Assembly: GCA_003165465.1 (NCBI GenBank)
Contig: PLUM01000101.1
Coordinates: 21,813 to 85,812 of the forward strand
Length of the DNA stretch: 64,000 nt
Direction of reading: 5' to 3'
Source: Acidobacteriota bacterium
GTDB lineage: Bacteria; Acidobacteriota; Terriglobia; Acidiferrales; UBA7541
The position numbers were made by a program, and so were the translations under genes. Under the pieces are notes generated by a model. The model ran no database searches. It saw only the letters and a program-made list of their open reading frames with translations, and had not been told where the DNA came from. Shown here piece after piece: positions 1 to 64,000 of the stretch; within the stretch, counting starts at the first letter, position 1; the number at the start of each line of letters is the position of its first letter.

Positions 1-978
1 GGGGCCATGCGAGCTGCGGGCGGTCCGCTTACGGTTCCCAAGCTCCAACAAAGCGTAAACTTGACGAAGGGAATGATTGATAAAATTTTGAAGTTCTTGC
101 TGACGGAATCGCCAGCACCAATTCAAAAGGCCGACTCCGGCTATGTGCTAAATCCTGTGCGCTGGCAGATGCCGGTTGAACGAATTGAAAGGATTACGAA
201 CCTGCGGCGGGGAGAGCAGGAGCGCATGAAAGCTTACATGGACACCGAAGACTGCCTGATGCAGTTTTTGGCGGAGGAGCTCAATGACCCGAACGGCGAA
301 CCTTGTGGCAAGTGCGTGAGCTGTGCAGGTCATCTTTTATCAGAAGAGTATCCGGCGCACCTTGCGCAGGAAGCGGCGAGCTTCCTAGGACGTCTAGAAA
401 ATCCGATCGAGCCGCGAAAGCAGTGGCCGCGTGGATTGGCCCGTCCGGATATGCGTGGGAAAATCACGCCGGAACATCAGGCCATGGAAGGGCGCGCACT
501 GTGCCGGTGGGGCGATCCGGGCTTGGGTGAACTCGTGCGAAGAGGTAAGCAGCATGGTCAGCAATTTGACGAGCAGCTTGTCGACGCTGCCGTTCGCTTG
601 ATCAGAGATCGCTGGAATCCAGTTCCGGCGCCGATCTGGGTCACCTGCGTGCCGTCGAGACGGCATCTGACCCTTGTCCCGGATTTCGCTCGGCGTCTTG
701 CGCACAAGCTCGGGGTTCCATTTTTGGAATGCATCCGCAAGGTTCATGACACCGAACCTCAAAAGACTCGGGCTAACAGTTTCCAGCAGACTCAAAATCT
801 TGCTGGGGCGTTTGCTGTCGATGCGGCTGGAGTCCGAACAGAGCCGGTTCTTTTGGTCGATGACATGGTCGATTCCCGATGGACGTTTACTGTGCTAGCT
901 TTGTTGCTACGCCAGGCTGGAAGTGGACCGGTCTATCCGTTTGCTTTAGCGGACACTTCTTCGGCAGATGGTGACTAG
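1..978 (+). CDS. RecQ-like helicase C-terminal part (zinc-binding + winged helix) fused to a phosphoribosyltransferase domain; truncated by window start
   Basis: Frame open to the left edge; C-X16-C-X2-C-X2-C cluster (CLMQFLAEELNDPNGEPCGKCVSC) typical of RecQ; C-terminal PRPP-loop-like VLLVDDMVDSRWT. Confidence 0.75.
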   Translation, partial: GAMRAAGGPLTVPKLQQSVNLTKGMIDKILKFLLTESPAPIQKADSGYVLNPVRWQMPVERIERITNLRRGEQERMKAYMDTEDCLMQFLAEELNDPNGEPCGKCVSCAGHLLSEEYPAHLAQEAASFLGRLENPIEPRKQWPRGLARPDMRGKITPEHQAMEGRALCRWGDPGLGELVRRGKQHGQQFDEQLVDAAVRLIRDRWNPVPAPIWVTCVPSRRHLTLVPDFARRLAHKLGVPFLECIRKVHDTEPQKTRANSFQQTQNLAGAFAVDAAGVRTEPVLLVDDMVDSRWTFTVLALLLRQAGSGPVYPFALADTSSADGD

Positions 979-2323
979 TGAGGTTGGATTGCAAACGACT
1001 CTGACGGCAGACACGCAAGCAGTTCTTCTCCTTTGCGGCGAGCTTGGACAAAGGGGCGGCAATGGCTTGAAGCCACTTGGACTGCGGCAGTACAACGCGC
1101 TGGCGTCGTGGCTAAAAGCCGAGGGGCTGCGGCCCGGAGACCTACTGAGTTCCGAAGGCCGAATGAGGCTCGCCAATATTGAGGTGCGGGAGGTCAACTC
1201 CGATCGTGTCGCACCGCTGCTTGATCGCGGTGCTGCGCTAGCCCTGGTTACAGAGAAGTGGGAAAGAAGCGGTCTTTGGATCATCAGTCGAAGCGATTCG
1301 TGTTATCCGGAACGTCTTAAAAGATATTTAGGGCAGTCTGCCCCGCCTCTTCTCTATGGGGTCGGCTCCACGAGCCTGCTCAACCGTGGCGGCCTCGTCG
1401 TCGTTGGGTCCCGCGACCGATCAGAAGAGGACGGAGAGTTCGCGCGCCGGGTTGGTGAGCATTGTGCGAAGGAAGGCATCGCAATTATTTCCGGGGCCGC
1501 CAAGGGAATTGACCGCGACGCGATGTCCGGTGCGCTTGAGTTTGACGGATGGGTTTTGGGAGTTCTTGCGGAAGGCTTGGCGAAGACAGCCACTTCGGGG
1601 CAGTACCGCTCGGGCCTCGTGAGTGATCGTTTGACTCTGGTGTCCCCTTACGACCCGGATTCAAGGTGGTTCGCTTACACGGCTATGGATCGGAATAAGC
1701 TGCTCTATGGGTTGAGTGATGCCGCTCTGGTAGTCGCAAGCTCAGCCGACAGTGGAGGTACATGGGCAGGGGCCTCCGAGGCGCTTCAGCACGGCCGCGT
1801 GAAAGTGTTCGTCAAGTCCTCTGGAACCGTAGCGCCGGGGAATCACAAATTGCTACGAATGGGAGGCATCCCGTTTCCTGCGGAGCCGTGGGAGAATCTT
1901 CGGGCCTTATTCACTGCACCGGAGCCGAAGAATGGGCAGTTGTTTTCTCCGACAGGCCAGCAGCCCCCTCCAATGGAAGAGCATATTGACCTAGTGGTCG
2001 AAGCGGTCAACGGGAATCCTGTCTCAGCGGAACAAAGCGCTAGCGCAGCGGTTCCGTCGTTATCTGATACGGTCCAGCCGACAGAAGAAACAACGCCACC
2101 CTCCACGGCCGAGCGATGCTGCGACGACTACCATCTTTTCATAGAAAAGATGTCGGCCCTACTTAGCGAACCTCAAACCGCGGAATGGCTCGCGGACAAG
2201 ATGTGCGTACGCGCCGCGCAAATCAAAGATTGGCTTGCTCGGGGGGTGTGCGAAGGACGCATCACTAAGCAGAAAAGGCCCGTTCGATACGTCGCCCAAT
2301 CTCGCACCCTCTTTACCGAGTGA
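968..2323 (+). CDS. DprA/Smf-like DNA-processing protein with C-terminal winged-helix-like extension
   Basis: VVVGSRDRSEEDGEFARRVGEHCAKEGIAIISGAAKGIDRDAMSGAL resembles the DprA Rossmann core; 11-bp overlap with upstream gene. Confidence 0.8.
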   Translation: MVTSEVGLQTTLTADTQAVLLLCGELGQRGGNGLKPLGLRQYNALASWLKAEGLRPGDLLSSEGRMRLANIEVREVNSDRVAPLLDRGAALALVTEKWERSGLWIISRSDSCYPERLKRYLGQSAPPLLYGVGSTSLLNRGGLVVVGSRDRSEEDGEFARRVGEHCAKEGIAIISGAAKGIDRDAMSGALEFDGWVLGVLAEGLAKTATSGQYRSGLVSDRLTLVSPYDPDSRWFAYTAMDRNKLLYGLSDAALVVASSADSGGTWAGASEALQHGRVKVFVKSSGTVAPGNHKLLRMGGIPFPAEPWENLRALFTAPEPKNGQLFSPTGQQPPPMEEHIDLVVEAVNGNPVSAEQSASAAVPSLSDTVQPTEETTPPSTAERCCDDYHLFIEKMSALLSEPQTAEWLADKMCVRAAQIKDWLARGVCEGRITKQKRPVRYVAQSRTLFTE

Positions 2324-2499
2324 ATCATCAAAACAGGCGGGTTCGTTGAAGCAACGCATTGCCCCACTCTCCGGGGTCCGTGGGCGTTGTTCGCTTTCAG
2401 GATAAATGATCTGATCTGAAACGCGATTGCAGAGAGCCTGCATTCCAATTGGGCGAATCACAGCGCACTCGAAAACTGGCTCGCATCGCGTCTGTGAAG

Positions 2500-4014
2500 T
2501 TATTTCGCGGAAGATCCGTTCGCGCCAAACTTCATCGCTAGATCGACCAGCGTGCGCACAGCCACGCCCGTGGCGCCCTTGGCGTTCCAGGGCTTTACGT
2601 CGTCCTGCCAGGCTGTGCCGGCGATGTCGAGGTGAATCCACGGGGTGTCTCCGGTGAATTCTTTGATGAACATGGCTGCCGCGCTTGCGCCGCCGCCTTT
2701 GGTGTTGCTGGTGTTTTGGATGTCGGCGATGGGGCTTTTGATGAATTCGCGGTAGTCGTCGTCGACGGGCAGGGGCCACATTTTTTCGCCGGCCACTTTG
2801 GAGCTGGCGAGGAGCTGGTCGGTGAAGGCCTGGTCGGAGCCGAACACGCCGACGTTTACGTTGGAGAGCGCGACGACGACTGCGCCGGTGAGCGTGGCGG
2901 CGTCGATCAGGTGCGTGCAGCCGAGCTGCCTGGCGTAGGCGATGCCGTCGGCCAGGATCAGGCGGCCCTCGGCGTCCGTGTTGATGACCTCGATGGTTTT
3001 TCCGGACATGGAGGTTTGAATGTCGCCGGGCTTTTGCGCGCGGCCGCCGGGCATGTTTTCCGTGGAAGGGACGACGGCGACGATTTTGCATTGCGGCTTC
3101 AGGACCGAGATCGCGCGCATCACGCCGATCATGGCCGCGCCGCCGCACATGTCGTACTTCATCTTCTCCATGTCGTTCGACGGCTTGATGGAAATTCCGC
3201 CAGTGTCAAACGTGATAGCTTTTCCCACGAGGCCCAGAACAGGCGCGGCGGGATTCCATTTTTCGGGCGTGTAGGTGATGACGATCATGCGGGGAGGCTC
3301 GGCGCTGCCCTGCGCGACGGAAAGCAGCGCGCCCATTTTCAATTCCGCGATTTTTTTCTCGTCGAGGATTTCCACGGCGAGGCCCCCCTCGCGCGCCATG
3401 GCGGCGGCCTTGTCGGCCAACATGCGCGGCGTCAGCAGGTTGGACGGCTCGTTGCCCAAGTCGCGCGCAAAATTCTGCGATTCGGCGATGACGCGCCCGC
3501 GCGCGAGGCCCATGTCGGCGTCGGCGCGCGAGGATTCGTCCCACCCGGCGAGCGCGGCGGCCGTGATTTCGTTGCCGGGCTTTTTGTCCGTCTTGTATTT
3601 GTCGTAGTCGAAATTCGCGAGGATCATGCCTTCGACGACGGCCTGCGCCACGGCGGCGGTGCGGTCGTTCTCGCGCACGAGGAACGTCACGCGCTTCACG
3701 CCGCGCGACTTCAGCGACCGAACCGCCGCCCCGGCCAGCCGGCGAAGCTCGGCCGTGCCGCATTTGCCTTTCTTGCCCGCGCCCAGGACCAGCAGGCGCT
3801 GCGCGGCCAGCCCCGCCGGGTAATACACGAGGGTCGATTCCAGCATTTTGCCGGTCAGTTCGCCGGACGCGGCCAGTTTCCCCAGTGCGCCGCCCACGGC
3901 CTCGTCGAGCTGAAGGAGAATGCCGTCCACGGGCTTTTCCTGCTCGAACGCGTAGGTCACGAGCGCGTCGGTTTCGATTGTGGCGACTGCGCGAGTATCG
4001 ACCATGATTTCCAT
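2500..4014 (-). CDS. pepA: Leucyl aminopeptidase (M17)
   Basis: NTDAEGRLILADGIAYA signature; start chosen at MEIMVDTRAV. Confidence 0.93.
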   Translation of the reverse strand: MEIMVDTRAVATIETDALVTYAFEQEKPVDGILLQLDEAVGGALGKLAASGELTGKMLESTLVYYPAGLAAQRLLVLGAGKKGKCGTAELRRLAGAAVRSLKSRGVKRVTFLVRENDRTAAVAQAVVEGMILANFDYDKYKTDKKPGNEITAAALAGWDESSRADADMGLARGRVIAESQNFARDLGNEPSNLLTPRMLADKAAAMAREGGLAVEILDEKKIAELKMGALLSVAQGSAEPPRMIVITYTPEKWNPAAPVLGLVGKAITFDTGGISIKPSNDMEKMKYDMCGGAAMIGVMRAISVLKPQCKIVAVVPSTENMPGGRAQKPGDIQTSMSGKTIEVINTDAEGRLILADGIAYARQLGCTHLIDAATLTGAVVVALSNVNVGVFGSDQAFTDQLLASSKVAGEKMWPLPVDDDYREFIKSPIADIQNTSNTKGGGASAAAMFIKEFTGDTPWIHLDIAGTAWQDDVKPWNAKGATGVAVRTLVDLAMKFGANGSSAK

Positions 4015-4184
4015 AAGTCCTCTTCCGTGAATGAGATGGCGCGGCCCGCGAAAAGGGCTGCGCGAAAAATTCAAAGTACTGCAATCCACCCGTAACGCAA
4101 TTCCGGTCTATTGTTTCGTGCCTGTCGCTCAACGATTCCGTCGGAAGCGCGACTGGTCGGCGAGTCGCTGGCATACGGATCGGC

Positions 4185-4212
4185 GTAGGCGCACGGCATG
4201 CCGTGCCCCTAC
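4185..4212. repeat. REP-like palindrome GTAGGCGCACGGCATGCCGTGCCCCTAC
   Basis: Near-perfect 28-bp palindrome bounded by GTAG/CTAC. Confidence 0.7.
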
Positions 4213-4244
4213 GATTGCGACGCGCCTTGCCGGTCCGGTTAACG

Positions 4245-4312
4245 ATCAGTGACCTGCCGGTCAACCATCCAGTGGCCTGCCGGTCAACGATCCAGTGACC
4301 TGCCGGTCAACG
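4245..4312. repeat. Three tandem copies of a 22-23 bp unit (atccagtgRcctgccggtcaacS)
   Basis: Direct reading; the last copy overlaps the smpB stop codon. Confidence 0.85.
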
Positions 4313-4795
4313 ACGACTAAACTTGCGCATGGCGTCGCCGACTTCGCGTTTCGCCTCTTTATCTTTTTCCGTTTGGCGGCGATCCCACTTCTTTTTGCCC
4401 TGGGCGAGCGCCAGTTCGCATTTGGCGATGCCTTCGCGGAAGTAAATCCGCAGCGGAATGAGCGTCAGGCCCTTGTCGTCCAGTTTTCGTTCCAGCTTGC
4501 CAATTTGTTCCTTGCGCAGGAGCAGCTTTCTAGACCGGAGGGGCCCGTGGTTGTACGGCCCGCCGGGAAGATATTCGCCAATATGGAAATTCACCAGCCA
4601 GACCTCGCCGCGGCGAATCAAGCCGTAGGCTTCGCGCAGGTTGGCCTTGCCGTCGCGCAGGGATTTAACTTCGGTGCCAAGCAACACCATGCCGGCTTCC
4701 AGCTTCTCAAGGATATGGTAGTTGTAGGAGGCGGCGCGGTTTTGAGCCACGACCGACTCCTCGGATTTTTCCTGCTTTTTGGGCGGTTTAGCCAC
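4307..4795 (-). CDS. smpB: SsrA-binding protein
   Basis: Full-length SmpB-like sequence (NRAASYNYHILEKLEAGMVLLGTEVKSLRDGKANL...). Confidence 0.96.
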   Translation of the reverse strand: MAKPPKKQEKSEESVVAQNRAASYNYHILEKLEAGMVLLGTEVKSLRDGKANLREAYGLIRRGEVWLVNFHIGEYLPGGPYNHGPLRSRKLLLRKEQIGKLERKLDDKGLTLIPLRIYFREGIAKCELALAQGKKKWDRRQTEKDKEAKREVGDAMRKFSRR

Positions 4796-4920
4796 AGCCA
4801 GCTATCTTAGCCGCGGGCTGTTGCCGGAAGCAAGGAAACACCTTGTTCAGTGTCATACCTTGTTCAGGTTTTAAGCGGGTGCTAGACTGGCTCGATGAAA
4901 CAGTCCCGAATGGAGCGTCC

Positions 4921-7197
4921 ATGAACGTCCGGAAATTGTGCGGGATCGCCGTGGTGTCGGCGGCCATGCTCCTTGCGGGGTGCCCCAAGGGCAACCAGGA
5001 GGGCAACGCGGGCGCGAAAGCGGAGTCGTTGAAAGATTACGACACCGCGCTCGACTACTACAATAAGGCGCTCCAATCCTCGCCCAATAATACGGAATTC
5101 AAGCTGAAGGCCGCGCGGGTCCGTTTTGAAGCCGCGCAATGGCATGTGGGCCAGGGACGCCGCTTGCGGGACCAGGGCAGCCTGGAGCTGGCGCTGGCGG
5201 AGTTCCGCAAAGCCACGATGATCGACCCGTCCAGCGCCGTGTCCCAGCAGGAATTGAAAGCCACGATGGACGCGATAGACGCGAAGCAAGGGACCGCGCA
5301 AAATGCGGCGGCATCCGCCGCGGCCGCCGCGGCCTCGGATGAGCCAAAGCTCATGTCCGGGCCGCCCCGGATTCAGCCACTATCGCGAGCGCCGATCACG
5401 ATGAAAGCCACGAACGACTCGAAGGCGGTTTTCGACGCCATCGGGAAGCTGGCCGGGCTGACCGTTATTTTCGATCCGGATTTCACTTCCCGGCGCATTT
5501 CCATCGAGCTTGGCAATGTGACGCTCGAGCAGGCTCTAAACATCGCGGCGCTGGAGAGCAAGGCGTTCTGGCGTCCCGTGACGTCCAACATTATTTTCGT
5601 TGTCCCGGACCAGCCACAAAAGCGCAAGGATTACGAGGAAGAGATCGTTAAGACATTTTATCTGCGCAACACCGTGCTGCCGCAGGAACTCACCGAAATC
5701 GTGACCAGCATCCGGCAGCTGCTCGACTTGCGGCGCGTGCAGCAGATCAACGCGCAGAACGCCATCGTGATCCGCGACACTCCGGATCGCATCCTGCTTG
5801 CGGGAAAAATCATCGACGACATCGACCGCGCAAAGCCGGAAGTCGTGATTCAAGTGGCGGTCATGGAAGCGCGGCGCGACCGCATGAGGAACATCGGGAT
5901 TACGCCGCCGACGAGCATCACGGCGTCATTCGCGAACCCCGGCACGACGAGCACGAGCACGAACCCTTCGACGTCGTCAACATCGACATCCACGGGCGGC
6001 GCGGCCACCATCAGCCAACTAATCAGCGATCCGCATATTTTTACCAACGGATACAGCCTGACGGTGCCGGGCGCCACGGCGTCCTTCCTGATGACGGACA
6101 CCTCGACACAAATCCTGGACGATCCGGAAATTCGCGTGGTCGATGGACAGACCGCCAAACTTCGCATCGGCGACCGCATTCCCGTCGCCACCGGAAGTTT
6201 CCAGGCCGGAATCGGAATCGGCGCAACCGGGGTCGGAGCGGGCGCCATCAATCCGCTGGTGAACACGCAGTTTCAATATCTCGATGTTGGCGTGAACGTG
6301 GACGTCACGCCGCGCATCCATCCGGACCGCGAAATCAGCATGAAGGTAAACATCGTGGTTTCGTCGCAGACCGGCTCGACGAATATTGGCGGGATCAACC
6401 AGCCGATCATCAGCCAGCGCAGCATCGAGCACGACATTCGGCTCAAGGACGGCGAAGTCAATGTTCTGGGCGGACTGATCGAACAGACCGACACGAATGC
6501 GATCAACGGAATACCGGGCCTGGCGAAAATTCCCTTCTTCAGAAATTTCTTTTCCAGCAGCACGGTGGATCACGAAAAAGACGAAATCCTGATCGTGCTG
6601 ATTCCGCACATCGTGCGTTTGCCGTCGATCACGGCGGAAAACTTGCGCAGCATTTCGTCCGGAACGGACACGAACGCCGAAGTCCGGTTGCAGGATGTCA
6701 TGCTTTCGCCCGAGACTCCGAAACCGCAGGCTGGGCCGGTTCCGGCTGCCGCGCCGCCGCAGGTGAATCCGCCTGCTGCGCAAAGCGCGGCACTTAAATT
6801 CGAGCCTGAAATGGCTGCAATGAAAGTCGGAGAGACCGCCATTCTCGGCGTGGTGGTTCAAAACGTGCAGGACCTGTATTCCGTCCCGATTCTCGTGCAG
6901 TTCAACCCGGCGGTCATTTCGGTCGAGGACGTTCGCCAGGGCGGATTCCTCTCGGGCGGAACGCAGGACGTCGCCATCGTGGAGCGGGTGGATAAGGAAC
7001 GCGGGCAGGCCATCATCTCGGCCACGCGCATGCCGAACACGCCGGGAGTGAGCGGGTCGGGCACGCTGGTGGGGATCGTGGTCAAGGCCATTGCTCCCGG
7101 GAATTCGCAGCTTACGATCGTGCAGGTGAACGCAAAAAATTCGCAACAGCGCCCGATTCAGGTGGTTACCAGCGAGGCCACCGTCCGGGTCCAATAG
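4921..7197 (+). CDS. Secretin (GspD/PilQ-type) lipoprotein with N-terminal TPR-like region and C-terminal cohesin-like domain
   Basis: Lipobox LLAGC; TPR-like N-terminus; secretin core VLGGLIEQTDTNAINGIPGLAKIPFFRNFF; C-terminal beta domain (LKFEPEMAAMKVGETAILGVVVQNVQDLYSVPILVQFNP). Confidence 0.88.
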   Translation: MNVRKLCGIAVVSAAMLLAGCPKGNQEGNAGAKAESLKDYDTALDYYNKALQSSPNNTEFKLKAARVRFEAAQWHVGQGRRLRDQGSLELALAEFRKATMIDPSSAVSQQELKATMDAIDAKQGTAQNAAASAAAAAASDEPKLMSGPPRIQPLSRAPITMKATNDSKAVFDAIGKLAGLTVIFDPDFTSRRISIELGNVTLEQALNIAALESKAFWRPVTSNIIFVVPDQPQKRKDYEEEIVKTFYLRNTVLPQELTEIVTSIRQLLDLRRVQQINAQNAIVIRDTPDRILLAGKIIDDIDRAKPEVVIQVAVMEARRDRMRNIGITPPTSITASFANPGTTSTSTNPSTSSTSTSTGGAATISQLISDPHIFTNGYSLTVPGATASFLMTDTSTQILDDPEIRVVDGQTAKLRIGDRIPVATGSFQAGIGIGATGVGAGAINPLVNTQFQYLDVGVNVDVTPRIHPDREISMKVNIVVSSQTGSTNIGGINQPIISQRSIEHDIRLKDGEVNVLGGLIEQTDTNAINGIPGLAKIPFFRNFFSSSTVDHEKDEILIVLIPHIVRLPSITAENLRSISSGTDTNAEVRLQDVMLSPETPKPQAGPVPAAAPPQVNPPAAQSAALKFEPEMAAMKVGETAILGVVVQNVQDLYSVPILVQFNPAVISVEDVRQGGFLSGGTQDVAIVERVDKERGQAIISATRMPNTPGVSGSGTLVGIVVKAIAPGNSQLTIVQVNAKNSQQRPIQVVTSEATVRVQ

Positions 7198-7242
7198 AAA
7201 GCCCAATAAATTAAGAGAGCAAACATAAGAGGGCCAGTTCAG

Positions 7243-7875
7243 ATGCGCCGACAGAATTCAATCCCGCGCGCCGCAAGAAACAGGATGGCGGGATTGACCT
7301 TGATCGAACTCATTCTCACATGCGGGATACTGCTGGTTCTTTCCGCCGCGGCGATTCCCCTGTTTCGAATGACGATCCAGCGCCGGAAAGAATCGGAGTT
7401 GCGCTACGATTTGCGACAGATGCGCGATGCCATCGATCGCTACAAGGATGACGCGGATAAAAACCTGATTCGCACGGAAGTCGGCAGCCAGAATTATCCG
7501 CCCGATCTGCAAACTCTGGTCGATGGCGTAATGGTGAGCGCCGTTGGAAGCGGGGCGGGCGGCGTCAGCGCAGCGGCGCTGGCCGGAGCCAGCGGTACAG
7601 GCCAGTTTGGATCGATGGGAACGTCGCAATCGGGACCGGCGGGCGGCGCTTCACAGCTTGGCTCCGCGCTCGGCCAAGGCATGTCGAGCACAACGAGCAA
7701 AGTGCGCTACCTGCGGAAAATTCCGGTGGACCCGATGACGGGAAAAGCCGATTGGGGTTTGCGCTCCGTGCAGGATGATCCGGATTCCAGCAGTTGGGGC
7801 GGGCACAATGTGTTCGACGTGTATTCCGAATCCCAGGCGACGGCGATAGACGAAACAAAGTACTCCGACTGGTAA
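7243..7875 (+). CDS. Type II secretion/type IV pilus pseudopilin
   Basis: Prepilin motif MAGLTLIELILTCGILLVLSAAAIP. Confidence 0.88.
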   Translation: MRRQNSIPRAARNRMAGLTLIELILTCGILLVLSAAAIPLFRMTIQRRKESELRYDLRQMRDAIDRYKDDADKNLIRTEVGSQNYPPDLQTLVDGVMVSAVGSGAGGVSAAALAGASGTGQFGSMGTSQSGPAGGASQLGSALGQGMSSTTSKVRYLRKIPVDPMTGKADWGLRSVQDDPDSSSWGGHNVFDVYSESQATAIDETKYSDW

Positions 7876-7882
7876 CTCACGA

Positions 7883-8341
7883 ATGAAATTCTCGCACATC
7901 GCGCCTTTCCCTACCCGAACCTTGCGGCGGTGCGCTCCGTCCGCGCGGCGCGGCTTTCGTGCGGCGGGATTCACGCTGATCGAAATGCTGATCGTCATCA
8001 CAATTATTTTGATCCTGGCGGGCATGGCGGCGGTGCGATATGAGAATTCGGTCCTGCGCGCGAAGGAAGCCACGCTCAAAACAGACCTGTTCATCATGAG
8101 AAACGCGATCCAGCAGTACACGCTCGACAAACAGGCCGGGCCGTCGTCGCTCGAAGATTTGGCTCAGTCAAAATATATTTCCGGAGTGCCAACCGACCCG
8201 ATTACTCGCAACAAGGATTGGCAGGCGGACTCCGAACCGGTGCTGCTCAGCCCCTTGCAGACCACGCCGGGGATTACCGACGTCCATTCCAGCTCCGCGC
8301 AAGTTTCTCCATTTGAGAACACGCCTTACAATACCTGGTAG
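7883..8341 (+). CDS. GspG-like pseudopilin
   Basis: GFTLIEMLIVITIILILAGMA; PTDPITRNKDW C-terminal region. Confidence 0.88.
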   Translation: MKFSHIAPFPTRTLRRCAPSARRGFRAAGFTLIEMLIVITIILILAGMAAVRYENSVLRAKEATLKTDLFIMRNAIQQYTLDKQAGPSSLEDLAQSKYISGVPTDPITRNKDWQADSEPVLLSPLQTTPGITDVHSSSAQVSPFENTPYNTW

Positions 8342-8416
8342 CACAGGCTTCAGCCTGTGTGGTTTTGATTTGTGGCAAGCGAAAGTCAAAAGAACACAGG
8401 CTGAAGCCTGTGCTAC
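8338..8416. repeat. BIME-like inverted REP pair, family 1 (GTAGCACAGGCTTCAGCCTGTG ... CACAGGCTGAAGCCTGTGCTAC)
   Basis: Two hairpins in inverted orientation, each with GTAG 5' of the stem. Confidence 0.92.
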
Positions 8417-8440
8417 TGAAAACCGCCGAACCAATACGAA

Positions 8441-9574
8441 TCAGGCCTTCTCTTCAGCGGGATTCCAATCCGGCAGCGAACTGTTTCCGCACAAAACTTC
8501 GGCGGCCCATCGTCCGAGATACACCGATTGCGCGACGCCATGCCCGCTGTAGGCTCCCAGCACAACTACACTTTGGCTTTGGGGATGCCGCGCGAAAACC
8601 GGGCGCCACTCGTTGGCAATCAGGATCGGGCCGCCCCATCGGTTCGTGAAGCGCACAGTTTGCAATGCCGGATGCAGCGCGCGCACGCGAGACTCCAGCC
8701 GCGCGATGAGCTCGGCCGATTCCCCCTCGTCGATATCCAGATTCATCAGCTCGCGCCAGTCATCCATGTGAACGAGGCCTCCGCCGAAGACGACTCCTCC
8801 CGTGCGCAGGAGCCTTCCCCATAGATAGGGAAAATCGATTGTGTAGAACGGCTTTTGAGAGGCCAGGCCCAGGCTCTCGATTTGAGCGGCGCGCAGAGGC
8901 TCGGTCGCAACAGCCAGCGTGAATTTTGTTTGCGCCCGGCGCGCCAGATCGCTCAATTCCAGGGACATGCCATTCGTCGCGAGCAGAACTTTGCGCGCGC
9001 GCAGCTCTCCGCCCTGAAAACGCAAGCGCACGGGATTTTCAAATAAAATTTCCTTGATGGGAAGATTCTCGAAAATTTGCGCGCCGCTCGTTTCCGCCGC
9101 TCGCGCCAGACCGCTGACCATTTTCCCGGGATCGATCGTTCCGCCGGGCACTTGCCTTACCGCGCGAAGCAATCCGGAATCCGACCAGGAAATCGGCGAA
9201 TCGGGCAAACCGCCGCTTCGGCCCACTTCAATGGCTCCGGGAAGCTGGCAATCGCAATCGACCGCGAGTTCGCTCAGGATGGTGGTGAATCCGGCGAGCA
9301 CATCGCCAAGCCCGGGGAGATTTCCCGCAGCGGTCTCGGCCAGCGCAAGCCCGCCTGTGTGGCCGCTCGAACCCGCTCCGATCGCCACCGATTCGAACAG
9401 AACCACGCTCTTGCCGGGCGCGAACCTGCGCAGCCAGGACGCGGCGGAAAGCCCTGAAAAACCGCCGCCCACAATGGCGAAATCCGCCTTGGCGGGGATG
9501 GACGATGGAGCAGGCTGAAAATCGATGGACCAGGGAGAATTGCCCCAGTGCGGATGGGAAATGGCTCGCGTCAT
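8441..9574 (-). CDS. FAD-dependent oxidoreductase (DAO family)
   Basis: DFAIVGGGFSGLSAASWLRR dinucleotide-binding motif; GAYSGHGVAQSVYLGRWAAE. Confidence 0.85.
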   Translation of the reverse strand: MTRAISHPHWGNSPWSIDFQPAPSSIPAKADFAIVGGGFSGLSAASWLRRFAPGKSVVLFESVAIGAGSSGHTGGLALAETAAGNLPGLGDVLAGFTTILSELAVDCDCQLPGAIEVGRSGGLPDSPISWSDSGLLRAVRQVPGGTIDPGKMVSGLARAAETSGAQIFENLPIKEILFENPVRLRFQGGELRARKVLLATNGMSLELSDLARRAQTKFTLAVATEPLRAAQIESLGLASQKPFYTIDFPYLWGRLLRTGGVVFGGGLVHMDDWRELMNLDIDEGESAELIARLESRVRALHPALQTVRFTNRWGGPILIANEWRPVFARHPQSQSVVVLGAYSGHGVAQSVYLGRWAAEVLCGNSSLPDWNPAEEKA

Positions 9575-9612
9575 ACACGATCTCCTAGCGAAACCAGAAT
9601 ACCGCAATTCCG

Positions 9613-9737
9613 CCAGCGTGGCGTGGGCTTCAGCCTGCGCACTCAAGCTGGGCGAAGTCCGCAGGGCATTATTGCGGACACCGCACGTCGCGGGCTGCGC
9701 CCCGCTTGACGGCGCAAGCTGAAACCTACGCCACTAC
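9613..9737. repeat. Degenerate BIME-like repeat (GTGGCGTRGGYTTCAGCYTGCGC arms, opposed)
   Basis: Arms resemble family 1, with extra internal palindromes. Confidence 0.55.
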
Positions 9738-9785
9738 GAACGGACAACCCATGGAGCAAAGATGGACAGTATCCTGGTGGAAAAC

Positions 9786-12389
9786 TTACTCGCCGAGGCC
9801 GATAGCCAGGCCGGTAAACCGCCGCTCGAAGCCGTCATACTGTCCAAACAAGGGAGAGGCAATGTTACTGAAAACGTCGTGTGGATTCTGGCGATTCGTG
9901 ACGTCGAGCGAATAAATCCCTATGCGAATTTTCCGCACCTTGCCATTCGGGTGCTCCTTGAATGGAATATGGAGCGGGAAATCGCGGTAGATCTTCACGT
10001 CGAGAGAAAAATACGTTGGGAAGCGCAGGCTGTTCGGAACGCCCACATAGTTTTGCAAAACGTCCACATTCGAATACGCAAACCCCGAGTGCATGTCGGC
10101 GACAGGGCTGACAACCAGGCTCCAAAACGGAAGGTGGACGAACCCCCAAACCAGCAAGCGGTTGGGAATGTCGGAAGGCTGGATGCCATAGACGTTGGGA
10201 CGAATCACGGGCGACTGAAACGGAATAAACGTATCCGATAGCGTGTTGAGGTCGCCTCTTGCGCGGCTCCACGAATACGACACGTTTGCTTCGGCGCGCT
10301 CGTTCGGCCGGTAACGGGCGGTTATCTGCGCCTGACGATAGTGCGCGCTTCCCGTGTTTTCGAGCGCCAACATTCCTGTGGTTCCGACCGAGGGCAGAAT
10401 CGGGTTTACGAGGAAAAGGTCGGTCGTATGCGTCTCATAGTAGCCGACACGCAGAATGAGGTCCTTCCGTAAGGAAGTTTCGGACTCGATGTTCCAGGTG
10501 AATGTCCGGGGACTGTCCGCCGGATCCGTCGGGCTGGTGGGACTCGCCGGTGATCCTCCCAGAAGGTAGACATTCTGCATGGTGATGGGAATGTTCGCGT
10601 ACGAGGCGGGTCCATACCCGGGGGAATAGGTGATCACGCGAGTTTGATTTTCGGCAAAATCCTGGGCGAGCAGCGGAACATGGCTATAGATCAATCCTGC
10701 GCCCGCGCGAATCACCGACTTTCCGCCTGCAAACGAATATGCGGTCCCGGCGCGAGGCGCAAAGGCGTTGTCGCGGCCGATGGATTGGGTGGTCAAGCGC
10801 GCGCCGAGGGTTAGCGACAGGCTCTTGGTCAGTGTCCACTGATCCTCGACATATTCGGCGACTTCCAAGTCGGAGCCTTGCAACACGCCGGTCCCTTGGA
10901 AAGCGGTCTGTTCGGCAAGCGTGGGGGGTTGACCAAGGATACTTTGATCAAAGATATTGATTGGCTGCGAAGCGCTGTTTCCCGTAAACGTCCGGTAAAG
11001 GTAATCGACGCCAAATTTTATTGTGTGATGGCCGAGCCACGATTTTGAAGGGAGTTGCAGAACCGGGAGAGCTTCCACTTGGTTTGCATTCCGCGACCAC
11101 GCATTGAAATAATTTCCACCCCAGCCTTCCGGATTAATCTGCATCGGCGCAGGGCCCTGTCCGTGGGCGTCGCTGTAAAATTCGAGTTGGCGGACGACCG
11201 TGGTCAAAAGCATCCCGGAATCGAACTGGTACGAATCCGAGAATCCGAATGACACTCCGTGGCGGTGGAAATTCACCGAAGCGGACTGTGGGATCAGCGA
11301 ATCGATATTCGCATACAGATTGGCGGACTGAAAAATGTTCATATTCAGGTTAATTAAATGCCTGGGCGAGAGAATCCACTGTAAATTCGAGAAGGAATCG
11401 AACGCATAGACATAGGTTTCATTGAAAGGCCAGGTCAGTCCGTGTATCGGATCCCGGCGAAATTCGTAGCTCAGGTCTTCGGAGAAATTGACCTTGTCCT
11501 TTATCAGCGGGCCGCCAACCTCGAAACGCGGGGTCATATTGGCAAGGCCGACCAGGGAGTCGTTCTTGGCGCGGAAAGAGGGAATGAAATCAATGAACTT
11601 GTAATTCCAGACAGGCGAGGGAGGCCGAAGATCGATGCGCGTCAGACCCGCGGAAAATCCGCCATAGGCCACACTGTTCGGCGTGTTGAATACCTGGATG
11701 GACTGAATGGCGTCCACCGGCACGGGAAGCGCGAAACTCCCTGAAACCGGATCCACGTTTTCGACGGAATCCACGAGCAACATGCCCTGGCTTTCCGGCT
11801 GCCCGTTGAAATTCAGCTTCCCTTCCTGCGTCTTGATGACGCTCGGGCTTACGGACAGGGCCTCGGTGAATTTACCGGTGCGAAGGGGCAGGGTTTCGAG
11901 CTGCTGCTCGCTGACCGTCGCGGTCGCGCTGGTGCTTTCCGTAGCAATTTCGGTGGCTTCCCCTTTGACCACGACATTTTCCTCGACCAAATTCAGCTGC
12001 AAGGCGGCGTCCCGGACGGCAGCCTGGCCGGAAACGACCGTCAACGTCGCGGACCACGGTTTGAAGCCTTCGACAGCCACAGTCAGCGTGTAACTGCCAG
12101 GCGCTAAATGGTTGAATTCGTAGCGCCCCTCGGAATCCGAAACCTCGGTCTGCGCGGCGGCGTCAGGCGCCGGACCGGTCAGTTTCACGGCGATGGCCGA
12201 AAGGTTGTTCGACACGCCTTCCGTCGACGCGACACTCACCCGGCCCGAGATGGTTGCGGTGGCGGCCTGGGGAATCGCATCGCCATCGCGCGCAAATCCG
12301 GGAAGCGCGCAAAGCGACGCGGCGAGCGACAAGACCCCAAGAAAAATCGTTTGAACCAGCTTTACCCTGCTATACGGCATAATCGACAA
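9786..12389 (-). CDS. TonB-dependent receptor with carboxypeptidase-regulatory-like N-terminus (Oar-like)
   Basis: ATISGRVSVASTEGVSNNLSAIAVKLTGP...YEFNHLAPGSYTLTV, plug and beta-barrel. Confidence 0.85.
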   Translation of the reverse strand: MSIMPYSRVKLVQTIFLGVLSLAASLCALPGFARDGDAIPQAATATISGRVSVASTEGVSNNLSAIAVKLTGPAPDAAAQTEVSDSEGRYEFNHLAPGSYTLTVAVEGFKPWSATLTVVSGQAAVRDAALQLNLVEENVVVKGEATEIATESTSATATVSEQQLETLPLRTGKFTEALSVSPSVIKTQEGKLNFNGQPESQGMLLVDSVENVDPVSGSFALPVPVDAIQSIQVFNTPNSVAYGGFSAGLTRIDLRPPSPVWNYKFIDFIPSFRAKNDSLVGLANMTPRFEVGGPLIKDKVNFSEDLSYEFRRDPIHGLTWPFNETYVYAFDSFSNLQWILSPRHLINLNMNIFQSANLYANIDSLIPQSASVNFHRHGVSFGFSDSYQFDSGMLLTTVVRQLEFYSDAHGQGPAPMQINPEGWGGNYFNAWSRNANQVEALPVLQLPSKSWLGHHTIKFGVDYLYRTFTGNSASQPINIFDQSILGQPPTLAEQTAFQGTGVLQGSDLEVAEYVEDQWTLTKSLSLTLGARLTTQSIGRDNAFAPRAGTAYSFAGGKSVIRAGAGLIYSHVPLLAQDFAENQTRVITYSPGYGPASYANIPITMQNVYLLGGSPASPTSPTDPADSPRTFTWNIESETSLRKDLILRVGYYETHTTDLFLVNPILPSVGTTGMLALENTGSAHYRQAQITARYRPNERAEANVSYSWSRARGDLNTLSDTFIPFQSPVIRPNVYGIQPSDIPNRLLVWGFVHLPFWSLVVSPVADMHSGFAYSNVDVLQNYVGVPNSLRFPTYFSLDVKIYRDFPLHIPFKEHPNGKVRKIRIGIYSLDVTNRQNPHDVFSNIASPLFGQYDGFERRFTGLAIGLGE

Positions 12390-12813
12390 AACACTCCTTA
12401 GACTCGCGCTCGCAATTCCACACTGTTCCTAGTGTTGGATGGAATTGACCGGCCGGAAGGTAAATCATGGCGGCCCGCGGCTTTGTCCGCATGCCCGCCA
12501 TCCCCCGATTTGGCCGCATGAATCAGAAACGAAGGGTTATATTCTGAAACGTATCGCGAACAAACCCCACCACCTATTATCTTCGCTTGCTTTGACTCCC
12601 CGGACAACCGTAAGGTTGCGTCGCCTTTTGCAAAGGGTTACCCGTAGTGAGGCGCACGATGTGGCTACGTTGACACCCCGCGACGGGCTTGATATGTTTC
12701 CACCTCGATCAAAATAGCGAATAGCTTTGGATTTATTTGACGATTTTTGTTTTGTTGTGGATTCGTTGTAGCCTGACGCGTTCCGTTGTTCAAATTCAAG
12801 AAAGAAGGACTTC

Positions 12814-13827
12814 ATGAAAATCGATATCTTTTGCCATATCGTTCCGCAAAATTACTACGAACGGATGATGAAACTGCCGGAAGTCGGGACAACGATCAAG
12901 CGGCGTACAGCCAACATCCCCGCCATGGTGAACCTCGACGTGCGTTTCCGCATGATGGACCGCTTTAGCGACTATTGCCAGGTTGTGAGCATGGCCGCGC
13001 CTCCGGTCGAGGCTCTGGCGGACTCGAAACTTTCGCCGGAACTCGCGCAACTGGCCAACGACGGCCTCGCCGAACTGGTTGTGAAGCATCCCGACCGTTT
13101 TCCTGGATTCGTGGCGGCGCTGCCAATGAATAATGTGGCGGCAGCCGTGGAGGAAATCGATCGCGCCGTCCTGAAATTGGGCGCTTGCGGGGTTCAGATC
13201 TATTCGAACGTGAATGGGCGTCCCCTGGACGATCCGGAATTCCTGCCCATCTTCGAAAAGATCGCGGAGCGCAACGTGCCCATTTGGCTTCACCCCAGCC
13301 GGTCGTCGGCCTTTGCCGATTACGCGACGGAAAAGAAATCGAAGTTCGAACTGTGGTGGGTGTTTGGATGGCCGTATGAAACCTCGGTGGCCATGGCCCG
13401 CATTCTGTTTGCCGGCTATTTTGACCGCTTCCCCGAACTCAAGATTATCTCGCACCATCTCGGCGCGATGATTCCCTATTTCTCCGGGCGCACCGGTCCC
13501 GGCCTCGATCAACTGGGAGCCCGCACGGAAGAAGAAGATTTGGCGCTGGTTGGCCGGAAGCTCAGGAAGCGCCCGCAGGATTACTTCAAAATGTTTTATG
13601 CCGATACGGCCACGTTTGGCTCGCGTCCGGCACTCGAGTGCGGATTGGAATTCTTTGGAGTCGATAAGGTTCTATTCGCCTCCGATACGCCATTCGATCC
13701 GGAGAAGGGGCCGGGATACATTCGCGAGACGATTCGCTGCATCGAGCAAACCGAGATGTCGGCCGAGGATCGGATCAAGATTTACGAGGGCAACGCCCGC
13801 AAGCTGATGCGCCTGAAGCTGGCGTAA
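12814..13827 (+). CDS. Amidohydrolase family 2 (ACMSD-like) protein
   Basis: MKIDIFCHIVP; LIVWLHP-like IWLHPSR; FASDTPFDPEKGP. Confidence 0.85.
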   Translation: MKIDIFCHIVPQNYYERMMKLPEVGTTIKRRTANIPAMVNLDVRFRMMDRFSDYCQVVSMAAPPVEALADSKLSPELAQLANDGLAELVVKHPDRFPGFVAALPMNNVAAAVEEIDRAVLKLGACGVQIYSNVNGRPLDDPEFLPIFEKIAERNVPIWLHPSRSSAFADYATEKKSKFELWWVFGWPYETSVAMARILFAGYFDRFPELKIISHHLGAMIPYFSGRTGPGLDQLGARTEEEDLALVGRKLRKRPQDYFKMFYADTATFGSRPALECGLEFFGVDKVLFASDTPFDPEKGPGYIRETIRCIEQTEMSAEDRIKIYEGNARKLMRLKLA

Positions 13828-13860
13828 AGATCAGATCGGCGATCAACGTGACGTGGAAAG

Positions 13861-13930
13861 CCCCGCCTCCGAAGAGGCGGGCTACAGTGGACGGATCGTT
13901 TTACTGTAGCCCGGGTCTTCAGGGGCGGGG
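13861..13930. repeat. REP-like family 2 pair, divergent arrangement (CCCCGCCTCCGAAGAGGCGGGCTAC ... GTAGCCCGGGTCTTCAGGGGCGGGG)
   Basis: Direct reading. Confidence 0.85.
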
Positions 13931-13956
13931 CTTTTTCCACGGGTCTTGGCAACAGT

Positions 13957-15288
13957 CTATTCGGTGATGAGTTCCTCGCGCGGCTCGGGCAGCCAGAAAC
14001 TTCCGATAAATCCAGCTGCGTAGGCGAGAAAGCCGACGATGCCCGCCGCGTAACCGAGTTGCCTGGTGGCAACGCCTCCGGGCATGTAGGTGACAATCGT
14101 GGTGGTGATGAGCGCGGCGGAGGTTCCCAGCATTCGCCCTCCCACGTTGGCCGCAAAACTTTCGCCCGTGCCGCGCAGGTGCGTTGGATAAAGCGTGGGC
14201 AGGTAATTCCCCCAAAAACTGAATTGCGCGACGGATACCGTGCCGAGAATGAAAATTCCCCAGGATGGCATGGCTGTGCCGCGCATGGCGGGAAGCAGCA
14301 CAACCACCGGGATCAACAGCAGTCCCGGAATCTGGAAAATGTGCAGCAGGCGCCTGCGGCTGAGAATAAAGACCGCGAGAGCCGCCATCAGGATGCGCCC
14401 AAACAGGCTGCCAACCTCCTGAACTCCCTGCAAAGCGCTCACGATTTTCAGCTGGTCCGCGTGCGCCAGCATTCTGACTTCGGGAGCGCCCGGAATGATG
14501 CGCGCAAAATGCTGCAACATCCCGAAGGAAGCCGCGTAAGCGCAGGCCATCATGAAGCAACTCAAGAGAGCGGTCCTGCGAAATTCCGGATGAAACAATT
14601 CCATGATGCTGGGGCGCTGGAGCGTGCCCTCTTCCCTTTTCTTCTTCCAGATTGGCGATTCGGGAAGGAAAGGCCGCACGAGGAGCAGGGGAACGGCGGG
14701 AAGAATTCCCCACAGGATCGTATAGCGCCAGGCCTCATGCCCACCACGAATCGCGGGCAACAAATGTCCGATCGACAGGCTCAGATAACTCGCGCCGCTC
14801 ATCAGGATTCCACCCGTGGAAGCGAATATCTGCGTAAAGCCAAGAATGGTTTCTCGTTGCTTCCGTTCCGGAAACAATTCAGCCAGCCAGGCGGTGGCTG
14901 CGACGAATTCGACCGACACACCCACAAACGTGATGCAGCGATACACCAGCAATTGCATGGCGGAGGACGAATAGCCCGTGGCCAGCGCCGAAAAACAAAA
15001 CAGTAGAATGCTCCAGAACAGAATACGGCGGCGGCCGAAGCGGTCGATAAGGTATCCGCCCAGCAAGCCGAATATTCCGCCGGCGATGGCCGGAACGTAG
15101 AACATTAATCCGATCCAGCGATTGAACTCGGGGCTTCCGGGCTTGGCCGCGAGGAATTCGGTCAGTGCCGGTTGAACGGTGAGCGTGAGAACCAGAAGTT
15201 CGTACGTATCAAAGGCGAATCCGATGCAAGCCACGCCGCAGATAACCCAATCGAGGGTGGTAAGATGGCGAGACTTGCTCTGTGACAT
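13957..15288 (-). CDS. MFS transporter
   Basis: Twelve-TM pattern; GGYLIDRFGRRRILFWS motif. Confidence 0.88.
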   Translation of the reverse strand: MSQSKSRHLTTLDWVICGVACIGFAFDTYELLVLTLTVQPALTEFLAAKPGSPEFNRWIGLMFYVPAIAGGIFGLLGGYLIDRFGRRRILFWSILLFCFSALATGYSSSAMQLLVYRCITFVGVSVEFVAATAWLAELFPERKQRETILGFTQIFASTGGILMSGASYLSLSIGHLLPAIRGGHEAWRYTILWGILPAVPLLLVRPFLPESPIWKKKREEGTLQRPSIMELFHPEFRRTALLSCFMMACAYAASFGMLQHFARIIPGAPEVRMLAHADQLKIVSALQGVQEVGSLFGRILMAALAVFILSRRRLLHIFQIPGLLLIPVVVLLPAMRGTAMPSWGIFILGTVSVAQFSFWGNYLPTLYPTHLRGTGESFAANVGGRMLGTSAALITTTIVTYMPGGVATRQLGYAAGIVGFLAYAAGFIGSFWLPEPREELITE

Positions 15289-15727
15289 GGACAAATGCGC
15301 CTGCTTTCTTCGAGACATTCTGCCATGGTCCTGCACCAAGTCTTGCACAAACTTATGATCGCGCGCGATAAACGGTCGCGGGAACGTATCAGAGATGTTG
15401 GTTTACTGTCAATCGACCATCGCGGACCTCCATTGGCGCGAGCCGCCCGCCCGGCCCGCCTTGTCCCAGCGCTCCATGGCAAGAATAGCAGCCGGCTTTC
15501 ATGATTGCGATCTTGCGTGCGATTTCCGGTAAGGCAACCCATATGCTCGATCATCGCACCAAAGATTGTGAGCCTTACGGATGCTGAGGAATCGGACTGT
15601 TTTTGAAAAGGGACAAAGCTTCCACGCTGGGACTGTGCTAGATTTTTCTTTACGATTGCAGAGGCGCAACAGATTCTGACGAAAGAGTTCACCGCGAATG
15701 CGGCGGCAATGATCCGGAGAGCAGACC

Positions 15728-16663
15728 ATGGCAAATATTCCATTTCCATTCGCGGCAAATGATCGGCGACGATTTTTGATTATTTTATTGGCTTGTCTGG
15801 CGGTAGCTTGCGTATCCCTCCCGGCCGCTTCCGGGCAACAGGGGCCCGCGGGCGCGCCTCCGCCCGCGGCCAAAATGCCGGCCGACTCGCAATCGAAGCC
15901 CGGAACCGCGCCGCCGCAGAACGCTCCAGCCGGCGCGGCATCGCAAAGTTCCTCGCTCGCGCCGCCCACGATGCCGGTCGATGAAATCATCCAGAAATTC
16001 GCGGCGCAAGAAGCGGAATTCAAGGCCGAACGCGACAACTTCACCTACACGCAAACATTCACGATCCAGACACTCGATGCAAGCGGACGCCCCGACGGCG
16101 AGTACACGATGACCAGTGACATCGTATTCACAACGTCCGGCAAACGATACGAAAAAGTGACCAGCGCCCCCGCACCCACGCTCGAGCGCATTTCCCTGTC
16201 GCAGCAGGACCTGGACGATCTTGAACACGTGCAGCCGTTTGTGCTGACGACCACGGAATTGCCCAAGTACGACATCAAGTACGTGGACCACGTGCAGCTC
16301 GACGAACTCACGGCCTATGTGTTTGACGTGGCGCCGAAAACGATCGAAAAAAAACAGCGATATTTTCAAGGGCGTATCTGGGTGGAAGATAAGGACCTGG
16401 AAATTGTGAAGACGGACGGCAAAGCCGTACCGGACATCAAAAAAGGCGGAGAGGAAAACGTGTTTCCGCGGTTTGAAACATTTCGCGAAAACGTGGAAGG
16501 CCACTTCTGGTTTCCCACCTACACGCGGTCCAACGACGTGCTGCACTTCAGCAATGGCGATATTCCGATTCGCATGATCGTGAAGTACGAGAATTACAAG
16601 CGATTCGGCGTGACCGTCAAGATCGGCGCACCGGTCAAATCGGCGGAGCCGGGCAAGAAATAA
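15728..16663 (+). CDS. Exported hypothetical protein (outer-membrane lipoprotein-sorting-like)
   Basis: Signal peptide, beta-rich C-terminal half. Confidence 0.6.
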   Translation: MANIPFPFAANDRRRFLIILLACLAVACVSLPAASGQQGPAGAPPPAAKMPADSQSKPGTAPPQNAPAGAASQSSSLAPPTMPVDEIIQKFAAQEAEFKAERDNFTYTQTFTIQTLDASGRPDGEYTMTSDIVFTTSGKRYEKVTSAPAPTLERISLSQQDLDDLEHVQPFVLTTTELPKYDIKYVDHVQLDELTAYVFDVAPKTIEKKQRYFQGRIWVEDKDLEIVKTDGKAVPDIKKGGEENVFPRFETFRENVEGHFWFPTYTRSNDVLHFSNGDIPIRMIVKYENYKRFGVTVKIGAPVKSAEPGKK

Positions 16664-16671
16664 TCCGGCGA

Positions 16672-18204
16672 TTACGCGTAGCGGAACAACGCCCGGAAAC
16701 CATAATCCATGTGCTGCTGAATGTGACAGTGAAACAGGGTCAGCCCCGGCTGATCGGCCACCAGGTCGACGGTGGCGCGTCCATAGCCGGGCACCACAAC
16801 CGTATCTTTCATCACGCCCGCCGTGGCTTTGCCATTGATCTCGACCAGCTCGAACGAGTGGCGGTGCATGTGCAACGGATGCGCGTCCTCACTGCGATTG
16901 CGAAACACCAGCCGGTGGCGCGCGCCCTGCTTCAACACAAATTCCCGGTCGTGCGGATATTCCGTTCCGTTGACCGTCCAACTGTTGAATAGCCCCGCAC
17001 CGCTCGGAATTTTCTGGAAAATCATGTCGATCGTGGCATCGGGCACGGGCTGCGTTCCCGCGCTTCCGAAAAACGTATAGTCCCACGGCGATTTCGGCGG
17101 CGCAATCCATTGCGGCTGCTTGTGCTGATTCGCGTATTCGATCAGCACGCCCATCCCGCCATTGCGCGCGTCATCCGTCGTCGCGCCCAGAATCCAGATT
17201 CCCGGCTGGTTCATTTCGACGATGGCGTCCACGCGTTCAGCAGGGCCCATGTCGATCGCTTCGACGAATTGCGGCTTGGGCACCGGATTGCCGTCCAGCG
17301 CAACAATCTGAAATCGGTGGCCCGGAAGGGCGATGCGCCGGTTCATGCTGGCGCTGGCGTTCAGGAAATGCATCAGGACTCGCTGGCCCTGACGCACGCG
17401 AATCGGTTCGCCCGATCCCAGGGCTTTGTCGTTGATGGAAAACATCTGGTAGCCGACTTCAAGGCCGGAAGGATTCGTATCAAGTATTTTGGGCCGCTCG
17501 GGTTGCGGGCCGGCGTTGTTTTCCTCATCATCGTCTTCCTCTTCGGGATTGAAAAAAGGCTCCCATTCCCGAAGCGCGAGGAAAACTTCCTGATCGTAAT
17601 TCCCGGGATTGTTCGCGGATTCGATCATCAGAAAGCCGAACTGCCCCGTATACGCGCCGCGATGCAGGTCCGATCCGGCCATCGTGTGCGTGTGATACCA
17701 GCGCGTCCCGGCCGGACGCGGCGTGAATTGATAACGAATGCGGCCGCGCGGCGGGACCATGGGAGTGTTCTCTTCCTCCACGCCATCGACTTCCGCTGGC
17801 AGAAATAATCCGTGCCAATGCACGAGTTCCGGGACGTCGGTTTCATTGATGACGTCGACCGTGACCGCCTTCCCTTCTTTCATGCGAAGCACGGGGCCAG
17901 GAACCGCTCCGTTGTAGCCGATGGTGCTGATGATGCGCGTGGGCGTGAGTTCCACGGCGACGGGCGCAATGCGCAGCGTGAAATCCGCCTTGGAAGTTTC
18001 CTGCGCGGCGGACGATTGCATGGCGGGCATGCCCGTCATACCGGGCTGCGTTTGAGACATCAGCAGCTTCGCCGCGCCCAATTCGATGGCGGCGACGCCA
18101 CCGAATTTCATGAATTCCCTTCGGTCCACAGTCTCCTCCCGCACAGTTCCCGCGTACGCGGCGAAGCATTCCGGGCCGCGGCCACGAAAGGCAAATCCTC
18201 TCAC
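16672..18204 (-). CDS. Multicopper oxidase with Tat-like signal (start uncertain)
   Basis: HWHGLF, WYHTHTMAG, HPLHMHRHSFELV, FHCHIQQHMDYG copper motifs; DRREFMKFGG. Confidence 0.92.
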   Translation of the reverse strand: MRGFAFRGRGPECFAAYAGTVREETVDRREFMKFGGVAAIELGAAKLLMSQTQPGMTGMPAMQSSAAQETSKADFTLRIAPVAVELTPTRIISTIGYNGAVPGPVLRMKEGKAVTVDVINETDVPELVHWHGLFLPAEVDGVEEENTPMVPPRGRIRYQFTPRPAGTRWYHTHTMAGSDLHRGAYTGQFGFLMIESANNPGNYDQEVFLALREWEPFFNPEEEDDDEENNAGPQPERPKILDTNPSGLEVGYQMFSINDKALGSGEPIRVRQGQRVLMHFLNASASMNRRIALPGHRFQIVALDGNPVPKPQFVEAIDMGPAERVDAIVEMNQPGIWILGATTDDARNGGMGVLIEYANQHKQPQWIAPPKSPWDYTFFGSAGTQPVPDATIDMIFQKIPSGAGLFNSWTVNGTEYPHDREFVLKQGARHRLVFRNRSEDAHPLHMHRHSFELVEINGKATAGVMKDTVVVPGYGRATVDLVADQPGLTLFHCHIQQHMDYGFRALFRYA

Positions 18205-18265
18205 GGTGGCATGGCCCGTTCAAGGTCCGAAAAAACAACGGAGCGATTTGGTCTTTTTGCTTTTA

Positions 18266-18343
18266 GTAGCACAGGCTTCAGCCTGTGTTCTTTTGACTTT
18301 AGCTCGCACAAATCAAAACCACACAGGCTGAAGCCTGTGCTAC
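18266..18343. repeat. BIME-like inverted REP pair, family 1
   Basis: GTAGCACAGGCTTCAGCCTGTG ... CACAGGCTGAAGCCTGTGCTAC; abuts the polB stop codon. Confidence 0.92.
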
Positions 18344-20650
18344 TCATGTTTCCCGAACGCGGGATGAAACTTCCTGACGGCGGGCCAGATCGAGCGGCTC
18401 AAACGCATCGTGCAGCATCTCCGTATATTTGCGGCGGTCGTATCCGAACCAGCCGTCCCAGAGCGCATAGGCGCGCACGCGGTCGTTCGGCACGCGATTG
18501 CCGCTGTCGGTGATGATGTATTCGACGGTCTGGCCGGGCCGCAGGCGCACGCCGCTGCCAAAAAGTTGCTGCGCGGCGATGGCCGTCTGATTGGCCTTCC
18601 GGTATTCGCGCGGATCGCGCGTGAGGCGCTTGCTCACGATTAAATCCTCGATCGCGACGCTGCCGTCGGCCACGGATTCCACCGAGCGGCACAGAACTTC
18701 GCGGGCCTCTTCGAGCTTGGCCAGGTAACCCGGGAAATCGCGCGCCTCGGCGAGAATCTCGAGCGCTTCCCGCTGCATGCGCGCCACGAGCGGCGGCGTG
18801 TCATGCCGGCGCAATTCGAGGCCGCGCACCTTGAGCGCGCCGTCCTCGGCGACGGCGAAAAAGCGGTTGGGCACGGGCACGTCTTCAAATTGCCGCGACG
18901 GCAGAAATACCACGTAACGATAAATGGCCTCGATCGCCAGCGGAAGCCGAGTGCGCGCGGCGATTTCCTCGTTGAGCGCTTCGTAGTCGGCGCGCACCGC
19001 TCCGGCTTTTTGCACGTACAGCGAATCGACGAGCGCGTGCAGAATTTCGTAGCCGCGATCCTCGGCAATCTCCTTGGCCACGAGCAGCGTTTCGCGCGCG
19101 ACAGCGTTGATCGCTTCATGCGCCTCGATTTTTCCGAAGCGCGCGTTTTTGTAGCCGGTGTAGCCGAAGCAGCAAACCAGCAGCCACTTGAGCGCGTCGC
19201 GCTGGAGTTTGTGGCGTTGCGTTTTTTCCGCGTCCGCGCTACGCAACTTCTTCAGCTCGGTGCGCTTCGCGATGAGCCGCTCGACGACGCGGCTGGTGAT
19301 CCCGCGCCGTTTCTGGCACACGCGGTAGCCCAGTTCCGGCACGCGCGGCGCGTCCGGGCAGCACGGGCAGTCAATCGTCTCCGGCGAAATGTTGAACCGG
19401 GCCATGATGCTCGGATATTCGCTGACGAAATCGAGTTCGGCGACGTTCGCGTGAAAACCAATTTTCGGCGTGAACACCAGACCGCCACGGTCGGCGACGA
19501 GCAATTCATCGGGCGGCTTCGGATCTTCCGGCTCGGCTTTTTGTTCGGGGATCAGCACGCCGTCGCGCCAGGCGAGTTCCATCTGCATGTAGGAGATGCC
19601 GGTGCCGGTCGAAGTGCGCGCGCAATACTGCACGGGAAGTTTGGTGATGCGCGCAAGCTCCCACAATCCGGAAAGGTCGCACTTGTCGGCGATGAACGAA
19701 TTCTGCGTGTCCACGTGCAGCCGCCCGAACAGCGTGGTCGCGCTGTTTTTGAACAGGATGCGGCCGTAGCTCATGTAGCTGCGCGCGCGGCTCTCGCGCA
19801 CTTCGGCCGAGGGATCGCGGTTGAGCGCAAGCGGCAGACGCAGCCGCGCGGCCTGCTCGCGCAGCCGCGGCAGGATCGTGGCGTCGCCCCAGTCGCTCAG
19901 GATCAGGTCGGGATCATGCCGCGCGAGCAGATGCTGGAACGCGACGGCCGCGGGCTCGCCCGCTTCGTCGAGTTCGAACTGCCGCCCGCCCACCTCGATT
20001 TCGAGCGCGGCCCGTTGCCCCAAGGGGGCTCCATGCCGGGGATCGATACCCTTGAGGCCGCCCAGGCGCACGCGCAGAATTTCGAGCGGCGGCAGTTCGT
20101 AGTCGATCGCCCATTCGGTGTCGCGGCATTCGAGCGCGAGGACGCGGCCCTCGCCGTCGGCTTCGACCTCGACGCGCGCCAGTGGAAACACGCCGCGCTG
20201 CCAGCAGTACAGCGGCGCGAGCATCAAGTCGCTGTTGTACATTCGCAGCGAAATATCGAACTGGCGCGCCCATCGCGTCCACGAAGCGTACTCGCTCGGA
20301 TGCGCGACTTCGATCTCCAGCACGGGACGCGCGCGCTGCTCCCATAAATCCATGCGCTCGGCCGCGCGGCAGGCAAGCGCGTGCGGTTGCCGCGCGATGG
20401 CCTCGCGCAGGCGGCGCAGGGCGGCGTCCGGGCCGGACACGTAGAACGTTGGCGCGAAACGGTCAATCAGGCGGTGGCGCGTCTGGTTCGGGCCGATCAG
20501 CCACAGCGTCATCCCGTGCGGGCTCGGGTAGAGATCGAAAATCCATCCGCTGATTGAAGTGGAGTTGCTGGGGTGCGCAAGGCTGTGCGCAAGGCTGTGC
20601 GCAAGGCTGCGTGTCAGGTTGCATGTCGAGTTGTCTGCCGGGTTGCTCAT
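18344..20650 (-). CDS. Family-B DNA polymerase (divergent)
   Basis: Motif A LDFVSEYPSIMARFNIS, motif B ALKWLLVCCFGYTGYKNARFG, motif C LHALVDSLYV. Confidence 0.88.
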   Translation of the reverse strand: MSNPADNSTCNLTRSLAHSLAHSLAHPSNSTSISGWIFDLYPSPHGMTLWLIGPNQTRHRLIDRFAPTFYVSGPDAALRRLREAIARQPHALACRAAERMDLWEQRARPVLEIEVAHPSEYASWTRWARQFDISLRMYNSDLMLAPLYCWQRGVFPLARVEVEADGEGRVLALECRDTEWAIDYELPPLEILRVRLGGLKGIDPRHGAPLGQRAALEIEVGGRQFELDEAGEPAAVAFQHLLARHDPDLILSDWGDATILPRLREQAARLRLPLALNRDPSAEVRESRARSYMSYGRILFKNSATTLFGRLHVDTQNSFIADKCDLSGLWELARITKLPVQYCARTSTGTGISYMQMELAWRDGVLIPEQKAEPEDPKPPDELLVADRGGLVFTPKIGFHANVAELDFVSEYPSIMARFNISPETIDCPCCPDAPRVPELGYRVCQKRRGITSRVVERLIAKRTELKKLRSADAEKTQRHKLQRDALKWLLVCCFGYTGYKNARFGKIEAHEAINAVARETLLVAKEIAEDRGYEILHALVDSLYVQKAGAVRADYEALNEEIAARTRLPLAIEAIYRYVVFLPSRQFEDVPVPNRFFAVAEDGALKVRGLELRRHDTPPLVARMQREALEILAEARDFPGYLAKLEEAREVLCRSVESVADGSVAIEDLIVSKRLTRDPREYRKANQTAIAAQQLFGSGVRLRPGQTVEYIITDSGNRVPNDRVRAYALWDGWFGYDRRKYTEMLHDAFEPLDLARRQEVSSRVRET

Positions 20651-20975
20651 GTTCGTCGGGGCTTTCGTGCGTTTCGAGTTGCTCTGAACTTTTTTCCGGC
20701 AGACGCCACGTGGAGCCTGCGCTCGTTTCCGGCGGCAGCGCGGCGCGTTCGAGCGCGTCCAGCCGCTTTTCGTGATCGAGCGCGATGGAGAGCAGTATGG
20801 CTTCCATCGGATTGTCGCTCGCCTGATACGTGGCCGCCTGCGTGTAGGAGCGCACGCGGCGAAACAGACGGTCGAAATATTCCTGGTCCTCGCGGCGCAG
20901 CGCGCGGCGGAATTTCGACCATCGCGCGATCGCGTCGTCGATCAGTTGCCGAAATGTGGGGACTGTGCGGCCCAT
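20463..20975 (-). CDS. Conserved small helical protein of unknown function; 3' end overlaps the polB ORF
   Basis: MGRTVPTFRQLIDDAIARWSKFRRALRREDQEYFDRLFRRVRSYTQAATYQASDNPMEAILLSIALDHEKRLDALE; position in cassette. Confidence 0.65.
   Translation of the reverse strand: MGRTVPTFRQLIDDAIARWSKFRRALRREDQEYFDRLFRRVRSYTQAATYQASDNPMEAILLSIALDHEKRLDALERAALPPETSAGSTWRLPEKSSEQLETHESPDEHEQPGRQLDMQPDTQPCAQPCAQPCAPQQLHFNQRMDFRSLPEPARDDAVADRPEPDAPPPD
20573..20644. repeat. 12-bp tandem repeat, six copies (three exact gtgcgcaaggct), in the overlap of two ORFs
   Basis: Direct reading. Confidence 0.9.
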
Positions 20976-21021
20976 GGGTGTCCGTGATTCGTGAATCGTG
21001 ATTTGTGATTCGTGCAACCGC

Positions 21022-21133
21022 TTCTCTGTGTTCTCTGTGCCCTCTGTATTCTCTGTGTTCTCTGTGTTAAATGTTTTGCCCGCCGCGGAAACAGAAAAGC
21101 TTTCAACACAGGGGGCACAGAGAACACAGAGAA
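21022..21133. repeat. Inverted repeat of CTCTGTG-type arms
   Basis: TTCTCTGTGTTCTCTGTGCCC (21022-) against GGGCACAGAGAACACAGAGAA (-21133). Confidence 0.85.
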
Positions 21134-21200
21134 AACCACGATCAAAAGCATCGCCCTTTCTCGCGGTGAAAAAATATCAAAAACGGCTGTCGCTCCTGCT

Positions 21201-21274
21201 GTAGCCCGGCTCTTCAGAGGCGGGGAATTTGACGATTCGCAGCGGAAAAACCCCGGGTCTGAAGACCCGGGCTA
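21201..21274. repeat. REP-like family 2 inverted pair (GTAGCCCGGCTCTTCAGAGG ... CCCGGGTCTGAAGACCCGGGCTAC)
   Basis: Direct reading; overlaps the 3' end of the RecA-like CDS. Confidence 0.88.
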
Positions 21275-21981
21275 CAGTTCTTCTCCCCGATCAGGCGAAG
21301 CTTGCCGTCTTCTCCATCGAGCGCGAACCGCCACAGTTCGGTCGCCTGCGCCGCAAGCTGCGTGAACATCGCGCGACGCGGCCCGGGATCGCCGGGGCGC
21401 GGCCTCGACAGGCCGGAGCGTGACGTCTCCAGCGACGTTTCCAGCGGCGCCTCCAACGACGCCCCGCCCGAAAACACCGCGACGCCCAGCGGCAACGGAG
21501 CGAGCGCCCGCAACGCGTCCAGCGCGTGACGGAACGCCACGCCGGCTTCGCGATCGCGCACGTCCTCGTCGAAGTACAGGTCCGGCAGCGCCGTCACAAT
21601 CAGCGCGTCGGCGGCAAATTTTTCGACAAACCGCGGCACGCGCACCAGCAACTCGGTCAACTGAAAGCAGGTGAACGCACGCGCCACGCGAATCCCCCGG
21701 TTAAACTCCGCCGCCGCAATTCCCCGCTGCCGCGCCAGGCGCGCGATCAGCAGCGGATCGAACCGGTTCGCGCCGTCCAGGCACAGCACCCTCTTCCCTT
21801 CGGCCAACAGGCGCGGCAGAAAATAATGAAACAGCCGAGGCGTCTCCGGCCGCCCATAAAACACCGCCAGCCCCGCCCGAGGCAGCGCCCAAGGTTTTCC
21901 CGGCGCCGGAAGCGGCGAAGTCGACGGGGGCGACAGCACCACCGGCGCGGCCAGTGCAACGGGAATCGGGTCTGAAGCCAT
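21214..21981 (-). CDS. RecA/RadA-fold protein with degenerate Walker A (ImuA-like position in a polymerase cassette)
   Basis: LAVFYGRPETPRLFHYFLPRLLAEGKRVLCLDGANRFDPLLIARLARQRGI ... VARAFTCFQLTELLVRV ... ADALIVTALPDLYFDEDV. Confidence 0.6.
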   Translation of the reverse strand: MASDPIPVALAAPVVLSPPSTSPLPAPGKPWALPRAGLAVFYGRPETPRLFHYFLPRLLAEGKRVLCLDGANRFDPLLIARLARQRGIAAAEFNRGIRVARAFTCFQLTELLVRVPRFVEKFAADALIVTALPDLYFDEDVRDREAGVAFRHALDALRALAPLPLGVAVFSGGASLEAPLETSLETSRSGLSRPRPGDPGPRRAMFTQLAAQATELWRFALDGEDGKLRLIGEKNCSPGLQTRGFSAANRQIPRL

Positions 21982-22081
21982 AGCTCATTCCGGAGAGGAC
22001 CGGGATTGAACTACAGTATAGGCGAACAAAAAGCGAATGTACAGCAGGACGAGCGCGGCGATATTAGTGATGAGAATCACA

Positions 22082-22106
22082 GAAGATTGAAGATTGAAGA
22101 TTGAAG
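22082..22106. repeat. Short tandem repeat (agattgaag)n
   Basis: Direct reading. Confidence 0.8.
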
Positions 22107-22190
22107 CCGTATCTTTAATAATGGTGACATGAAATCGTCCATTCGGACTGGGGGATACTGTCCGAAAGGGCTTCTTCAGGAGGTGAAATC

Positions 22191-22520
22191 ATGGTCTGTT
22201 CGAATTGTGGCAAAGAAATTTCCGAATCCACCAATTATTGTTCGTCTTGCGGCACGCGGCAACGCCAGAGGGCTTCCTATAGGCACCTGACGCTTTCCGC
22301 CACAAACTCCAAGATTGCCGGCGTGTGTGGAGGCATCGCGGAGTATCTGGACGCCGATCCCACAATCGTGCGGCTGATCTGGGTGGCGTTGTCCGTGGTA
22401 CCCGGCGGCCTGGTTGGCGGCGTCATCGCTTACCTGCTCGCGTGGATTATTATTCCGAAGGCCTCCGTGCCGGCATCCACGGCGGCAGGAACGGTGCAGC
22501 CTTCCGCAAAAGCAGGCTAA
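22191..22520 (+). CDS. Zinc-ribbon + PspC domain protein
   Basis: CSNCGKEISESTNYCSSCG; IAGVCGGIAEYLDADPTIVRLIWV. Confidence 0.9.
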   Translation: MVCSNCGKEISESTNYCSSCGTRQRQRASYRHLTLSATNSKIAGVCGGIAEYLDADPTIVRLIWVALSVVPGGLVGGVIAYLLAWIIIPKASVPASTAAGTVQPSAKAG

Positions 22521-22540
22521 GGCTGAGGCAGAATATCCGA

Positions 22541-23719
22541 ATGAACTCGGCGCCGGCGAAGGCATCATTCGGCATCTATTCAATCAACCGCGCGACGGTG
22601 TTCGTGTTCGCGCACAATAACATGACGAAAAATCGAGCGACGATTGTCTTCTTGCTGGGGCTGACCATCCTGGCGCTCTATTTCTGTTATGTGCTCATCG
22701 CCCCATTCTTCAAGCCAATTATTCTCTCGGTCGTTTTCGCCGTTCTATTTTATCCAGTACATGCACGCATCCGTCGCTGGATTCGAAATCGAAATCTTGC
22801 AGCCGCACTCTCCACGAGCCTGGTCATTCTGCTCATCACTTCGCTTTCCATTTTTCTTGGGCGAGCGCTCGTGTCGGGACTCCATGACATCTATCAATCG
22901 TTGAACGGGGCCGGAGAAGGCAAGGAACGCCTCAGCCTGTTTATCATTCAGTTTTTCGATCGCGCAGCCGCCTTCGCGAGCCGCTACATTTCCATACCGG
23001 TATCGGATCTACAAAGTGCGGTCTTGAAACAAGCCGAACAGGCGGTCGCGGGGCTGCTGAAGATGAGCGCGGATGCCCTCGGGGGCATCACTTCTCTCGC
23101 CCTGGATGCCCTCATCGCTTTTTTTATCCTGTTCTTTTTGTTCCGCGATGGCAGATCCATGCTGCGGCGTGGCGCTGTCCTGCTGCCGCTAAAACCCGAT
23201 CAGGTTCGCCGGCTGCTCACCTGTGTAAAAGATACGCTGAATGCAATTGCGTATGGCACCATCGCGATGGCCGCGATGCAAGGAACCCTCACGGGCCTGG
23301 CCTTCTGGTTCCTGGGAATCACATCCCCTATTGCCTGGGGAATCGTCACAACTCTCTGCGCCCTGTTACCGATCATTGGAACGGCCTTTGTCTTGTTGCC
23401 TGCAATCGGCATGCTCTTCTTCAGCGGCTACTGGATAAAAAGTCTGATTCTCCTGATCTGGGCAGTCGCGGTCGTACATCCCGTGGACAACATTTTGAGG
23501 CCCTATCTCATTGGCGATCGCACAAAACTTTCGACACTGTATGTCTTCTTCGCATTGCTTGGAGGGTTGAAAACCTTCGGCGGTTTGGGCGTCTTCATCG
23601 GACCTTTGATCCTCGCCGTGACCGTCGCTCTCTTCCGATTTCTTAGAGAAGAAAAACGCGCGGGCAATTGGAGCTTGCAAGAACATTTCGGCTCCATCGT
23701 GCCGCCTCCGCAACCTTAG
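22541..23719 (+). CDS. AI-2E family transporter (PerM-like)
   Basis: TM pattern and GITSPIAWGIVTTLCALLPIIGTAFVLLP. Confidence 0.88.
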   Translation: MNSAPAKASFGIYSINRATVFVFAHNNMTKNRATIVFLLGLTILALYFCYVLIAPFFKPIILSVVFAVLFYPVHARIRRWIRNRNLAAALSTSLVILLITSLSIFLGRALVSGLHDIYQSLNGAGEGKERLSLFIIQFFDRAAAFASRYISIPVSDLQSAVLKQAEQAVAGLLKMSADALGGITSLALDALIAFFILFFLFRDGRSMLRRGAVLLPLKPDQVRRLLTCVKDTLNAIAYGTIAMAAMQGTLTGLAFWFLGITSPIAWGIVTTLCALLPIIGTAFVLLPAIGMLFFSGYWIKSLILLIWAVAVVHPVDNILRPYLIGDRTKLSTLYVFFALLGGLKTFGGLGVFIGPLILAVTVALFRFLREEKRAGNWSLQEHFGSIVPPPQP

Positions 23720-23844
23720 CCGGAACTCGATTCACCAAAACTAGCGCGGTCAGACGATCGCCGGGTGATCCGTGTCACTGTGCAGTCCCATAAGGCCTGC
23801 GATTTTATTGGTGATTAGAAGCAGTGATAGAGAAAAAAGAGGTG

Positions 23845-24129
23845 ATGAAAATGAATCGCATCCATGCTCATTCGTTTGGCCTTGCTTTCGCTATTTTCCT
23901 GGCCGTTTGGCATAGCATTTGGTCCTTCCTGGTGTGGGCCGGCGTTGCACAATGGCTGATTGATTTCGTTTTCCGGCTGCACATGATAACGCCGCCGTAC
24001 AAGATTGCGGCGTTCAGCCTCGGCACGGCTCTCAGTCTGGTCGCGGTGACGACCTGTTTCGGGTATATGGTCGGTTTCCTCATCGGCACCATCTGGAACC
24101 GCTACGCCCTGGGTTCCGCAGGCAATTGA
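23845..24129 (+). CDS. Small membrane protein (DUF5676-like)
   Basis: Two to three TM helices; WHSIWSFLVWAGVAQWLIDFVFRLHMI. Confidence 0.65.
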   Translation: MKMNRIHAHSFGLAFAIFLAVWHSIWSFLVWAGVAQWLIDFVFRLHMITPPYKIAAFSLGTALSLVAVTTCFGYMVGFLIGTIWNRYALGSAGN

Positions 24130-24265
24130 ACCGATCTCCGATAAATCCTCTTCTCGGAAATTGGTCAATACACGAATGCTTACCCCTATGTGGGAAACAG
24201 CAACGACCCGGAGGCAAGAGATTATAAAACTCCTCTGTATGGGCAGGCTGTGCTAAAAGAGCTGA

Positions 24266-25117
24266 ATGCGATCTCACTACAATCCCTGGCGATTCGGAAT
24301 TATCGCCTTAATTCTCAGCTCACTCTACTTGCCGGCACGAGGGCAAAACATGCCGGAAGTTGAAATTCTGGCCACTCGAACTGCAGGGCGAGTCGCAAAA
24401 TCTCATGCAAAGCAGGTGTTTATAGGGATGCGGCAAGGTTGCATTCTCGATTCCCAATTGTGTGAGAATTTGGATTCGACCTTACGTGCCCTTCTCGGTG
24501 CAGCAGTTCCAGGAATCCAATTTTCAACTAGGGAGGATGTCGTTTCGCTCTTGAAGAGCCGTGGATTTTTTTCCATTGATGCCTATCAAGATTCTGCCAT
24601 ACGCGCCGTTGCCTCTAGCTTGCGGGTGGAGGTTCTCGTCATTGATAACTTGATTTGGAAGGGAGCCAATTACGAACTAAGTAGCAAAATCATTGATGTC
24701 AGTAAGGATAAAGAACTCGATATCTTCACAGTCAAAATCTCTCGGCCGGCTACTCCTAATGAGGAAGAGCCCGTATTCTTCAGGGAAGGGGGAAGCGGTC
24801 CCTTTCTTTTCATCGAAAGGAGAAACTCGAATCATTTCCCGCCATTTAGGTACCCTGCTTGTGATAAATGCCCAGACCCTAAATATCCTGCGGAGGCGCG
24901 GCATAAGGGACTCGAAGGAACAATTGTTCTGCTCGTCACGGTGTCTGAACAAGGGATGGCTGAACAGATTAGCCTAATTAAGAGCTTTGACTCGGACTTA
25001 ACAGCGAGCGCATTACAAGCAGTACAAAGCTGGCGTTTTAAGCCAGCAATCGGACTCGATGGAAAGCCAATTGCAGTTAGGGTTCCGATAGAAGTTACAT
25101 TTCGCTTGTTACATTAA
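24266..25117 (+). CDS. TonB C-terminal-domain protein
   Basis: YPAEARHKGLEGTIVLLVTVSEQG...ALQAVQSWRFKPA. Confidence 0.82.
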   Translation: MRSHYNPWRFGIIALILSSLYLPARGQNMPEVEILATRTAGRVAKSHAKQVFIGMRQGCILDSQLCENLDSTLRALLGAAVPGIQFSTREDVVSLLKSRGFFSIDAYQDSAIRAVASSLRVEVLVIDNLIWKGANYELSSKIIDVSKDKELDIFTVKISRPATPNEEEPVFFREGGSGPFLFIERRNSNHFPPFRYPACDKCPDPKYPAEARHKGLEGTIVLLVTVSEQGMAEQISLIKSFDSDLTASALQAVQSWRFKPAIGLDGKPIAVRVPIEVTFRLLH

Positions 25118-25247
25118 CTTTCCGCTTCCGCACAACGCTTCAGTGGACCCTTCTCAAGGAGCGTCCGCCGCGATGAAAACCTGCTCTCGACCACCGAAGG
25201 TGTGCGCCACATAAGATTGTATGCGGTCGTTATTTCCGGAAAGTTGG

Positions 25248-25409
25248 TTTTCTCCTCCGCGCTGGTAAGCCGCGAGTTAAGCGGCAGCAACGACGGGGAG
25301 TGACCGGCAGTGCGCGGCCTCATGCGGCGAAACCATCGCTACGGTCTCCCGCATCAAATCGGCGCACGGAAAAAAGGTCGGGAGAAAATGTCTTCTCCCG
25401 GCCTTTTTT
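25248..25409 (+). ncRNA. Candidate structured RNA ending in an intrinsic terminator (class unknown)
   Basis: Nested complementary stems plus terminator; see findings. Confidence 0.4.
25370..25409. terminator. Bidirectional-looking intrinsic terminator between convergent genes
   Basis: AAAAAAGGTCGGGAGAA-aatgtc-TTCTCCCGGCCTTTTTT. Confidence 0.88.
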
Positions 25410-25443
25410 CGGCTTGCGAACATTTCACGCTACGTATGCTGCT

Positions 25444-26838
25444 TCACTTGGTCCACGTCGGGCGAATCGGCTGGCCAATCAGCAATGACGGGTCGGCGCC
25501 CTTTCGCGGGACGAACTTCTGCGGGCGGCCGCCCCACACTTCAGCCGTGTAGAGATTGCCTTCCTGATCCACTCCGAACTGGTGCGTGCCCCACAGTCCG
25601 CCCGGCTCGGGAGTCATCGTGCCCCACGTATACAGCAGCTTTCCGTTCAGGTCGTACTTGTAGAACTTGAAGTTGCCGTGGCCGTCCGACATCCAGAGGT
25701 GCTGGTCCGCGGTCATGAAGATGTGATACGTCGCGGTGGGTCCGTCGCCGAGGTACCACTGATTGAGGAACTTCCCGTTCTCGTCGAAGATCTGGATGCG
25801 CCGGTTGCTGCGGTCGTTGACGTAGATACGGCGCTGGTTGTCGATGGCGATGCCGTGCACGGTATTGAAGTAGTTTGGCCGCCTCTCCTTGCCGCCGGCC
25901 TCGCCCCTCTCGCCCCACGCCATCAGGAATTTTCCATTCTTGTCGAATTTCACGACGCGCGTTTCCTCGTACCCGTCGGTGACGAAGAAGGTGCCGTCCG
26001 GAAGCCAGGCGATGTCCGTCTGGCGGCCAAACGTTTCGCTCGCCGGGCCGGTCTTCTGGATGAACGACGGGCGCGCGGTGTTGCCGGTCATCTTCGCGTT
26101 TCGCTCGGTCGTCGTGTTCAACGTGCCGATCGTCTGGAGGAGTTTCTTGCCGTCGTTGCTGAATATGCGGATGACTTCGTGGCCGTCGTCGATGGCCCAC
26201 ACGCGCTTTTCCGGGTCATACGGGTTGATCAGAATTTTGTGAACGCGGCCCTGGGACAACACGTTCGGATTGTCCGGCTTGAACAGCGAATCCCACTGGG
26301 TCCACGCCTCTTTCACATCTCCCTTGCTGTCGTATACCGTAATGATGTGTCGCCATCGGTAGTCCTTGTCCTCCACACCCATGTAGTCGTCGGAGGCCTC
26401 ACCCGGGCTTGCGTAGGGACCCACTGACGCGTTCCGCCAGTACATCCCTCGCCCCGGAAGCTCCAGGTGCGTGTTGATTCCGAATGCCGTCTCGATCTCG
26501 ACGAATTTATGCTTCGTGTTTGTCATGTCCGGCAGTTCGCCGCGCATGGCCACGAAGATACGATCCGGGTTCTGCGCGAACACTCCTTGAACCGCGCCCC
26601 ACGTCCAGCCCTTTTCGTCCGGAAACAATGTGGCCAATGGTTTGGGCCAGTTCGGATCGACTCGATACGGGCCATCCACCAGTTCATCACTCGAGTTAGC
26701 TGGATCGACCCACTGACCCATCGCTTGTTTTTGTGCCGCGCTCGCCTTCCCGGCGCTCGAAAAACTGATCAACGTCACGACACCGATCACGGCGCAAATC
26801 ATCACTCCGACAACGATCGAACGACCGACCACTTTCAT
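25444..26838 (-). CDS. Exported NHL/beta-propeller repeat protein
   Basis: VHGIAIDNQRRIYVNDRSNRRIQIFDENGKFLNQW repeats; signal peptide. Confidence 0.82.
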   Translation of the reverse strand: MKVVGRSIVVGVMICAVIGVVTLISFSSAGKASAAQKQAMGQWVDPANSSDELVDGPYRVDPNWPKPLATLFPDEKGWTWGAVQGVFAQNPDRIFVAMRGELPDMTNTKHKFVEIETAFGINTHLELPGRGMYWRNASVGPYASPGEASDDYMGVEDKDYRWRHIITVYDSKGDVKEAWTQWDSLFKPDNPNVLSQGRVHKILINPYDPEKRVWAIDDGHEVIRIFSNDGKKLLQTIGTLNTTTERNAKMTGNTARPSFIQKTGPASETFGRQTDIAWLPDGTFFVTDGYEETRVVKFDKNGKFLMAWGERGEAGGKERRPNYFNTVHGIAIDNQRRIYVNDRSNRRIQIFDENGKFLNQWYLGDGPTATYHIFMTADQHLWMSDGHGNFKFYKYDLNGKLLYTWGTMTPEPGGLWGTHQFGVDQEGNLYTAEVWGGRPQKFVPRKGADPSLLIGQPIRPTWTK

Positions 26839-27023
26839 GGGAGTACCTCCTCTATTTTGTCTCTCTAGCTGTCTGTTCTGATTTCGCGATATTGGCCGAA
26901 ACGGGAACAATGCTTTTTTACGAATGACAAGTACGGATCGAGATTCTCATTTCGACTTCACATCCGTCGATAACATACACCCAAGGAGGCAAAATTCGAA
27001 TCGGGTTTTTCAGCGCGAAGCCT

Positions 27024-27947
27024 TTATCTTGGAAACAGCAGCGGCTCGGCGGGCGGTTCAGTGGCGATGAGGTCGAGCTGAGGATAGTGCTGGCGGAGCG
27101 GTTCGGGGACTTTTACTTTCGCGCCGGTGAGCAAGTGGACGAGTTGCAGCGCGTTCACGATGGCTTTTCCCTCGAAATGATTGTTGGCGATGACGAACGT
27201 GGAGCCGCCGCCTTCGGCCACATGCCGGATGCGCGCGGCCCAGGGATCGAGTTCCTCTTCGGTGTAGAGATAGTTGTAACGCTCCGAGGGCGGCGTGGCG
27301 GGATCGTCGCTGAACCAGGTGTCGTAGCGGCGGCCGTGCAGCCGGACGTAGGCGACGCGCGACGTCGCGCGTTCGGTCGGCTTCATCGAGCGGCCAATCA
27401 CCGGCTGGTCGATATTGCAGAAGCCGACGCCGCGCTGGTGCAGCATCGAGTAAAAAGCTTTATCGTTCCACGTGGCGTGGCGCACTTCCACCACCAGCGG
27501 ATAATCGGAAAACTGTTTCAGGAGCTTGCTCAGGCGCGCGATATTTTCCTCGGTCCGGTGGAACGAAAACGGAAACTGGAGCAGCACGGCGCCCAATTTT
27601 CCGGCATCGCGCAACACGTCGAATCCCGCGCGGACGGCGCGCTCGTCTTCCACTCCCGCATCCGCCTCATGCGTGAATCTCTGCCACAACTTCGCGGTGA
27701 ACACGAACCGGGGATTGGCCGAGACGAGTTCCACCCAATGCCGGCAATGCTCGGGCCGGAGCGGCTGGTAGAACGACGTGTTGATTTCGATCGTGTCGAA
27801 AAAACCGGAAAGATAGGCGGCTTCGTGAAAGCCGGCCGGCTTTCGCGGCGGATACACTATGCCCGCCCAGTCCGCGTACGACCAGCCTGCGGGGCCGACG
27901 CGAATCGCGCCCTCATTTCCCTTGCGAATCTTGCGAGATTCGGACAT
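27024..27947 (-). CDS. DUF72 (YecE-like) protein
   Basis: IRVGPAGWSYADWAGIVYPP; YVRLHGR. Confidence 0.88.
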   Translation of the reverse strand: MSESRKIRKGNEGAIRVGPAGWSYADWAGIVYPPRKPAGFHEAAYLSGFFDTIEINTSFYQPLRPEHCRHWVELVSANPRFVFTAKLWQRFTHEADAGVEDERAVRAGFDVLRDAGKLGAVLLQFPFSFHRTEENIARLSKLLKQFSDYPLVVEVRHATWNDKAFYSMLHQRGVGFCNIDQPVIGRSMKPTERATSRVAYVRLHGRRYDTWFSDDPATPPSERYNYLYTEEELDPWAARIRHVAEGGGSTFVIANNHFEGKAIVNALQLVHLLTGAKVKVPEPLRQHYPQLDLIATEPPAEPLLFPR

Positions 27948-28030
27948 CAGCGCCGAAAGCCGGCCTCTCCATGACTGAAATCTTCGTTTTCATCATAGAA
28001 CATAAGGTCAATTAGGTTCTTCCGTTTTCA

Positions 28031-28102
28031 GGAGCACAAGCTTCGGCCTGTGTGGGTTTAGCGCCTGCAAGGACTACCCACACAGGCGGAAGCCTGCGCT
28101 AC
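28031..28102. repeat. BIME-like inverted REP pair, divergent copy of family 1
   Basis: ggagcacaagcttcggcctgtgt ... acacaggcggaagcctgcgctac. Confidence 0.75.
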
Positions 28103-28226
28103 CAGCCGTTCACCGTCCGCTCAGGGGTTACCCATTCGAACCGGAACGCGGATTACTATCTCTCACAATGTAATTTCAGAGTATTTTACTTCTGGAGCGC
28201 CCAACCCAGCAGGGCCGCACAACCAT

Positions 28227-28643
28227 ATGAGCAAAATTTACGACGCGCTAAAACTCGCGCAACTGGCCCGCTCCGGAAAAATGCAGCCGAGACCTCCCTT
28301 GGAGGCCACGGCTGAGTTTCCCGAACACCGGCGCAGCCGCCGCTGGGCGCTCGATATTGCCGTATACGTGTACGGTTACGGTCCGGAAAAAGAACCATTT
28401 CATGAAGAAGCGCACACCCTGCACGTGAATGCGAATGGCGCGCTGCTTTTACTGAGCGTCCCGGTGCACAAGGGACAAACATTATTGCTCACCAACCGTG
28501 CAACGCAAAAAGAGCAGGATTGCGTCATCGTTTTTCTGGGCACAAAGCGCAGCCGAACCGTCGAGGTGGGCATCGCGTTTCCGGAACCAAACACCGACTT
28601 CTGGCAATTGCCATCGACACCCGAAGGTAATTCCGTAGCCTGA
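28227..28643 (+). CDS. PilZ-domain-like protein
   Basis: EHRRSRRWALDIAVYVYG; TLHVNANGALLLL; VEVGIAFPEP. Confidence 0.65.
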   Translation: MSKIYDALKLAQLARSGKMQPRPPLEATAEFPEHRRSRRWALDIAVYVYGYGPEKEPFHEEAHTLHVNANGALLLLSVPVHKGQTLLLTNRATQKEQDCVIVFLGTKRSRTVEVGIAFPEPNTDFWQLPSTPEGNSVA

Positions 28644-28785
28644 CAAAACACGATTTACAATTTTAGATTTGAGATTCAGTGCCGAAGCTGGTGTCTGCAA
28701 TAGCACGCGATTGCCGATCGACAAGCGCGCCAAACAAAGAACGTCTCGCAATCGGGAAACTTCCGCTTCAAAAATAAAGTCGCGA

Positions 28786-29472
28786 TCAGGAAAGTTTCCC
28801 TGTGTAGAGCGCCATTCCCACGGCGGCATTCATTTTGATGCGATCGAGGGCGCGGATTTCCGCGCGGCTGCGAATGCCTCCCGCGGCCGTGATGGGGCGG
28901 CGCGTCACGCGGCGCAGGGCGCGAAACCATGCGAGATTCGTGCCGCGCATGGTGCCTTCGGCGTCCACGTAGGTACACAAAAATTCGGAGGCGTATTTTT
29001 CGAGCTCGGGGATCACTTCGTCGGGCCGCAACCGCAATTTATCCTGCCAGCCGCGCACCAGGATTTTCCCGCCCTCGGTGTCCAGCGCGACGATTACGCG
29101 CCGCCGCCCGATCTTGAGCGCCAGCCGCTTGAGAAACGCGTCGTTCACGCGCCCATTGTTGAATGCGGCGCTGCCCACGATAATTTTCTCCGCGCCCCAT
29201 CCGGCAATTCGCGCGGCCTGGGCCACGGTGCGAATCCCTCCGCCAACGCGCACGCGCATTTTGCGTTTTTTCGCCGCTGCGCAAAGCTCGCGCACGAGCT
29301 TCGCGTTCGTTCCCTTCCGCATCGCCGCGTCCAGATCGATCACGTGAATCAGCGGGTGGCGGCCAAAGCGGTCGAGCAAACCAAACACGTCGTCCACCGC
29401 GAGCTTGAGCTTGCGGCCGTGCACAAGCTGCACGGCGCGCCCATCCTGCAAATCGATGCAAGGAATCATCAT
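28786..29472 (-). CDS. hisA: HisA, ProFAR isomerase
   Basis: MMIPCIDLQDGRAVQL; operon context. Confidence 0.93.
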   Translation of the reverse strand: MMIPCIDLQDGRAVQLVHGRKLKLAVDDVFGLLDRFGRHPLIHVIDLDAAMRKGTNAKLVRELCAAAKKRKMRVRVGGGIRTVAQAARIAGWGAEKIIVGSAAFNNGRVNDAFLKRLALKIGRRRVIVALDTEGGKILVRGWQDKLRLRPDEVIPELEKYASEFLCTYVDAEGTMRGTNLAWFRALRRVTRRPITAAGGIRSRAEIRALDRIKMNAAVGMALYTGKLS

Positions 29473-29481
29473 GCCCGGTGA

Positions 29482-30246
29482 TTAACCTGTCTGGCGAACC
29501 GCCGCGCCCTGTTCGCCGAGATAACGTTTGAGATCGCCCAGCCCTTGAATGCTGTCGTGAAAAATCGATGCGGCCAGCGCCGCGTCCGCCTTGCCCTCGC
29601 GAAACACTTCGAGAAACGTCTCCGGTGTGTCCGCGCCGCCCGAGGCAATGACCGGAACCGACACGGCGCGGGAAATTGCCGCCGTGAGCGGGCAATCGAA
29701 TCCGGAACGCGTGCCGTCCTTATCCATGGACGTGATCAGGATTTCCCCGGCGCCGCACTCCGCTCCCCGGCGTGCCCACTCCACCGCGTCCATTCCTGTG
29801 GCCACGCTGCCGCCACGCACGAACGCTTCCCAATGATCGCCGACACGCTTGGCGTCAATCGCCAGCACCACCGCCTGCGAGCCGAATTCCGCCGCAAGCT
29901 CCGTTAGCAGCGCGGGATTGCGGATGGCCGCTGTGTTCACTGTAAGTTTGTCGGCGCCGGCGCGAAGAATCGCGCGGCCTTCGTCGACGTTCGCAACGCC
30001 GCCACCAGCCGTCAGCGGGATGGCGAGCTCGGCAGCGACGCGGCGAATCGTCGCGAGAAACGTGGGGCGATGGTCGCGCGACGCGGCGATGTCGAGCACC
30101 ACAAGTTCGTCCGCGCCCTCGATGTTGTAGCGCGCGGCAAGCGCGGCCGGGTCTCCGGCATCGCGCAATTTGACGAACTTCACGCCTTTGACGACGCGTT
30201 CGCCGTCCGTATCGAGGCATGGAATGATGCGGCGCGCGAGGCTCAT
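29482..30246 (-). CDS. hisF: HisF, imidazole glycerol phosphate synthase cyclase
   Basis: MSLARRIIPCLDTDGERVVKGVKF. Confidence 0.97.
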   Translation of the reverse strand: MSLARRIIPCLDTDGERVVKGVKFVKLRDAGDPAALAARYNIEGADELVVLDIAASRDHRPTFLATIRRVAAELAIPLTAGGGVANVDEGRAILRAGADKLTVNTAAIRNPALLTELAAEFGSQAVVLAIDAKRVGDHWEAFVRGGSVATGMDAVEWARRGAECGAGEILITSMDKDGTRSGFDCPLTAAISRAVSVPVIASGGADTPETFLEVFREGKADAALAASIFHDSIQGLGDLKRYLGEQGAAVRQTG

Positions 30247-30857
30247 CGCTTGCCGCCCGCTTGCCGCACAAAATTGGAAAGGACTTGCGCCCCGACCGGC
30301 CCGGATTTTTCAGGATGAAATTGCGTCGCGAACACGTTTTCCCGTTCGAGCACGGCGACAAACGAAGCGCCGTGATCGCAGTAGGCGACGCCCGCATCGC
30401 CGGCATCGAGCGCGGCATAGGAATGCGCGAAATAAAAATATGCGTCCCGCGGAACGCCTTCCAGCAATTTACTGGGACGCTCGCGGCGCAACTGGTTCCA
30501 TCCCATATGCGGCAGGCGGTCAACCGGCGGCAGCGCGGAAACTTTTTGCGGAAACAGCGCGAGGCCCGCGTCTCCAGGCGCTTCCTCGCTCGTGGCGAAC
30601 ATGGCCTGCAAGCCAAGACAAATTCCGAGCAGCGGTGTCCCGCGCGAGACCGCATCCCGCAGCGGAGCGACCAGCGCACGCTCGCCGAGCGAACGCATCA
30701 GCGCCCCGAAATGTCCGACGCCGGGAAGAATCAGCGCATCGCAGCCGGCGAAAGCCTCCGGAGTGGACGCGCGGAGAGATTCCACGCCGAGACGCGTCAG
30801 CGCGCGCTCGACCGAAGGAAGATTCCCCGCGCCGTATTCGACGAGTGCGATATTCAT
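30243..30857 (-). CDS. hisH: HisH, imidazole glycerol phosphate synthase amidotransferase
   Basis: GTPLLGICLGLQAMF; VEYGAGNLPSVERAL. Confidence 0.97.
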   Translation of the reverse strand: MNIALVEYGAGNLPSVERALTRLGVESLRASTPEAFAGCDALILPGVGHFGALMRSLGERALVAPLRDAVSRGTPLLGICLGLQAMFATSEEAPGDAGLALFPQKVSALPPVDRLPHMGWNQLRRERPSKLLEGVPRDAYFYFAHSYAALDAGDAGVAYCDHGASFVAVLERENVFATQFHPEKSGPVGAQVLSNFVRQAGGKR

Positions 30858-31441
30858 AACAGCCCCTTCGTACTCGGCAGCACGCGCTTCAATTGCGGAT
30901 CGCGCGTGGCCGCAAAACGCAGCGCCCGCGCAAACGCCTTGAAGATCGCCTCCACCTGATGATGCGACGAGCGGCCATACAGAAGGCTCAGGTGCACGTT
31001 CGCGCCCGCGGCCTGCGCGAAGCCGCCGAAGAAATCCTCGAGCAATTCCACTTGCATGCCGCCAACCTGCTTGGCCGAGAATTTCCAGTTGCAGACGAGG
31101 TGCGGCCGCCCGCTGAAGTCGATGGCCGCCGCCGCGAGGGTTTCGTCCATCGGCATCAGGAAATATCCGGCGCGCAAAATGCCGCGCTTTGAGCCGAGCG
31201 CCTTGCGGACCGCTTCGCCCAGCACGATGCCCGTGTCCTCGACCGTGTGATGCTGATCGACTTCGAGATCGCCGCGCGCGGCGAGTTCCAGGTCCATGGC
31301 GCCGTGTCGCGCCACGAGCGTCAGCATGTGATCGAGAAACGGAATGCCGGTGGAGATTTTCGCCCGGCCCTGTCCGTCGAGGTTCAAGCTGATACGAATA
31401 TCCGTTTCAGTTGTGGTGCGGCGCAGTTTTGCTTTTCTCAT
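30854..31441 (-). CDS. hisB: HisB, imidazoleglycerol-phosphate dehydratase (monofunctional)
   Basis: GIPFLDHMLTLVARHGAMDL; HHTVEDTGIVLG; HHQVEAIFKAFARALR. Confidence 0.97.
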   Translation of the reverse strand: MRKAKLRRTTTETDIRISLNLDGQGRAKISTGIPFLDHMLTLVARHGAMDLELAARGDLEVDQHHTVEDTGIVLGEAVRKALGSKRGILRAGYFLMPMDETLAAAAIDFSGRPHLVCNWKFSAKQVGGMQVELLEDFFGGFAQAAGANVHLSLLYGRSSHHQVEAIFKAFARALRFAATRDPQLKRVLPSTKGLL

Positions 31442-32124
31442 GCGAGCAATTTCTCCAGATCGCGAACACTGTGCAGAATATCCAACGCTCCCAATTCACG
31501 CAGGCGTTTTGCGCGCGCCTGGTGCGCTTCGCTGCCGTGCGGCAGAACGCCGAGGAACGGCACGCGCGCGCGCTTCGCGGAAAGCGCGTCGTCGATATTG
31601 TCGCCGAGATAGAGCGCATCGCGCTTCGGCATGCCGTCGAGCAGCAGGCGCAAACCTTCCGGATCCGGCTTGCCCTTTTTCACGTCGTCCATGGTCACCG
31701 CGCGGCGAAATATTTTTCTCGCCTCGGTCCCCCCCAGCGTGTAACGCAATTCATGGCGCGTGCGCCCGGTAAAGAGCGCAAGTTCAGCTCGACGTGACCA
31801 GCGCTCCAGCCGCTTGTGCGTGATGAGCCAGCGTTCCCGCGCGACATTGCCCGGGCGGGACTTCGTGCCCCAATACATTTTCTGGAAGCGCGCCTTCACT
31901 TCCTCGTACGGAATGTCTTTTCCGAGCGACGCAATCCAATCCGTCGTCAATCGCCAGTCGTCGTTGTAGCCGGACTTGTTTTTCCATTCGTGGATTCCCG
32001 CGTAGGTGACGCGCCGCCCGGTGAAAAAATGAACCGTCTCGACGATCGACTTGTGAAACGATCCGCGCACATCCACCAGAACGCCGTCCACATCGAAAAT
32101 AATTAGTTTAGGCGCGAGTTTCAT
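31438..32124 (-). CDS. HAD-superfamily hydrolase within his operon
   Basis: IIFDVDGVLVD; FTGR; GKPDPEGL; YLGDNIDD; ATGA overlaps on both sides. Confidence 0.88.
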   Translation of the reverse strand: MKLAPKLIIFDVDGVLVDVRGSFHKSIVETVHFFTGRRVTYAGIHEWKNKSGYNDDWRLTTDWIASLGKDIPYEEVKARFQKMYWGTKSRPGNVARERWLITHKRLERWSRRAELALFTGRTRHELRYTLGGTEARKIFRRAVTMDDVKKGKPDPEGLRLLLDGMPKRDALYLGDNIDDALSAKRARVPFLGVLPHGSEAHQARAKRLRELGALDILHSVRDLEKLLA

Positions 32125-33197
32125 AGAATTCCTTCCATGGCCCGAAGCAATTTGCGCGTATCGGCCCGCGTGCCGGCGCTGATGCGCACAAAACCCTCGC
32201 GCGGGAAATCCCTCCGCCCGCGCACGAGAATTCCCTTCCGATCGAGAGCGCGCACGAGGCGTCTCGCCACGGGACCGAAATCCGCGAGCACAAAATTCGC
32301 GCTGCTTGGATAAATTCGAGCCCCCAGCCGCACCAGCCCCTTTTCCAGCATCGCGCGACTCTGCAAAACCTCGCGCGTGTAACCGCGCAGAAAGCGCGGA
32401 TCGCCAACGGCCGCTTCCGCCGCCACGAGCGCCACCGAATTCACCGGATACGGCGTGCCCGCGCGGCGCATCACCCCCAGCAGTTCGGGCCTTCCGAAAA
32501 GACAGCCCACGCGCAGGGCCGCAAGGCCCGCCGATTTGGAAAACGTGCGCGCCACCAGCAAGTTGGGATAACGGCGAATCCACGGAAGAATCGTCAGCCC
32601 CGAAAAATCGAAGTAGGCTTCATCGACCAGGACCAGCGTGTGCGAAGCCGCCTGTAAAATTCGGCGCAGCTCGTCGCGCTTCACCAATGTGCCCGTGGGA
32701 TTATTGGGATTGGCGATGTACAGAACGCGCGGGCAGCGCTTTGCCGGCTGACGCAGCACGCGAATCACGTCGTCCACCGGAAAGCGCATCTCTTCGTCAT
32801 ATCGCAACGCGGCGACGCGCGCGCCCGCCAGTTCCGCGAAAAAACGATACATGTCGAATGTCGGCTCGACGACCAGCACCGAATCGCCATCCTCGATGAA
32901 CGTATCCGCGATCAGGTGCAGCGCATCGTCGATGCCGTTCGTCAGGTGCATCTCCGCCGGCCGCACACGGAAGAAACGTGCCAGGCGCTTGGTCGTCTCC
33001 TGATACTCGGGATAAATAGCCATCTCTTCCGCTGTTATGCGTGAAAGCGCGCGCAAAACAGCGGGAGAGCAGCCCACCGTGTTCTCGTTGAAGTCGAGGC
33101 GAAGTTTTTTTGCGCGTCCTTCCGCAGGAGCGTTATACGGCGTGAGGCCCAACACCGCCTTGCGGATTGGAATTTTCAGAAGCTTTGCGCGCTTCAC
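32121..33197 (-). CDS. hisC: HisC, histidinol-phosphate aminotransferase (GTG start)
   Basis: LDFNENTVGCSP; NPNNPTGTLV; RTFSKSAGLAALRVG; GTGA overlap with hisD. Confidence 0.93.
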   Translation of the reverse strand: MKRAKLLKIPIRKAVLGLTPYNAPAEGRAKKLRLDFNENTVGCSPAVLRALSRITAEEMAIYPEYQETTKRLARFFRVRPAEMHLTNGIDDALHLIADTFIEDGDSVLVVEPTFDMYRFFAELAGARVAALRYDEEMRFPVDDVIRVLRQPAKRCPRVLYIANPNNPTGTLVKRDELRRILQAASHTLVLVDEAYFDFSGLTILPWIRRYPNLLVARTFSKSAGLAALRVGCLFGRPELLGVMRRAGTPYPVNSVALVAAEAAVGDPRFLRGYTREVLQSRAMLEKGLVRLGARIYPSSANFVLADFGPVARRLVRALDRKGILVRGRRDFPREGFVRISAGTRADTRKLLRAMEGIL

Positions 33198-34447
33198 CGA
33201 CGCACCTCGACAGCGCGGGCGTGCGCTTCCAGGCCCTCGGCGCGAGCCATGGCCGTGACGACCGGCGCGAGGCTCTTCAGTCCCGCGCGGGAAATTTCCT
33301 GCGTGCTCGAACATTTCACAAAGTCCGCGACGCTCAAGCCGCCGCGCGCGCGCGCCCAGCCGGACGTGGGCAGCACATGGTTCGTGCCGCTCGCGTAATC
33401 TCCTGCCGGCTGCGCGCTCCAGGGCCCCAGAAACACGCTTCCCGCTTCGGACAATTTTTCGACCAATGTTTTATTCACCTCCGGAATGCTCAGGTGTTCC
33501 GGAGCCACGCGGTTTGCAAATCGAATGGCCGCGTCCAGCGAAGGCGCAACCAGGATGGCGCTCGCCTGCCGCAAGGATTTCCACGCCGGATTTGTTTTCG
33601 GCAAATCGCGCAGTTGCTTTTCCACTTCCTCGGCAACCGCCTTTGCCAATCGCGCGGATGGCGTGAGCAGCAAGGCAACGGCCTCGGGATCGTGCTCGGC
33701 CTGCGCGAGAATATCCGCGGCGATGTAGCGCGGCGATCCGCCCGTGGCCAGGATCAGCACTTCCGTCGGGCCAGCGGGCATGTCAATCGCGCAATCGTTT
33801 GACACGATGCGTTTCGCGGCGGTGACATAGCGATTGCCCGGCCCGCAAATTTTGTCCACGGCCGGAATCGATCGCGTGCCATAGGCCAGCGCGCCGATTG
33901 CCTGCGCGCCGCCCATCCGGGCAATCTCCGTTACGCCGAGAATATCAGCGGCCGCGAGCAATGCGGGACTCGGCTTCGGGCACGCCACGACGATGCGCTT
34001 CACGCCCGCGACTTGCGCCGGAATTGCCGTCATCAAAAGCGTCGAGAAGAGCGAAAATCGCCCGCCGGGGATGTAGCAGCCGATCGTTCCGAGCGGCGTG
34101 ACGCGCTGGCCGACGCGAACTCCCGGCTCCACCGTGATGGTCCACGAGCGAGGACGCTGCCCCTCGGCCACGCGGCGGATGTTTCGCGCGGCATGTTCGA
34201 TCGCGCGCAAGAGATCGCGCGAAACGTCTCGCCGCGCGGCGCGGATTTCCGCGCGGCCGATCCACAGCGACTTTTGCGTGAGGCGAAGTCCGTCCAGGCG
34301 CAACGCCCAGCGAAACAACGCGGCGTCGCCGTTCTTGCGGACGTCGGCGAGAATCCGCGCGGCAACGCGTTCGGAGGCGGCGTCATGCGAACTGCGCCGC
34401 GCAAGAAATTTCGCCGCCACCGCGTCCGTTAGTTTGAGTATGCGCAT
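33194..34447 (-). CDS. hisD: HisD, histidinol dehydrogenase
   Basis: GGRFSLFSTLLMTAIPAQVAGV; DMPAGPTEVLILA; ASGTNHVLPTSGWAR. Confidence 0.97.
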   Translation of the reverse strand: MRILKLTDAVAAKFLARRSSHDAASERVAARILADVRKNGDAALFRWALRLDGLRLTQKSLWIGRAEIRAARRDVSRDLLRAIEHAARNIRRVAEGQRPRSWTITVEPGVRVGQRVTPLGTIGCYIPGGRFSLFSTLLMTAIPAQVAGVKRIVVACPKPSPALLAAADILGVTEIARMGGAQAIGALAYGTRSIPAVDKICGPGNRYVTAAKRIVSNDCAIDMPAGPTEVLILATGGSPRYIAADILAQAEHDPEAVALLLTPSARLAKAVAEEVEKQLRDLPKTNPAWKSLRQASAILVAPSLDAAIRFANRVAPEHLSIPEVNKTLVEKLSEAGSVFLGPWSAQPAGDYASGTNHVLPTSGWARARGGLSVADFVKCSSTQEISRAGLKSLAPVVTAMARAEGLEAHARAVEVRR

Positions 34448-34463
34448 CGGGTTCAAGCTTTCC

Positions 34464-35336
34464 TCAGAGCACGATCTTATTCAGCGGATATTCGACAATC
34501 CCCTGCGCGCCCGCGGCCTTCAGTCGCGGGATGATCGAGCGCACCACGTTTTCGTCGATGATCGTATTCACGGCGATCCAGTCCGGATCGCTCAGCGTGG
34601 AAATCGTCGGATTCTTGAGCGCCGGAAGAACGGCGAGCACGGCGGCGAGATGCTCCTTGCGCACGTTCAGCATGATTCCGACTTTCGTGTACGCAGCGAT
34701 GGCGCCCGAAAGCAGCAAATACAGGTTGGCAATTTTTTCGGCCTTCCAGGGATCGAGTACCGCCGCCTGATTCCCGATAAACACCGTGCGGGATTCGAGG
34801 ATGGATTCGACAATCCGCAGATGATTGGCGCGCAGCGACGATCCCGTTTCCGTGATTTCCACGATGGCATCGGCCAGTTGCGGCACCTTAACCTCGGTCG
34901 CGCCCCAGGAAAATTCGACGCGCGCGCTGACGCCGTTGCGCGCCAGATATTGCTTCGTAATGTTCACGACTTCCGTGGCGATCACTTTTCCTTCGAGATC
35001 TTTCACCGATTGGATCAGCCCATCCTCGGGCACCGCCAGAACCCATCGCACGGGCGCGAGGCTTTGTTTCGAGTACATCAGCTCGCCGATCTCCGCGACC
35101 TTCGAGCCGGTCTCCACCACCCAGTCGCGGCCGGTGATGCCCGCGTCGAGCGCGCCGGTTTCCACGTAGCGCGCCATTTCCTGCGCGCGCACGAGCATAC
35201 AGTTGATTTCCAGATCGTCGATGCCCGGAAAATAGCTGCGCGAGCTGACCGAAATCCGCCATCCAGCCTTGGCAAAAAGCTGGATCGTCGCGTCCTGCAA
35301 ACTGCCCTTGGGAATTCCCAGCCGAAGTACGCTCAT
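34464..35336 (-). CDS. hisG: HisG, ATP phosphoribosyltransferase
   Basis: [46 protein letters not shown]. Confidence 0.96.
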
Positions 35337-35722
35337 TAGCGCGAATCCTTTCCGTAAACCGCTTTGGGGTCGAACATGCGTTCGGCGTCCACCTTGGCCT
35401 CGCCGTCGCGGGAAAGCTGCCGGAAGAAACACGAGCGGTAACCTTCGTGACAAACGCCCGGCCCGAGCGCTTCCACCCTGATCAGCAGCGTATCCACGTC
35501 ACAATCCACGCGAATTTCGCGCACGCGCAGCACGTGCCCGCTTTGCTCGCCCTTGCGCCACAGTTTATTGCGCGAACGACTGTAAAACGTGACTTCCCCG
35601 CTCGCCTGCGTCGCCGCATAGGCTTCCTCATTCATGAAGCCCAGCATCAGAACTTCGCCCGTGACCGCATCCTGAATCACCGCTGGTAACAATCCGTCGA
35701 GTTTTTTGAAATCCAGATCCAT
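35336..35722 (-). CDS. hisI: HisI, phosphoribosyl-AMP cyclohydrolase
   Basis: [50 protein letters not shown]. Confidence 0.96.
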
Positions 35723-35760
35723 CGCCCCTCCAGGCACTGCCATTCTCGCTTCCAAGCCGA

Positions 35761-35803
35761 TCACAAATAAAAAGCCCGCTGGCGCTTACCGCGCCAGCGG
35801 GCT
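35761..35803 (-). terminator. his attenuator terminator hairpin
   Basis: Minus strand: GCCCGCTGGCGC-ggtaa-GCGCCAGCGGGC followed by TTTTTATTTG; 12-13 bp stem, about 50 bp before hisI ATG. Confidence 0.92.
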
Positions 35804-35825
35804 GATGAGTGCGAATTTCGATGCG

Positions 35826-35900
35826 CTACTCAAGCCTCCGCGGACACGGTCGTACGCCGTTATGGTGATGATGACCGTGGTGTCTCGCGGAGAAATTCAT
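35826..35900 (-). CDS. hisL: His operon leader peptide MNFSARHHGHHHHNGVRPCPRRLE
   Basis: 24-codon ORF with six His in seven codons, upstream of the terminator and hisI. Confidence 0.88.
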   Translation of the reverse strand: MNFSARHHGHHHHNGVRPCPRRLE

Positions 35901-35909
35901 GGCACAAGA

Positions 35910-35938
35910 AATATACAAGAGCCGGCGATTCGCGTCAA
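35910..35938 (-). promoter_or_regulatory. Sigma-70-like his promoter TTGACG-N17-TATATT
   Basis: Minus-strand hexamers at 35938-35933 and 35915-35910 with 17-bp spacer. Confidence 0.75.
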
Positions 35939-35976
35939 GAGAAGCGATCGGCACTTCTGCCGAAAAGTTTTCGGGA

Positions 35977-36519
35977 TCAGTGCAAGAGCATTCCGGTGAG
36001 CGCGACGCCCAGCCCCGCAATGCCCGACATAATTCCCAGAAACCAATAGAACCGTTTGCCGGAAAGCAGCGCGAGCGACGAAATCACGAGCGCAATTTCC
36101 AGAAACACTTCTCCCAAATCGAAGCGGTCCGCCTTGCGTTGCGCGCGTGCCGATTCGCCTTCAAAATCCTTAGCCTGCTCCTCGATTTCGCCCTGTTCCT
36201 TGGTGTACCGCTCGGCTTCCTTCTGATATTTTTCGCGAATTTTTACGGCCTGCTCCTTGTCCTTGAATTCAATCAGGGAGAGGAGGTCCAGGCTCATCTC
36301 ATAATTGTGGCGGCGAATGTTTTTCGCCTGGTAATACGCCCACTGATCTGTGGCGCGATTCTGCATCAGGAGTTCCTCGGTGTGCGACCGGTGCCCCAGC
36401 AGGGAAACCATGGCCACGCACACGGCGAGGATCGCCATGGTGACGGAAATGGGGGCCAGCGAAGGATTCTCGCGCCCGTGTTCGGCATTCTCTTTAAGCT
36501 CGCTCAGTTCGTCCGGCAT
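35977..36519 (-). CDS. DUF4337-like membrane protein
   Basis: TM at both ends, coiled-coil middle; LMQNRATDQWAYYQAKNIR. Confidence 0.75.
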   Translation of the reverse strand: MPDELSELKENAEHGRENPSLAPISVTMAILAVCVAMVSLLGHRSHTEELLMQNRATDQWAYYQAKNIRRHNYEMSLDLLSLIEFKDKEQAVKIREKYQKEAERYTKEQGEIEEQAKDFEGESARAQRKADRFDLGEVFLEIALVISSLALLSGKRFYWFLGIMSGIAGLGVALTGMLLH

Positions 36520-36578
36520 GAATGATTACGCCTCCTTGGAATTTAATATTTTAGTTGCGATTAATTTTCGATTGCATC

Positions 36579-36653
36579 GTAGCGCAGGCGTCTCGCCGGC
36601 GATTTTGCGCTCGGCTGGAAGTGCTGAAAGAGCCGGCGAGACGTCGGCGCTAC
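36579..36653. repeat. REP-like family 3 inverted pair (GTAGCGCAGGCGTCTCGCCGGC ... GCCGGCGAGACGTCGGCGCTAC)
   Basis: Direct reading. Confidence 0.85.
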
Positions 36654-36677
36654 TAAAATCGCACTCAGCAATCAATT

Positions 36678-38027
36678 TTACGTTACGCACTTCTTCAACA
36701 AGGCCGTGCCGTACTGCCCGGCTATCGCCGCCAGGCTCTCGCGGACAGCCGCAACCGTGCGATCGATATCCGCATCGGAGTGCGCCGCGGATACAAACAT
36801 CGCTTCAAACTGTGAAGGCGCAAGAAGGATTCCGCGATCGAGCATTCCGCCGAAGAACCCGGCGAATTTCCGCGTGTCGCATTTTTTCGCGGCGGAATAA
36901 TCCGTTACCGGCTCGCGCGCAAAGAAGAGCGTGAGAAGCGAACCCGCTCGCGCCGATGTGGCCACCGCGCCCGTTTCGCCGATTGCCGCGGCGATGCCGT
37001 CTCCCAGACGCTTCGAGCGTGCTTCGAGCGATTCGTAAAATCCAGGCGCGACCAGCAAATCCAGCGAGGCAATCCCCGCGCTCATCGCTAGAGGATTCCC
37101 GGAGAGTGTTCCGGCCTGATAGACCGGCCCGAGCGGCGCGACGCGATCCATCAAGTCGCGGCGTCCTCCGTACGCGCCCACCGGCAATCCTCCACCAATA
37201 ATTTTCCCGAGCGTCGTCAGGTCCGGCGTAATTCCGAACAGCGTCTGCGCGCCGCCGTGGCAAACGCGGAATCCGCTGATCACTTCGTCGAAGATCAGCA
37301 GCGCGCCGTGGCGCACGGTGATCTCGCGCAGCGCCTGAAGAAAGCCGGACTTCGGCGGAACAAGGCCCATATTGGCCGCGATCGGCTCGACAATCACCGC
37401 GCCAATTTTGTCCCGGTGCAAATCGAATACTTTTTCGACCGCTGCCACATCGTTGTATGGAACATTGAGCGTCAGTTCAGCGAGCACCTGCGGCACGCCG
37501 GGACACCCCGCGATTCCAAGCGTCGCGAGGCCCGAGCCCGCCTCGGAAAGAAAACTGTCCGAGTGGCCGTGATAGCACCCCTCGAATTTGACGATCAGGT
37601 CACGGCCCGTGGCGGCGCGCGCCAGGCGCACGGCGCTCATCGTCGCCTCGGTACCAGAGCTGACAAAGCGCACTTTTTCGCACGAAGGAAAAACGTTTCG
37701 GACACGCTGCGCCAGTTCGACTTCAAGTTCGGTCGGCATGCCATAGCTTGTGCCGCGCGCCGCCTGATGGGCGATGGCCTGAACAACCTTCGGATGCGCG
37801 TGGCCCAGAATCAGCGCGCCCCACGAACAGACGTAGTCGATGTATTCGTTTCCATCGGCGTCCCACAGGTGCGCGCCGGCCGCATGATCGGCGATGATGG
37901 GTTCACCGCCCACGGCGCGAAACGCGCGCACGGGGCTGTTCACGCCGCCGACGAGCACATCGGTTGCGCGGCGAAATATTTCCTGGGAACGGGTCTGTTC
38001 CAGTTTAACTTTTTTGGGTGAGTTCAT
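36678..38027 (-). CDS. hemL: Glutamate-1-semialdehyde 2,1-aminomutase
   Basis: [48 protein letters not shown]. Confidence 0.97.
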
Positions 38028-38066
38028 CGTCGTCCGTGGACCGAACCATTCGAATCAACAGTCGCT

Positions 38067-39044
38067 TCAGCCGTTCTTCAACCACCGCGCCGCGTCCTTG
38101 GCATGGTACGTAAGAATAATGCTCGCGCCCGCGCGATGAATGGCGGTCAAAATCTCCAGCGCAATCCTCTTTTCCTCGATCCAGCCGTTTGCCGAGGCCG
38201 CCTTGACCATCGTATATTCTCCGCTCACGTTGTACGCGCCGATGGGCACGCTGAACGCCTCGCGCACGCGCTGAATAATGTCAAGATAAGCGAGCGCCGG
38301 CTTTACCATGATCATGTCCGCGCCCTCGGCCAGGTCAAGCTCGACTTCGCGAAGCGCTTCGCGCGCGTTGGCCGGGTCCATCTGGTAGCCGCGCCGGTCG
38401 CCGAATTGCGGCGCGGAATCCGCCGCGTCGCGGAACGGCCCATAAAAACCGGAACAGTACTTCGCCGCATAGCTCATGATAGCGATGTCCTGAAAGCCGC
38501 CGCCGTCCAACGCCTTGCGAATCGCCCCGACGCGGCCGTCCATCATGTCCGACGGCGCGATGATATCGGCGCCGGCGCGGGCGTGCGAAAGCGCTTCCGC
38601 CGCGAGCAGCTCCAGCGTCGGATCGTTTTTCACTTCCCCATTTTCCACGATGCCGCAATGTCCGTGATCGGTGTATTCGCAGAGGCACACGTCCGTCATC
38701 ACCAGCAAATTCAGTTTGGCGCGCCGGACCGCTTCAATCGCGCGCTGCACCACGCCATCCGCCGCATAGGCTTCCGTGCCAGTCGCATCCTTCTTCTCCG
38801 GGATGCCGAACAAAATAATTCCCGGAATGCCGAGCTGCTCCACTTCGCGGCATTCCTCAAGAAACGTGTCGACCGATTGCTGCGCGACGCCCGGCATCGA
38901 AACGATCGGATTCCGAACGTTTTTCCCGGGGCACACAAACATCGGATAGATAAATCCGTGCGTCGACAGGCGCGTTTCGCGCGCCAGGGAACGAATGGCT
39001 TCCGTGCGCCTCAGCCGGCGCGGCCTTGTCACTGGAAAACTCAT
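38067..39044 (-). CDS. hemB: Delta-aminolevulinic acid dehydratase
   Basis: [47 protein letters not shown]. Confidence 0.97.
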
Positions 39045-39844
39045 ACCACCCTCGCTTTGGTTTCGCCGTTCAACAAGACATATTTCTCGATTGCCGCCGC
39101 CATCGATTCGGCCGTCGTCAGCGGCGCTTCGATCGCCACTTGTAAGCCCTCATTCCGCAAGGCTTCGGCCGTCACGGGCCCGACCGCAGCGAACGCCGCT
39201 TTCGCTCCCAGGCGCGAAAAAACTTCCGCGCCGAGTGCAACGCGCATATTTTCAATCGCCGAAGGACTGAAAAACGATACGATGTCCACCCGAGCTTCGC
39301 AAATTGCCCGCATCACTTCGGGATCAATCGCGCCCGCGCCGCCCGTATGATACGCCACCACATCGGCAACTTCCGCGCCGGCTGCCCTCAAGGCGTTCGG
39401 CAGATCGGGCCGTGCGCGATCGCTGCGCGGCAAAACAATTTTCTTGCCCGCAATCCACGCGGAAAGTTCGCCGGCCAGCGCCGTCCCAACAAATTCCCGA
39501 GCCACATAATCGGCGGAAAATCCTTCGGCGGCCACGGCGCTTGCGGTTGCCGGGCCAACCGCCGCGCAGCGATAGTTTCCGCCGCGCTTCGGCTCCACTC
39601 CCAGCTTGCGGCAACGCCCCGCAAAAAACCGAACCGCGTTCGCGCTGGTGAACAAAATCCAATCGCACTCGCCGAGAGCATGGATGGCCCGGTCCAGCCT
39701 GGACGGTTCGATGGCCTCGGAAAAGCCGACCGAAGGAAACAGCAGCACGGCCGCGCCCATGTGTTCGAGGCGCTCCTTCAGGTCACGCGCCTGCTCGATG
39801 CCGCGCGTGATGACGATTCGTTTTCCTTCGAGCGATCTGGACAT
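39041..39844 (-). CDS. hemD: Uroporphyrinogen-III synthase
   Basis: Position in hem operon; [37 protein letters not shown]. Confidence 0.88.
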
Positions 39845-39848
39845 GCCC

Positions 39849-40778
39849 TTACGCGCGCGTTCCACGGCTTTCACGATCGAGCAAAGCCTTGGCGCCTCTC
39901 TCGCGCAATTTTTGGGCGACGCGCAGGCCAATCGCTTCGGCCTCGGCGGGCGCCCCTGAATCTTTTTCCGACAAGCGCTCCGTGCCGTCCGGCGAAAGCA
40001 CGACGACATCGAGCGCGAGTTTTCCATTCTCGATTCGGCCCCACGCGCCAATCGGCACCTGGCATCCGCCTCCGAGCCCGGCAAGAGCGGCGCGCTCGGC
40101 GACAACCGCGCAGCGTGTCGCTTCGTCGTTCAGCGCGGAAAGAATGCGCATCGTCCCGGCGTCCGCCGCGCGCGCCTCGATCCCAATCGCGCCCTGCCCC
40201 GCGGCGGGCAGGCTCACATCGAGCGGCAGCGCCTGAGTGATATTTCCGCTCAAGCCCAGGCGGTCAAGACCGGCCTTGGCCAGCACAATCGCGTCGTAAT
40301 CGCCGCGCCGCAGCTTTTCGATGCGTGTGTCCACGTTTCCGCGCAGTTCCAGCATGCGCAAATCGCGCCGCACATGCAGCAATTGCGATTGGCGGCGCAG
40401 GCTGCTCGTGCCGATTCGCGCGCCCTGCGGCAGTGACTCAAGCGTCGCGCCGCTCGTCGAGAGCAGCGCATCGCGTACGTCTTCCCGCTTTCCAATCGCG
40501 GCGATCGTCAAGCCCTCGGGCAGTTCCGTCGGCACATCCTTCATGCTGTGGACGGCCAGATCGACACGCTCGTCGAGCAGAGCGTCCTCGAGTTCCATGA
40601 TGAAGACGCCCTTGGTCCCCATCTCGCTGAAAATCGTTTGCTGAAATTTATCGCCGAAAGTTTTGATGATGACGATCTCCGGCTCAATGCCCGTGGCTTC
40701 CAGCAGCGCTCGCGCCATGCTGCGCGATTGCCACAGAGCCAGCGGGCTTCCCCTCGTGCCAATTCGCAGGGCCTTCAA
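39849..40778 (-). CDS. hemC: Porphobilinogen deaminase
   Basis: IGTRGSPLALWQSRSMARAL; LRGNVDTRIEKL; GGGCQVPIGAW. Confidence 0.97.
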   Translation of the reverse strand: MKALRIGTRGSPLALWQSRSMARALLEATGIEPEIVIIKTFGDKFQQTIFSEMGTKGVFIMELEDALLDERVDLAVHSMKDVPTELPEGLTIAAIGKREDVRDALLSTSGATLESLPQGARIGTSSLRRQSQLLHVRRDLRMLELRGNVDTRIEKLRRGDYDAIVLAKAGLDRLGLSGNITQALPLDVSLPAAGQGAIGIEARAADAGTMRILSALNDEATRCAVVAERAALAGLGGGCQVPIGAWGRIENGKLALDVVVLSPDGTERLSEKDSGAPAEAEAIGLRVAQKLRERGAKALLDRESRGTRA

Positions 40779-42052
40779 GGCTTCTCCCGATCGAGACGGA
40801 ACAGATCTCGAAGCGCTTCAAAGTTCTGAAGCTTGCGGCTCGACTCCGGAAGGCCACGCATTCGTTCCGCAGGCATGAGGACCACGCGCTCCAGAACCTC
40901 CCGCAACATGGCCGCGACCTGCGCGCGGTCCTCCTCGGAAAGATGGGACATCGGCGCGAGGCGTTCCTGGACGAAAGCCTCGTGCTCGGCAGACAATTTC
41001 TTGCGAAGATCGCCCAGCACCGCGCCCGCCGCGACTCCAGCCTGCCAGTGCAGGAATTTTTCGATTTGCTCGTCGATGATGGCCTCGGCGCGAGGAATTT
41101 CCGCCACGCGCGCTTTTTTATTTTGTTCAACGATTTCGGCCAGGTCGTCGACATTGTACAAATAGGTGTTGTAGATATCTCCGACGTCGGAGGAGACGTT
41201 GCGCGGAACTCCCAGGTCGATCAGGAGCAAAGCGCGGTTGCCGCGCGCGGACATGGCCCGTTCGACAATTGCGCGCGTCAGGATCGGCTCGCCCGCCGAA
41301 ACCGAAGTCACGATCAGGTCCGGCCAATCGAGCGCCCCATCCAGTTTTTCCCACGGAACCACTTCTCCGCCGAATCGCGACGCGAGATCCACGGAGTGCG
41401 CCTCGGTGCGGTTCAGGACGCGCAACTGCTTGATGCCCCGGTCGCAGAGGTGACGCACCACCAGTTCGCTCGTCGCGCCCGCCCCGACGATCAGCGCGCG
41501 ATGGCTATTCAGTTTGCCGAAAATGCGCTCGGCAAGTTTGACTCCCGCGAAGGCCACGGACACGGGCCGCGTGCCAAGTTCCGTTTCATTGCGAACGCGC
41601 TTGCCCAATTCCAGCGCGGCCTGGAACATGCGGTTGAGCACCGGACCCGTTTCGCCCCGGTCGAGCGCGGCCTGGTAAGCATCGCGCAACTGGCCCAGAA
41701 TTTCAGCTTCGCCGAGCAGCATCGAGTCGAGGCCGGCCGCGACGCGAAACAAATGCTGCACGGCCTGGCGGTCCCGATGGCGATACATCGAGCCATTCAA
41801 TTCGGCAAGGGAAAGCTTGTGGAAGGACGCCACGAACGATTCCATCGCGCCGACTCCATCCGCCACGTCTTCTCGCGGAACGCCATAGAGTTCGCTGCGG
41901 TTGCAGGTCGAGAGCACCATCGTTTCCTCGAGGATGCCGCGCGAGCGCAACTGTTCGGCGGCATCGTGCGCCTGCTCCGGCGTGAACGCGACGCGCTCGC
42001 GCAGCTCGACCGAAGCCGTGCGGTGATTTACTCCGATAAGAACGATTTCCAT
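40775..42052 (-). CDS. hemA: Glutamyl-tRNA reductase
   Basis: VLSTCNRSELYGV; GEAEILGQLRDAY; DLGVPRNV. Confidence 0.97.
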   Translation of the reverse strand: MEIVLIGVNHRTASVELRERVAFTPEQAHDAAEQLRSRGILEETMVLSTCNRSELYGVPREDVADGVGAMESFVASFHKLSLAELNGSMYRHRDRQAVQHLFRVAAGLDSMLLGEAEILGQLRDAYQAALDRGETGPVLNRMFQAALELGKRVRNETELGTRPVSVAFAGVKLAERIFGKLNSHRALIVGAGATSELVVRHLCDRGIKQLRVLNRTEAHSVDLASRFGGEVVPWEKLDGALDWPDLIVTSVSAGEPILTRAIVERAMSARGNRALLLIDLGVPRNVSSDVGDIYNTYLYNVDDLAEIVEQNKKARVAEIPRAEAIIDEQIEKFLHWQAGVAAGAVLGDLRKKLSAEHEAFVQERLAPMSHLSEEDRAQVAAMLREVLERVVLMPAERMRGLPESSRKLQNFEALRDLFRLDREKP

Positions 42053-42100
42053 TTACGCGACGCTCGCCCTGCTCCCCTGATTCCCCGCGCGCATACCCGT

Positions 42101-42913
42101 TCAGAAATATCTGTGAAAATGCGACAAATATCTATTCACGATGCTGTAGCTGAAAATTACAAACATGAAATTGAGTATGCAGAACGCCGAAGCGCGCGCC
42201 CCGCGCCACGCCGCCGTCCGCGACAAAAACATGTAACTGACGTAAACAATCAGAATCAGGACCGTAACGATCACTTTGGGATCGCCATCCCAATAGCGCC
42301 CTTCGAGCCGATGCGCCCAGATCATTCCCGCCGTCATGCCCGCGGCGAGCGAGACGCAGCCGATCAGCACGCTGCTGCGCGTCATGCGGTCCAGCACATC
42401 GAGCGCCGGAAACCGCCAGCCCACGATGCCCAGATTGTGTCCGCGCAAACGCCGGTTCAGCACCAGAAAAATAATGCTCAGCACAAAGGAAATCGTGAAC
42501 GCCGAATACGCCAGAATGTTCAGCGTGACGTGAAATGCGAAGAGCGGCCCCTGCGCCGGCGGCGCCTTGATCACCCGGGCCTCGGGCAGGTGCGAAAGCA
42601 AAAATACGCCCAGCACGATTGGCAGCACAAAGGGGCCAACCGCGCGGCGCCAGTGAATCGCTTCCAGACAAAGATACGTGGCGGCCAGAAGCCATGCGAA
42701 GAGCGAGAGCGAACCGAAAAGATCGTCGTACGGCACGGCATGAATCATTCGCGAGCGGGCCAGCAGCGCCGCGTAATGAAAGCCCAGTCCCAGAATCAGG
42801 CACGTGGTCGCGCCAATTCCCGCCACGCGCGAAGGCTCGCGCAAATTCCAGATATACAGCGCAAGACTGGCCGTGTAAAAAACAAGCGTCGCGATTACGT
42901 ACGGATTCGTCAT
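42101..42913 (-). CDS. HemX/CcsA-type cytochrome c assembly membrane protein
   Basis: Eight-TM pattern; AGMTAGMIWAHRLEGRYWDGDPK. Confidence 0.85.
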   Translation of the reverse strand: MTNPYVIATLVFYTASLALYIWNLREPSRVAGIGATTCLILGLGFHYAALLARSRMIHAVPYDDLFGSLSLFAWLLAATYLCLEAIHWRRAVGPFVLPIVLGVFLLSHLPEARVIKAPPAQGPLFAFHVTLNILAYSAFTISFVLSIIFLVLNRRLRGHNLGIVGWRFPALDVLDRMTRSSVLIGCVSLAAGMTAGMIWAHRLEGRYWDGDPKVIVTVLILIVYVSYMFLSRTAAWRGARASAFCILNFMFVIFSYSIVNRYLSHFHRYF

Positions 42914-43205
42914 CGTATGCAAAGTTCCGCGGAATGGATTTCGTTCAACCCGCCGCACATTCCTTTTACCAAAACATTATAGCCAAATCCCGAACACGAA
43001 AGCACGAATACGCAATGAAACGTGTCGGGAGGTTCCCTGCATGTGCGCGTCTAGGAATGTGGCCCGAAGGATGGACCTCTATTCTGGTCGCATGGATACT
43101 GCTATGCGGGGAATTGCTCCGCCGCAACCATTGCGGCCGAGTATGAGTATATTGATTGGACGCACGTTAATTGCTCCTGAAATAGGGATGAGTTACTGTA
43201 CGCTC

Positions 43206-43670
43206 ATGCCCAGCCCTCAAGATGAACTGGAATATCTAAAATCGCAGGTTGCGGCACTGACGGCGCGGGTCTATGCCCTGGAACGAAAAAGCGGAGCCGC
43301 TTGGGAAGCGTCCCCGCGACCGATCCCTATAGAACAACCAGCGCCACAAGCTCCGCCCCTGGGCCGAACAATGTTGCAGCCTGCCACCGCACCGGTTGGC
43401 TCTGGCCCATTCCCGCCTGCATCCGTGCCCACGCCGCAGACTCCACGCACACCTCCGCAACCAGGCAGGCTCTCCAATTCCGGAGCAAAGCATCAAAACA
43501 CCGACCTGGAAAAAAAGATTGGGCAGTATTGGCTGAACCGAATCGGCATCGTAAACATATTCGCCCAGCTCTCGATACCGATAACGGCACATTCTCCGGA
43601 ATCGGGCAAACGTGCGCCATACGGCCATGCAGCCAGCGCGGAATTTTGTTATGATAAAATCGCGACTTGA
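43206..43670 (+). pseudogene. Truncated N-terminus of a DUF2339-like membrane protein
   Basis: Coiled coil + Pro-rich linker + LEKKIGQYWLNRIGIV, which normally continues into many TM helices, here lost. Confidence 0.55.
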
Positions 43671-43678
43671 TATCGATG

Positions 43679-44752
43679 ATGCAATCGTCCCAATCCGTGA
43701 ACCACAAGTCGCTCTTCCTGCGCGCATGCAAGTGCGAGCCGGTCGAACGCGTGCCGGTATGGATCATGCGCCAGGCCGGGCGTTACCTGCCGGAATACCG
43801 CGCCATTCGCCAGAAGCACAATTTCCTGGAAGTCTGCAAGACGCCGGAACTGGCCATCGAAGTTTCGCTCCAGCCGCGCCGCATCCTTGGTGTTGACGCC
43901 GTCATCGTTTTCTCCGACATCCTGATTCCGGTAGGCGCAATGGGACTGCCCTTCGAACTCTCCGATAAAGGGCCGCAGATCGAGCAGCCCCTTCGAACAA
44001 CGGCGCAAGTCGGCAAACTTTCCGTCTTCGATCCGGAACGCGAAACGGGTTTTCTGATGGACGCCATTCGCGGCCTGGTTCGGGAACTGGGACCGAATGT
44101 GCCCGTTCTGGGCTTTGCGGCCGCGCCGTGGACACTAGCGTGTTACATGATCGAAGGCCACGGGAAAGACGGTTTTCCGGCCGCGAAAACGATGCTGTAC
44201 TCCGATCCGGAACTTTTCCGCAACTTGCTCGAACGTATCGCCCACGCCACGGCCATATATCTTCGCGCGCAAATCGCGGCGGGCGCTTCGGCCGTGCAAC
44301 TTTTTGACACCTGGGTGGGTGAACTAACGCTTGAGCAATACCGCGAATTCGCGTTGCCCGCCACGCAGCTTCTGATCGAAGAGATTGGCGCGGGCGATAC
44401 GCCCGTGATCCTTTACACAAAGGCGTCCAGCCACTTGCTGACCGCCGCCGCCAAATCGGGAGCGAATGTATTGAGCGTGGATTGGCGCGTGGACCTCGCG
44501 ACGGTTCGCAAGCAGGTCGGGCCACGCATCGCGCTCCAAGGAAACGTCGATCCGTGCGTACTCCTTGGTCCGGAAGAACAAGTTCGCCGCGCGGCTCGCG
44601 CGGCTGTCGAGAGCACGGGCGGCCTTGGGCACATCCTGAACCTGGGCCATGGTATTTTGCAGCAGACTCCGGTGGAAAACGCGCGCGCATTCGTGCAGGC
44701 GGGCCAGGCAGCCGCCGTCGCCGGAACAGCGCAAGTGGAAGGGGCGCGCTAG
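43679..44752 (+). CDS. hemE: Uroporphyrinogen decarboxylase
   Basis: PVWIMRQAGRYLPEYR; FSDILIPVGAMG. Confidence 0.97.
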   Translation: MQSSQSVNHKSLFLRACKCEPVERVPVWIMRQAGRYLPEYRAIRQKHNFLEVCKTPELAIEVSLQPRRILGVDAVIVFSDILIPVGAMGLPFELSDKGPQIEQPLRTTAQVGKLSVFDPERETGFLMDAIRGLVRELGPNVPVLGFAAAPWTLACYMIEGHGKDGFPAAKTMLYSDPELFRNLLERIAHATAIYLRAQIAAGASAVQLFDTWVGELTLEQYREFALPATQLLIEEIGAGDTPVILYTKASSHLLTAAAKSGANVLSVDWRVDLATVRKQVGPRIALQGNVDPCVLLGPEEQVRRAARAAVESTGGLGHILNLGHGILQQTPVENARAFVQAGQAAAVAGTAQVEGAR

Positions 44753-44794
44753 AAATCTGGCGCGTGCGGGCTGCGCGTGCAGCCCTCTTAAACA

Positions 44795-46207
44795 ATGAGC
44801 GATTCAAGCCTCCATTTACAGCTAAACCGGAAACGCTTCGAGATCTCCGAAGCATTTCTCGAAAAGTACAATCGCCCGGGCCCTCGCTACACGAGTTATC
44901 CCACGGCGCCCGTCTGGCGGGATGATTTCGGGCCGGACGACCTCGAACAGTTTTACGCCACGTCCAACGCGGCGCGCACTCCGGTATCGCTCTACATGCA
45001 CCTTCCCTTCTGCGAAAGCCTGTGCCTGTTCTGCGCCTGCAATGTGGTCATCACCAAGGATCACAGCGTCGCGCCGCCATACATCGAAATTCTCAAGCGC
45101 GAAATCGATCACGTCAGCCGCTTCGTGTCCCGCGAGCGGCCCGTCGTGCAGTTTCACTGGGGCGGCGGCACACCCACGTATTTGACGCCGGAACAAATGG
45201 AAGGCCTGTTCTGCTACACGGCCGAGCGCTTCACGTTCGCGCCGGACGCGGAAATCGGCATCGAGATCGATCCGCGCGTCACGACGCACGCGCACCTGGA
45301 AACGCTGCGGCGGCTCGGCTTCAACCGCCTGAGCATGGGCATTCAGGATTTTCATCCCGACGTGCAGGCGGCGATTCACCGCATTCAGCCGCTGGAAATG
45401 ACGCGCGACCTGATCGAAACCGCGCGCCAGCTCGGCTTTGACAGCATCAACGTCGATATGATCTACGGCCTGCCCCTGCAAACCGCACAGAGCTTTGCGC
45501 ATTCGGTCGAGCAGGTGATCGGGCTTTCGCCGGATCGCATCGCGATGTTCAGCTACGCGCATGTTCCGTGGCTGCGCAAGCAGCAGGGCGCGCTCGCCAC
45601 GCGGCTTCCCGAAGGCATGGAAAAATTTCACATTTTCCGCGCGGGCCTCGAGGGATTTTTCGGCGCGGGATACCAGTACATCGGCATGGACCACTTCGCG
45701 CGTCCCACCGACGAACTGGCCGTGGCCCAGCGCGAACGCACGCTGCACCGCAATTTTCAGGGCTACACGACGAAAGCCGGCGCGGATCTCTACGGCATGG
45801 GCGTGAGCGCGATCAGCAGCGCCGGTGCGTGCTACGCGCAGAACGACCGGGACGTCGCTCCGTATCGCGAGCGCATCGAGCGGCGGGGCATTGCCACCAT
45901 GCGCGGCTACCGCCTCACCGCGGACGATTTGCTCCGCCGCACCGTCATCAACCGCATCCTGTGCCACGGCGTGCTCCACAAGGCTGAAATCGAAAGCGAA
46001 TTTGGGATCGATTTTGACAAGGCCTTCGCGCCGGAGATCGAGCGCCTCGCCTCGTTTGTGTCCGACGGCCTGCTCGAAATCGAAAACGGCGTCATGACCA
46101 CGACGCTGCTGGGGCGCATCTTTATTCGAAATATCGCCATGGCCTTCGACCCGTATCTCGAAAAACAGAAGCTCGAAAGCCGCCCTCTTTTTTCAAAAAC
46201 GCTCTGA
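44795..46207 (+). CDS. hemN: Oxygen-independent coproporphyrinogen III oxidase
   Basis: PGPRYTSYPTAPVW; YMHLPFCESLCLFCACNVVIT; HWGGGTPTYL. Confidence 0.96.
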   Translation: MSDSSLHLQLNRKRFEISEAFLEKYNRPGPRYTSYPTAPVWRDDFGPDDLEQFYATSNAARTPVSLYMHLPFCESLCLFCACNVVITKDHSVAPPYIEILKREIDHVSRFVSRERPVVQFHWGGGTPTYLTPEQMEGLFCYTAERFTFAPDAEIGIEIDPRVTTHAHLETLRRLGFNRLSMGIQDFHPDVQAAIHRIQPLEMTRDLIETARQLGFDSINVDMIYGLPLQTAQSFAHSVEQVIGLSPDRIAMFSYAHVPWLRKQQGALATRLPEGMEKFHIFRAGLEGFFGAGYQYIGMDHFARPTDELAVAQRERTLHRNFQGYTTKAGADLYGMGVSAISSAGACYAQNDRDVAPYRERIERRGIATMRGYRLTADDLLRRTVINRILCHGVLHKAEIESEFGIDFDKAFAPEIERLASFVSDGLLEIENGVMTTTLLGRIFIRNIAMAFDPYLEKQKLESRPLFSKTL

Positions 46208-46217
46208 CCGAGGTTCT

Positions 46218-47636
46218 GTGTCCACTCCGTCGTCGACTGCTTATCCCGTGCTCGTGATTGGCGGAGGAATTTCCGGCCTGGCTTGCGCGTATCATTTGCG
46301 GCAGGCCGGAATCCCGGTGTATGCGTTGGAGGCCGGGAGCCGTGCCGGCGGCTTCATCACCACGAAGGAGCGGGACGGATTCCGCTTCGAACTCGGCCCG
46401 CAAAGCTTTCTCTCCACCGAACCGCTGCTCGCGCTCATCGACGCCCTGGGACTGAAAGAACAGCTTCTGCACGCCAATCCACGCGCGCCGCGTTACATCC
46501 TCGTTCGCGGACAGCTGGTACCAGCGCCCCTGACCCCGCCTTCGCTTCTGACCACATCCCTGTTCGCGGCCGGCACAAAATGGCGGCTCTTCACCGAAAT
46601 CCTGCGACGCACGCATCCGCCGGAGGACGACGAGTCCATCGCCGCGTTCGTGCGCCGCAAATTTGGGACCGAGTTGCTCGACCGGCTCGTTGCTCCGTTC
46701 GTTTCCGGCGTGTATGCGGGCGATCCGGAGCGGCTGAGCATGCGCGCCGCGTTTCCTAAAATTCACGAATTCGAAACGCGGCACGGCAGCGTCCTGCGCG
46801 GCGCAATGAAATCGCGGCCCGCGAAGGGCGCGCCGCGCTCCGGGCTGTGCTCGTTTCGCGATGGCATGGAAACCTTGCCGCGCGCCATCGCCGCGCGCCT
46901 GGGCGGTTCGCTGCTGCTCGATACCTGCGTTGCCGGTGTGCGCCACGGCAAGACCAACGGAAAGCCGTGGTTTGAGGTCGATATTGTGCGCCACGAGCAT
47001 CGCGAAACGCTCGCGGCCAGCGCCGTAATCCTGGCCACGCCAACGGACGTTGCCTCGCAAATCCTAGAAAGCCTTTCCGATCGATTTGCTCCGCTGTTTT
47101 CGCGGTTCGAATACGCGCCGGTCGCCGTGGTGTCCGCATGCTATCGCCGCGAGCAGATTCAGCGGCCTCTCGACGGATTTGGTTTTCTGGTTCCACGCGG
47201 CGAAGGCCTGCGCGTTCTCGGCACGGTCTTCAGCTCGTCGCTCTTTGCCGGACGCGCGCCGAAAGGCATGTTTTGCTTCACCAGTTTTGCGGGCGGCGCC
47301 ACGGACCCGCAATTCTGCGAGTTGCCCGAAGACAAAATCGCGGAAACCATTTGCGCCGAAGTCGCGCCCGTCCTCGGCATCTCTGGAAAATCCGTGGCGA
47401 CAAACCTGCGCCGGTACGCGCGCGCGTTGCCCCAGTACAATCTGGGCCACTCCCGGAATGTGCAATCGCTCGAAGCGCTCACGGCCTCCATGCCGGGCCT
47501 GTTTCTTGCCGGAAATTATTTGTCCGGCCCATCCGTCGGCGCATGTGTCGAGCAGGCGTATCGGACCGCCGAAGCCGCCCGCGTCTATCTCGCGTCGATC
47601 GGGGTTGCGGGCGTCGGCGACATCGCGCACGCCTGA
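46218..47636 (+). CDS. hemY: Protoporphyrinogen oxidase (HemY/HemG family)
   Basis: VIGGGISGLACAYHLRQAGIPVYALEAGSRAGGFI; GNYLSGPSVGACVEQAYRTA. Confidence 0.93.
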   Translation: MSTPSSTAYPVLVIGGGISGLACAYHLRQAGIPVYALEAGSRAGGFITTKERDGFRFELGPQSFLSTEPLLALIDALGLKEQLLHANPRAPRYILVRGQLVPAPLTPPSLLTTSLFAAGTKWRLFTEILRRTHPPEDDESIAAFVRRKFGTELLDRLVAPFVSGVYAGDPERLSMRAAFPKIHEFETRHGSVLRGAMKSRPAKGAPRSGLCSFRDGMETLPRAIAARLGGSLLLDTCVAGVRHGKTNGKPWFEVDIVRHEHRETLAASAVILATPTDVASQILESLSDRFAPLFSRFEYAPVAVVSACYRREQIQRPLDGFGFLVPRGEGLRVLGTVFSSSLFAGRAPKGMFCFTSFAGGATDPQFCELPEDKIAETICAEVAPVLGISGKSVATNLRRYARALPQYNLGHSRNVQSLEALTASMPGLFLAGNYLSGPSVGACVEQAYRTAEAARVYLASIGVAGVGDIAHA

Positions 47637-47725
47637 TTTTTCCGCGCGGATCGTCATTCATTCCGGTTCGCAAATCGTAGTAAGATGCCGCGCAGGATAC
47701 GTTTTCCGGGCGGGACATCATCCCA

Positions 47726-48403
47726 ATGAACTGCGACCAACTCGCTCCACTGTACCAAAAATACGCCCTCGGCGCGCTCGAGGGAGAAGAGCGCGCGGAA
47801 CTCGATGCGCACATCGCGCGCGCCTGCCCGCAGTGCACGTCCGGCGTGGCCCAGGCGCGGAAAGCGCTCGCGAAGCACGAGATGTTCCCCGCGTGGGCTT
47901 GGATCGCGGCTGCCGCGCTCGCGCTCATCACCGGATATACCGTCCGCCAGATGAACAATCAGAACGATCAACTGGCCCAACTGCGCAAGCAAATGAAGCT
48001 CGCCACCATGCAGAATCAATCCCTGCAAAATCGACTGGAATTGAACCACATGGTCGCGTCCGTCATGCTTTCGCCCGATTCCCTGCCCCTGAAACTCGCG
48101 CCGAAAGACAAGAACATGCCGGCAGTCTATGCCTACCTGCATCCGCACATGGGCGTGGCCATCACCGCCGATCAAATGCCGTCCCTGTCTCCGGCTCGCA
48201 CGCTGCAGCTTTGGTTTCTGCCGAAAACAGGCAAGCCGCTGAGCATCGCGATTTTTCGGCCGGACGCCGCGGGCCAGATCGCCCTCGTCGCGCCTTTCCA
48301 TATTCCGCGAAATGAAATTAGCGCGCTCGCCGTCACCGAAGAACCCTCCGGCGGCAGCCCGCAGCCCACATCGGCCATTGCGTGGATGGCGCAGCTCCGT
48401 TAG
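47726..48403 (+). CDS. Anti-sigma factor (RskA-like, zinc-binding) without adjacent sigma gene
   Basis: H-X3-C-X2-C (HIARACPQC), single TM, RskA-type C-terminal domain. Confidence 0.78.
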   Translation: MNCDQLAPLYQKYALGALEGEERAELDAHIARACPQCTSGVAQARKALAKHEMFPAWAWIAAAALALITGYTVRQMNNQNDQLAQLRKQMKLATMQNQSLQNRLELNHMVASVMLSPDSLPLKLAPKDKNMPAVYAYLHPHMGVAITADQMPSLSPARTLQLWFLPKTGKPLSIAIFRPDAAGQIALVAPFHIPRNEISALAVTEEPSGGSPQPTSAIAWMAQLR

Positions 48404-48422
48404 CCGCATCCGGTCCATTCCC

Positions 48423-48758
48423 ATGAATTGGAAACGCGTCTACAACCTGGTGAAAAAAATCCCGCGCGGCCGAGTCATGACCTATGGCCAGGTAGCCAAA
48501 ATTCTGCGCCTTCCGGGCGGAGCGCGCACCGCCGGCCGTGCCATGGCCGCGTCCCCGAGCGGCGAAGGAGTGCCGTGGCATCGCGTCGTGGGCGCCGGAG
48601 GCAGGCTGCTCATCCGCGAGCCGCACGCCATGCTTCAGCGAAAGCTGCTCGAATCGGAAGGCCTCTCGCTGGCCGAAAAGCGAATCCTGAATTTCAGCAA
48701 TTATGAGTGGAAACCCGGCAAGACGCGCCACCGCGGCTCACCGAAAAAGAAAAAGTAG
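48423..48758 (+). CDS. Alkyltransferase-like (ATL) MGMT-family protein
   Basis: GRVMTYGQVAKIL; active-site PCHR replaced by PWHR (GVPWHRVVGAGG). Confidence 0.9.
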   Translation: MNWKRVYNLVKKIPRGRVMTYGQVAKILRLPGGARTAGRAMAASPSGEGVPWHRVVGAGGRLLIREPHAMLQRKLLESEGLSLAEKRILNFSNYEWKPGKTRHRGSPKKKK

Positions 48759-48994
48759 CATGGAAGCAAATCCCGCGCACGGTATGCGTTTGCGCGCACA
48801 CCATTGCGCGCAACATGGCGCGCACAACCTGGGACACGAAGGTGGCTATAATGTAGACTTTCCCACTGGAAATGAAACTCGGCCCGGCCGGAATGGCCAC
48901 GAATTAATCGATTGGAAAAAGCAGCTTTCGCTTCCAACACGAATTCATCCCGGGCGATGCATCTTGTGTTGGGATCGGCGATCAGGAGGATGGA

Positions 48995-50320
48995 TTGACG
49001 GATCATCCGCAAGAAACATCTCGCGCACATGCGCTCGACGAACTTTTGCCGCCGCTGTCGCGCAACGAAGCCGCCGTGGAAGCGGCCCGGTGCCTGATGT
49101 GTTTCGACGCTCCCTGCACTCACGCTTGTCCCACGCACATCGATATTCCAAAGTTCATCAAGAAAATCGCCACCGGAAATTTGCGCGGCTCGGCGCGCAC
49201 GATCCTCGAATCCAATCTGCTCGGCGCCACGTGCTCGCGCGTATGCCCGGTGCAGGAATTGTGCGAAGGCGCCTGCGTTCTCACCTCGGAACACAAGCCC
49301 ATTGCCATTGGCCGCCTGCAACGCCACGCCATGGACTTCGCTTACGGAAAGGGATTGAACCTGTTCCAGCCCGCAAAAGCCACGGACAAAAAAGTGGCGA
49401 TCATCGGCGCGGGGCCCGCGGGCCTGTCTTGCGCGGGCGAACTTGCGAAGCTTGGACATGCCGTGACGCTGTTCGAAAAACGCACTCTGGCCGGCGGCCT
49501 TTCCACATACGGCATCATCGGCCTGCGCGAACCAATGGAAGTGGCCTTGGCCGAAGCGGCCATGATCGAAAAACTTGGCGTGAAGATCGAGGCCGGCAAG
49601 AAACTGGGCGCGGAAATCACCCTGGCCGATCTGCAAGCAAACTTTGACGCCGTTTTTCTCAGCGTGGGGCTGGGCGCCACGCCATCCCTGGGCATACCCG
49701 GCGAGGAGCACATCCTCGACGGGCTCGAATATGTCGAACAAAGCAAGCTGGACGCGGCCAACCTCGCGATCGGCCGCAACGTCCTGGTGATCGGCGCGGG
49801 CAACACGGCGATTGATTGCGCCACCATCGCCAAGCGCCTGGGCGCGAGCCAAGTCACCATCGTCTATCGCCGCACGGAGAACGAAATGACGGCCTATGCC
49901 CACGAGTACGACTTCGTGAAGCGGGAAGGCGTGAACTTCCGTTTCCTGACGCAGCCCGTGCGCGTCCATGCGGAAAACGGATCGGTGAAATCGCTGGAGT
50001 GCCTGCGAATGAGTTTGGGAACGGCGGACGCTTCCGGACGTCCTTCACCGCAACCCGTCGCCGGATCGGAATTTTTTCTTTCCGCCGACCAGATTGTGCG
50101 CGCCATTGGACAGCACAAGCCGTCTCTCGCTTCCCTGCTGAAACTTAAAACCGAAAAAGGATTTATCCAGGTGAACGCGAATTTTGAAACCAGTTCGACG
50201 GGCGTGTTTGCCGGAGGAGACTGCATCCGCGCGCGGGGCGCTGCCTCCACCGTGATGGCCGTGCAGGACGGCAAGCTGGCCGCGCGCTCGATTCACGAAA
50301 GGCTGGTGTCTAATGGCTGA
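48995..50320 (+). CDS. preT: NAD(P)-binding Fe-S oxidoreductase, dihydropyrimidine dehydrogenase subunit PreT (TTG start after AGGAGGA)
   Basis: CLMCFDAPCTHACPTHIDIPKFIKKI; coupled to preA. Confidence 0.88.
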   Translation: MTDHPQETSRAHALDELLPPLSRNEAAVEAARCLMCFDAPCTHACPTHIDIPKFIKKIATGNLRGSARTILESNLLGATCSRVCPVQELCEGACVLTSEHKPIAIGRLQRHAMDFAYGKGLNLFQPAKATDKKVAIIGAGPAGLSCAGELAKLGHAVTLFEKRTLAGGLSTYGIIGLREPMEVALAEAAMIEKLGVKIEAGKKLGAEITLADLQANFDAVFLSVGLGATPSLGIPGEEHILDGLEYVEQSKLDAANLAIGRNVLVIGAGNTAIDCATIAKRLGASQVTIVYRRTENEMTAYAHEYDFVKREGVNFRFLTQPVRVHAENGSVKSLECLRMSLGTADASGRPSPQPVAGSEFFLSADQIVRAIGQHKPSLASLLKLKTEKGFIQVNANFETSSTGVFAGGDCIRARGAASTVMAVQDGKLAARSIHERLVSNG

Positions 50321-51698
50321 TCTAAGCATCAACTTTGCCGGGATTCGCTCGCCGAATCCGTTTTGGCTGGCTTCCGCGCCTCCGACGAATTCCGGCATGC
50401 AGATACACCGCGCGTTCGAGGCGGGCTGGGGCGGCGCGGTGTGGAAAACCATCGGCGCGCCGTGCCTGAACGTTTCCAATCGTTACGGCGCATGGCACTC
50501 CGGCAGCCAGAAAATGCTGGCCATCAATAACGTCGAGCTGATCTCCGACCGTCCCTTGGAAGTCAATCTTCGCGAAATCGCGGAAGTCAAACGCGCCTGG
50601 CCCGACCGCGCCGTCGTCGTCTCGGCGATGGTCGAGTCCATGCCGGAAGCCTGGCACGACATCATTCGCCGCATTCAGGATACGGGCGCCGACGGGATCG
50701 AATTGAATTACGGCTGTCCGCACGGCATGAGCGAACGCGGCATGGGCAGCGCCGTCGGGCAAGTGCCGGAGTATTGCGAACAGATTACGCGATGGGTCAT
50801 GGAAGTGGCCAAGCTTCCGGTGATCGTGAAGCTGACGCCCAATGTCGCGAACATCGTGATGCCCGCGCGCGCCGCCGTGGCGGCCGGCGCGAACGCGCTG
50901 TCGCTGATCAATACTGTGAATTCCATCATCGGCGTCGATCTCGATACGCTCGAAATCTCGCCCAACATCGGCGGCAAGGGCGGCCATGGCGGCTATGCCG
51001 GTCCCGCCGTAAAACCCATCGCGCTGAATATGTTGTCGGAATTGGGTAGGGATTCCGTGGTGGGCGGCGCGAAGCTGCCGATCTCCGGCATGGGAGGCGT
51101 GGGCACGTGGCGCGACGCGGCCGAATTTTTACTGCTGGGCGCTTCCAGCGTACAGGTCTGCACGGCGGTGATGCACTACGGTTTCCGCATTGTGGAAGAC
51201 CTGTGCGACGGCTTGTCAAACTGGATGGACGACAAAGGCTTCGCCAAAGTTTCCGATGTGACGGGGCGCAGCCTGCACCGCGTTTCCGACTTCAATAATT
51301 TAGACCTGTCATTTCGCGCCGTTGCGCGCATCGACCAGCAGAAATGCATTCGCTGCGACCTCTGCTACGTCGCCTGCAACGACACGGCCCACCAGTGTAT
51401 CGACCTCGTGGCCAGGGATGGCAGCGTCGTCCAGCCGCAATCCTATGACATTCGCGCGAGCGGCAAGGAAGAGGCGGTGAGTTCGCGTCCCAGCGTTCAC
51501 GTGCGTGAAGAGGACTGTGTGGGCTGCCGCCTCTGCTATAACGTATGTCCGGTGGAAGATTGCATTCACATGATGGAAGAGCCGTCCGGACGGCCGTCCG
51601 TCACCTGGAAACAACTCTCCGAGTCACAACGCGAAGTGACGGAAAACTGGGAGACGATGCAGAAATATCGCGACAAGATGGGAATCCATATTCCCTGA
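50313..51698 (+). CDS. preA: NAD-dependent dihydropyrimidine dehydrogenase subunit PreA
   Basis: NPFWLASAPPTNSG; GIELNYGCPHGMSERGMG; two C-terminal ferredoxin motifs. Confidence 0.93.
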   Translation: MADLSINFAGIRSPNPFWLASAPPTNSGMQIHRAFEAGWGGAVWKTIGAPCLNVSNRYGAWHSGSQKMLAINNVELISDRPLEVNLREIAEVKRAWPDRAVVVSAMVESMPEAWHDIIRRIQDTGADGIELNYGCPHGMSERGMGSAVGQVPEYCEQITRWVMEVAKLPVIVKLTPNVANIVMPARAAVAAGANALSLINTVNSIIGVDLDTLEISPNIGGKGGHGGYAGPAVKPIALNMLSELGRDSVVGGAKLPISGMGGVGTWRDAAEFLLLGASSVQVCTAVMHYGFRIVEDLCDGLSNWMDDKGFAKVSDVTGRSLHRVSDFNNLDLSFRAVARIDQQKCIRCDLCYVACNDTAHQCIDLVARDGSVVQPQSYDIRASGKEEAVSSRPSVHVREEDCVGCRLCYNVCPVEDCIHMMEEPSGRPSVTWKQLSESQREVTENWETMQKYRDKMGIHIP

Positions 51699-51729
51699 CA
51701 GGCTGCGGAACACGTTGCGGGAGTGAAAC

Positions 51730-53109
51730 ATGGCCTTGCTGATTCGAAACGGCGACGTTGTGAATGTGGGATCGCGCGTCCAGACCGACATCTATGTCGA
51801 GAACGAAACCATCACCCGCATGGGCCCGAATCTCCAGGCCCCGCCGCACGCGGAAATTATCGACGCCGCGGACAAACTCGTTTTTCCGGGCTTCATCGAT
51901 CCTCACGTGCACATCTACCTTCCCTTCATGGCCACGTTTGCCAAGGACACTCATGAAACCGGCAGCATTGCGGCGCTCGTCGGCGGCACGACAACGTATA
52001 TTGAAATGTGCTGCCCCAGCCGCAACGACGATGCGCTCGAAGGCTACCAACTGTGGAAATCGAAAGCCGAAGGCCACAGCGCGTGCGACTACGCTTTCCA
52101 CATGTCCGTGACCAAGTTCGTCGCAGAAACGGAATCGCAACTGCGCAAGATCGTCGCCGACGGCACCGCATCGTTCAAAATCTTCCTCGCTTACAAGAAT
52201 TTCTTTGGCGTGGACGATGGAGAAATGTACCAGACGCTCGAACTGGCAAAACGCCTCGGCGTGATCGTCACCGCGCACTGCGAGAACGCGGAACTCGTCG
52301 CGCGCTTGCAGCAAAAACTGCTCGCCGAAGGAAAAATCGGTCCCGAATGGCATGAACCAAGCCGCCCGGAATCGGTCGAGGCCGAAGGCACGGGCCGCTT
52401 CGCGACGTTTCTCGAAAACACGGGAGCGACCGGCTACGTGGTCCACCTGTCGTGCGAGAAAGCGCTGCAAGCCGCGGGGGCCGCGAAATCGCGCGGCGTC
52501 CGGATGCATGTGGAGTCCGTGCTGCCGCACTTCCTGCTCGACAAATCGTATGCCGAGAGGCCCGGCGTCGAAGGCATGAAGCACGTCATGTCTCCGCCGC
52601 TACGTGCGAAACACAATCAGGCCGCCCTTTGGACCGCGCTCGAGCAAGGCTCCATCGATACGGTGGGAACGGACCATTGCCCGTTTGACGCCGAACAGAA
52701 ACTTCTTGGCAAGGATTCCTTCGTCAACATTCCCAATGGCATTCCGGGCATTGAGGACCGCGTCAATCTGCTGTACACGATGGGTGTGAAAGGCGGACGC
52801 CTGGACCTGGACCGCTTCGTCGACTCGGCCAGCACGCGCGCCGCGAAACTCTTTGGGCTATTCCCGCGCAAGGGCGCAATCGCCGTGGGCAGCGATGCCG
52901 ACATCGTGGTCTACGACACGAACTACCGTGGCACGATCTCCGCGAAAACGCATCACGTGAACAACGATTACAGCGGGTTCGAAGGGATGCCCGTCGAAGG
53001 CCGCCCTTCGGTCGTTACCGTGCGCGGCAAAGTCCAGGTGCGCGACGGACAATTCGTCGGCGAGCGGGGCCGCGGAAAAATGCTGAAGCGCGAGCCGACT
53101 CACTTCTAA
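51730..53109 (+). CDS. hydA: Dihydropyrimidinase
   Basis: FPGFIDPHVHIYLPF; GTDHCPF; GSDADIVVYD. Confidence 0.93.
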   Translation: MALLIRNGDVVNVGSRVQTDIYVENETITRMGPNLQAPPHAEIIDAADKLVFPGFIDPHVHIYLPFMATFAKDTHETGSIAALVGGTTTYIEMCCPSRNDDALEGYQLWKSKAEGHSACDYAFHMSVTKFVAETESQLRKIVADGTASFKIFLAYKNFFGVDDGEMYQTLELAKRLGVIVTAHCENAELVARLQQKLLAEGKIGPEWHEPSRPESVEAEGTGRFATFLENTGATGYVVHLSCEKALQAAGAAKSRGVRMHVESVLPHFLLDKSYAERPGVEGMKHVMSPPLRAKHNQAALWTALEQGSIDTVGTDHCPFDAEQKLLGKDSFVNIPNGIPGIEDRVNLLYTMGVKGGRLDLDRFVDSASTRAAKLFGLFPRKGAIAVGSDADIVVYDTNYRGTISAKTHHVNNDYSGFEGMPVEGRPSVVTVRGKVQVRDGQFVGERGRGKMLKREPTHF

Positions 53110-53119
53110 GCGAGACTTT

Positions 53120-54364
53120 ATGAGCCTGAATCCTAAACGCACGGTTGCCGAACTGAAGGAACTTCGCGCGCTGACCAGCGACGATAACGGCGCGCAGCGC
53201 GTGGCATGGACCGACACGTGGCTGAAAGCCCACGAGTGGTTCGCATCCAAACTGAAAGACCTTCCCGTGGAACATCACTACGACGCGGCGGGAAATAACT
53301 GGGCGACGCTGCGCGGCGCGTCCGAAAAATCATTGCTGATTGGCGGGCATCTCGATTCGGTGCCCAATGGCGGCTGGCTGGATGGCGCGCTGAACGTGCT
53401 CGCGGGGCTCGAAGTGATGCGCCGAATTTCCACGGAGTTCCAGGGACGCCCTCCGGTCACCGTGCGTCTCGTGGATTGGGCCGATGAAGAAGGCGCACGT
53501 TTTGGCCGCAGCCTGCTGGGCTCCTCGGCCTTTGCCGGCACCCATTCGATTGAAGCGGACCGCGCGCGCACCGACCGCGACGGCGTGAAACTCGAAGACG
53601 CATTGCGCCGCTGCGGCGTGGAAATCGACAAATTTCCGGACGCACGGAAAGAACAACGGAACGCCGCGGCCTATCTCGAACTGCACATCGAACAGGGCCC
53701 CGTGCTCGAACGCATGGGCCTGCCGCTTGGCGTTGTTCTGGGTACGAAGGGCGTGGAGCGACACATCATCACGTTCCACGGGAAGGAAGCGCACTCGGGT
53801 TCGACGCCCATGAACGCGCGGCACGACGCGCTCGCCGCGGCCGCAAAGCTGGCGCTGGAAATCCGTCCCATCGCAAAAAAACACGAAGACGCCGTTTGCA
53901 CCATGGGCAGCGTAAAAACATTTCCGGGCATCGTCACCGCGGTCGTGGGCCTTTGCGAAGTCACGCTGGACCAGCGCGATCTGGACGCCGGCGTCCTGGC
54001 CCAAATGTACCGTGAAGCTCAGGAAGCCAGCCGCAGATTCGCGGCCGAGGAACATTGCACGGTGGACTGGTCTCGCCTGTGGAATATCGAACCCGTGCCG
54101 TTTCATCCGCACTTGCTGGACCTGTGCGAACAGGCCGTGCGCGAAACGTCTGGCGCCGCGCATCGCATGCCCTCAGGCCCGCTGCACGATGCGGCCGAAG
54201 TGTCTCGCGCGGGTATCCCCACGGTCATGATGTTCGTGCAATCGCTGAACGGCATCAGCCACAACAAGATCGAAGACACGCGGGAAGAGCATCTGGAAAT
54301 GTCGGTCGTGGCCCTCGACCGGCTGGCGTCCAAAACAATGGATTGGATTCTGAAGCAACAATAA
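53120..54364 (+). CDS. M20-family Zn-dependent hydrolase, beta-ureidopropionase/N-carbamoyl amino acid amidase type
   Basis: IGGHLDSVPNGGWLDGALNVLAGLEV; HIEQGPVLE; operon context. Confidence 0.88.
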   Translation: MSLNPKRTVAELKELRALTSDDNGAQRVAWTDTWLKAHEWFASKLKDLPVEHHYDAAGNNWATLRGASEKSLLIGGHLDSVPNGGWLDGALNVLAGLEVMRRISTEFQGRPPVTVRLVDWADEEGARFGRSLLGSSAFAGTHSIEADRARTDRDGVKLEDALRRCGVEIDKFPDARKEQRNAAAYLELHIEQGPVLERMGLPLGVVLGTKGVERHIITFHGKEAHSGSTPMNARHDALAAAAKLALEIRPIAKKHEDAVCTMGSVKTFPGIVTAVVGLCEVTLDQRDLDAGVLAQMYREAQEASRRFAAEEHCTVDWSRLWNIEPVPFHPHLLDLCEQAVRETSGAAHRMPSGPLHDAAEVSRAGIPTVMMFVQSLNGISHNKIEDTREEHLEMSVVALDRLASKTMDWILKQQ

Positions 54365-54387
54365 GACGCGATCGCGGATCGCATGCT

Positions 54388-54411
54388 TTTCAGTAGCGCC
54401 GGCGCTACTAA
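54388..54411. repeat. Perfect palindrome AGTAGCGCCGGCGCTACT (REP family 3 remnant?)
   Basis: Direct reading between convergent genes. Confidence 0.75.
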
Positions 54412-54480
54412 ATACTTGCATTTTGTTTCGACTCGATGTTTTCACGTTCCGCTGATTGGGATTGTGGTGAGAAATGCGCG

Positions 54481-55743
54481 CTAAACCCACTCTCCGGCGC
54501 GCATCACGGGACGCGAATCGCCTGATGCACGGATACCGTCCACGTCCATGCGGTTCGATCCGATCATCCAGTCGACGTGAATCAGGCTGTCGTTTGCTCC
54601 GCGCGACGCAAGTTGTTCGGGAGTGAGGCTGTCGCCATTCTTCAGGCATGTGCTGTAGGCCTGCCCGAGAGCAATGTGGGAGGCGGCATTCTCGTCGAAC
54701 AGAGTGTTCATGAAGAGCAATCCGCTGGCCGCGATCGGCGACGAGTGCGGCACGAGGGCCACTTCGCCGAGCCGCCGCGCTCCTTCGTCCGTCTCGATCA
54801 TCCGCTGCAACACCTGATTGCCGCGCGCGGCTTTTGCCTCCACCACGCGCCCAGCCTCGAACCGCACGCAAATCTCCTCGATCATCGTGCCCTGATGCGA
54901 TAGCGGCTTGGTGCTGGTGACGCGGCCTTCCACGCGATCCTTGTGCGGCGTCGTGAAAATTTCCTCCGTCGGCATATTGGGAATGCAATAGCGGCCATTC
55001 CCCGCTGTCGTGCCTCCGCCCAGCCAGAGATGATCGTCCGCAAGCCCCACCCGCAGGTCCGTCCCGGGTCCGCGAAAGTGCAGCGCCGAAAAGCGATTCT
55101 CATTCATCTGCTTGGCGCGGGCGTGCAGGCTTGCGTCGTGCGCTTTCCATGCGGCCACCGGATCGGGCAGGTCCGCGCGCGACGCGGCGAAGATGGCAGC
55201 CCAAAGCCGCGCCAGCGCCTCGTCCTGCGGCAGATTCGGAAACATGGCCGCGGCCCATGCGGGCGTGGCGCACGCCACGATGGTCCAGTTGATCTCGTGG
55301 CGCGTAATCAGTTCCAGCGCCGGGCGGTAGGCTTTCGAGACTGCGCGATTCGCGCGACTCACCTTTTCCGGATTCTCTTGCGAGAGCAGTGCGGGATTGC
55401 CGCCGGAAATTGCCAGCCGCGCCGCGCCGCTCCGGAATGCCTGGGCCATGCCTTCGTAAAGCCATGCTGCGGCCGTGTCGAAGCTGGAATCCGAGCCGTT
55501 GCGAAATCGAAGCAGCGAAGACTGCTCGTCGGTAAATAACGTGGTGACCAGCGACGCACCCGCTTTGTAGGCATGCTCCGTGATGCGCCGCACGAGCGGA
55601 ATCGCATCGAGCGTGGCAGTCATCACCAACTCTTGCCCGGGCGCGAGTCCCAGTCCGGAGTGGACGGCAACTTCGGCCAGGCGGTCGAGATTTTTTTCAA
55701 ATTCCTGCGTTGGCAGTTTGGCGAATTCGGTGGTTGCGTTCAT
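54481..55743 (-). CDS. M29-family aminopeptidase
   Basis: GLGGGTTAGNGRYCIPNMPTEEIFTTPHKDRVEG-type motif. Confidence 0.9.
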   Translation of the reverse strand: MNATTEFAKLPTQEFEKNLDRLAEVAVHSGLGLAPGQELVMTATLDAIPLVRRITEHAYKAGASLVTTLFTDEQSSLLRFRNGSDSSFDTAAAWLYEGMAQAFRSGAARLAISGGNPALLSQENPEKVSRANRAVSKAYRPALELITRHEINWTIVACATPAWAAAMFPNLPQDEALARLWAAIFAASRADLPDPVAAWKAHDASLHARAKQMNENRFSALHFRGPGTDLRVGLADDHLWLGGGTTAGNGRYCIPNMPTEEIFTTPHKDRVEGRVTSTKPLSHQGTMIEEICVRFEAGRVVEAKAARGNQVLQRMIETDEGARRLGEVALVPHSSPIAASGLLFMNTLFDENAASHIALGQAYSTCLKNGDSLTPEQLASRGANDSLIHVDWMIGSNRMDVDGIRASGDSRPVMRAGEWV

Positions 55744-55796
55744 GGCAATTATTATGGCGCGGAGCGCTGCGTATTGACAATACAGGAAGGGTTTTA

Positions 55797-55876
55797 GTGG
55801 CACAGGCTTCAGCCGGTGTGAGTTTGAATTTCGTGCGCGCTAAAGTCAAAAGAACACAGGCTGAAGCCTGTGCTAC
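55797..55876. repeat. BIME-like inverted REP pair, family 1
   Basis: gtggcacaggcttcagccggtgtg ... cacaggctgaagcctgtgctac. Confidence 0.9.
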
Positions 55877-55879
55877 TTC

Positions 55880-56890
55880 TCACTCCAGACGCCCGCCCGA
55901 AAAATACGCGCTGCGGCTTCGCACCTTGCATTCGCACTTCGCGCGCACTTCGAGCTTGCGAAACGTGCCCGCAGGCGGGCGCGGATCGGGGTAGTATCCG
56001 ACGCGGTACTGCGTGCGGAGTTCCCGGTCGATGCGATCGAACATTTCGCCAAGCTGGCCGATGGTGTCCGGAAAATAGGTTGCGCCGCCGGTCGAATCCG
56101 CGATGGTTTCAAGCGCGTGCTCGCCGGCCGTGTTGCGTCCACCCTCTGTCTTGACGGCGCGCACGACAATCGTGTACAGCAGCGCATCGGCCCGCAGAGC
56201 GGCGCGCCGGGCCGTCTCGAAGTCCGCGCGGCTGGTAGTCTCGCCCGCGTCCGTCACGAGGACGATGACACGCCGCCGCCCCGCTGGATTTTTCGCCAGT
56301 GCCTGCGAGCCGAGAAAAACCGCGTCATACAGCGCCGTGCCGTCGCCCGGAGTAATGCGCCGCAGCCCCGCTTGCAGCGACGGCAGGTTCGAGGAAAACG
56401 GCGCGAGCTGGGTCACGGCGTCGGCGAATCCGTATACGGCCAGGCGGTCGGCGGGGCGCACGAGTTTCTGAATAAACCGCGAAGCCGCCTCTTCCTCGAA
56501 CTCGAGTTCCTTGATTTCGCTCAGGCTCGAATCGATCATCAGCGCCAGGTCCAGCGGCTGCTGCGTTTCCGGCTCGAACGCTTCAATCTTTTGTTTGACG
56601 CCCTCTTCGTAGACATCAAACTGATCCGCCGTAAGGCCAAGCGCAGGGCGGCCATCCTTGTCCAGCACGCTGGCCAGAATGCTGACAAGCGTAACCTCCG
56701 AGCGAATGCGTCCGCGCTGGTCCTGGTCGTTTCCCTCGCGCGCCGCGACCGGCTTCCAGGCCACCGCGCACGCCAAAAGCGCCGCGCAGGCTCCCAGAGC
56801 CATCGCGGGACGGAGAACGTTGGCACGGCAAACAGCCATGCTGGCTGTAAATTTATTTTGGGGCGCGCTGAGGGGCGAGGGTGTCGGCAC
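55880..56890 (-). CDS. VWFA-related domain exported protein
   Basis: LDLALMIDSSLSEIKELEFEEEAASRFIQKLVRP; RRVIVLVTDAGETTS. Confidence 0.85.
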   Translation of the reverse strand: MPTPSPLSAPQNKFTASMAVCRANVLRPAMALGACAALLACAVAWKPVAAREGNDQDQRGRIRSEVTLVSILASVLDKDGRPALGLTADQFDVYEEGVKQKIEAFEPETQQPLDLALMIDSSLSEIKELEFEEEAASRFIQKLVRPADRLAVYGFADAVTQLAPFSSNLPSLQAGLRRITPGDGTALYDAVFLGSQALAKNPAGRRRVIVLVTDAGETTSRADFETARRAALRADALLYTIVVRAVKTEGGRNTAGEHALETIADSTGGATYFPDTIGQLGEMFDRIDRELRTQYRVGYYPDPRPPAGTFRKLEVRAKCECKVRSRSAYFSGGRLE

Positions 56891-56925
56891 GGAAGTGAGA
56901 TTCCTGCGCGCGCAAAAAGGATTGC

Positions 56926-57612
56926 TCAGGCGGAAGGAATTTCTCCTTCGGCCCAGACGGCGCCGTCGCGAAAGAACTCCTTCTTCCAGATGGGCACGTT
57001 GCGCTTGAGGGTGTCGATCGCGAAGCGGCAGGCGTCAAAGGCCGCGCCGCGATGCGCCGAGCACACGACAACCAGCACGGCGGTCTCTCCGATTTCCAGT
57101 CGGCCCAGCCGGTGAATCATGGCGTAGCGCCGGATCGAAAATTTCCCGAGCATTTCCGCGCCGATTTCGCGCATTTTGGCCAGCGCCATCGCCTCGTACG
57201 CCTCGTATTCGAGATACTGCGTGGAGCGGCCGGCGGAATGATTGCGCACGATTCCCTCGAACACGACGACGGCGCCGTCGGACGGAGCCTTGAGCCGCTC
57301 CATCGCTTCCGAAGTCACGATCGGCGTTCGCACCAGGACGCACAGATTTTCCTCGGCCGCGGGAGTCGCGCCACCGCTGACGGGAGGAAGAAACGCGACC
57401 TCATCGCCCGAAGCGAGCGGCGCGCGCCACTCCGCGAATTCCTGGTTCACGGACGCGGCGACCGAAGCGCGGAATTTTGCTAACTCCGGAAAGCTGCGCC
57501 CGTAGCGCTCGAACAAATCCTCGACGCGCGCGCCCTCGGAGATTTCCGCCTGCTCCTCCGCCATGCCCACAATGTCTTTTAATCGCCCGAAGAACAATAC
57601 ACGCACACGCAT
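56926..57612 (-). CDS. MoaD-MoaE fusion (molybdopterin synthase)
   Basis: MoaD-like N-terminus ending FLPPVSGG, then MoaE (VVVFEGIVRNHSAGRSTQYLEYEAYEAMA; VVCSAHRGAAFDACRFAIDTLKRNVPIWKKE). Confidence 0.93.
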   Translation of the reverse strand: MRVRVLFFGRLKDIVGMAEEQAEISEGARVEDLFERYGRSFPELAKFRASVAASVNQEFAEWRAPLASGDEVAFLPPVSGGATPAAEENLCVLVRTPIVTSEAMERLKAPSDGAVVVFEGIVRNHSAGRSTQYLEYEAYEAMALAKMREIGAEMLGKFSIRRYAMIHRLGRLEIGETAVLVVVCSAHRGAAFDACRFAIDTLKRNVPIWKKEFFRDGAVWAEGEIPSA

Positions 57613-57659
57613 GCGCGTATTCTATCCGCGCGCGCGGGAAAGTTCCACTGTGGGGTACA

Positions 57660-57736
57660 GTGGCACAGGCTTCAGCCTGTGTAGTTTTGATTTGCGGCAG
57701 ACCAAAGTCAAAAGAACACAGGCTGAAGCCTGTGCT
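57660..57736. repeat. BIME-like inverted REP pair, family 1
   Basis: gtggcacaggcttcagcctgtg ... cacaggctgaagcctgtgctac. Confidence 0.9.
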
Positions 57737-57749
57737 ACTACATCCGCAT

Positions 57750-58727
57750 CTACTTCTTGTTTTCGGATGCGGGCACGACGACATCCCCAATATCCTTGTT
57801 ATACGCCGCCATCTCCGATGGCGAGCAGAGCAACTCCGGGATATCGAAATCGGGGCGTTGCAGATGGAGCGGAAACTTATTGAGGGCCAGCCAGGGATCC
57901 GTGTACATCTTCGGATCGTTAATGGTCATCGTGAGTTCCATGGTGTCATGATCCACGCGGTGAAACCGTTCCACCACCCGCAAATCCTCGCTATGCGGAC
58001 GGCCCGCATGATCGAGCCAGCTTTTCGGATTCAGCCCAACCGTTTCAACCACAAACGTATAATCGTCCTCCCATTTGCCAACGGAATATCCATTCCAGCG
58101 CGGATCGGGATCCTTGGGAAATTCCCGACCGTCCGTCCAGATGACGCGATAGTTGCCGTAAAACGGACTGAGGAGAATCACCTGATTCGAGGTCTGAACG
58201 AAGTTGAGCGTCCTCAATTCCCAAAGCTCCATGTACGGAAAACCGATCGGTTCGCAATGGTCCGCCGGATCGTTTGCCAGCGCGGAGGCAACTTGCCTCA
58301 CTCCCGGCCCCGAAGGCTTATTGGCCTGGAGCGCCGCCAGCCCCAGAGGCGTGTAGGACAACGGATGCATGATGCCCGTCTCGTCGTTCTGCTCTCCCTG
58401 CGAACCCTCTCCCGTCTGGTCGGGTCGCCCGGCTTCGACGCCCTTTGCCAGCGGCTTGAGTGCCGGGTGTTCCAGCGCGCCACTGACTTGGCGTCCGCCA
58501 TCCGCGGCCGTTGCATCCCAGATTCCGGAAATGTCGCGGCGCGGGGCCGGACCTGATTTTTTCTCGGCATATGCGGATTTTGGCGGCGGAACATTATTCC
58601 ATTTCTCCTGCCGCGCCTCATCGCCCGCCGCCTGGGGCGTTGCGGTTTGAGCATGCAGATTGCGAGATAAGATCAATCCTGCAATCAGGGCAACCATTGA
58701 GAACGCCACACGCTTGGACATTTCCAA
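57750..58727 (-). CDS. Exported protein of unknown function
   Basis: Signal peptide; DISGIWDATAADGG; DHAGRPHSEDLRVVERFHRVDHDTMELTMTINDPKMYTDPW. Confidence 0.7.
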   Translation of the reverse strand: MEMSKRVAFSMVALIAGLILSRNLHAQTATPQAAGDEARQEKWNNVPPPKSAYAEKKSGPAPRRDISGIWDATAADGGRQVSGALEHPALKPLAKGVEAGRPDQTGEGSQGEQNDETGIMHPLSYTPLGLAALQANKPSGPGVRQVASALANDPADHCEPIGFPYMELWELRTLNFVQTSNQVILLSPFYGNYRVIWTDGREFPKDPDPRWNGYSVGKWEDDYTFVVETVGLNPKSWLDHAGRPHSEDLRVVERFHRVDHDTMELTMTINDPKMYTDPWLALNKFPLHLQRPDFDIPELLCSPSEMAAYNKDIGDVVVPASENKK

Positions 58728-58859
58728 AATCCCTCCTGCCTATTCTTCGTTTCCGTCCGTATGAATCCGCCTACGGCGAAAGCATGCGAAACACACATCC
58801 GCCCGGCATATGTTCGCGACGCTGGCCGTTCTGGCCATGCCCCTCGCCCGGGCGATGTC

Positions 58860-59243
58860 TCACGGCTTGAATTGTTTTCCATTAATAATAATGCGGGTGG
58901 TGTAACCGATGCTTCCGACCGGCCTGCCGTTCTTGGCCGGCTTCGCGTCAATTTCGACTTCATCCCCGGGCTTGAATGTATTCTTGCTCCAGCCCACGTT
59001 TCTCTCGGACAGCGGATTCTGCGCTTCCAGGTCCCAATGCACGATATTGCCGCCTTCGTCCTTGGCGTCAACCTTCACGTAAACATGGGGGTTGGCCCAA
59101 ACGTAGTCTGTCACTGTTCCCTTCACCGTGACCGTCTTAGTCAGGTCGTACACCGACGTCCCGTGATGCGCGAATAGAGGAACGGAAAACGCCACGAAAG
59201 CAACAATGACAAGGGAAATGGCCGCAAGCTTTTTTCTCACCAC
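58860..59243 (-). CDS. DUF6152-like exported protein
   Basis: FAHHGTSVYDLTKTVTVKGTVTDYVWANPHVYVKVDAKDEGG. Confidence 0.82.
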   Translation of the reverse strand: MVRKKLAAISLVIVAFVAFSVPLFAHHGTSVYDLTKTVTVKGTVTDYVWANPHVYVKVDAKDEGGNIVHWDLEAQNPLSERNVGWSKNTFKPGDEVEIDAKPAKNGRPVGSIGYTTRIIINGKQFKP

Positions 59244-59310
59244 TCTCCTCCAGATTCGTGAATGGGACGATTGTGGCCATTCTATCTGCGCGCACGGGAA
59301 AGTTCCACTG

Positions 59311-59393
59311 GTAGCACGGGCACTCTTGCCTGTGTGGTTTTGATTTGTGGCGAGCGAAAACCAAATGAACTCAGGCTTCAGAGCCTGTATGGC
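59311..59393. repeat. Divergent BIME-like element related to family 1
   Basis: gtagcacgggcactcttgcctgtgtggttttgatttgtggcgagcgaaaac ... ctcaggcttcagagcctgta. Confidence 0.7.
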
Positions 59394-59413
59394 AACTCAA
59401 CTCCGAAAGAGCC

Positions 59414-59534
59414 GGGTGCCCCATCCTTCGCGTTTTGTGCGAAGGGTGGGTCCGTGCCGGAGAATCGACGCAGAAACCGGGAAGCAGGGAGCAAGACCCC
59501 ACCCTTCGCACAAAACGCGAAGGATGGGGCACCC
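59414..59534. repeat. Long perfect inverted repeat, about 37-bp arms
   Basis: GGGTGCCCCATCCTTCGCGTTTTGTGCGAAGGGTGGG and its reverse complement, about 46-bp spacer. Confidence 0.93.
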
Positions 59535-59560
59535 GCGGAAACACCCACTACAGGACAAAC

Positions 59561-60688
59561 TTACGGCAGTTGAAAATCGCCCGCCGGAGGCTGCGGCGGA
59601 TTATTTTTCCAGTAATCGATCCATGTGGTGAGCAGCGCGTTGAACTCCTCCGGATGCTCGCGGTACATGAAGTGGCCGGCATTGTTGAAGACGAAGAATT
59701 GCGCCTTGGTGTTTTTCGCGGCGATGATGTCGAACAGCGCCATCTCGCCCTTCAGTTGGGCGGTCGCGTCGGCCTCTCCCCAGTCGAGCACGTCGTTCTT
59801 GCCCGCGACCATCAGCAACGGCATCTGCAACATGCCTTCCGTCCGGATGCGGTCGAGCATCGTGTCGCGGTACGCCCCGGCGGCAGGCTGCGATTCGCCC
59901 GCGCCGGAGCGGAGTTTGTCGCGCGCCTCCTTCGACTTCGGCAGGCCGGCCATGTATTCGTCGGCCTTCCAGTACTCGTCGTCAAAAGTGGTTGGCAGCC
60001 AGGCCAACTCGTAGACGCGGCACTTCAGCCCCGCGTACTGCGATTGATCGGGGCATTTTTTCAGCATGTTCACGAGTTTCGTCTGCGGCTGGGGAGGATT
60101 TTCCGGCCCCACGGCCAGGATCGTCAGCGTGCGCGCGATATCCGGATGCTCGATGGCGAGGTACAGAACGATCGCGCCGCCCGCGGAGTGGCCCACCAGA
60201 TGAACTTTTCCTAGCTTGAGCGTTTGAATAAAACTGTAAACGAAATCGACATCGCCCTGATAGCTGTACTGCTTGTCGCTCGTGGGATTGCCGGACATGC
60301 CGCTGGCGAGGCGGTCGACGGCGTAAATGTGAAAATGTTTTGCGAGGCCGGGAATATTTCGCGAAAAAACGTTGGCCGTGGACGATCCGGCGGTAAACCC
60401 GCCATGCACCATCACCATCGTCTCACCCTGCCCCGCTTCGTAGTAGCGCGCCTTCACGCCGTTCACATCCACGAATTTCGATTTTATGCCGCCAATCTCG
60501 GATTTCGGGTCGGGCTTGTCCTGCGCCAGAGCGGGCGACGCGCCCCACGCGAGCAGCAGCGCGAAACAGGCGGCGAACATTTTGGCACGGAGTGTCATCC
60601 TGTTGGTGCGGCGACCACGCGTGCGAGTCTCAGGCAATACCGTTGCGATGGACATGGGCAATTGCTCCTCGATAATCGGTGTATTCAT
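59561..60688 (-). CDS. Alpha/beta hydrolase
   Basis: MVMVHGGFTAGS; LVGHSAGGAIVLYLA nucleophile elbow; NAGHFMYREHPEEF. Confidence 0.88.
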   Translation of the reverse strand: MNTPIIEEQLPMSIATVLPETRTRGRRTNRMTLRAKMFAACFALLLAWGASPALAQDKPDPKSEIGGIKSKFVDVNGVKARYYEAGQGETMVMVHGGFTAGSSTANVFSRNIPGLAKHFHIYAVDRLASGMSGNPTSDKQYSYQGDVDFVYSFIQTLKLGKVHLVGHSAGGAIVLYLAIEHPDIARTLTILAVGPENPPQPQTKLVNMLKKCPDQSQYAGLKCRVYELAWLPTTFDDEYWKADEYMAGLPKSKEARDKLRSGAGESQPAAGAYRDTMLDRIRTEGMLQMPLLMVAGKNDVLDWGEADATAQLKGEMALFDIIAAKNTKAQFFVFNNAGHFMYREHPEEFNALLTTWIDYWKNNPPQPPAGDFQLP

Positions 60689-60870
60689 CCGAACATTCTT
60701 CCGCTATTTCAAATCAGGAAATCCGATTCGCAGATCGTACACTCCTTCCGCCCCACGCACAATCCATTTGCCGCAACGCTTTTCCGACTCTCATTTCAAA
60801 CAAGAAGCTCGCAATCGACGCATGGCCGATTCCACTATCTGTATTAAATAAGCGAAGCGAGCGCTTTTAA

Positions 60871-60949
60871 GTAGCACAGGCTTCAGCCTGTGTTTTTTTG
60901 ACTTTCCCTTGCCACAAATCAAAACCCCGCAGGCTGAAGCCCGCGCTAC
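60871..60949. repeat. BIME-like inverted REP pair, family 1
   Basis: gtagcacaggcttcagcctgtg ... cgcaggctgaagcccgcgctac. Confidence 0.9.
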
Positions 60950-61021
60950 TAAATCGGAATTCAGTTGACCTTACCGGCGACTACGCCGTAGCGTATGCAT
61001 AGGAGCGGGGAGAGCTTTCCA

Positions 61022-61939
61022 ATGCGCATTCTGATTTCGGGCTCAACGGGATTTCTGGGAACGGCGCTGATCGGGGCGCTCGCGGGCGAAGGCCATGCGG
61101 TCGCGCGACTCGTGCGTCCTGGCACTGCGCGGAGAAACGCCGCCGGAGACCGCGCGCAAATCGTCGCGTGGGATCCCGCTGGAAATCAATTCGACGCGGC
61201 TGCGGCCGAGGGCGCGGATGCGCTTCTGCACCTCGCGGGAGCGTCCATCGCGGACGGGCGTTGGAACGCCGCGCGCAAGGATCTGCTGCGCACGAGCCGG
61301 ATCGACGCGACGCGGCACCTGATCGGCGCGCTTGCAAAATTGCAGCGGCCGCCGCGCGTGATCGTCGCGGCGTCGGCCATCGGTTTTTATGGCGATCGCG
61401 GCGATGAAGCGCTCACCGAGACAAGCGCCCCGGGAAACGATTTTCTTGCCGGGCTGTGCCGCGAATGGGAGGCGGAAGCGGCGCGCGGAGCCGACTTTGG
61501 CGCGCGCGTGGTAAGCCTGCGGTTTGGAATTATCCTCGCGGCGCACGGCGGGGCGCTGCCGCGAATGGCGCTGCCCTTCAAACTGGGCGCGGGCGGGCGG
61601 CTTGGCAATGGCCTTCAATGGATGTCCTGGCTGACTCTGCCCGAAGTGGTCCATATCGTTCAATTCGCGCTCGCAACGCCGCAGCTTACCGGGCCCGTCA
61701 ATGCGGTGACTCCAAATCCCGTCCGCAACGCCGAATTCACGCGCGTGCTTGCCAGGACGCTGCACCGGCCGGCAATCTTTCCCGCTCCCGCGTTCGCGCT
61801 CCGCCTGGCGCTCGGAGAAATGGCGGACGCTTTGCTTCTCGCCAGCCAAAACGTCATGCCCTCGAGGCTGGCGGATGCCGGATATCACTTTCTGCGGACG
61901 GACCTCGCCGAAGCGCTGGCGGACGCGTTTCGGAAATAA
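61022..61939 (+). CDS. TIGR01777-type NAD-dependent epimerase
   Basis: MRILISGSTGFLGTALIGALAGEGHAVARLVR; AASAIGFYGDRGDE; VNAVTPNPVRNAEFT. Confidence 0.9.
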   Translation: MRILISGSTGFLGTALIGALAGEGHAVARLVRPGTARRNAAGDRAQIVAWDPAGNQFDAAAAEGADALLHLAGASIADGRWNAARKDLLRTSRIDATRHLIGALAKLQRPPRVIVAASAIGFYGDRGDEALTETSAPGNDFLAGLCREWEAEAARGADFGARVVSLRFGIILAAHGGALPRMALPFKLGAGGRLGNGLQWMSWLTLPEVVHIVQFALATPQLTGPVNAVTPNPVRNAEFTRVLARTLHRPAIFPAPAFALRLALGEMADALLLASQNVMPSRLADAGYHFLRTDLAEALADAFRK

Positions 61940-62066
61940 CGTTTTAGAGCGATATCTATTCGAAAAGAAATCCTGCGATTTAAGGAAATGCCGGGACATT
62001 TTTAGCGAACATTCATTGACATGGAATGTGTCTCTGCTAGGATTCTCTTGTGCAACCTCGCAAGGA

Positions 62067-62147
62067 ACCCCGCCTCTGAAGAAGCGGGCTGCAGCAAACC
62101 TCCGTTGCTCGCGCCAGTGTTGTAGCCCGGGTCTTCAGACCCGGGGC
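62067..62147. repeat. REP-like family 2 pair, divergent arrangement
   Basis: ccccgcctctgaagaagcgggctgc ... gtagcccgggtcttcagacccgggg. Confidence 0.85.
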
Positions 62148-62205
62148 CTTTGCGCCCGCACGATCCCGCCACGATGGAAACATGGTTCCTGTTCCGCAGG
62201 CAGAC

Positions 62206-62586
62206 TCAAAGATCCAATTGCCCGAGGAGCGCGTCGAGGTTTGATTCATCGACCATAAAATCGGGCGTTTTTGCCGATAACTCTTCCACTTCGTCGAAGG
62301 CCTGAAACAGCCGCATCTTGGCGACGGCGTATTCCTCGGTCCCAGTGAATGCTCGGCCAGTGCGCGCGGACCATTTTTCCAGGGCGTCTTTCACAATGAA
62401 AATTCGCACGGGAAAAACATGCTTCCGGTCGACGGACGTCATGTACACATACTCGGTCCCGGCGAACTCGCCGCGCTTGGATTTCTCGACTTCATAAAAA
62501 TAGTATTGGTACACGTAACCGGTCGCCGCCGAATAACTTTTCACGCGGTGCGCGGCTTCTGGACGAGGCATAAAAAGATTATTCAA
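62206..62586 (-). CDS. Hypothetical protein
   Basis: Coherent 126-aa ORF, no recognised domain. Confidence 0.5.
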   Translation of the reverse strand: MNNLFMPRPEAAHRVKSYSAATGYVYQYYFYEVEKSKRGEFAGTEYVYMTSVDRKHVFPVRIFIVKDALEKWSARTGRAFTGTEEYAVAKMRLFQAFDEVEELSAKTPDFMVDESNLDALLGQLDL

Positions 62587-62713
62587 GCCAAAAGCAATCC
62601 TGTCAACCCGCGAACGGCTATCGGGTGCATTAGAAAACAGTGCGAAAGATCGATTGCGTCACTTCGGCTGCTAAAGCCGCACTGCCCCCACAACTTTTAT
62701 GGCACGGCTGAAG

Positions 62714-63998
62714 AGGCTGCGGAAAAAATCACTAACCTACGGTGTTGACCCTCCGAAGTGCTGTTTTTTTGAGTTCAGCCGCTGTTTTCCAGCTGTTTTG
62801 CTCTTCTTTCCGCGGTTGTTGCGCCTCTCCGCAGACACTACTCCCTCGACCTACACCGCTGGAATCAGTTTCGCCAGACGCACCAGATTGATGGCCGTGG
62901 CCAACAACTGGAACAACCAATTCACCTTCTTCACTCCCCGCACCTTCACCTGCCGCAGAATGCTGTCCAGCTTCGCCCAGCCAAACACCTTCTCGATCAA
63001 CTTCCGTTTCCGCTGGCTGATCGCATAGCCTGGATCCTGCCGCTCCGATTCCGTCAGCCAGTTCGGCCAGTGCGGATTCGGTTCGTACTCGGCCACATGC
63101 GGCACCACCTTGCGTTGCCGCAACCCCGCAATGAATTCTTTTTCCTGATACAGCTTGTCGGCTCCCAGCGTGATCGCCCGCGTTTGCTCGTTCACCCGGC
63201 CCGGACTCCGGCCCATCTGGTCCAGCATCGCCAGCGCCGCTTCTCGTTCGGCCGACGTGCTGCTTTGCGTGGCCAGCGCCGCCAGTACCAGTCCGCTGCG
63301 GTTCTCCATCAGCACATGTCCCAGATAGCTCGGCCGCGCTTCCCCCGCCGCGCTTTTCTTGAACAACCGCGCCTCCGGATCGCTCTTCGATTCATGCGTG
63401 TCCCGCAGCAACTTCTTCCCTCCCGATCCGCTCCCTTTCTCCGGCGGTTTCTCCTTCGGCACGAAACTCTTCCGGCTGGCCCACGCCTGGATCAGCGTCC
63501 CATCCACCGTGAAATAGTCCTCGCTCAGCAGATCGTGTTCCCCGGCCTGACGTATCACCGCCTCCAGCAACCGTTGCGATACTTCCCCCGCCATCAGCCG
63601 TTCCCGATTCTTCGTGAACACCGTCACGTCCCACACTTCATCGCTCGAATTCAATCCCACAAACCACCGGTACAAAAAATTGTATTTCAACTGCTCTATC
63701 AGTTGCCGCTCGCTGCGGATCGAATACAGCGCCTGCAACAACAGCGCCCGCAGCAACCGCTCCGGCGCGATCGACGGCCGCCCTCGCCGCGCGTACAACG
63801 CCTCAAAATGCGTCCACATCTCGCTCAGCCCGCGATCCACCATGGGCCGAATTCGCCGAAGTGGATGATCGCGGGCAATTCGATCTTCCAATGGAATGTA
63901 GCTAAACACTTCGCCTTGCTTTTCGTCGGGTCCGCGCATGTCGTCTTAGATGTGCAAACCTCGCTCCGGTTGCCAGCCAGCGACTTTTTCCGCAGCCT
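62714..63998 (-). mobile_element. IS5-type insertion sequence with terminal inverted repeats
   Basis: aggctgcggaaaaaatc (62714-62730) and gactttttccgcagcct (63982-63998), 16/17 match. Confidence 0.88.
62851..63939 (-). CDS. IS5-family DDE transposase
   Basis: PLRRIRPMVDRGL; ERLLRALLLQALYSIRSERQLIEQLKYNFLYRWFVGL; DYFTVDGTLIQAWAS; KRKLIEKVFGWAK. Confidence 0.94.
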   Translation of the reverse strand: MRGPDEKQGEVFSYIPLEDRIARDHPLRRIRPMVDRGLSEMWTHFEALYARRGRPSIAPERLLRALLLQALYSIRSERQLIEQLKYNFLYRWFVGLNSSDEVWDVTVFTKNRERLMAGEVSQRLLEAVIRQAGEHDLLSEDYFTVDGTLIQAWASRKSFVPKEKPPEKGSGSGGKKLLRDTHESKSDPEARLFKKSAAGEARPSYLGHVLMENRSGLVLAALATQSSTSAEREAALAMLDQMGRSPGRVNEQTRAITLGADKLYQEKEFIAGLRQRKVVPHVAEYEPNPHWPNWLTESERQDPGYAISQRKRKLIEKVFGWAKLDSILRQVKVRGVKKVNWLFQLLATAINLVRLAKLIPAV

Positions 63999-64000
63999 GT

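Follow-up and report, generated by a model that had tools for sequence, protein, structure and literature searches.

The 64,000-nucleotide stretch of acidobacterial DNA analysed here (the window) contains a compact set of histidine biosynthesis genes preceded by a short, histidine-rich reading frame, and the locus raises the question of whether this operon is controlled by transcription attenuation and, if so, how a ribosome could engage a leader peptide whose start codon lies directly behind the promoter. An earlier note on this DNA had proposed a histidine attenuator with an apparently leaderless leader peptide. The features of the locus are collected in Table 1.

The his operon and its promoter region

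The operon was found to comprise nine genes, in the order hisI-G-D-C-HAD-B-H-F-A, packed on the same strand from position 35722 down to 28786. NCBIfam models assigned hisI, hisG, hisD and hisC, and Pfam models assigned the HAD hydrolase, hisB, a hisH-like glutamine amidotransferase and two His_biosynth-family genes, which are read as hisF-like and hisA-like. The operon genes examined (28786-35722, minus strand) did not include a hisE. The HisI protein of the window is a short single-domain form, and the HAD-family hydrolase encoded between hisC and hisB (31438-32139, minus strand) is a candidate histidinol-phosphate phosphatase. A DUF4337 gene is located upstream of the his leader at 35977-36519.

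The promoter elements and start codon described in the earlier note were all located on the minus strand between 35938 and 35900, and a promoter scan of the region returned one promoter-like site where 0.3 would be expected by chance. The -10 element is separated from the leader ATG by 9 nt, which read TCTTGTGCC on the minus strand. Because the -10 element ends this close to the ATG, a transcript starting 6-10 nt after it would carry a 5' UTR of only 0-5 nt, too short to hold an SD sequence, and initiation of the leader peptide is therefore predicted to take place, probably, on a 5'-terminal AUG. No SD-like match of at least 4 nt was found at the leader ATG of the window. The description of the leader as leaderless is supported with one adjustment, since a start 7 nt after the -10 element would give a 3-nt 5' UTR; 'leaderless or nearly leaderless' would be the accurate wording. 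Six of the seven codons from 7 to 13 of the reading frame encode histidine (codons 7, 8, 10, 11, 12 and 13), as the earlier note had stated.

Table 1. Features of the his leader and operon, by position in the window
Feature	Position	Strand	Details	Basis
Sigma-70-type promoter	35910..35938	(-)	-35 TTGACG 35938-35933; 17-nt spacer; -10 TATATT 35915-35910	consensus score 10/12
Predicted transcription start zone	35900..35905	(-)	G35905, G35903 or A35900; 5' UTR 0-5 nt	inferred from -10 position and conserved short -10-to-ATG gap
Leader peptide ORF, hisL	35826..35900	(-)	MNFSARHHGHHHHNGVRPCPRRLE, then stop; 24 codons; without SD	sequence; ORF type conserved in relatives
Region 1	35873..35893	(-)	5' arm of 1:2 hairpin (UCUCCGCG...GGUC); overlaps first His codons	fold; 1:2 pairing kept across families
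Region 2	35821..35851	(-)	3' arm of 1:2 (35851-35835) and 5' arm of antiterminator (35850-35821)	fold; relatives
Region 3	35788..35816	(-)	3' arm of antiterminator; overlaps 5' arm of terminator (35803-35791)	fold; relatives
Intrinsic terminator	35768..35803	(-)	13-bp hairpin AGCCCGCTGGCGC-GGTAA-GCGCCAGCGGGCT (35803-35773), then TTTTT	terminator scan, fold; conserved in relatives
hisI	35336..35722	(-)	first structural gene; GGAGG 4 nt before ATG	sequence; NCBIfam
hisG, hisD, hisC, HAD-family phosphatase, hisB, hisH, hisF, hisA	28786..35336	(-)	remaining operon	NCBIfam, Pfam

Alternative RNA structures in the window leader

The predicted fold of the whole leader has an energy of -66.4 kcal/mol, with z = -7.4 relative to dinucleotide shuffles, and consists of three hairpins, a small one lying between the 1:2 hairpin and the terminator. 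The 1:2 hairpin is the pause-type structure of the earlier note. Region 2 covers the end of the reading frame together with its UAG stop codon. The terminator, which had been put at 12-13 bp with a U-tract about 50 bp before hisI, was found to contain 13 pairs, 11 of them G-C, and to end ~45 nt before the hisI ATG. The antiterminator was examined by folding the leader without the 3' arm of the terminator and with its first part blocked, to mimic a ribosome held up at the His codons. Under these conditions region 2 (35850-35821) paired with region 3 (35816-35788) at -31.6 kcal/mol (z = -2.3), a value that, taken by itself, is only modestly beyond chance. An antiterminator pairing was thus present as described, and its extent proved to be greater than had been noted.

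The leader therefore contains a run of end-product codons within a short ORF, an intrinsic terminator between that ORF and hisI, and an antiterminator that is mutually exclusive with both the terminator and the 1:2 hairpin and that uses a region 2 lying near the end of the ORF.

Recurrence of the leader upstream of hisI

Using HisI as bait, the regions upstream of hisI were collected from 129 loci of relatives, the class and the phylum, and were searched for a short His-rich ORF, one in which some stretch of 8 residues holds 4 or more His. Such an ORF was found at 111 of the 129 loci, compared with 24 of 2580 composition-shuffled regions (0.9%) and one on the reverse strand. An ATG-started version was present in 109 of the 127 hisI-upstream regions from Acidobacteriota. 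These leader ORFs have 18-31 codons (median 23), with the His run at about codons 7-13, and the terminator begins a median of 25 nt past the stop codon. Both CAT and CAC are used in the His run across relatives, and the peptide outside the run differs between families. A strict whole-genome pattern with a fixed 17-nt spacer, which is specific but undercounts, matched 33 of 297 genomes, with one match for the reversed control.

The relatives keep a promoter of the window type ahead of the leader ORF. To avoid circularity, the leader ATG was picked from the ORF alone and the promoter was not used. Of the 109 leader ATGs, 100 were preceded by a TANNNT element that ended 5-14 nt upstream; among 957 control ATGs from the same regions the proportion was 4.2%. 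The combination of TANNNT with a -35 element matching at least 4 of 6 positions was detected in 76 of 109, against 0.3% of the control ATGs. The gap between the -10 element and the ATG is mostly 8-10 nt; in several families it is 11-14 nt, so that the 5' UTR would be several nt long. Of the nine leader ATGs lacking TANNNT at 5-14 nt, several are closely preceded by another ATG that does show the usual spacing. SD-like matches of at least 4 nt were present at 13% of leader ATGs, compared with 74% of hisI ATGs, although note that the hisI starts used in this comparison are approximate and that for the window an upstream in-frame ATG was chosen. A -10 element close to the ATG and a start codon without an SD sequence are accordingly features of most of these leaders, and the absence of a clear SD, which the earlier note had reported for the window, extends to most relatives.

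One alternative interpretation is that this is a conventional His attenuator, the leader peptide of which is translated from a longer transcript, either because transcription starts further upstream or because an in-frame upstream TTG or GTG is used. The frame of the window leader is open 5' of the ATG as far as a TTG at 36020, and upstream frames are open in some relatives too. However, these extensions 5' of the ATG are not shared among relatives, the promoter and the ATG are held at a fixed short spacing across the phylum with little SD signal at the ATG, and the short ORF alone is sufficient for a 1:2:3:4 attenuator. A longer transcript is therefore considered unlikely.

It could also be that attenuation is accompanied by a trans action of the terminated leaderless RNA or of the peptide, like that of Sinorhizobium meliloti rnTrpL and peTrpL. 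The RNA predicted here would be short, would begin at the ATG or close to it, and has the architecture of rnTrpL (PMC7298713), but the variation of the peptide between families outside the His run makes this addition to the preferred attenuator improbable.

Conservation of the alternative pairings

The pairings were compared across 110 leaders by a swap test, in which the duplex energies of each leader's own regions were set against those of swapped regions. Without correction for relatedness, the own 2:3 and 1:2 duplexes were stronger than within-family swaps (p = 2e-7 and 1e-8, respectively), and they were also stronger than across-family swaps. The control pairing, 1:3, showed no difference between own and swapped regions in the same 110 leaders (p = 0.8). 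When the leaders were folded without a ribosome, the 1:2 hairpin plus the terminator was predicted in 105 of 110; masking to the His run produced the antiterminator in 108 of 110, and masking to the stop codon produced the terminator in 109 of 110.

Consensus folds of the subclades f6, f1a and f1b contained the 1:2, 2:3 and 3:4 helices, and that of f11 recovered 2:3 and 3:4 but not 1:2. In the subclade alignments, 0 to 4 pairs per helix varied on both sides. The f6 arms read CUGACAC / GUGUCAG / CUGACA / UCAG, such that region 2 is able to pair with either neighbour. Formal column covariation in f6, the best-aligned family (19 sequences), was weak, owing to the conservation of the arms themselves. 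Of 500 shuffles, 13 reached the antiterminator score, 124 the 1:2 score and 70 the terminator score. RNAalifold did not return the 1:2 helix from the 29-sequence family alignment A1, because the 5' parts of the ORFs do not align. Given the weak covariation in f6 and the uncorrected relatedness in the swap test, the case for pairing rests on the whole pattern and on no single statistic. That pattern indicates that the three alternative pairings, and not the control pairing, are kept across families of differing sequence. Conservation of the leader and its hairpins in related genomes, proposed in the earlier note as a check on the attenuator, was thus borne out for both.

These data also bear on the idea that the hairpin is nothing more than a conventional terminator or a spacer and that the His-rich ORF is incidental or encodes a functional peptide. 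The recurrence of the His run upstream of hisI at 109 of 127 loci and the maintenance of mutually exclusive pairings both argue against it, and a strong terminator placed before a biosynthetic operon is sensible only if it is conditional, so this explanation is very improbable.

Searches with the Rfam model RF00514 (His_leader) gave no match in the window (E up to 5) or in relatives (E up to 0.5), and the other Rfam matches in the window and relatives were sub-threshold and unrelated to the question. Although his genes are under T-box control in other phyla (PMC9413887), a tRNA-sensing T-box or other riboswitch in place of a ribosome-mediated switch is scarcely credible. At E up to 5 the window showed no match to the T-box covariance model or to any other riboswitch, and what is conserved is a run of His codons in frame, written with either CAT or CAC.

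Distribution and variants

Families f5, f9, f10, f13 and f30 have his genes, but the element was not found in the neighbourhood of their hisI, hisG or hisD. In two genomes of family f35 (G199 and G400), a leaderless His-rich ORF was observed roughly 1 kb upstream of hisG (L237:1540; L236, about 1540). The two ORFs are followed by a common downstream motif, GGGTGCCGTGCGCGCC..., and the 3' part of the element is unlike that of the hisI-linked type; the hisG-linked ORF may belong to another version of this switch. In G296 (f31), the His-rich ORF MQLSSLNIHLHHHHHVHHTRVM lies upstream of hisG (L297, about 1326) with GGAG just before its ATG, and so perhaps represents an SD-led version.

Eight genomes without hisI (G007, G010, G015, G019, G025, G095, G143 and G168) were also without recognisable hisG and hisD. 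All eight are near-complete and belong to the family or order of the window, seven of them to f1, which suggests that they are histidine auxotrophs.

No conserved leaderless Trp or branched-chain leader was found upstream of trpE or ilvB in the relatives, so that, in this limited test, the leaderless design looks specific to His. Isolated candidates for branched-chain leaders were observed upstream of ilvB at L265 (G014) and L269 (G008), with the sequences SAVVAIIILIGV and RKIVVVV. Hairpins and T-runs follow these ORFs, which other relatives do not have and which are not clearly leaderless.

A model for the switch

The interpretation favoured here, to which a probability of roughly 85% is given on the basis of sequence comparison, is a ribosome-mediated his transcription attenuator whose leader peptide is translated from a leaderless, or nearly leaderless, mRNA. 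The attenuator proposed in the earlier note is supported by the His run, terminator and exclusive pairings that recur upstream of hisI in many families.

According to this model, RNA polymerase would start 0-5 nt 5' of the ATG at 35900, the exact position being a prediction, and a ribosome would load at the 5'-terminal AUG without an SD sequence. With charged tRNA-His plentiful, the ribosome would clear the His run, reach the UAG and cover region 2, allowing the 3:4 terminator to form and transcription to stop before hisI. With tRNA-His uncharged, it would stall in the His run and mask region 1, leaving region 2 to pair with region 3 as the antiterminator, and polymerase would read through into hisI-G-D-C-HAD-B-H-F-A. 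If no ribosome were loaded, 1:2 and 3:4 would both form and termination would be expected. Both the response to histidine and the efficiency of termination are predicted in this scheme.

A broader proposal would be that this is an ancestral His attenuator of many Acidobacteriota families, in which initiation takes place solely at the 5'-terminal AUG, loading of the first ribosome sets the switch, and the terminated short leaderless RNA could act in trans. The chances of this fuller picture are judged to be about even.

Comparison with known systems

His attenuators have been described in Proteobacteria and in part of the Firmicutes (PMC9413887). In Actinobacteria, his operons were found to be without conserved upstream RNA structure (Seliverstov 2005; PMC1262725), and of the attenuators predicted in Acidobacteria almost none had been given a function (Naville and Gautheret 2010; PMC2965389). 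Leaderless genes were estimated at 9.7-19.4%, about 13%, in three acidobacterial genomes (Zheng 2011; PMC3160421). A literature search in which subscription journals were sparsely covered returned no account of this element, no report of a leaderless leader peptide for His or in Acidobacteriota, and no acidobacterial start-site map. The comparisons made here support a form of His attenuation that recurs across Acidobacteriota and whose leader peptide is leaderless or nearly so.

The standard picture of attenuation relies on the timing of SD-driven initiation relative to a polymerase that has paused. For the same decision to be taken here, a ribosome would need to load on the bare nascent 5' end before about 75-110 nt had been made, and the element would therefore be a natural and widely conserved reporter of the speed of leaderless initiation during transcription. 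It is also a candidate RNA family for Acidobacteriota, and may provide a handle on His regulation in these abundant, hard-to-culture soil bacteria.

The leader of the enterobacterial his operon, hisL, is SD-initiated and has more hairpins. Like the acidobacterial element, it combines a short ORF carrying a run of His codons with competing antiterminator and terminator structures and with an intrinsic terminator before the his operon. The acidobacterial element, for its part, has no SD sequence, a predicted 5' UTR that is very short or absent, and a simple 1:2/2:3/3:4 layout. Candidate His attenuators described by comparative genomics in the Bacillus cereus group, Peptostreptococcaceae and Erysipelotrichales likewise combine a His leader peptide, an antiterminator and a terminator upstream of his operons; these are Firmicutes and thus separate lineages, however, and leaderless initiation was not reported there (PMC9413887). 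According to the account of Canestrari et al. 2020 given in PMC13236596, the mycobacterial polycysteine ORFs are leaderless short ORFs and, like the leader studied here, contain a run of the regulated amino acid, although this is Cys and not His. The mycobacterial polycysteine loci yielded no conserved terminator hairpin (PMC1262725).

In S. meliloti, the trpL/rnTrpL leader transcript starts at the ATG, as mapped experimentally, attenuates an amino-acid operon and has known trans functions (PMC7298713). That system is alphaproteobacterial and concerns Trp, not His, but has in common with the window a leader ORF, a leaderless start (predicted here) and attenuation. In its anatomy, the acidobacterial element corresponds to trp-type attenuation, with 1:2, 2:3 and 3:4 pairings, that would sense charged tRNA-His.
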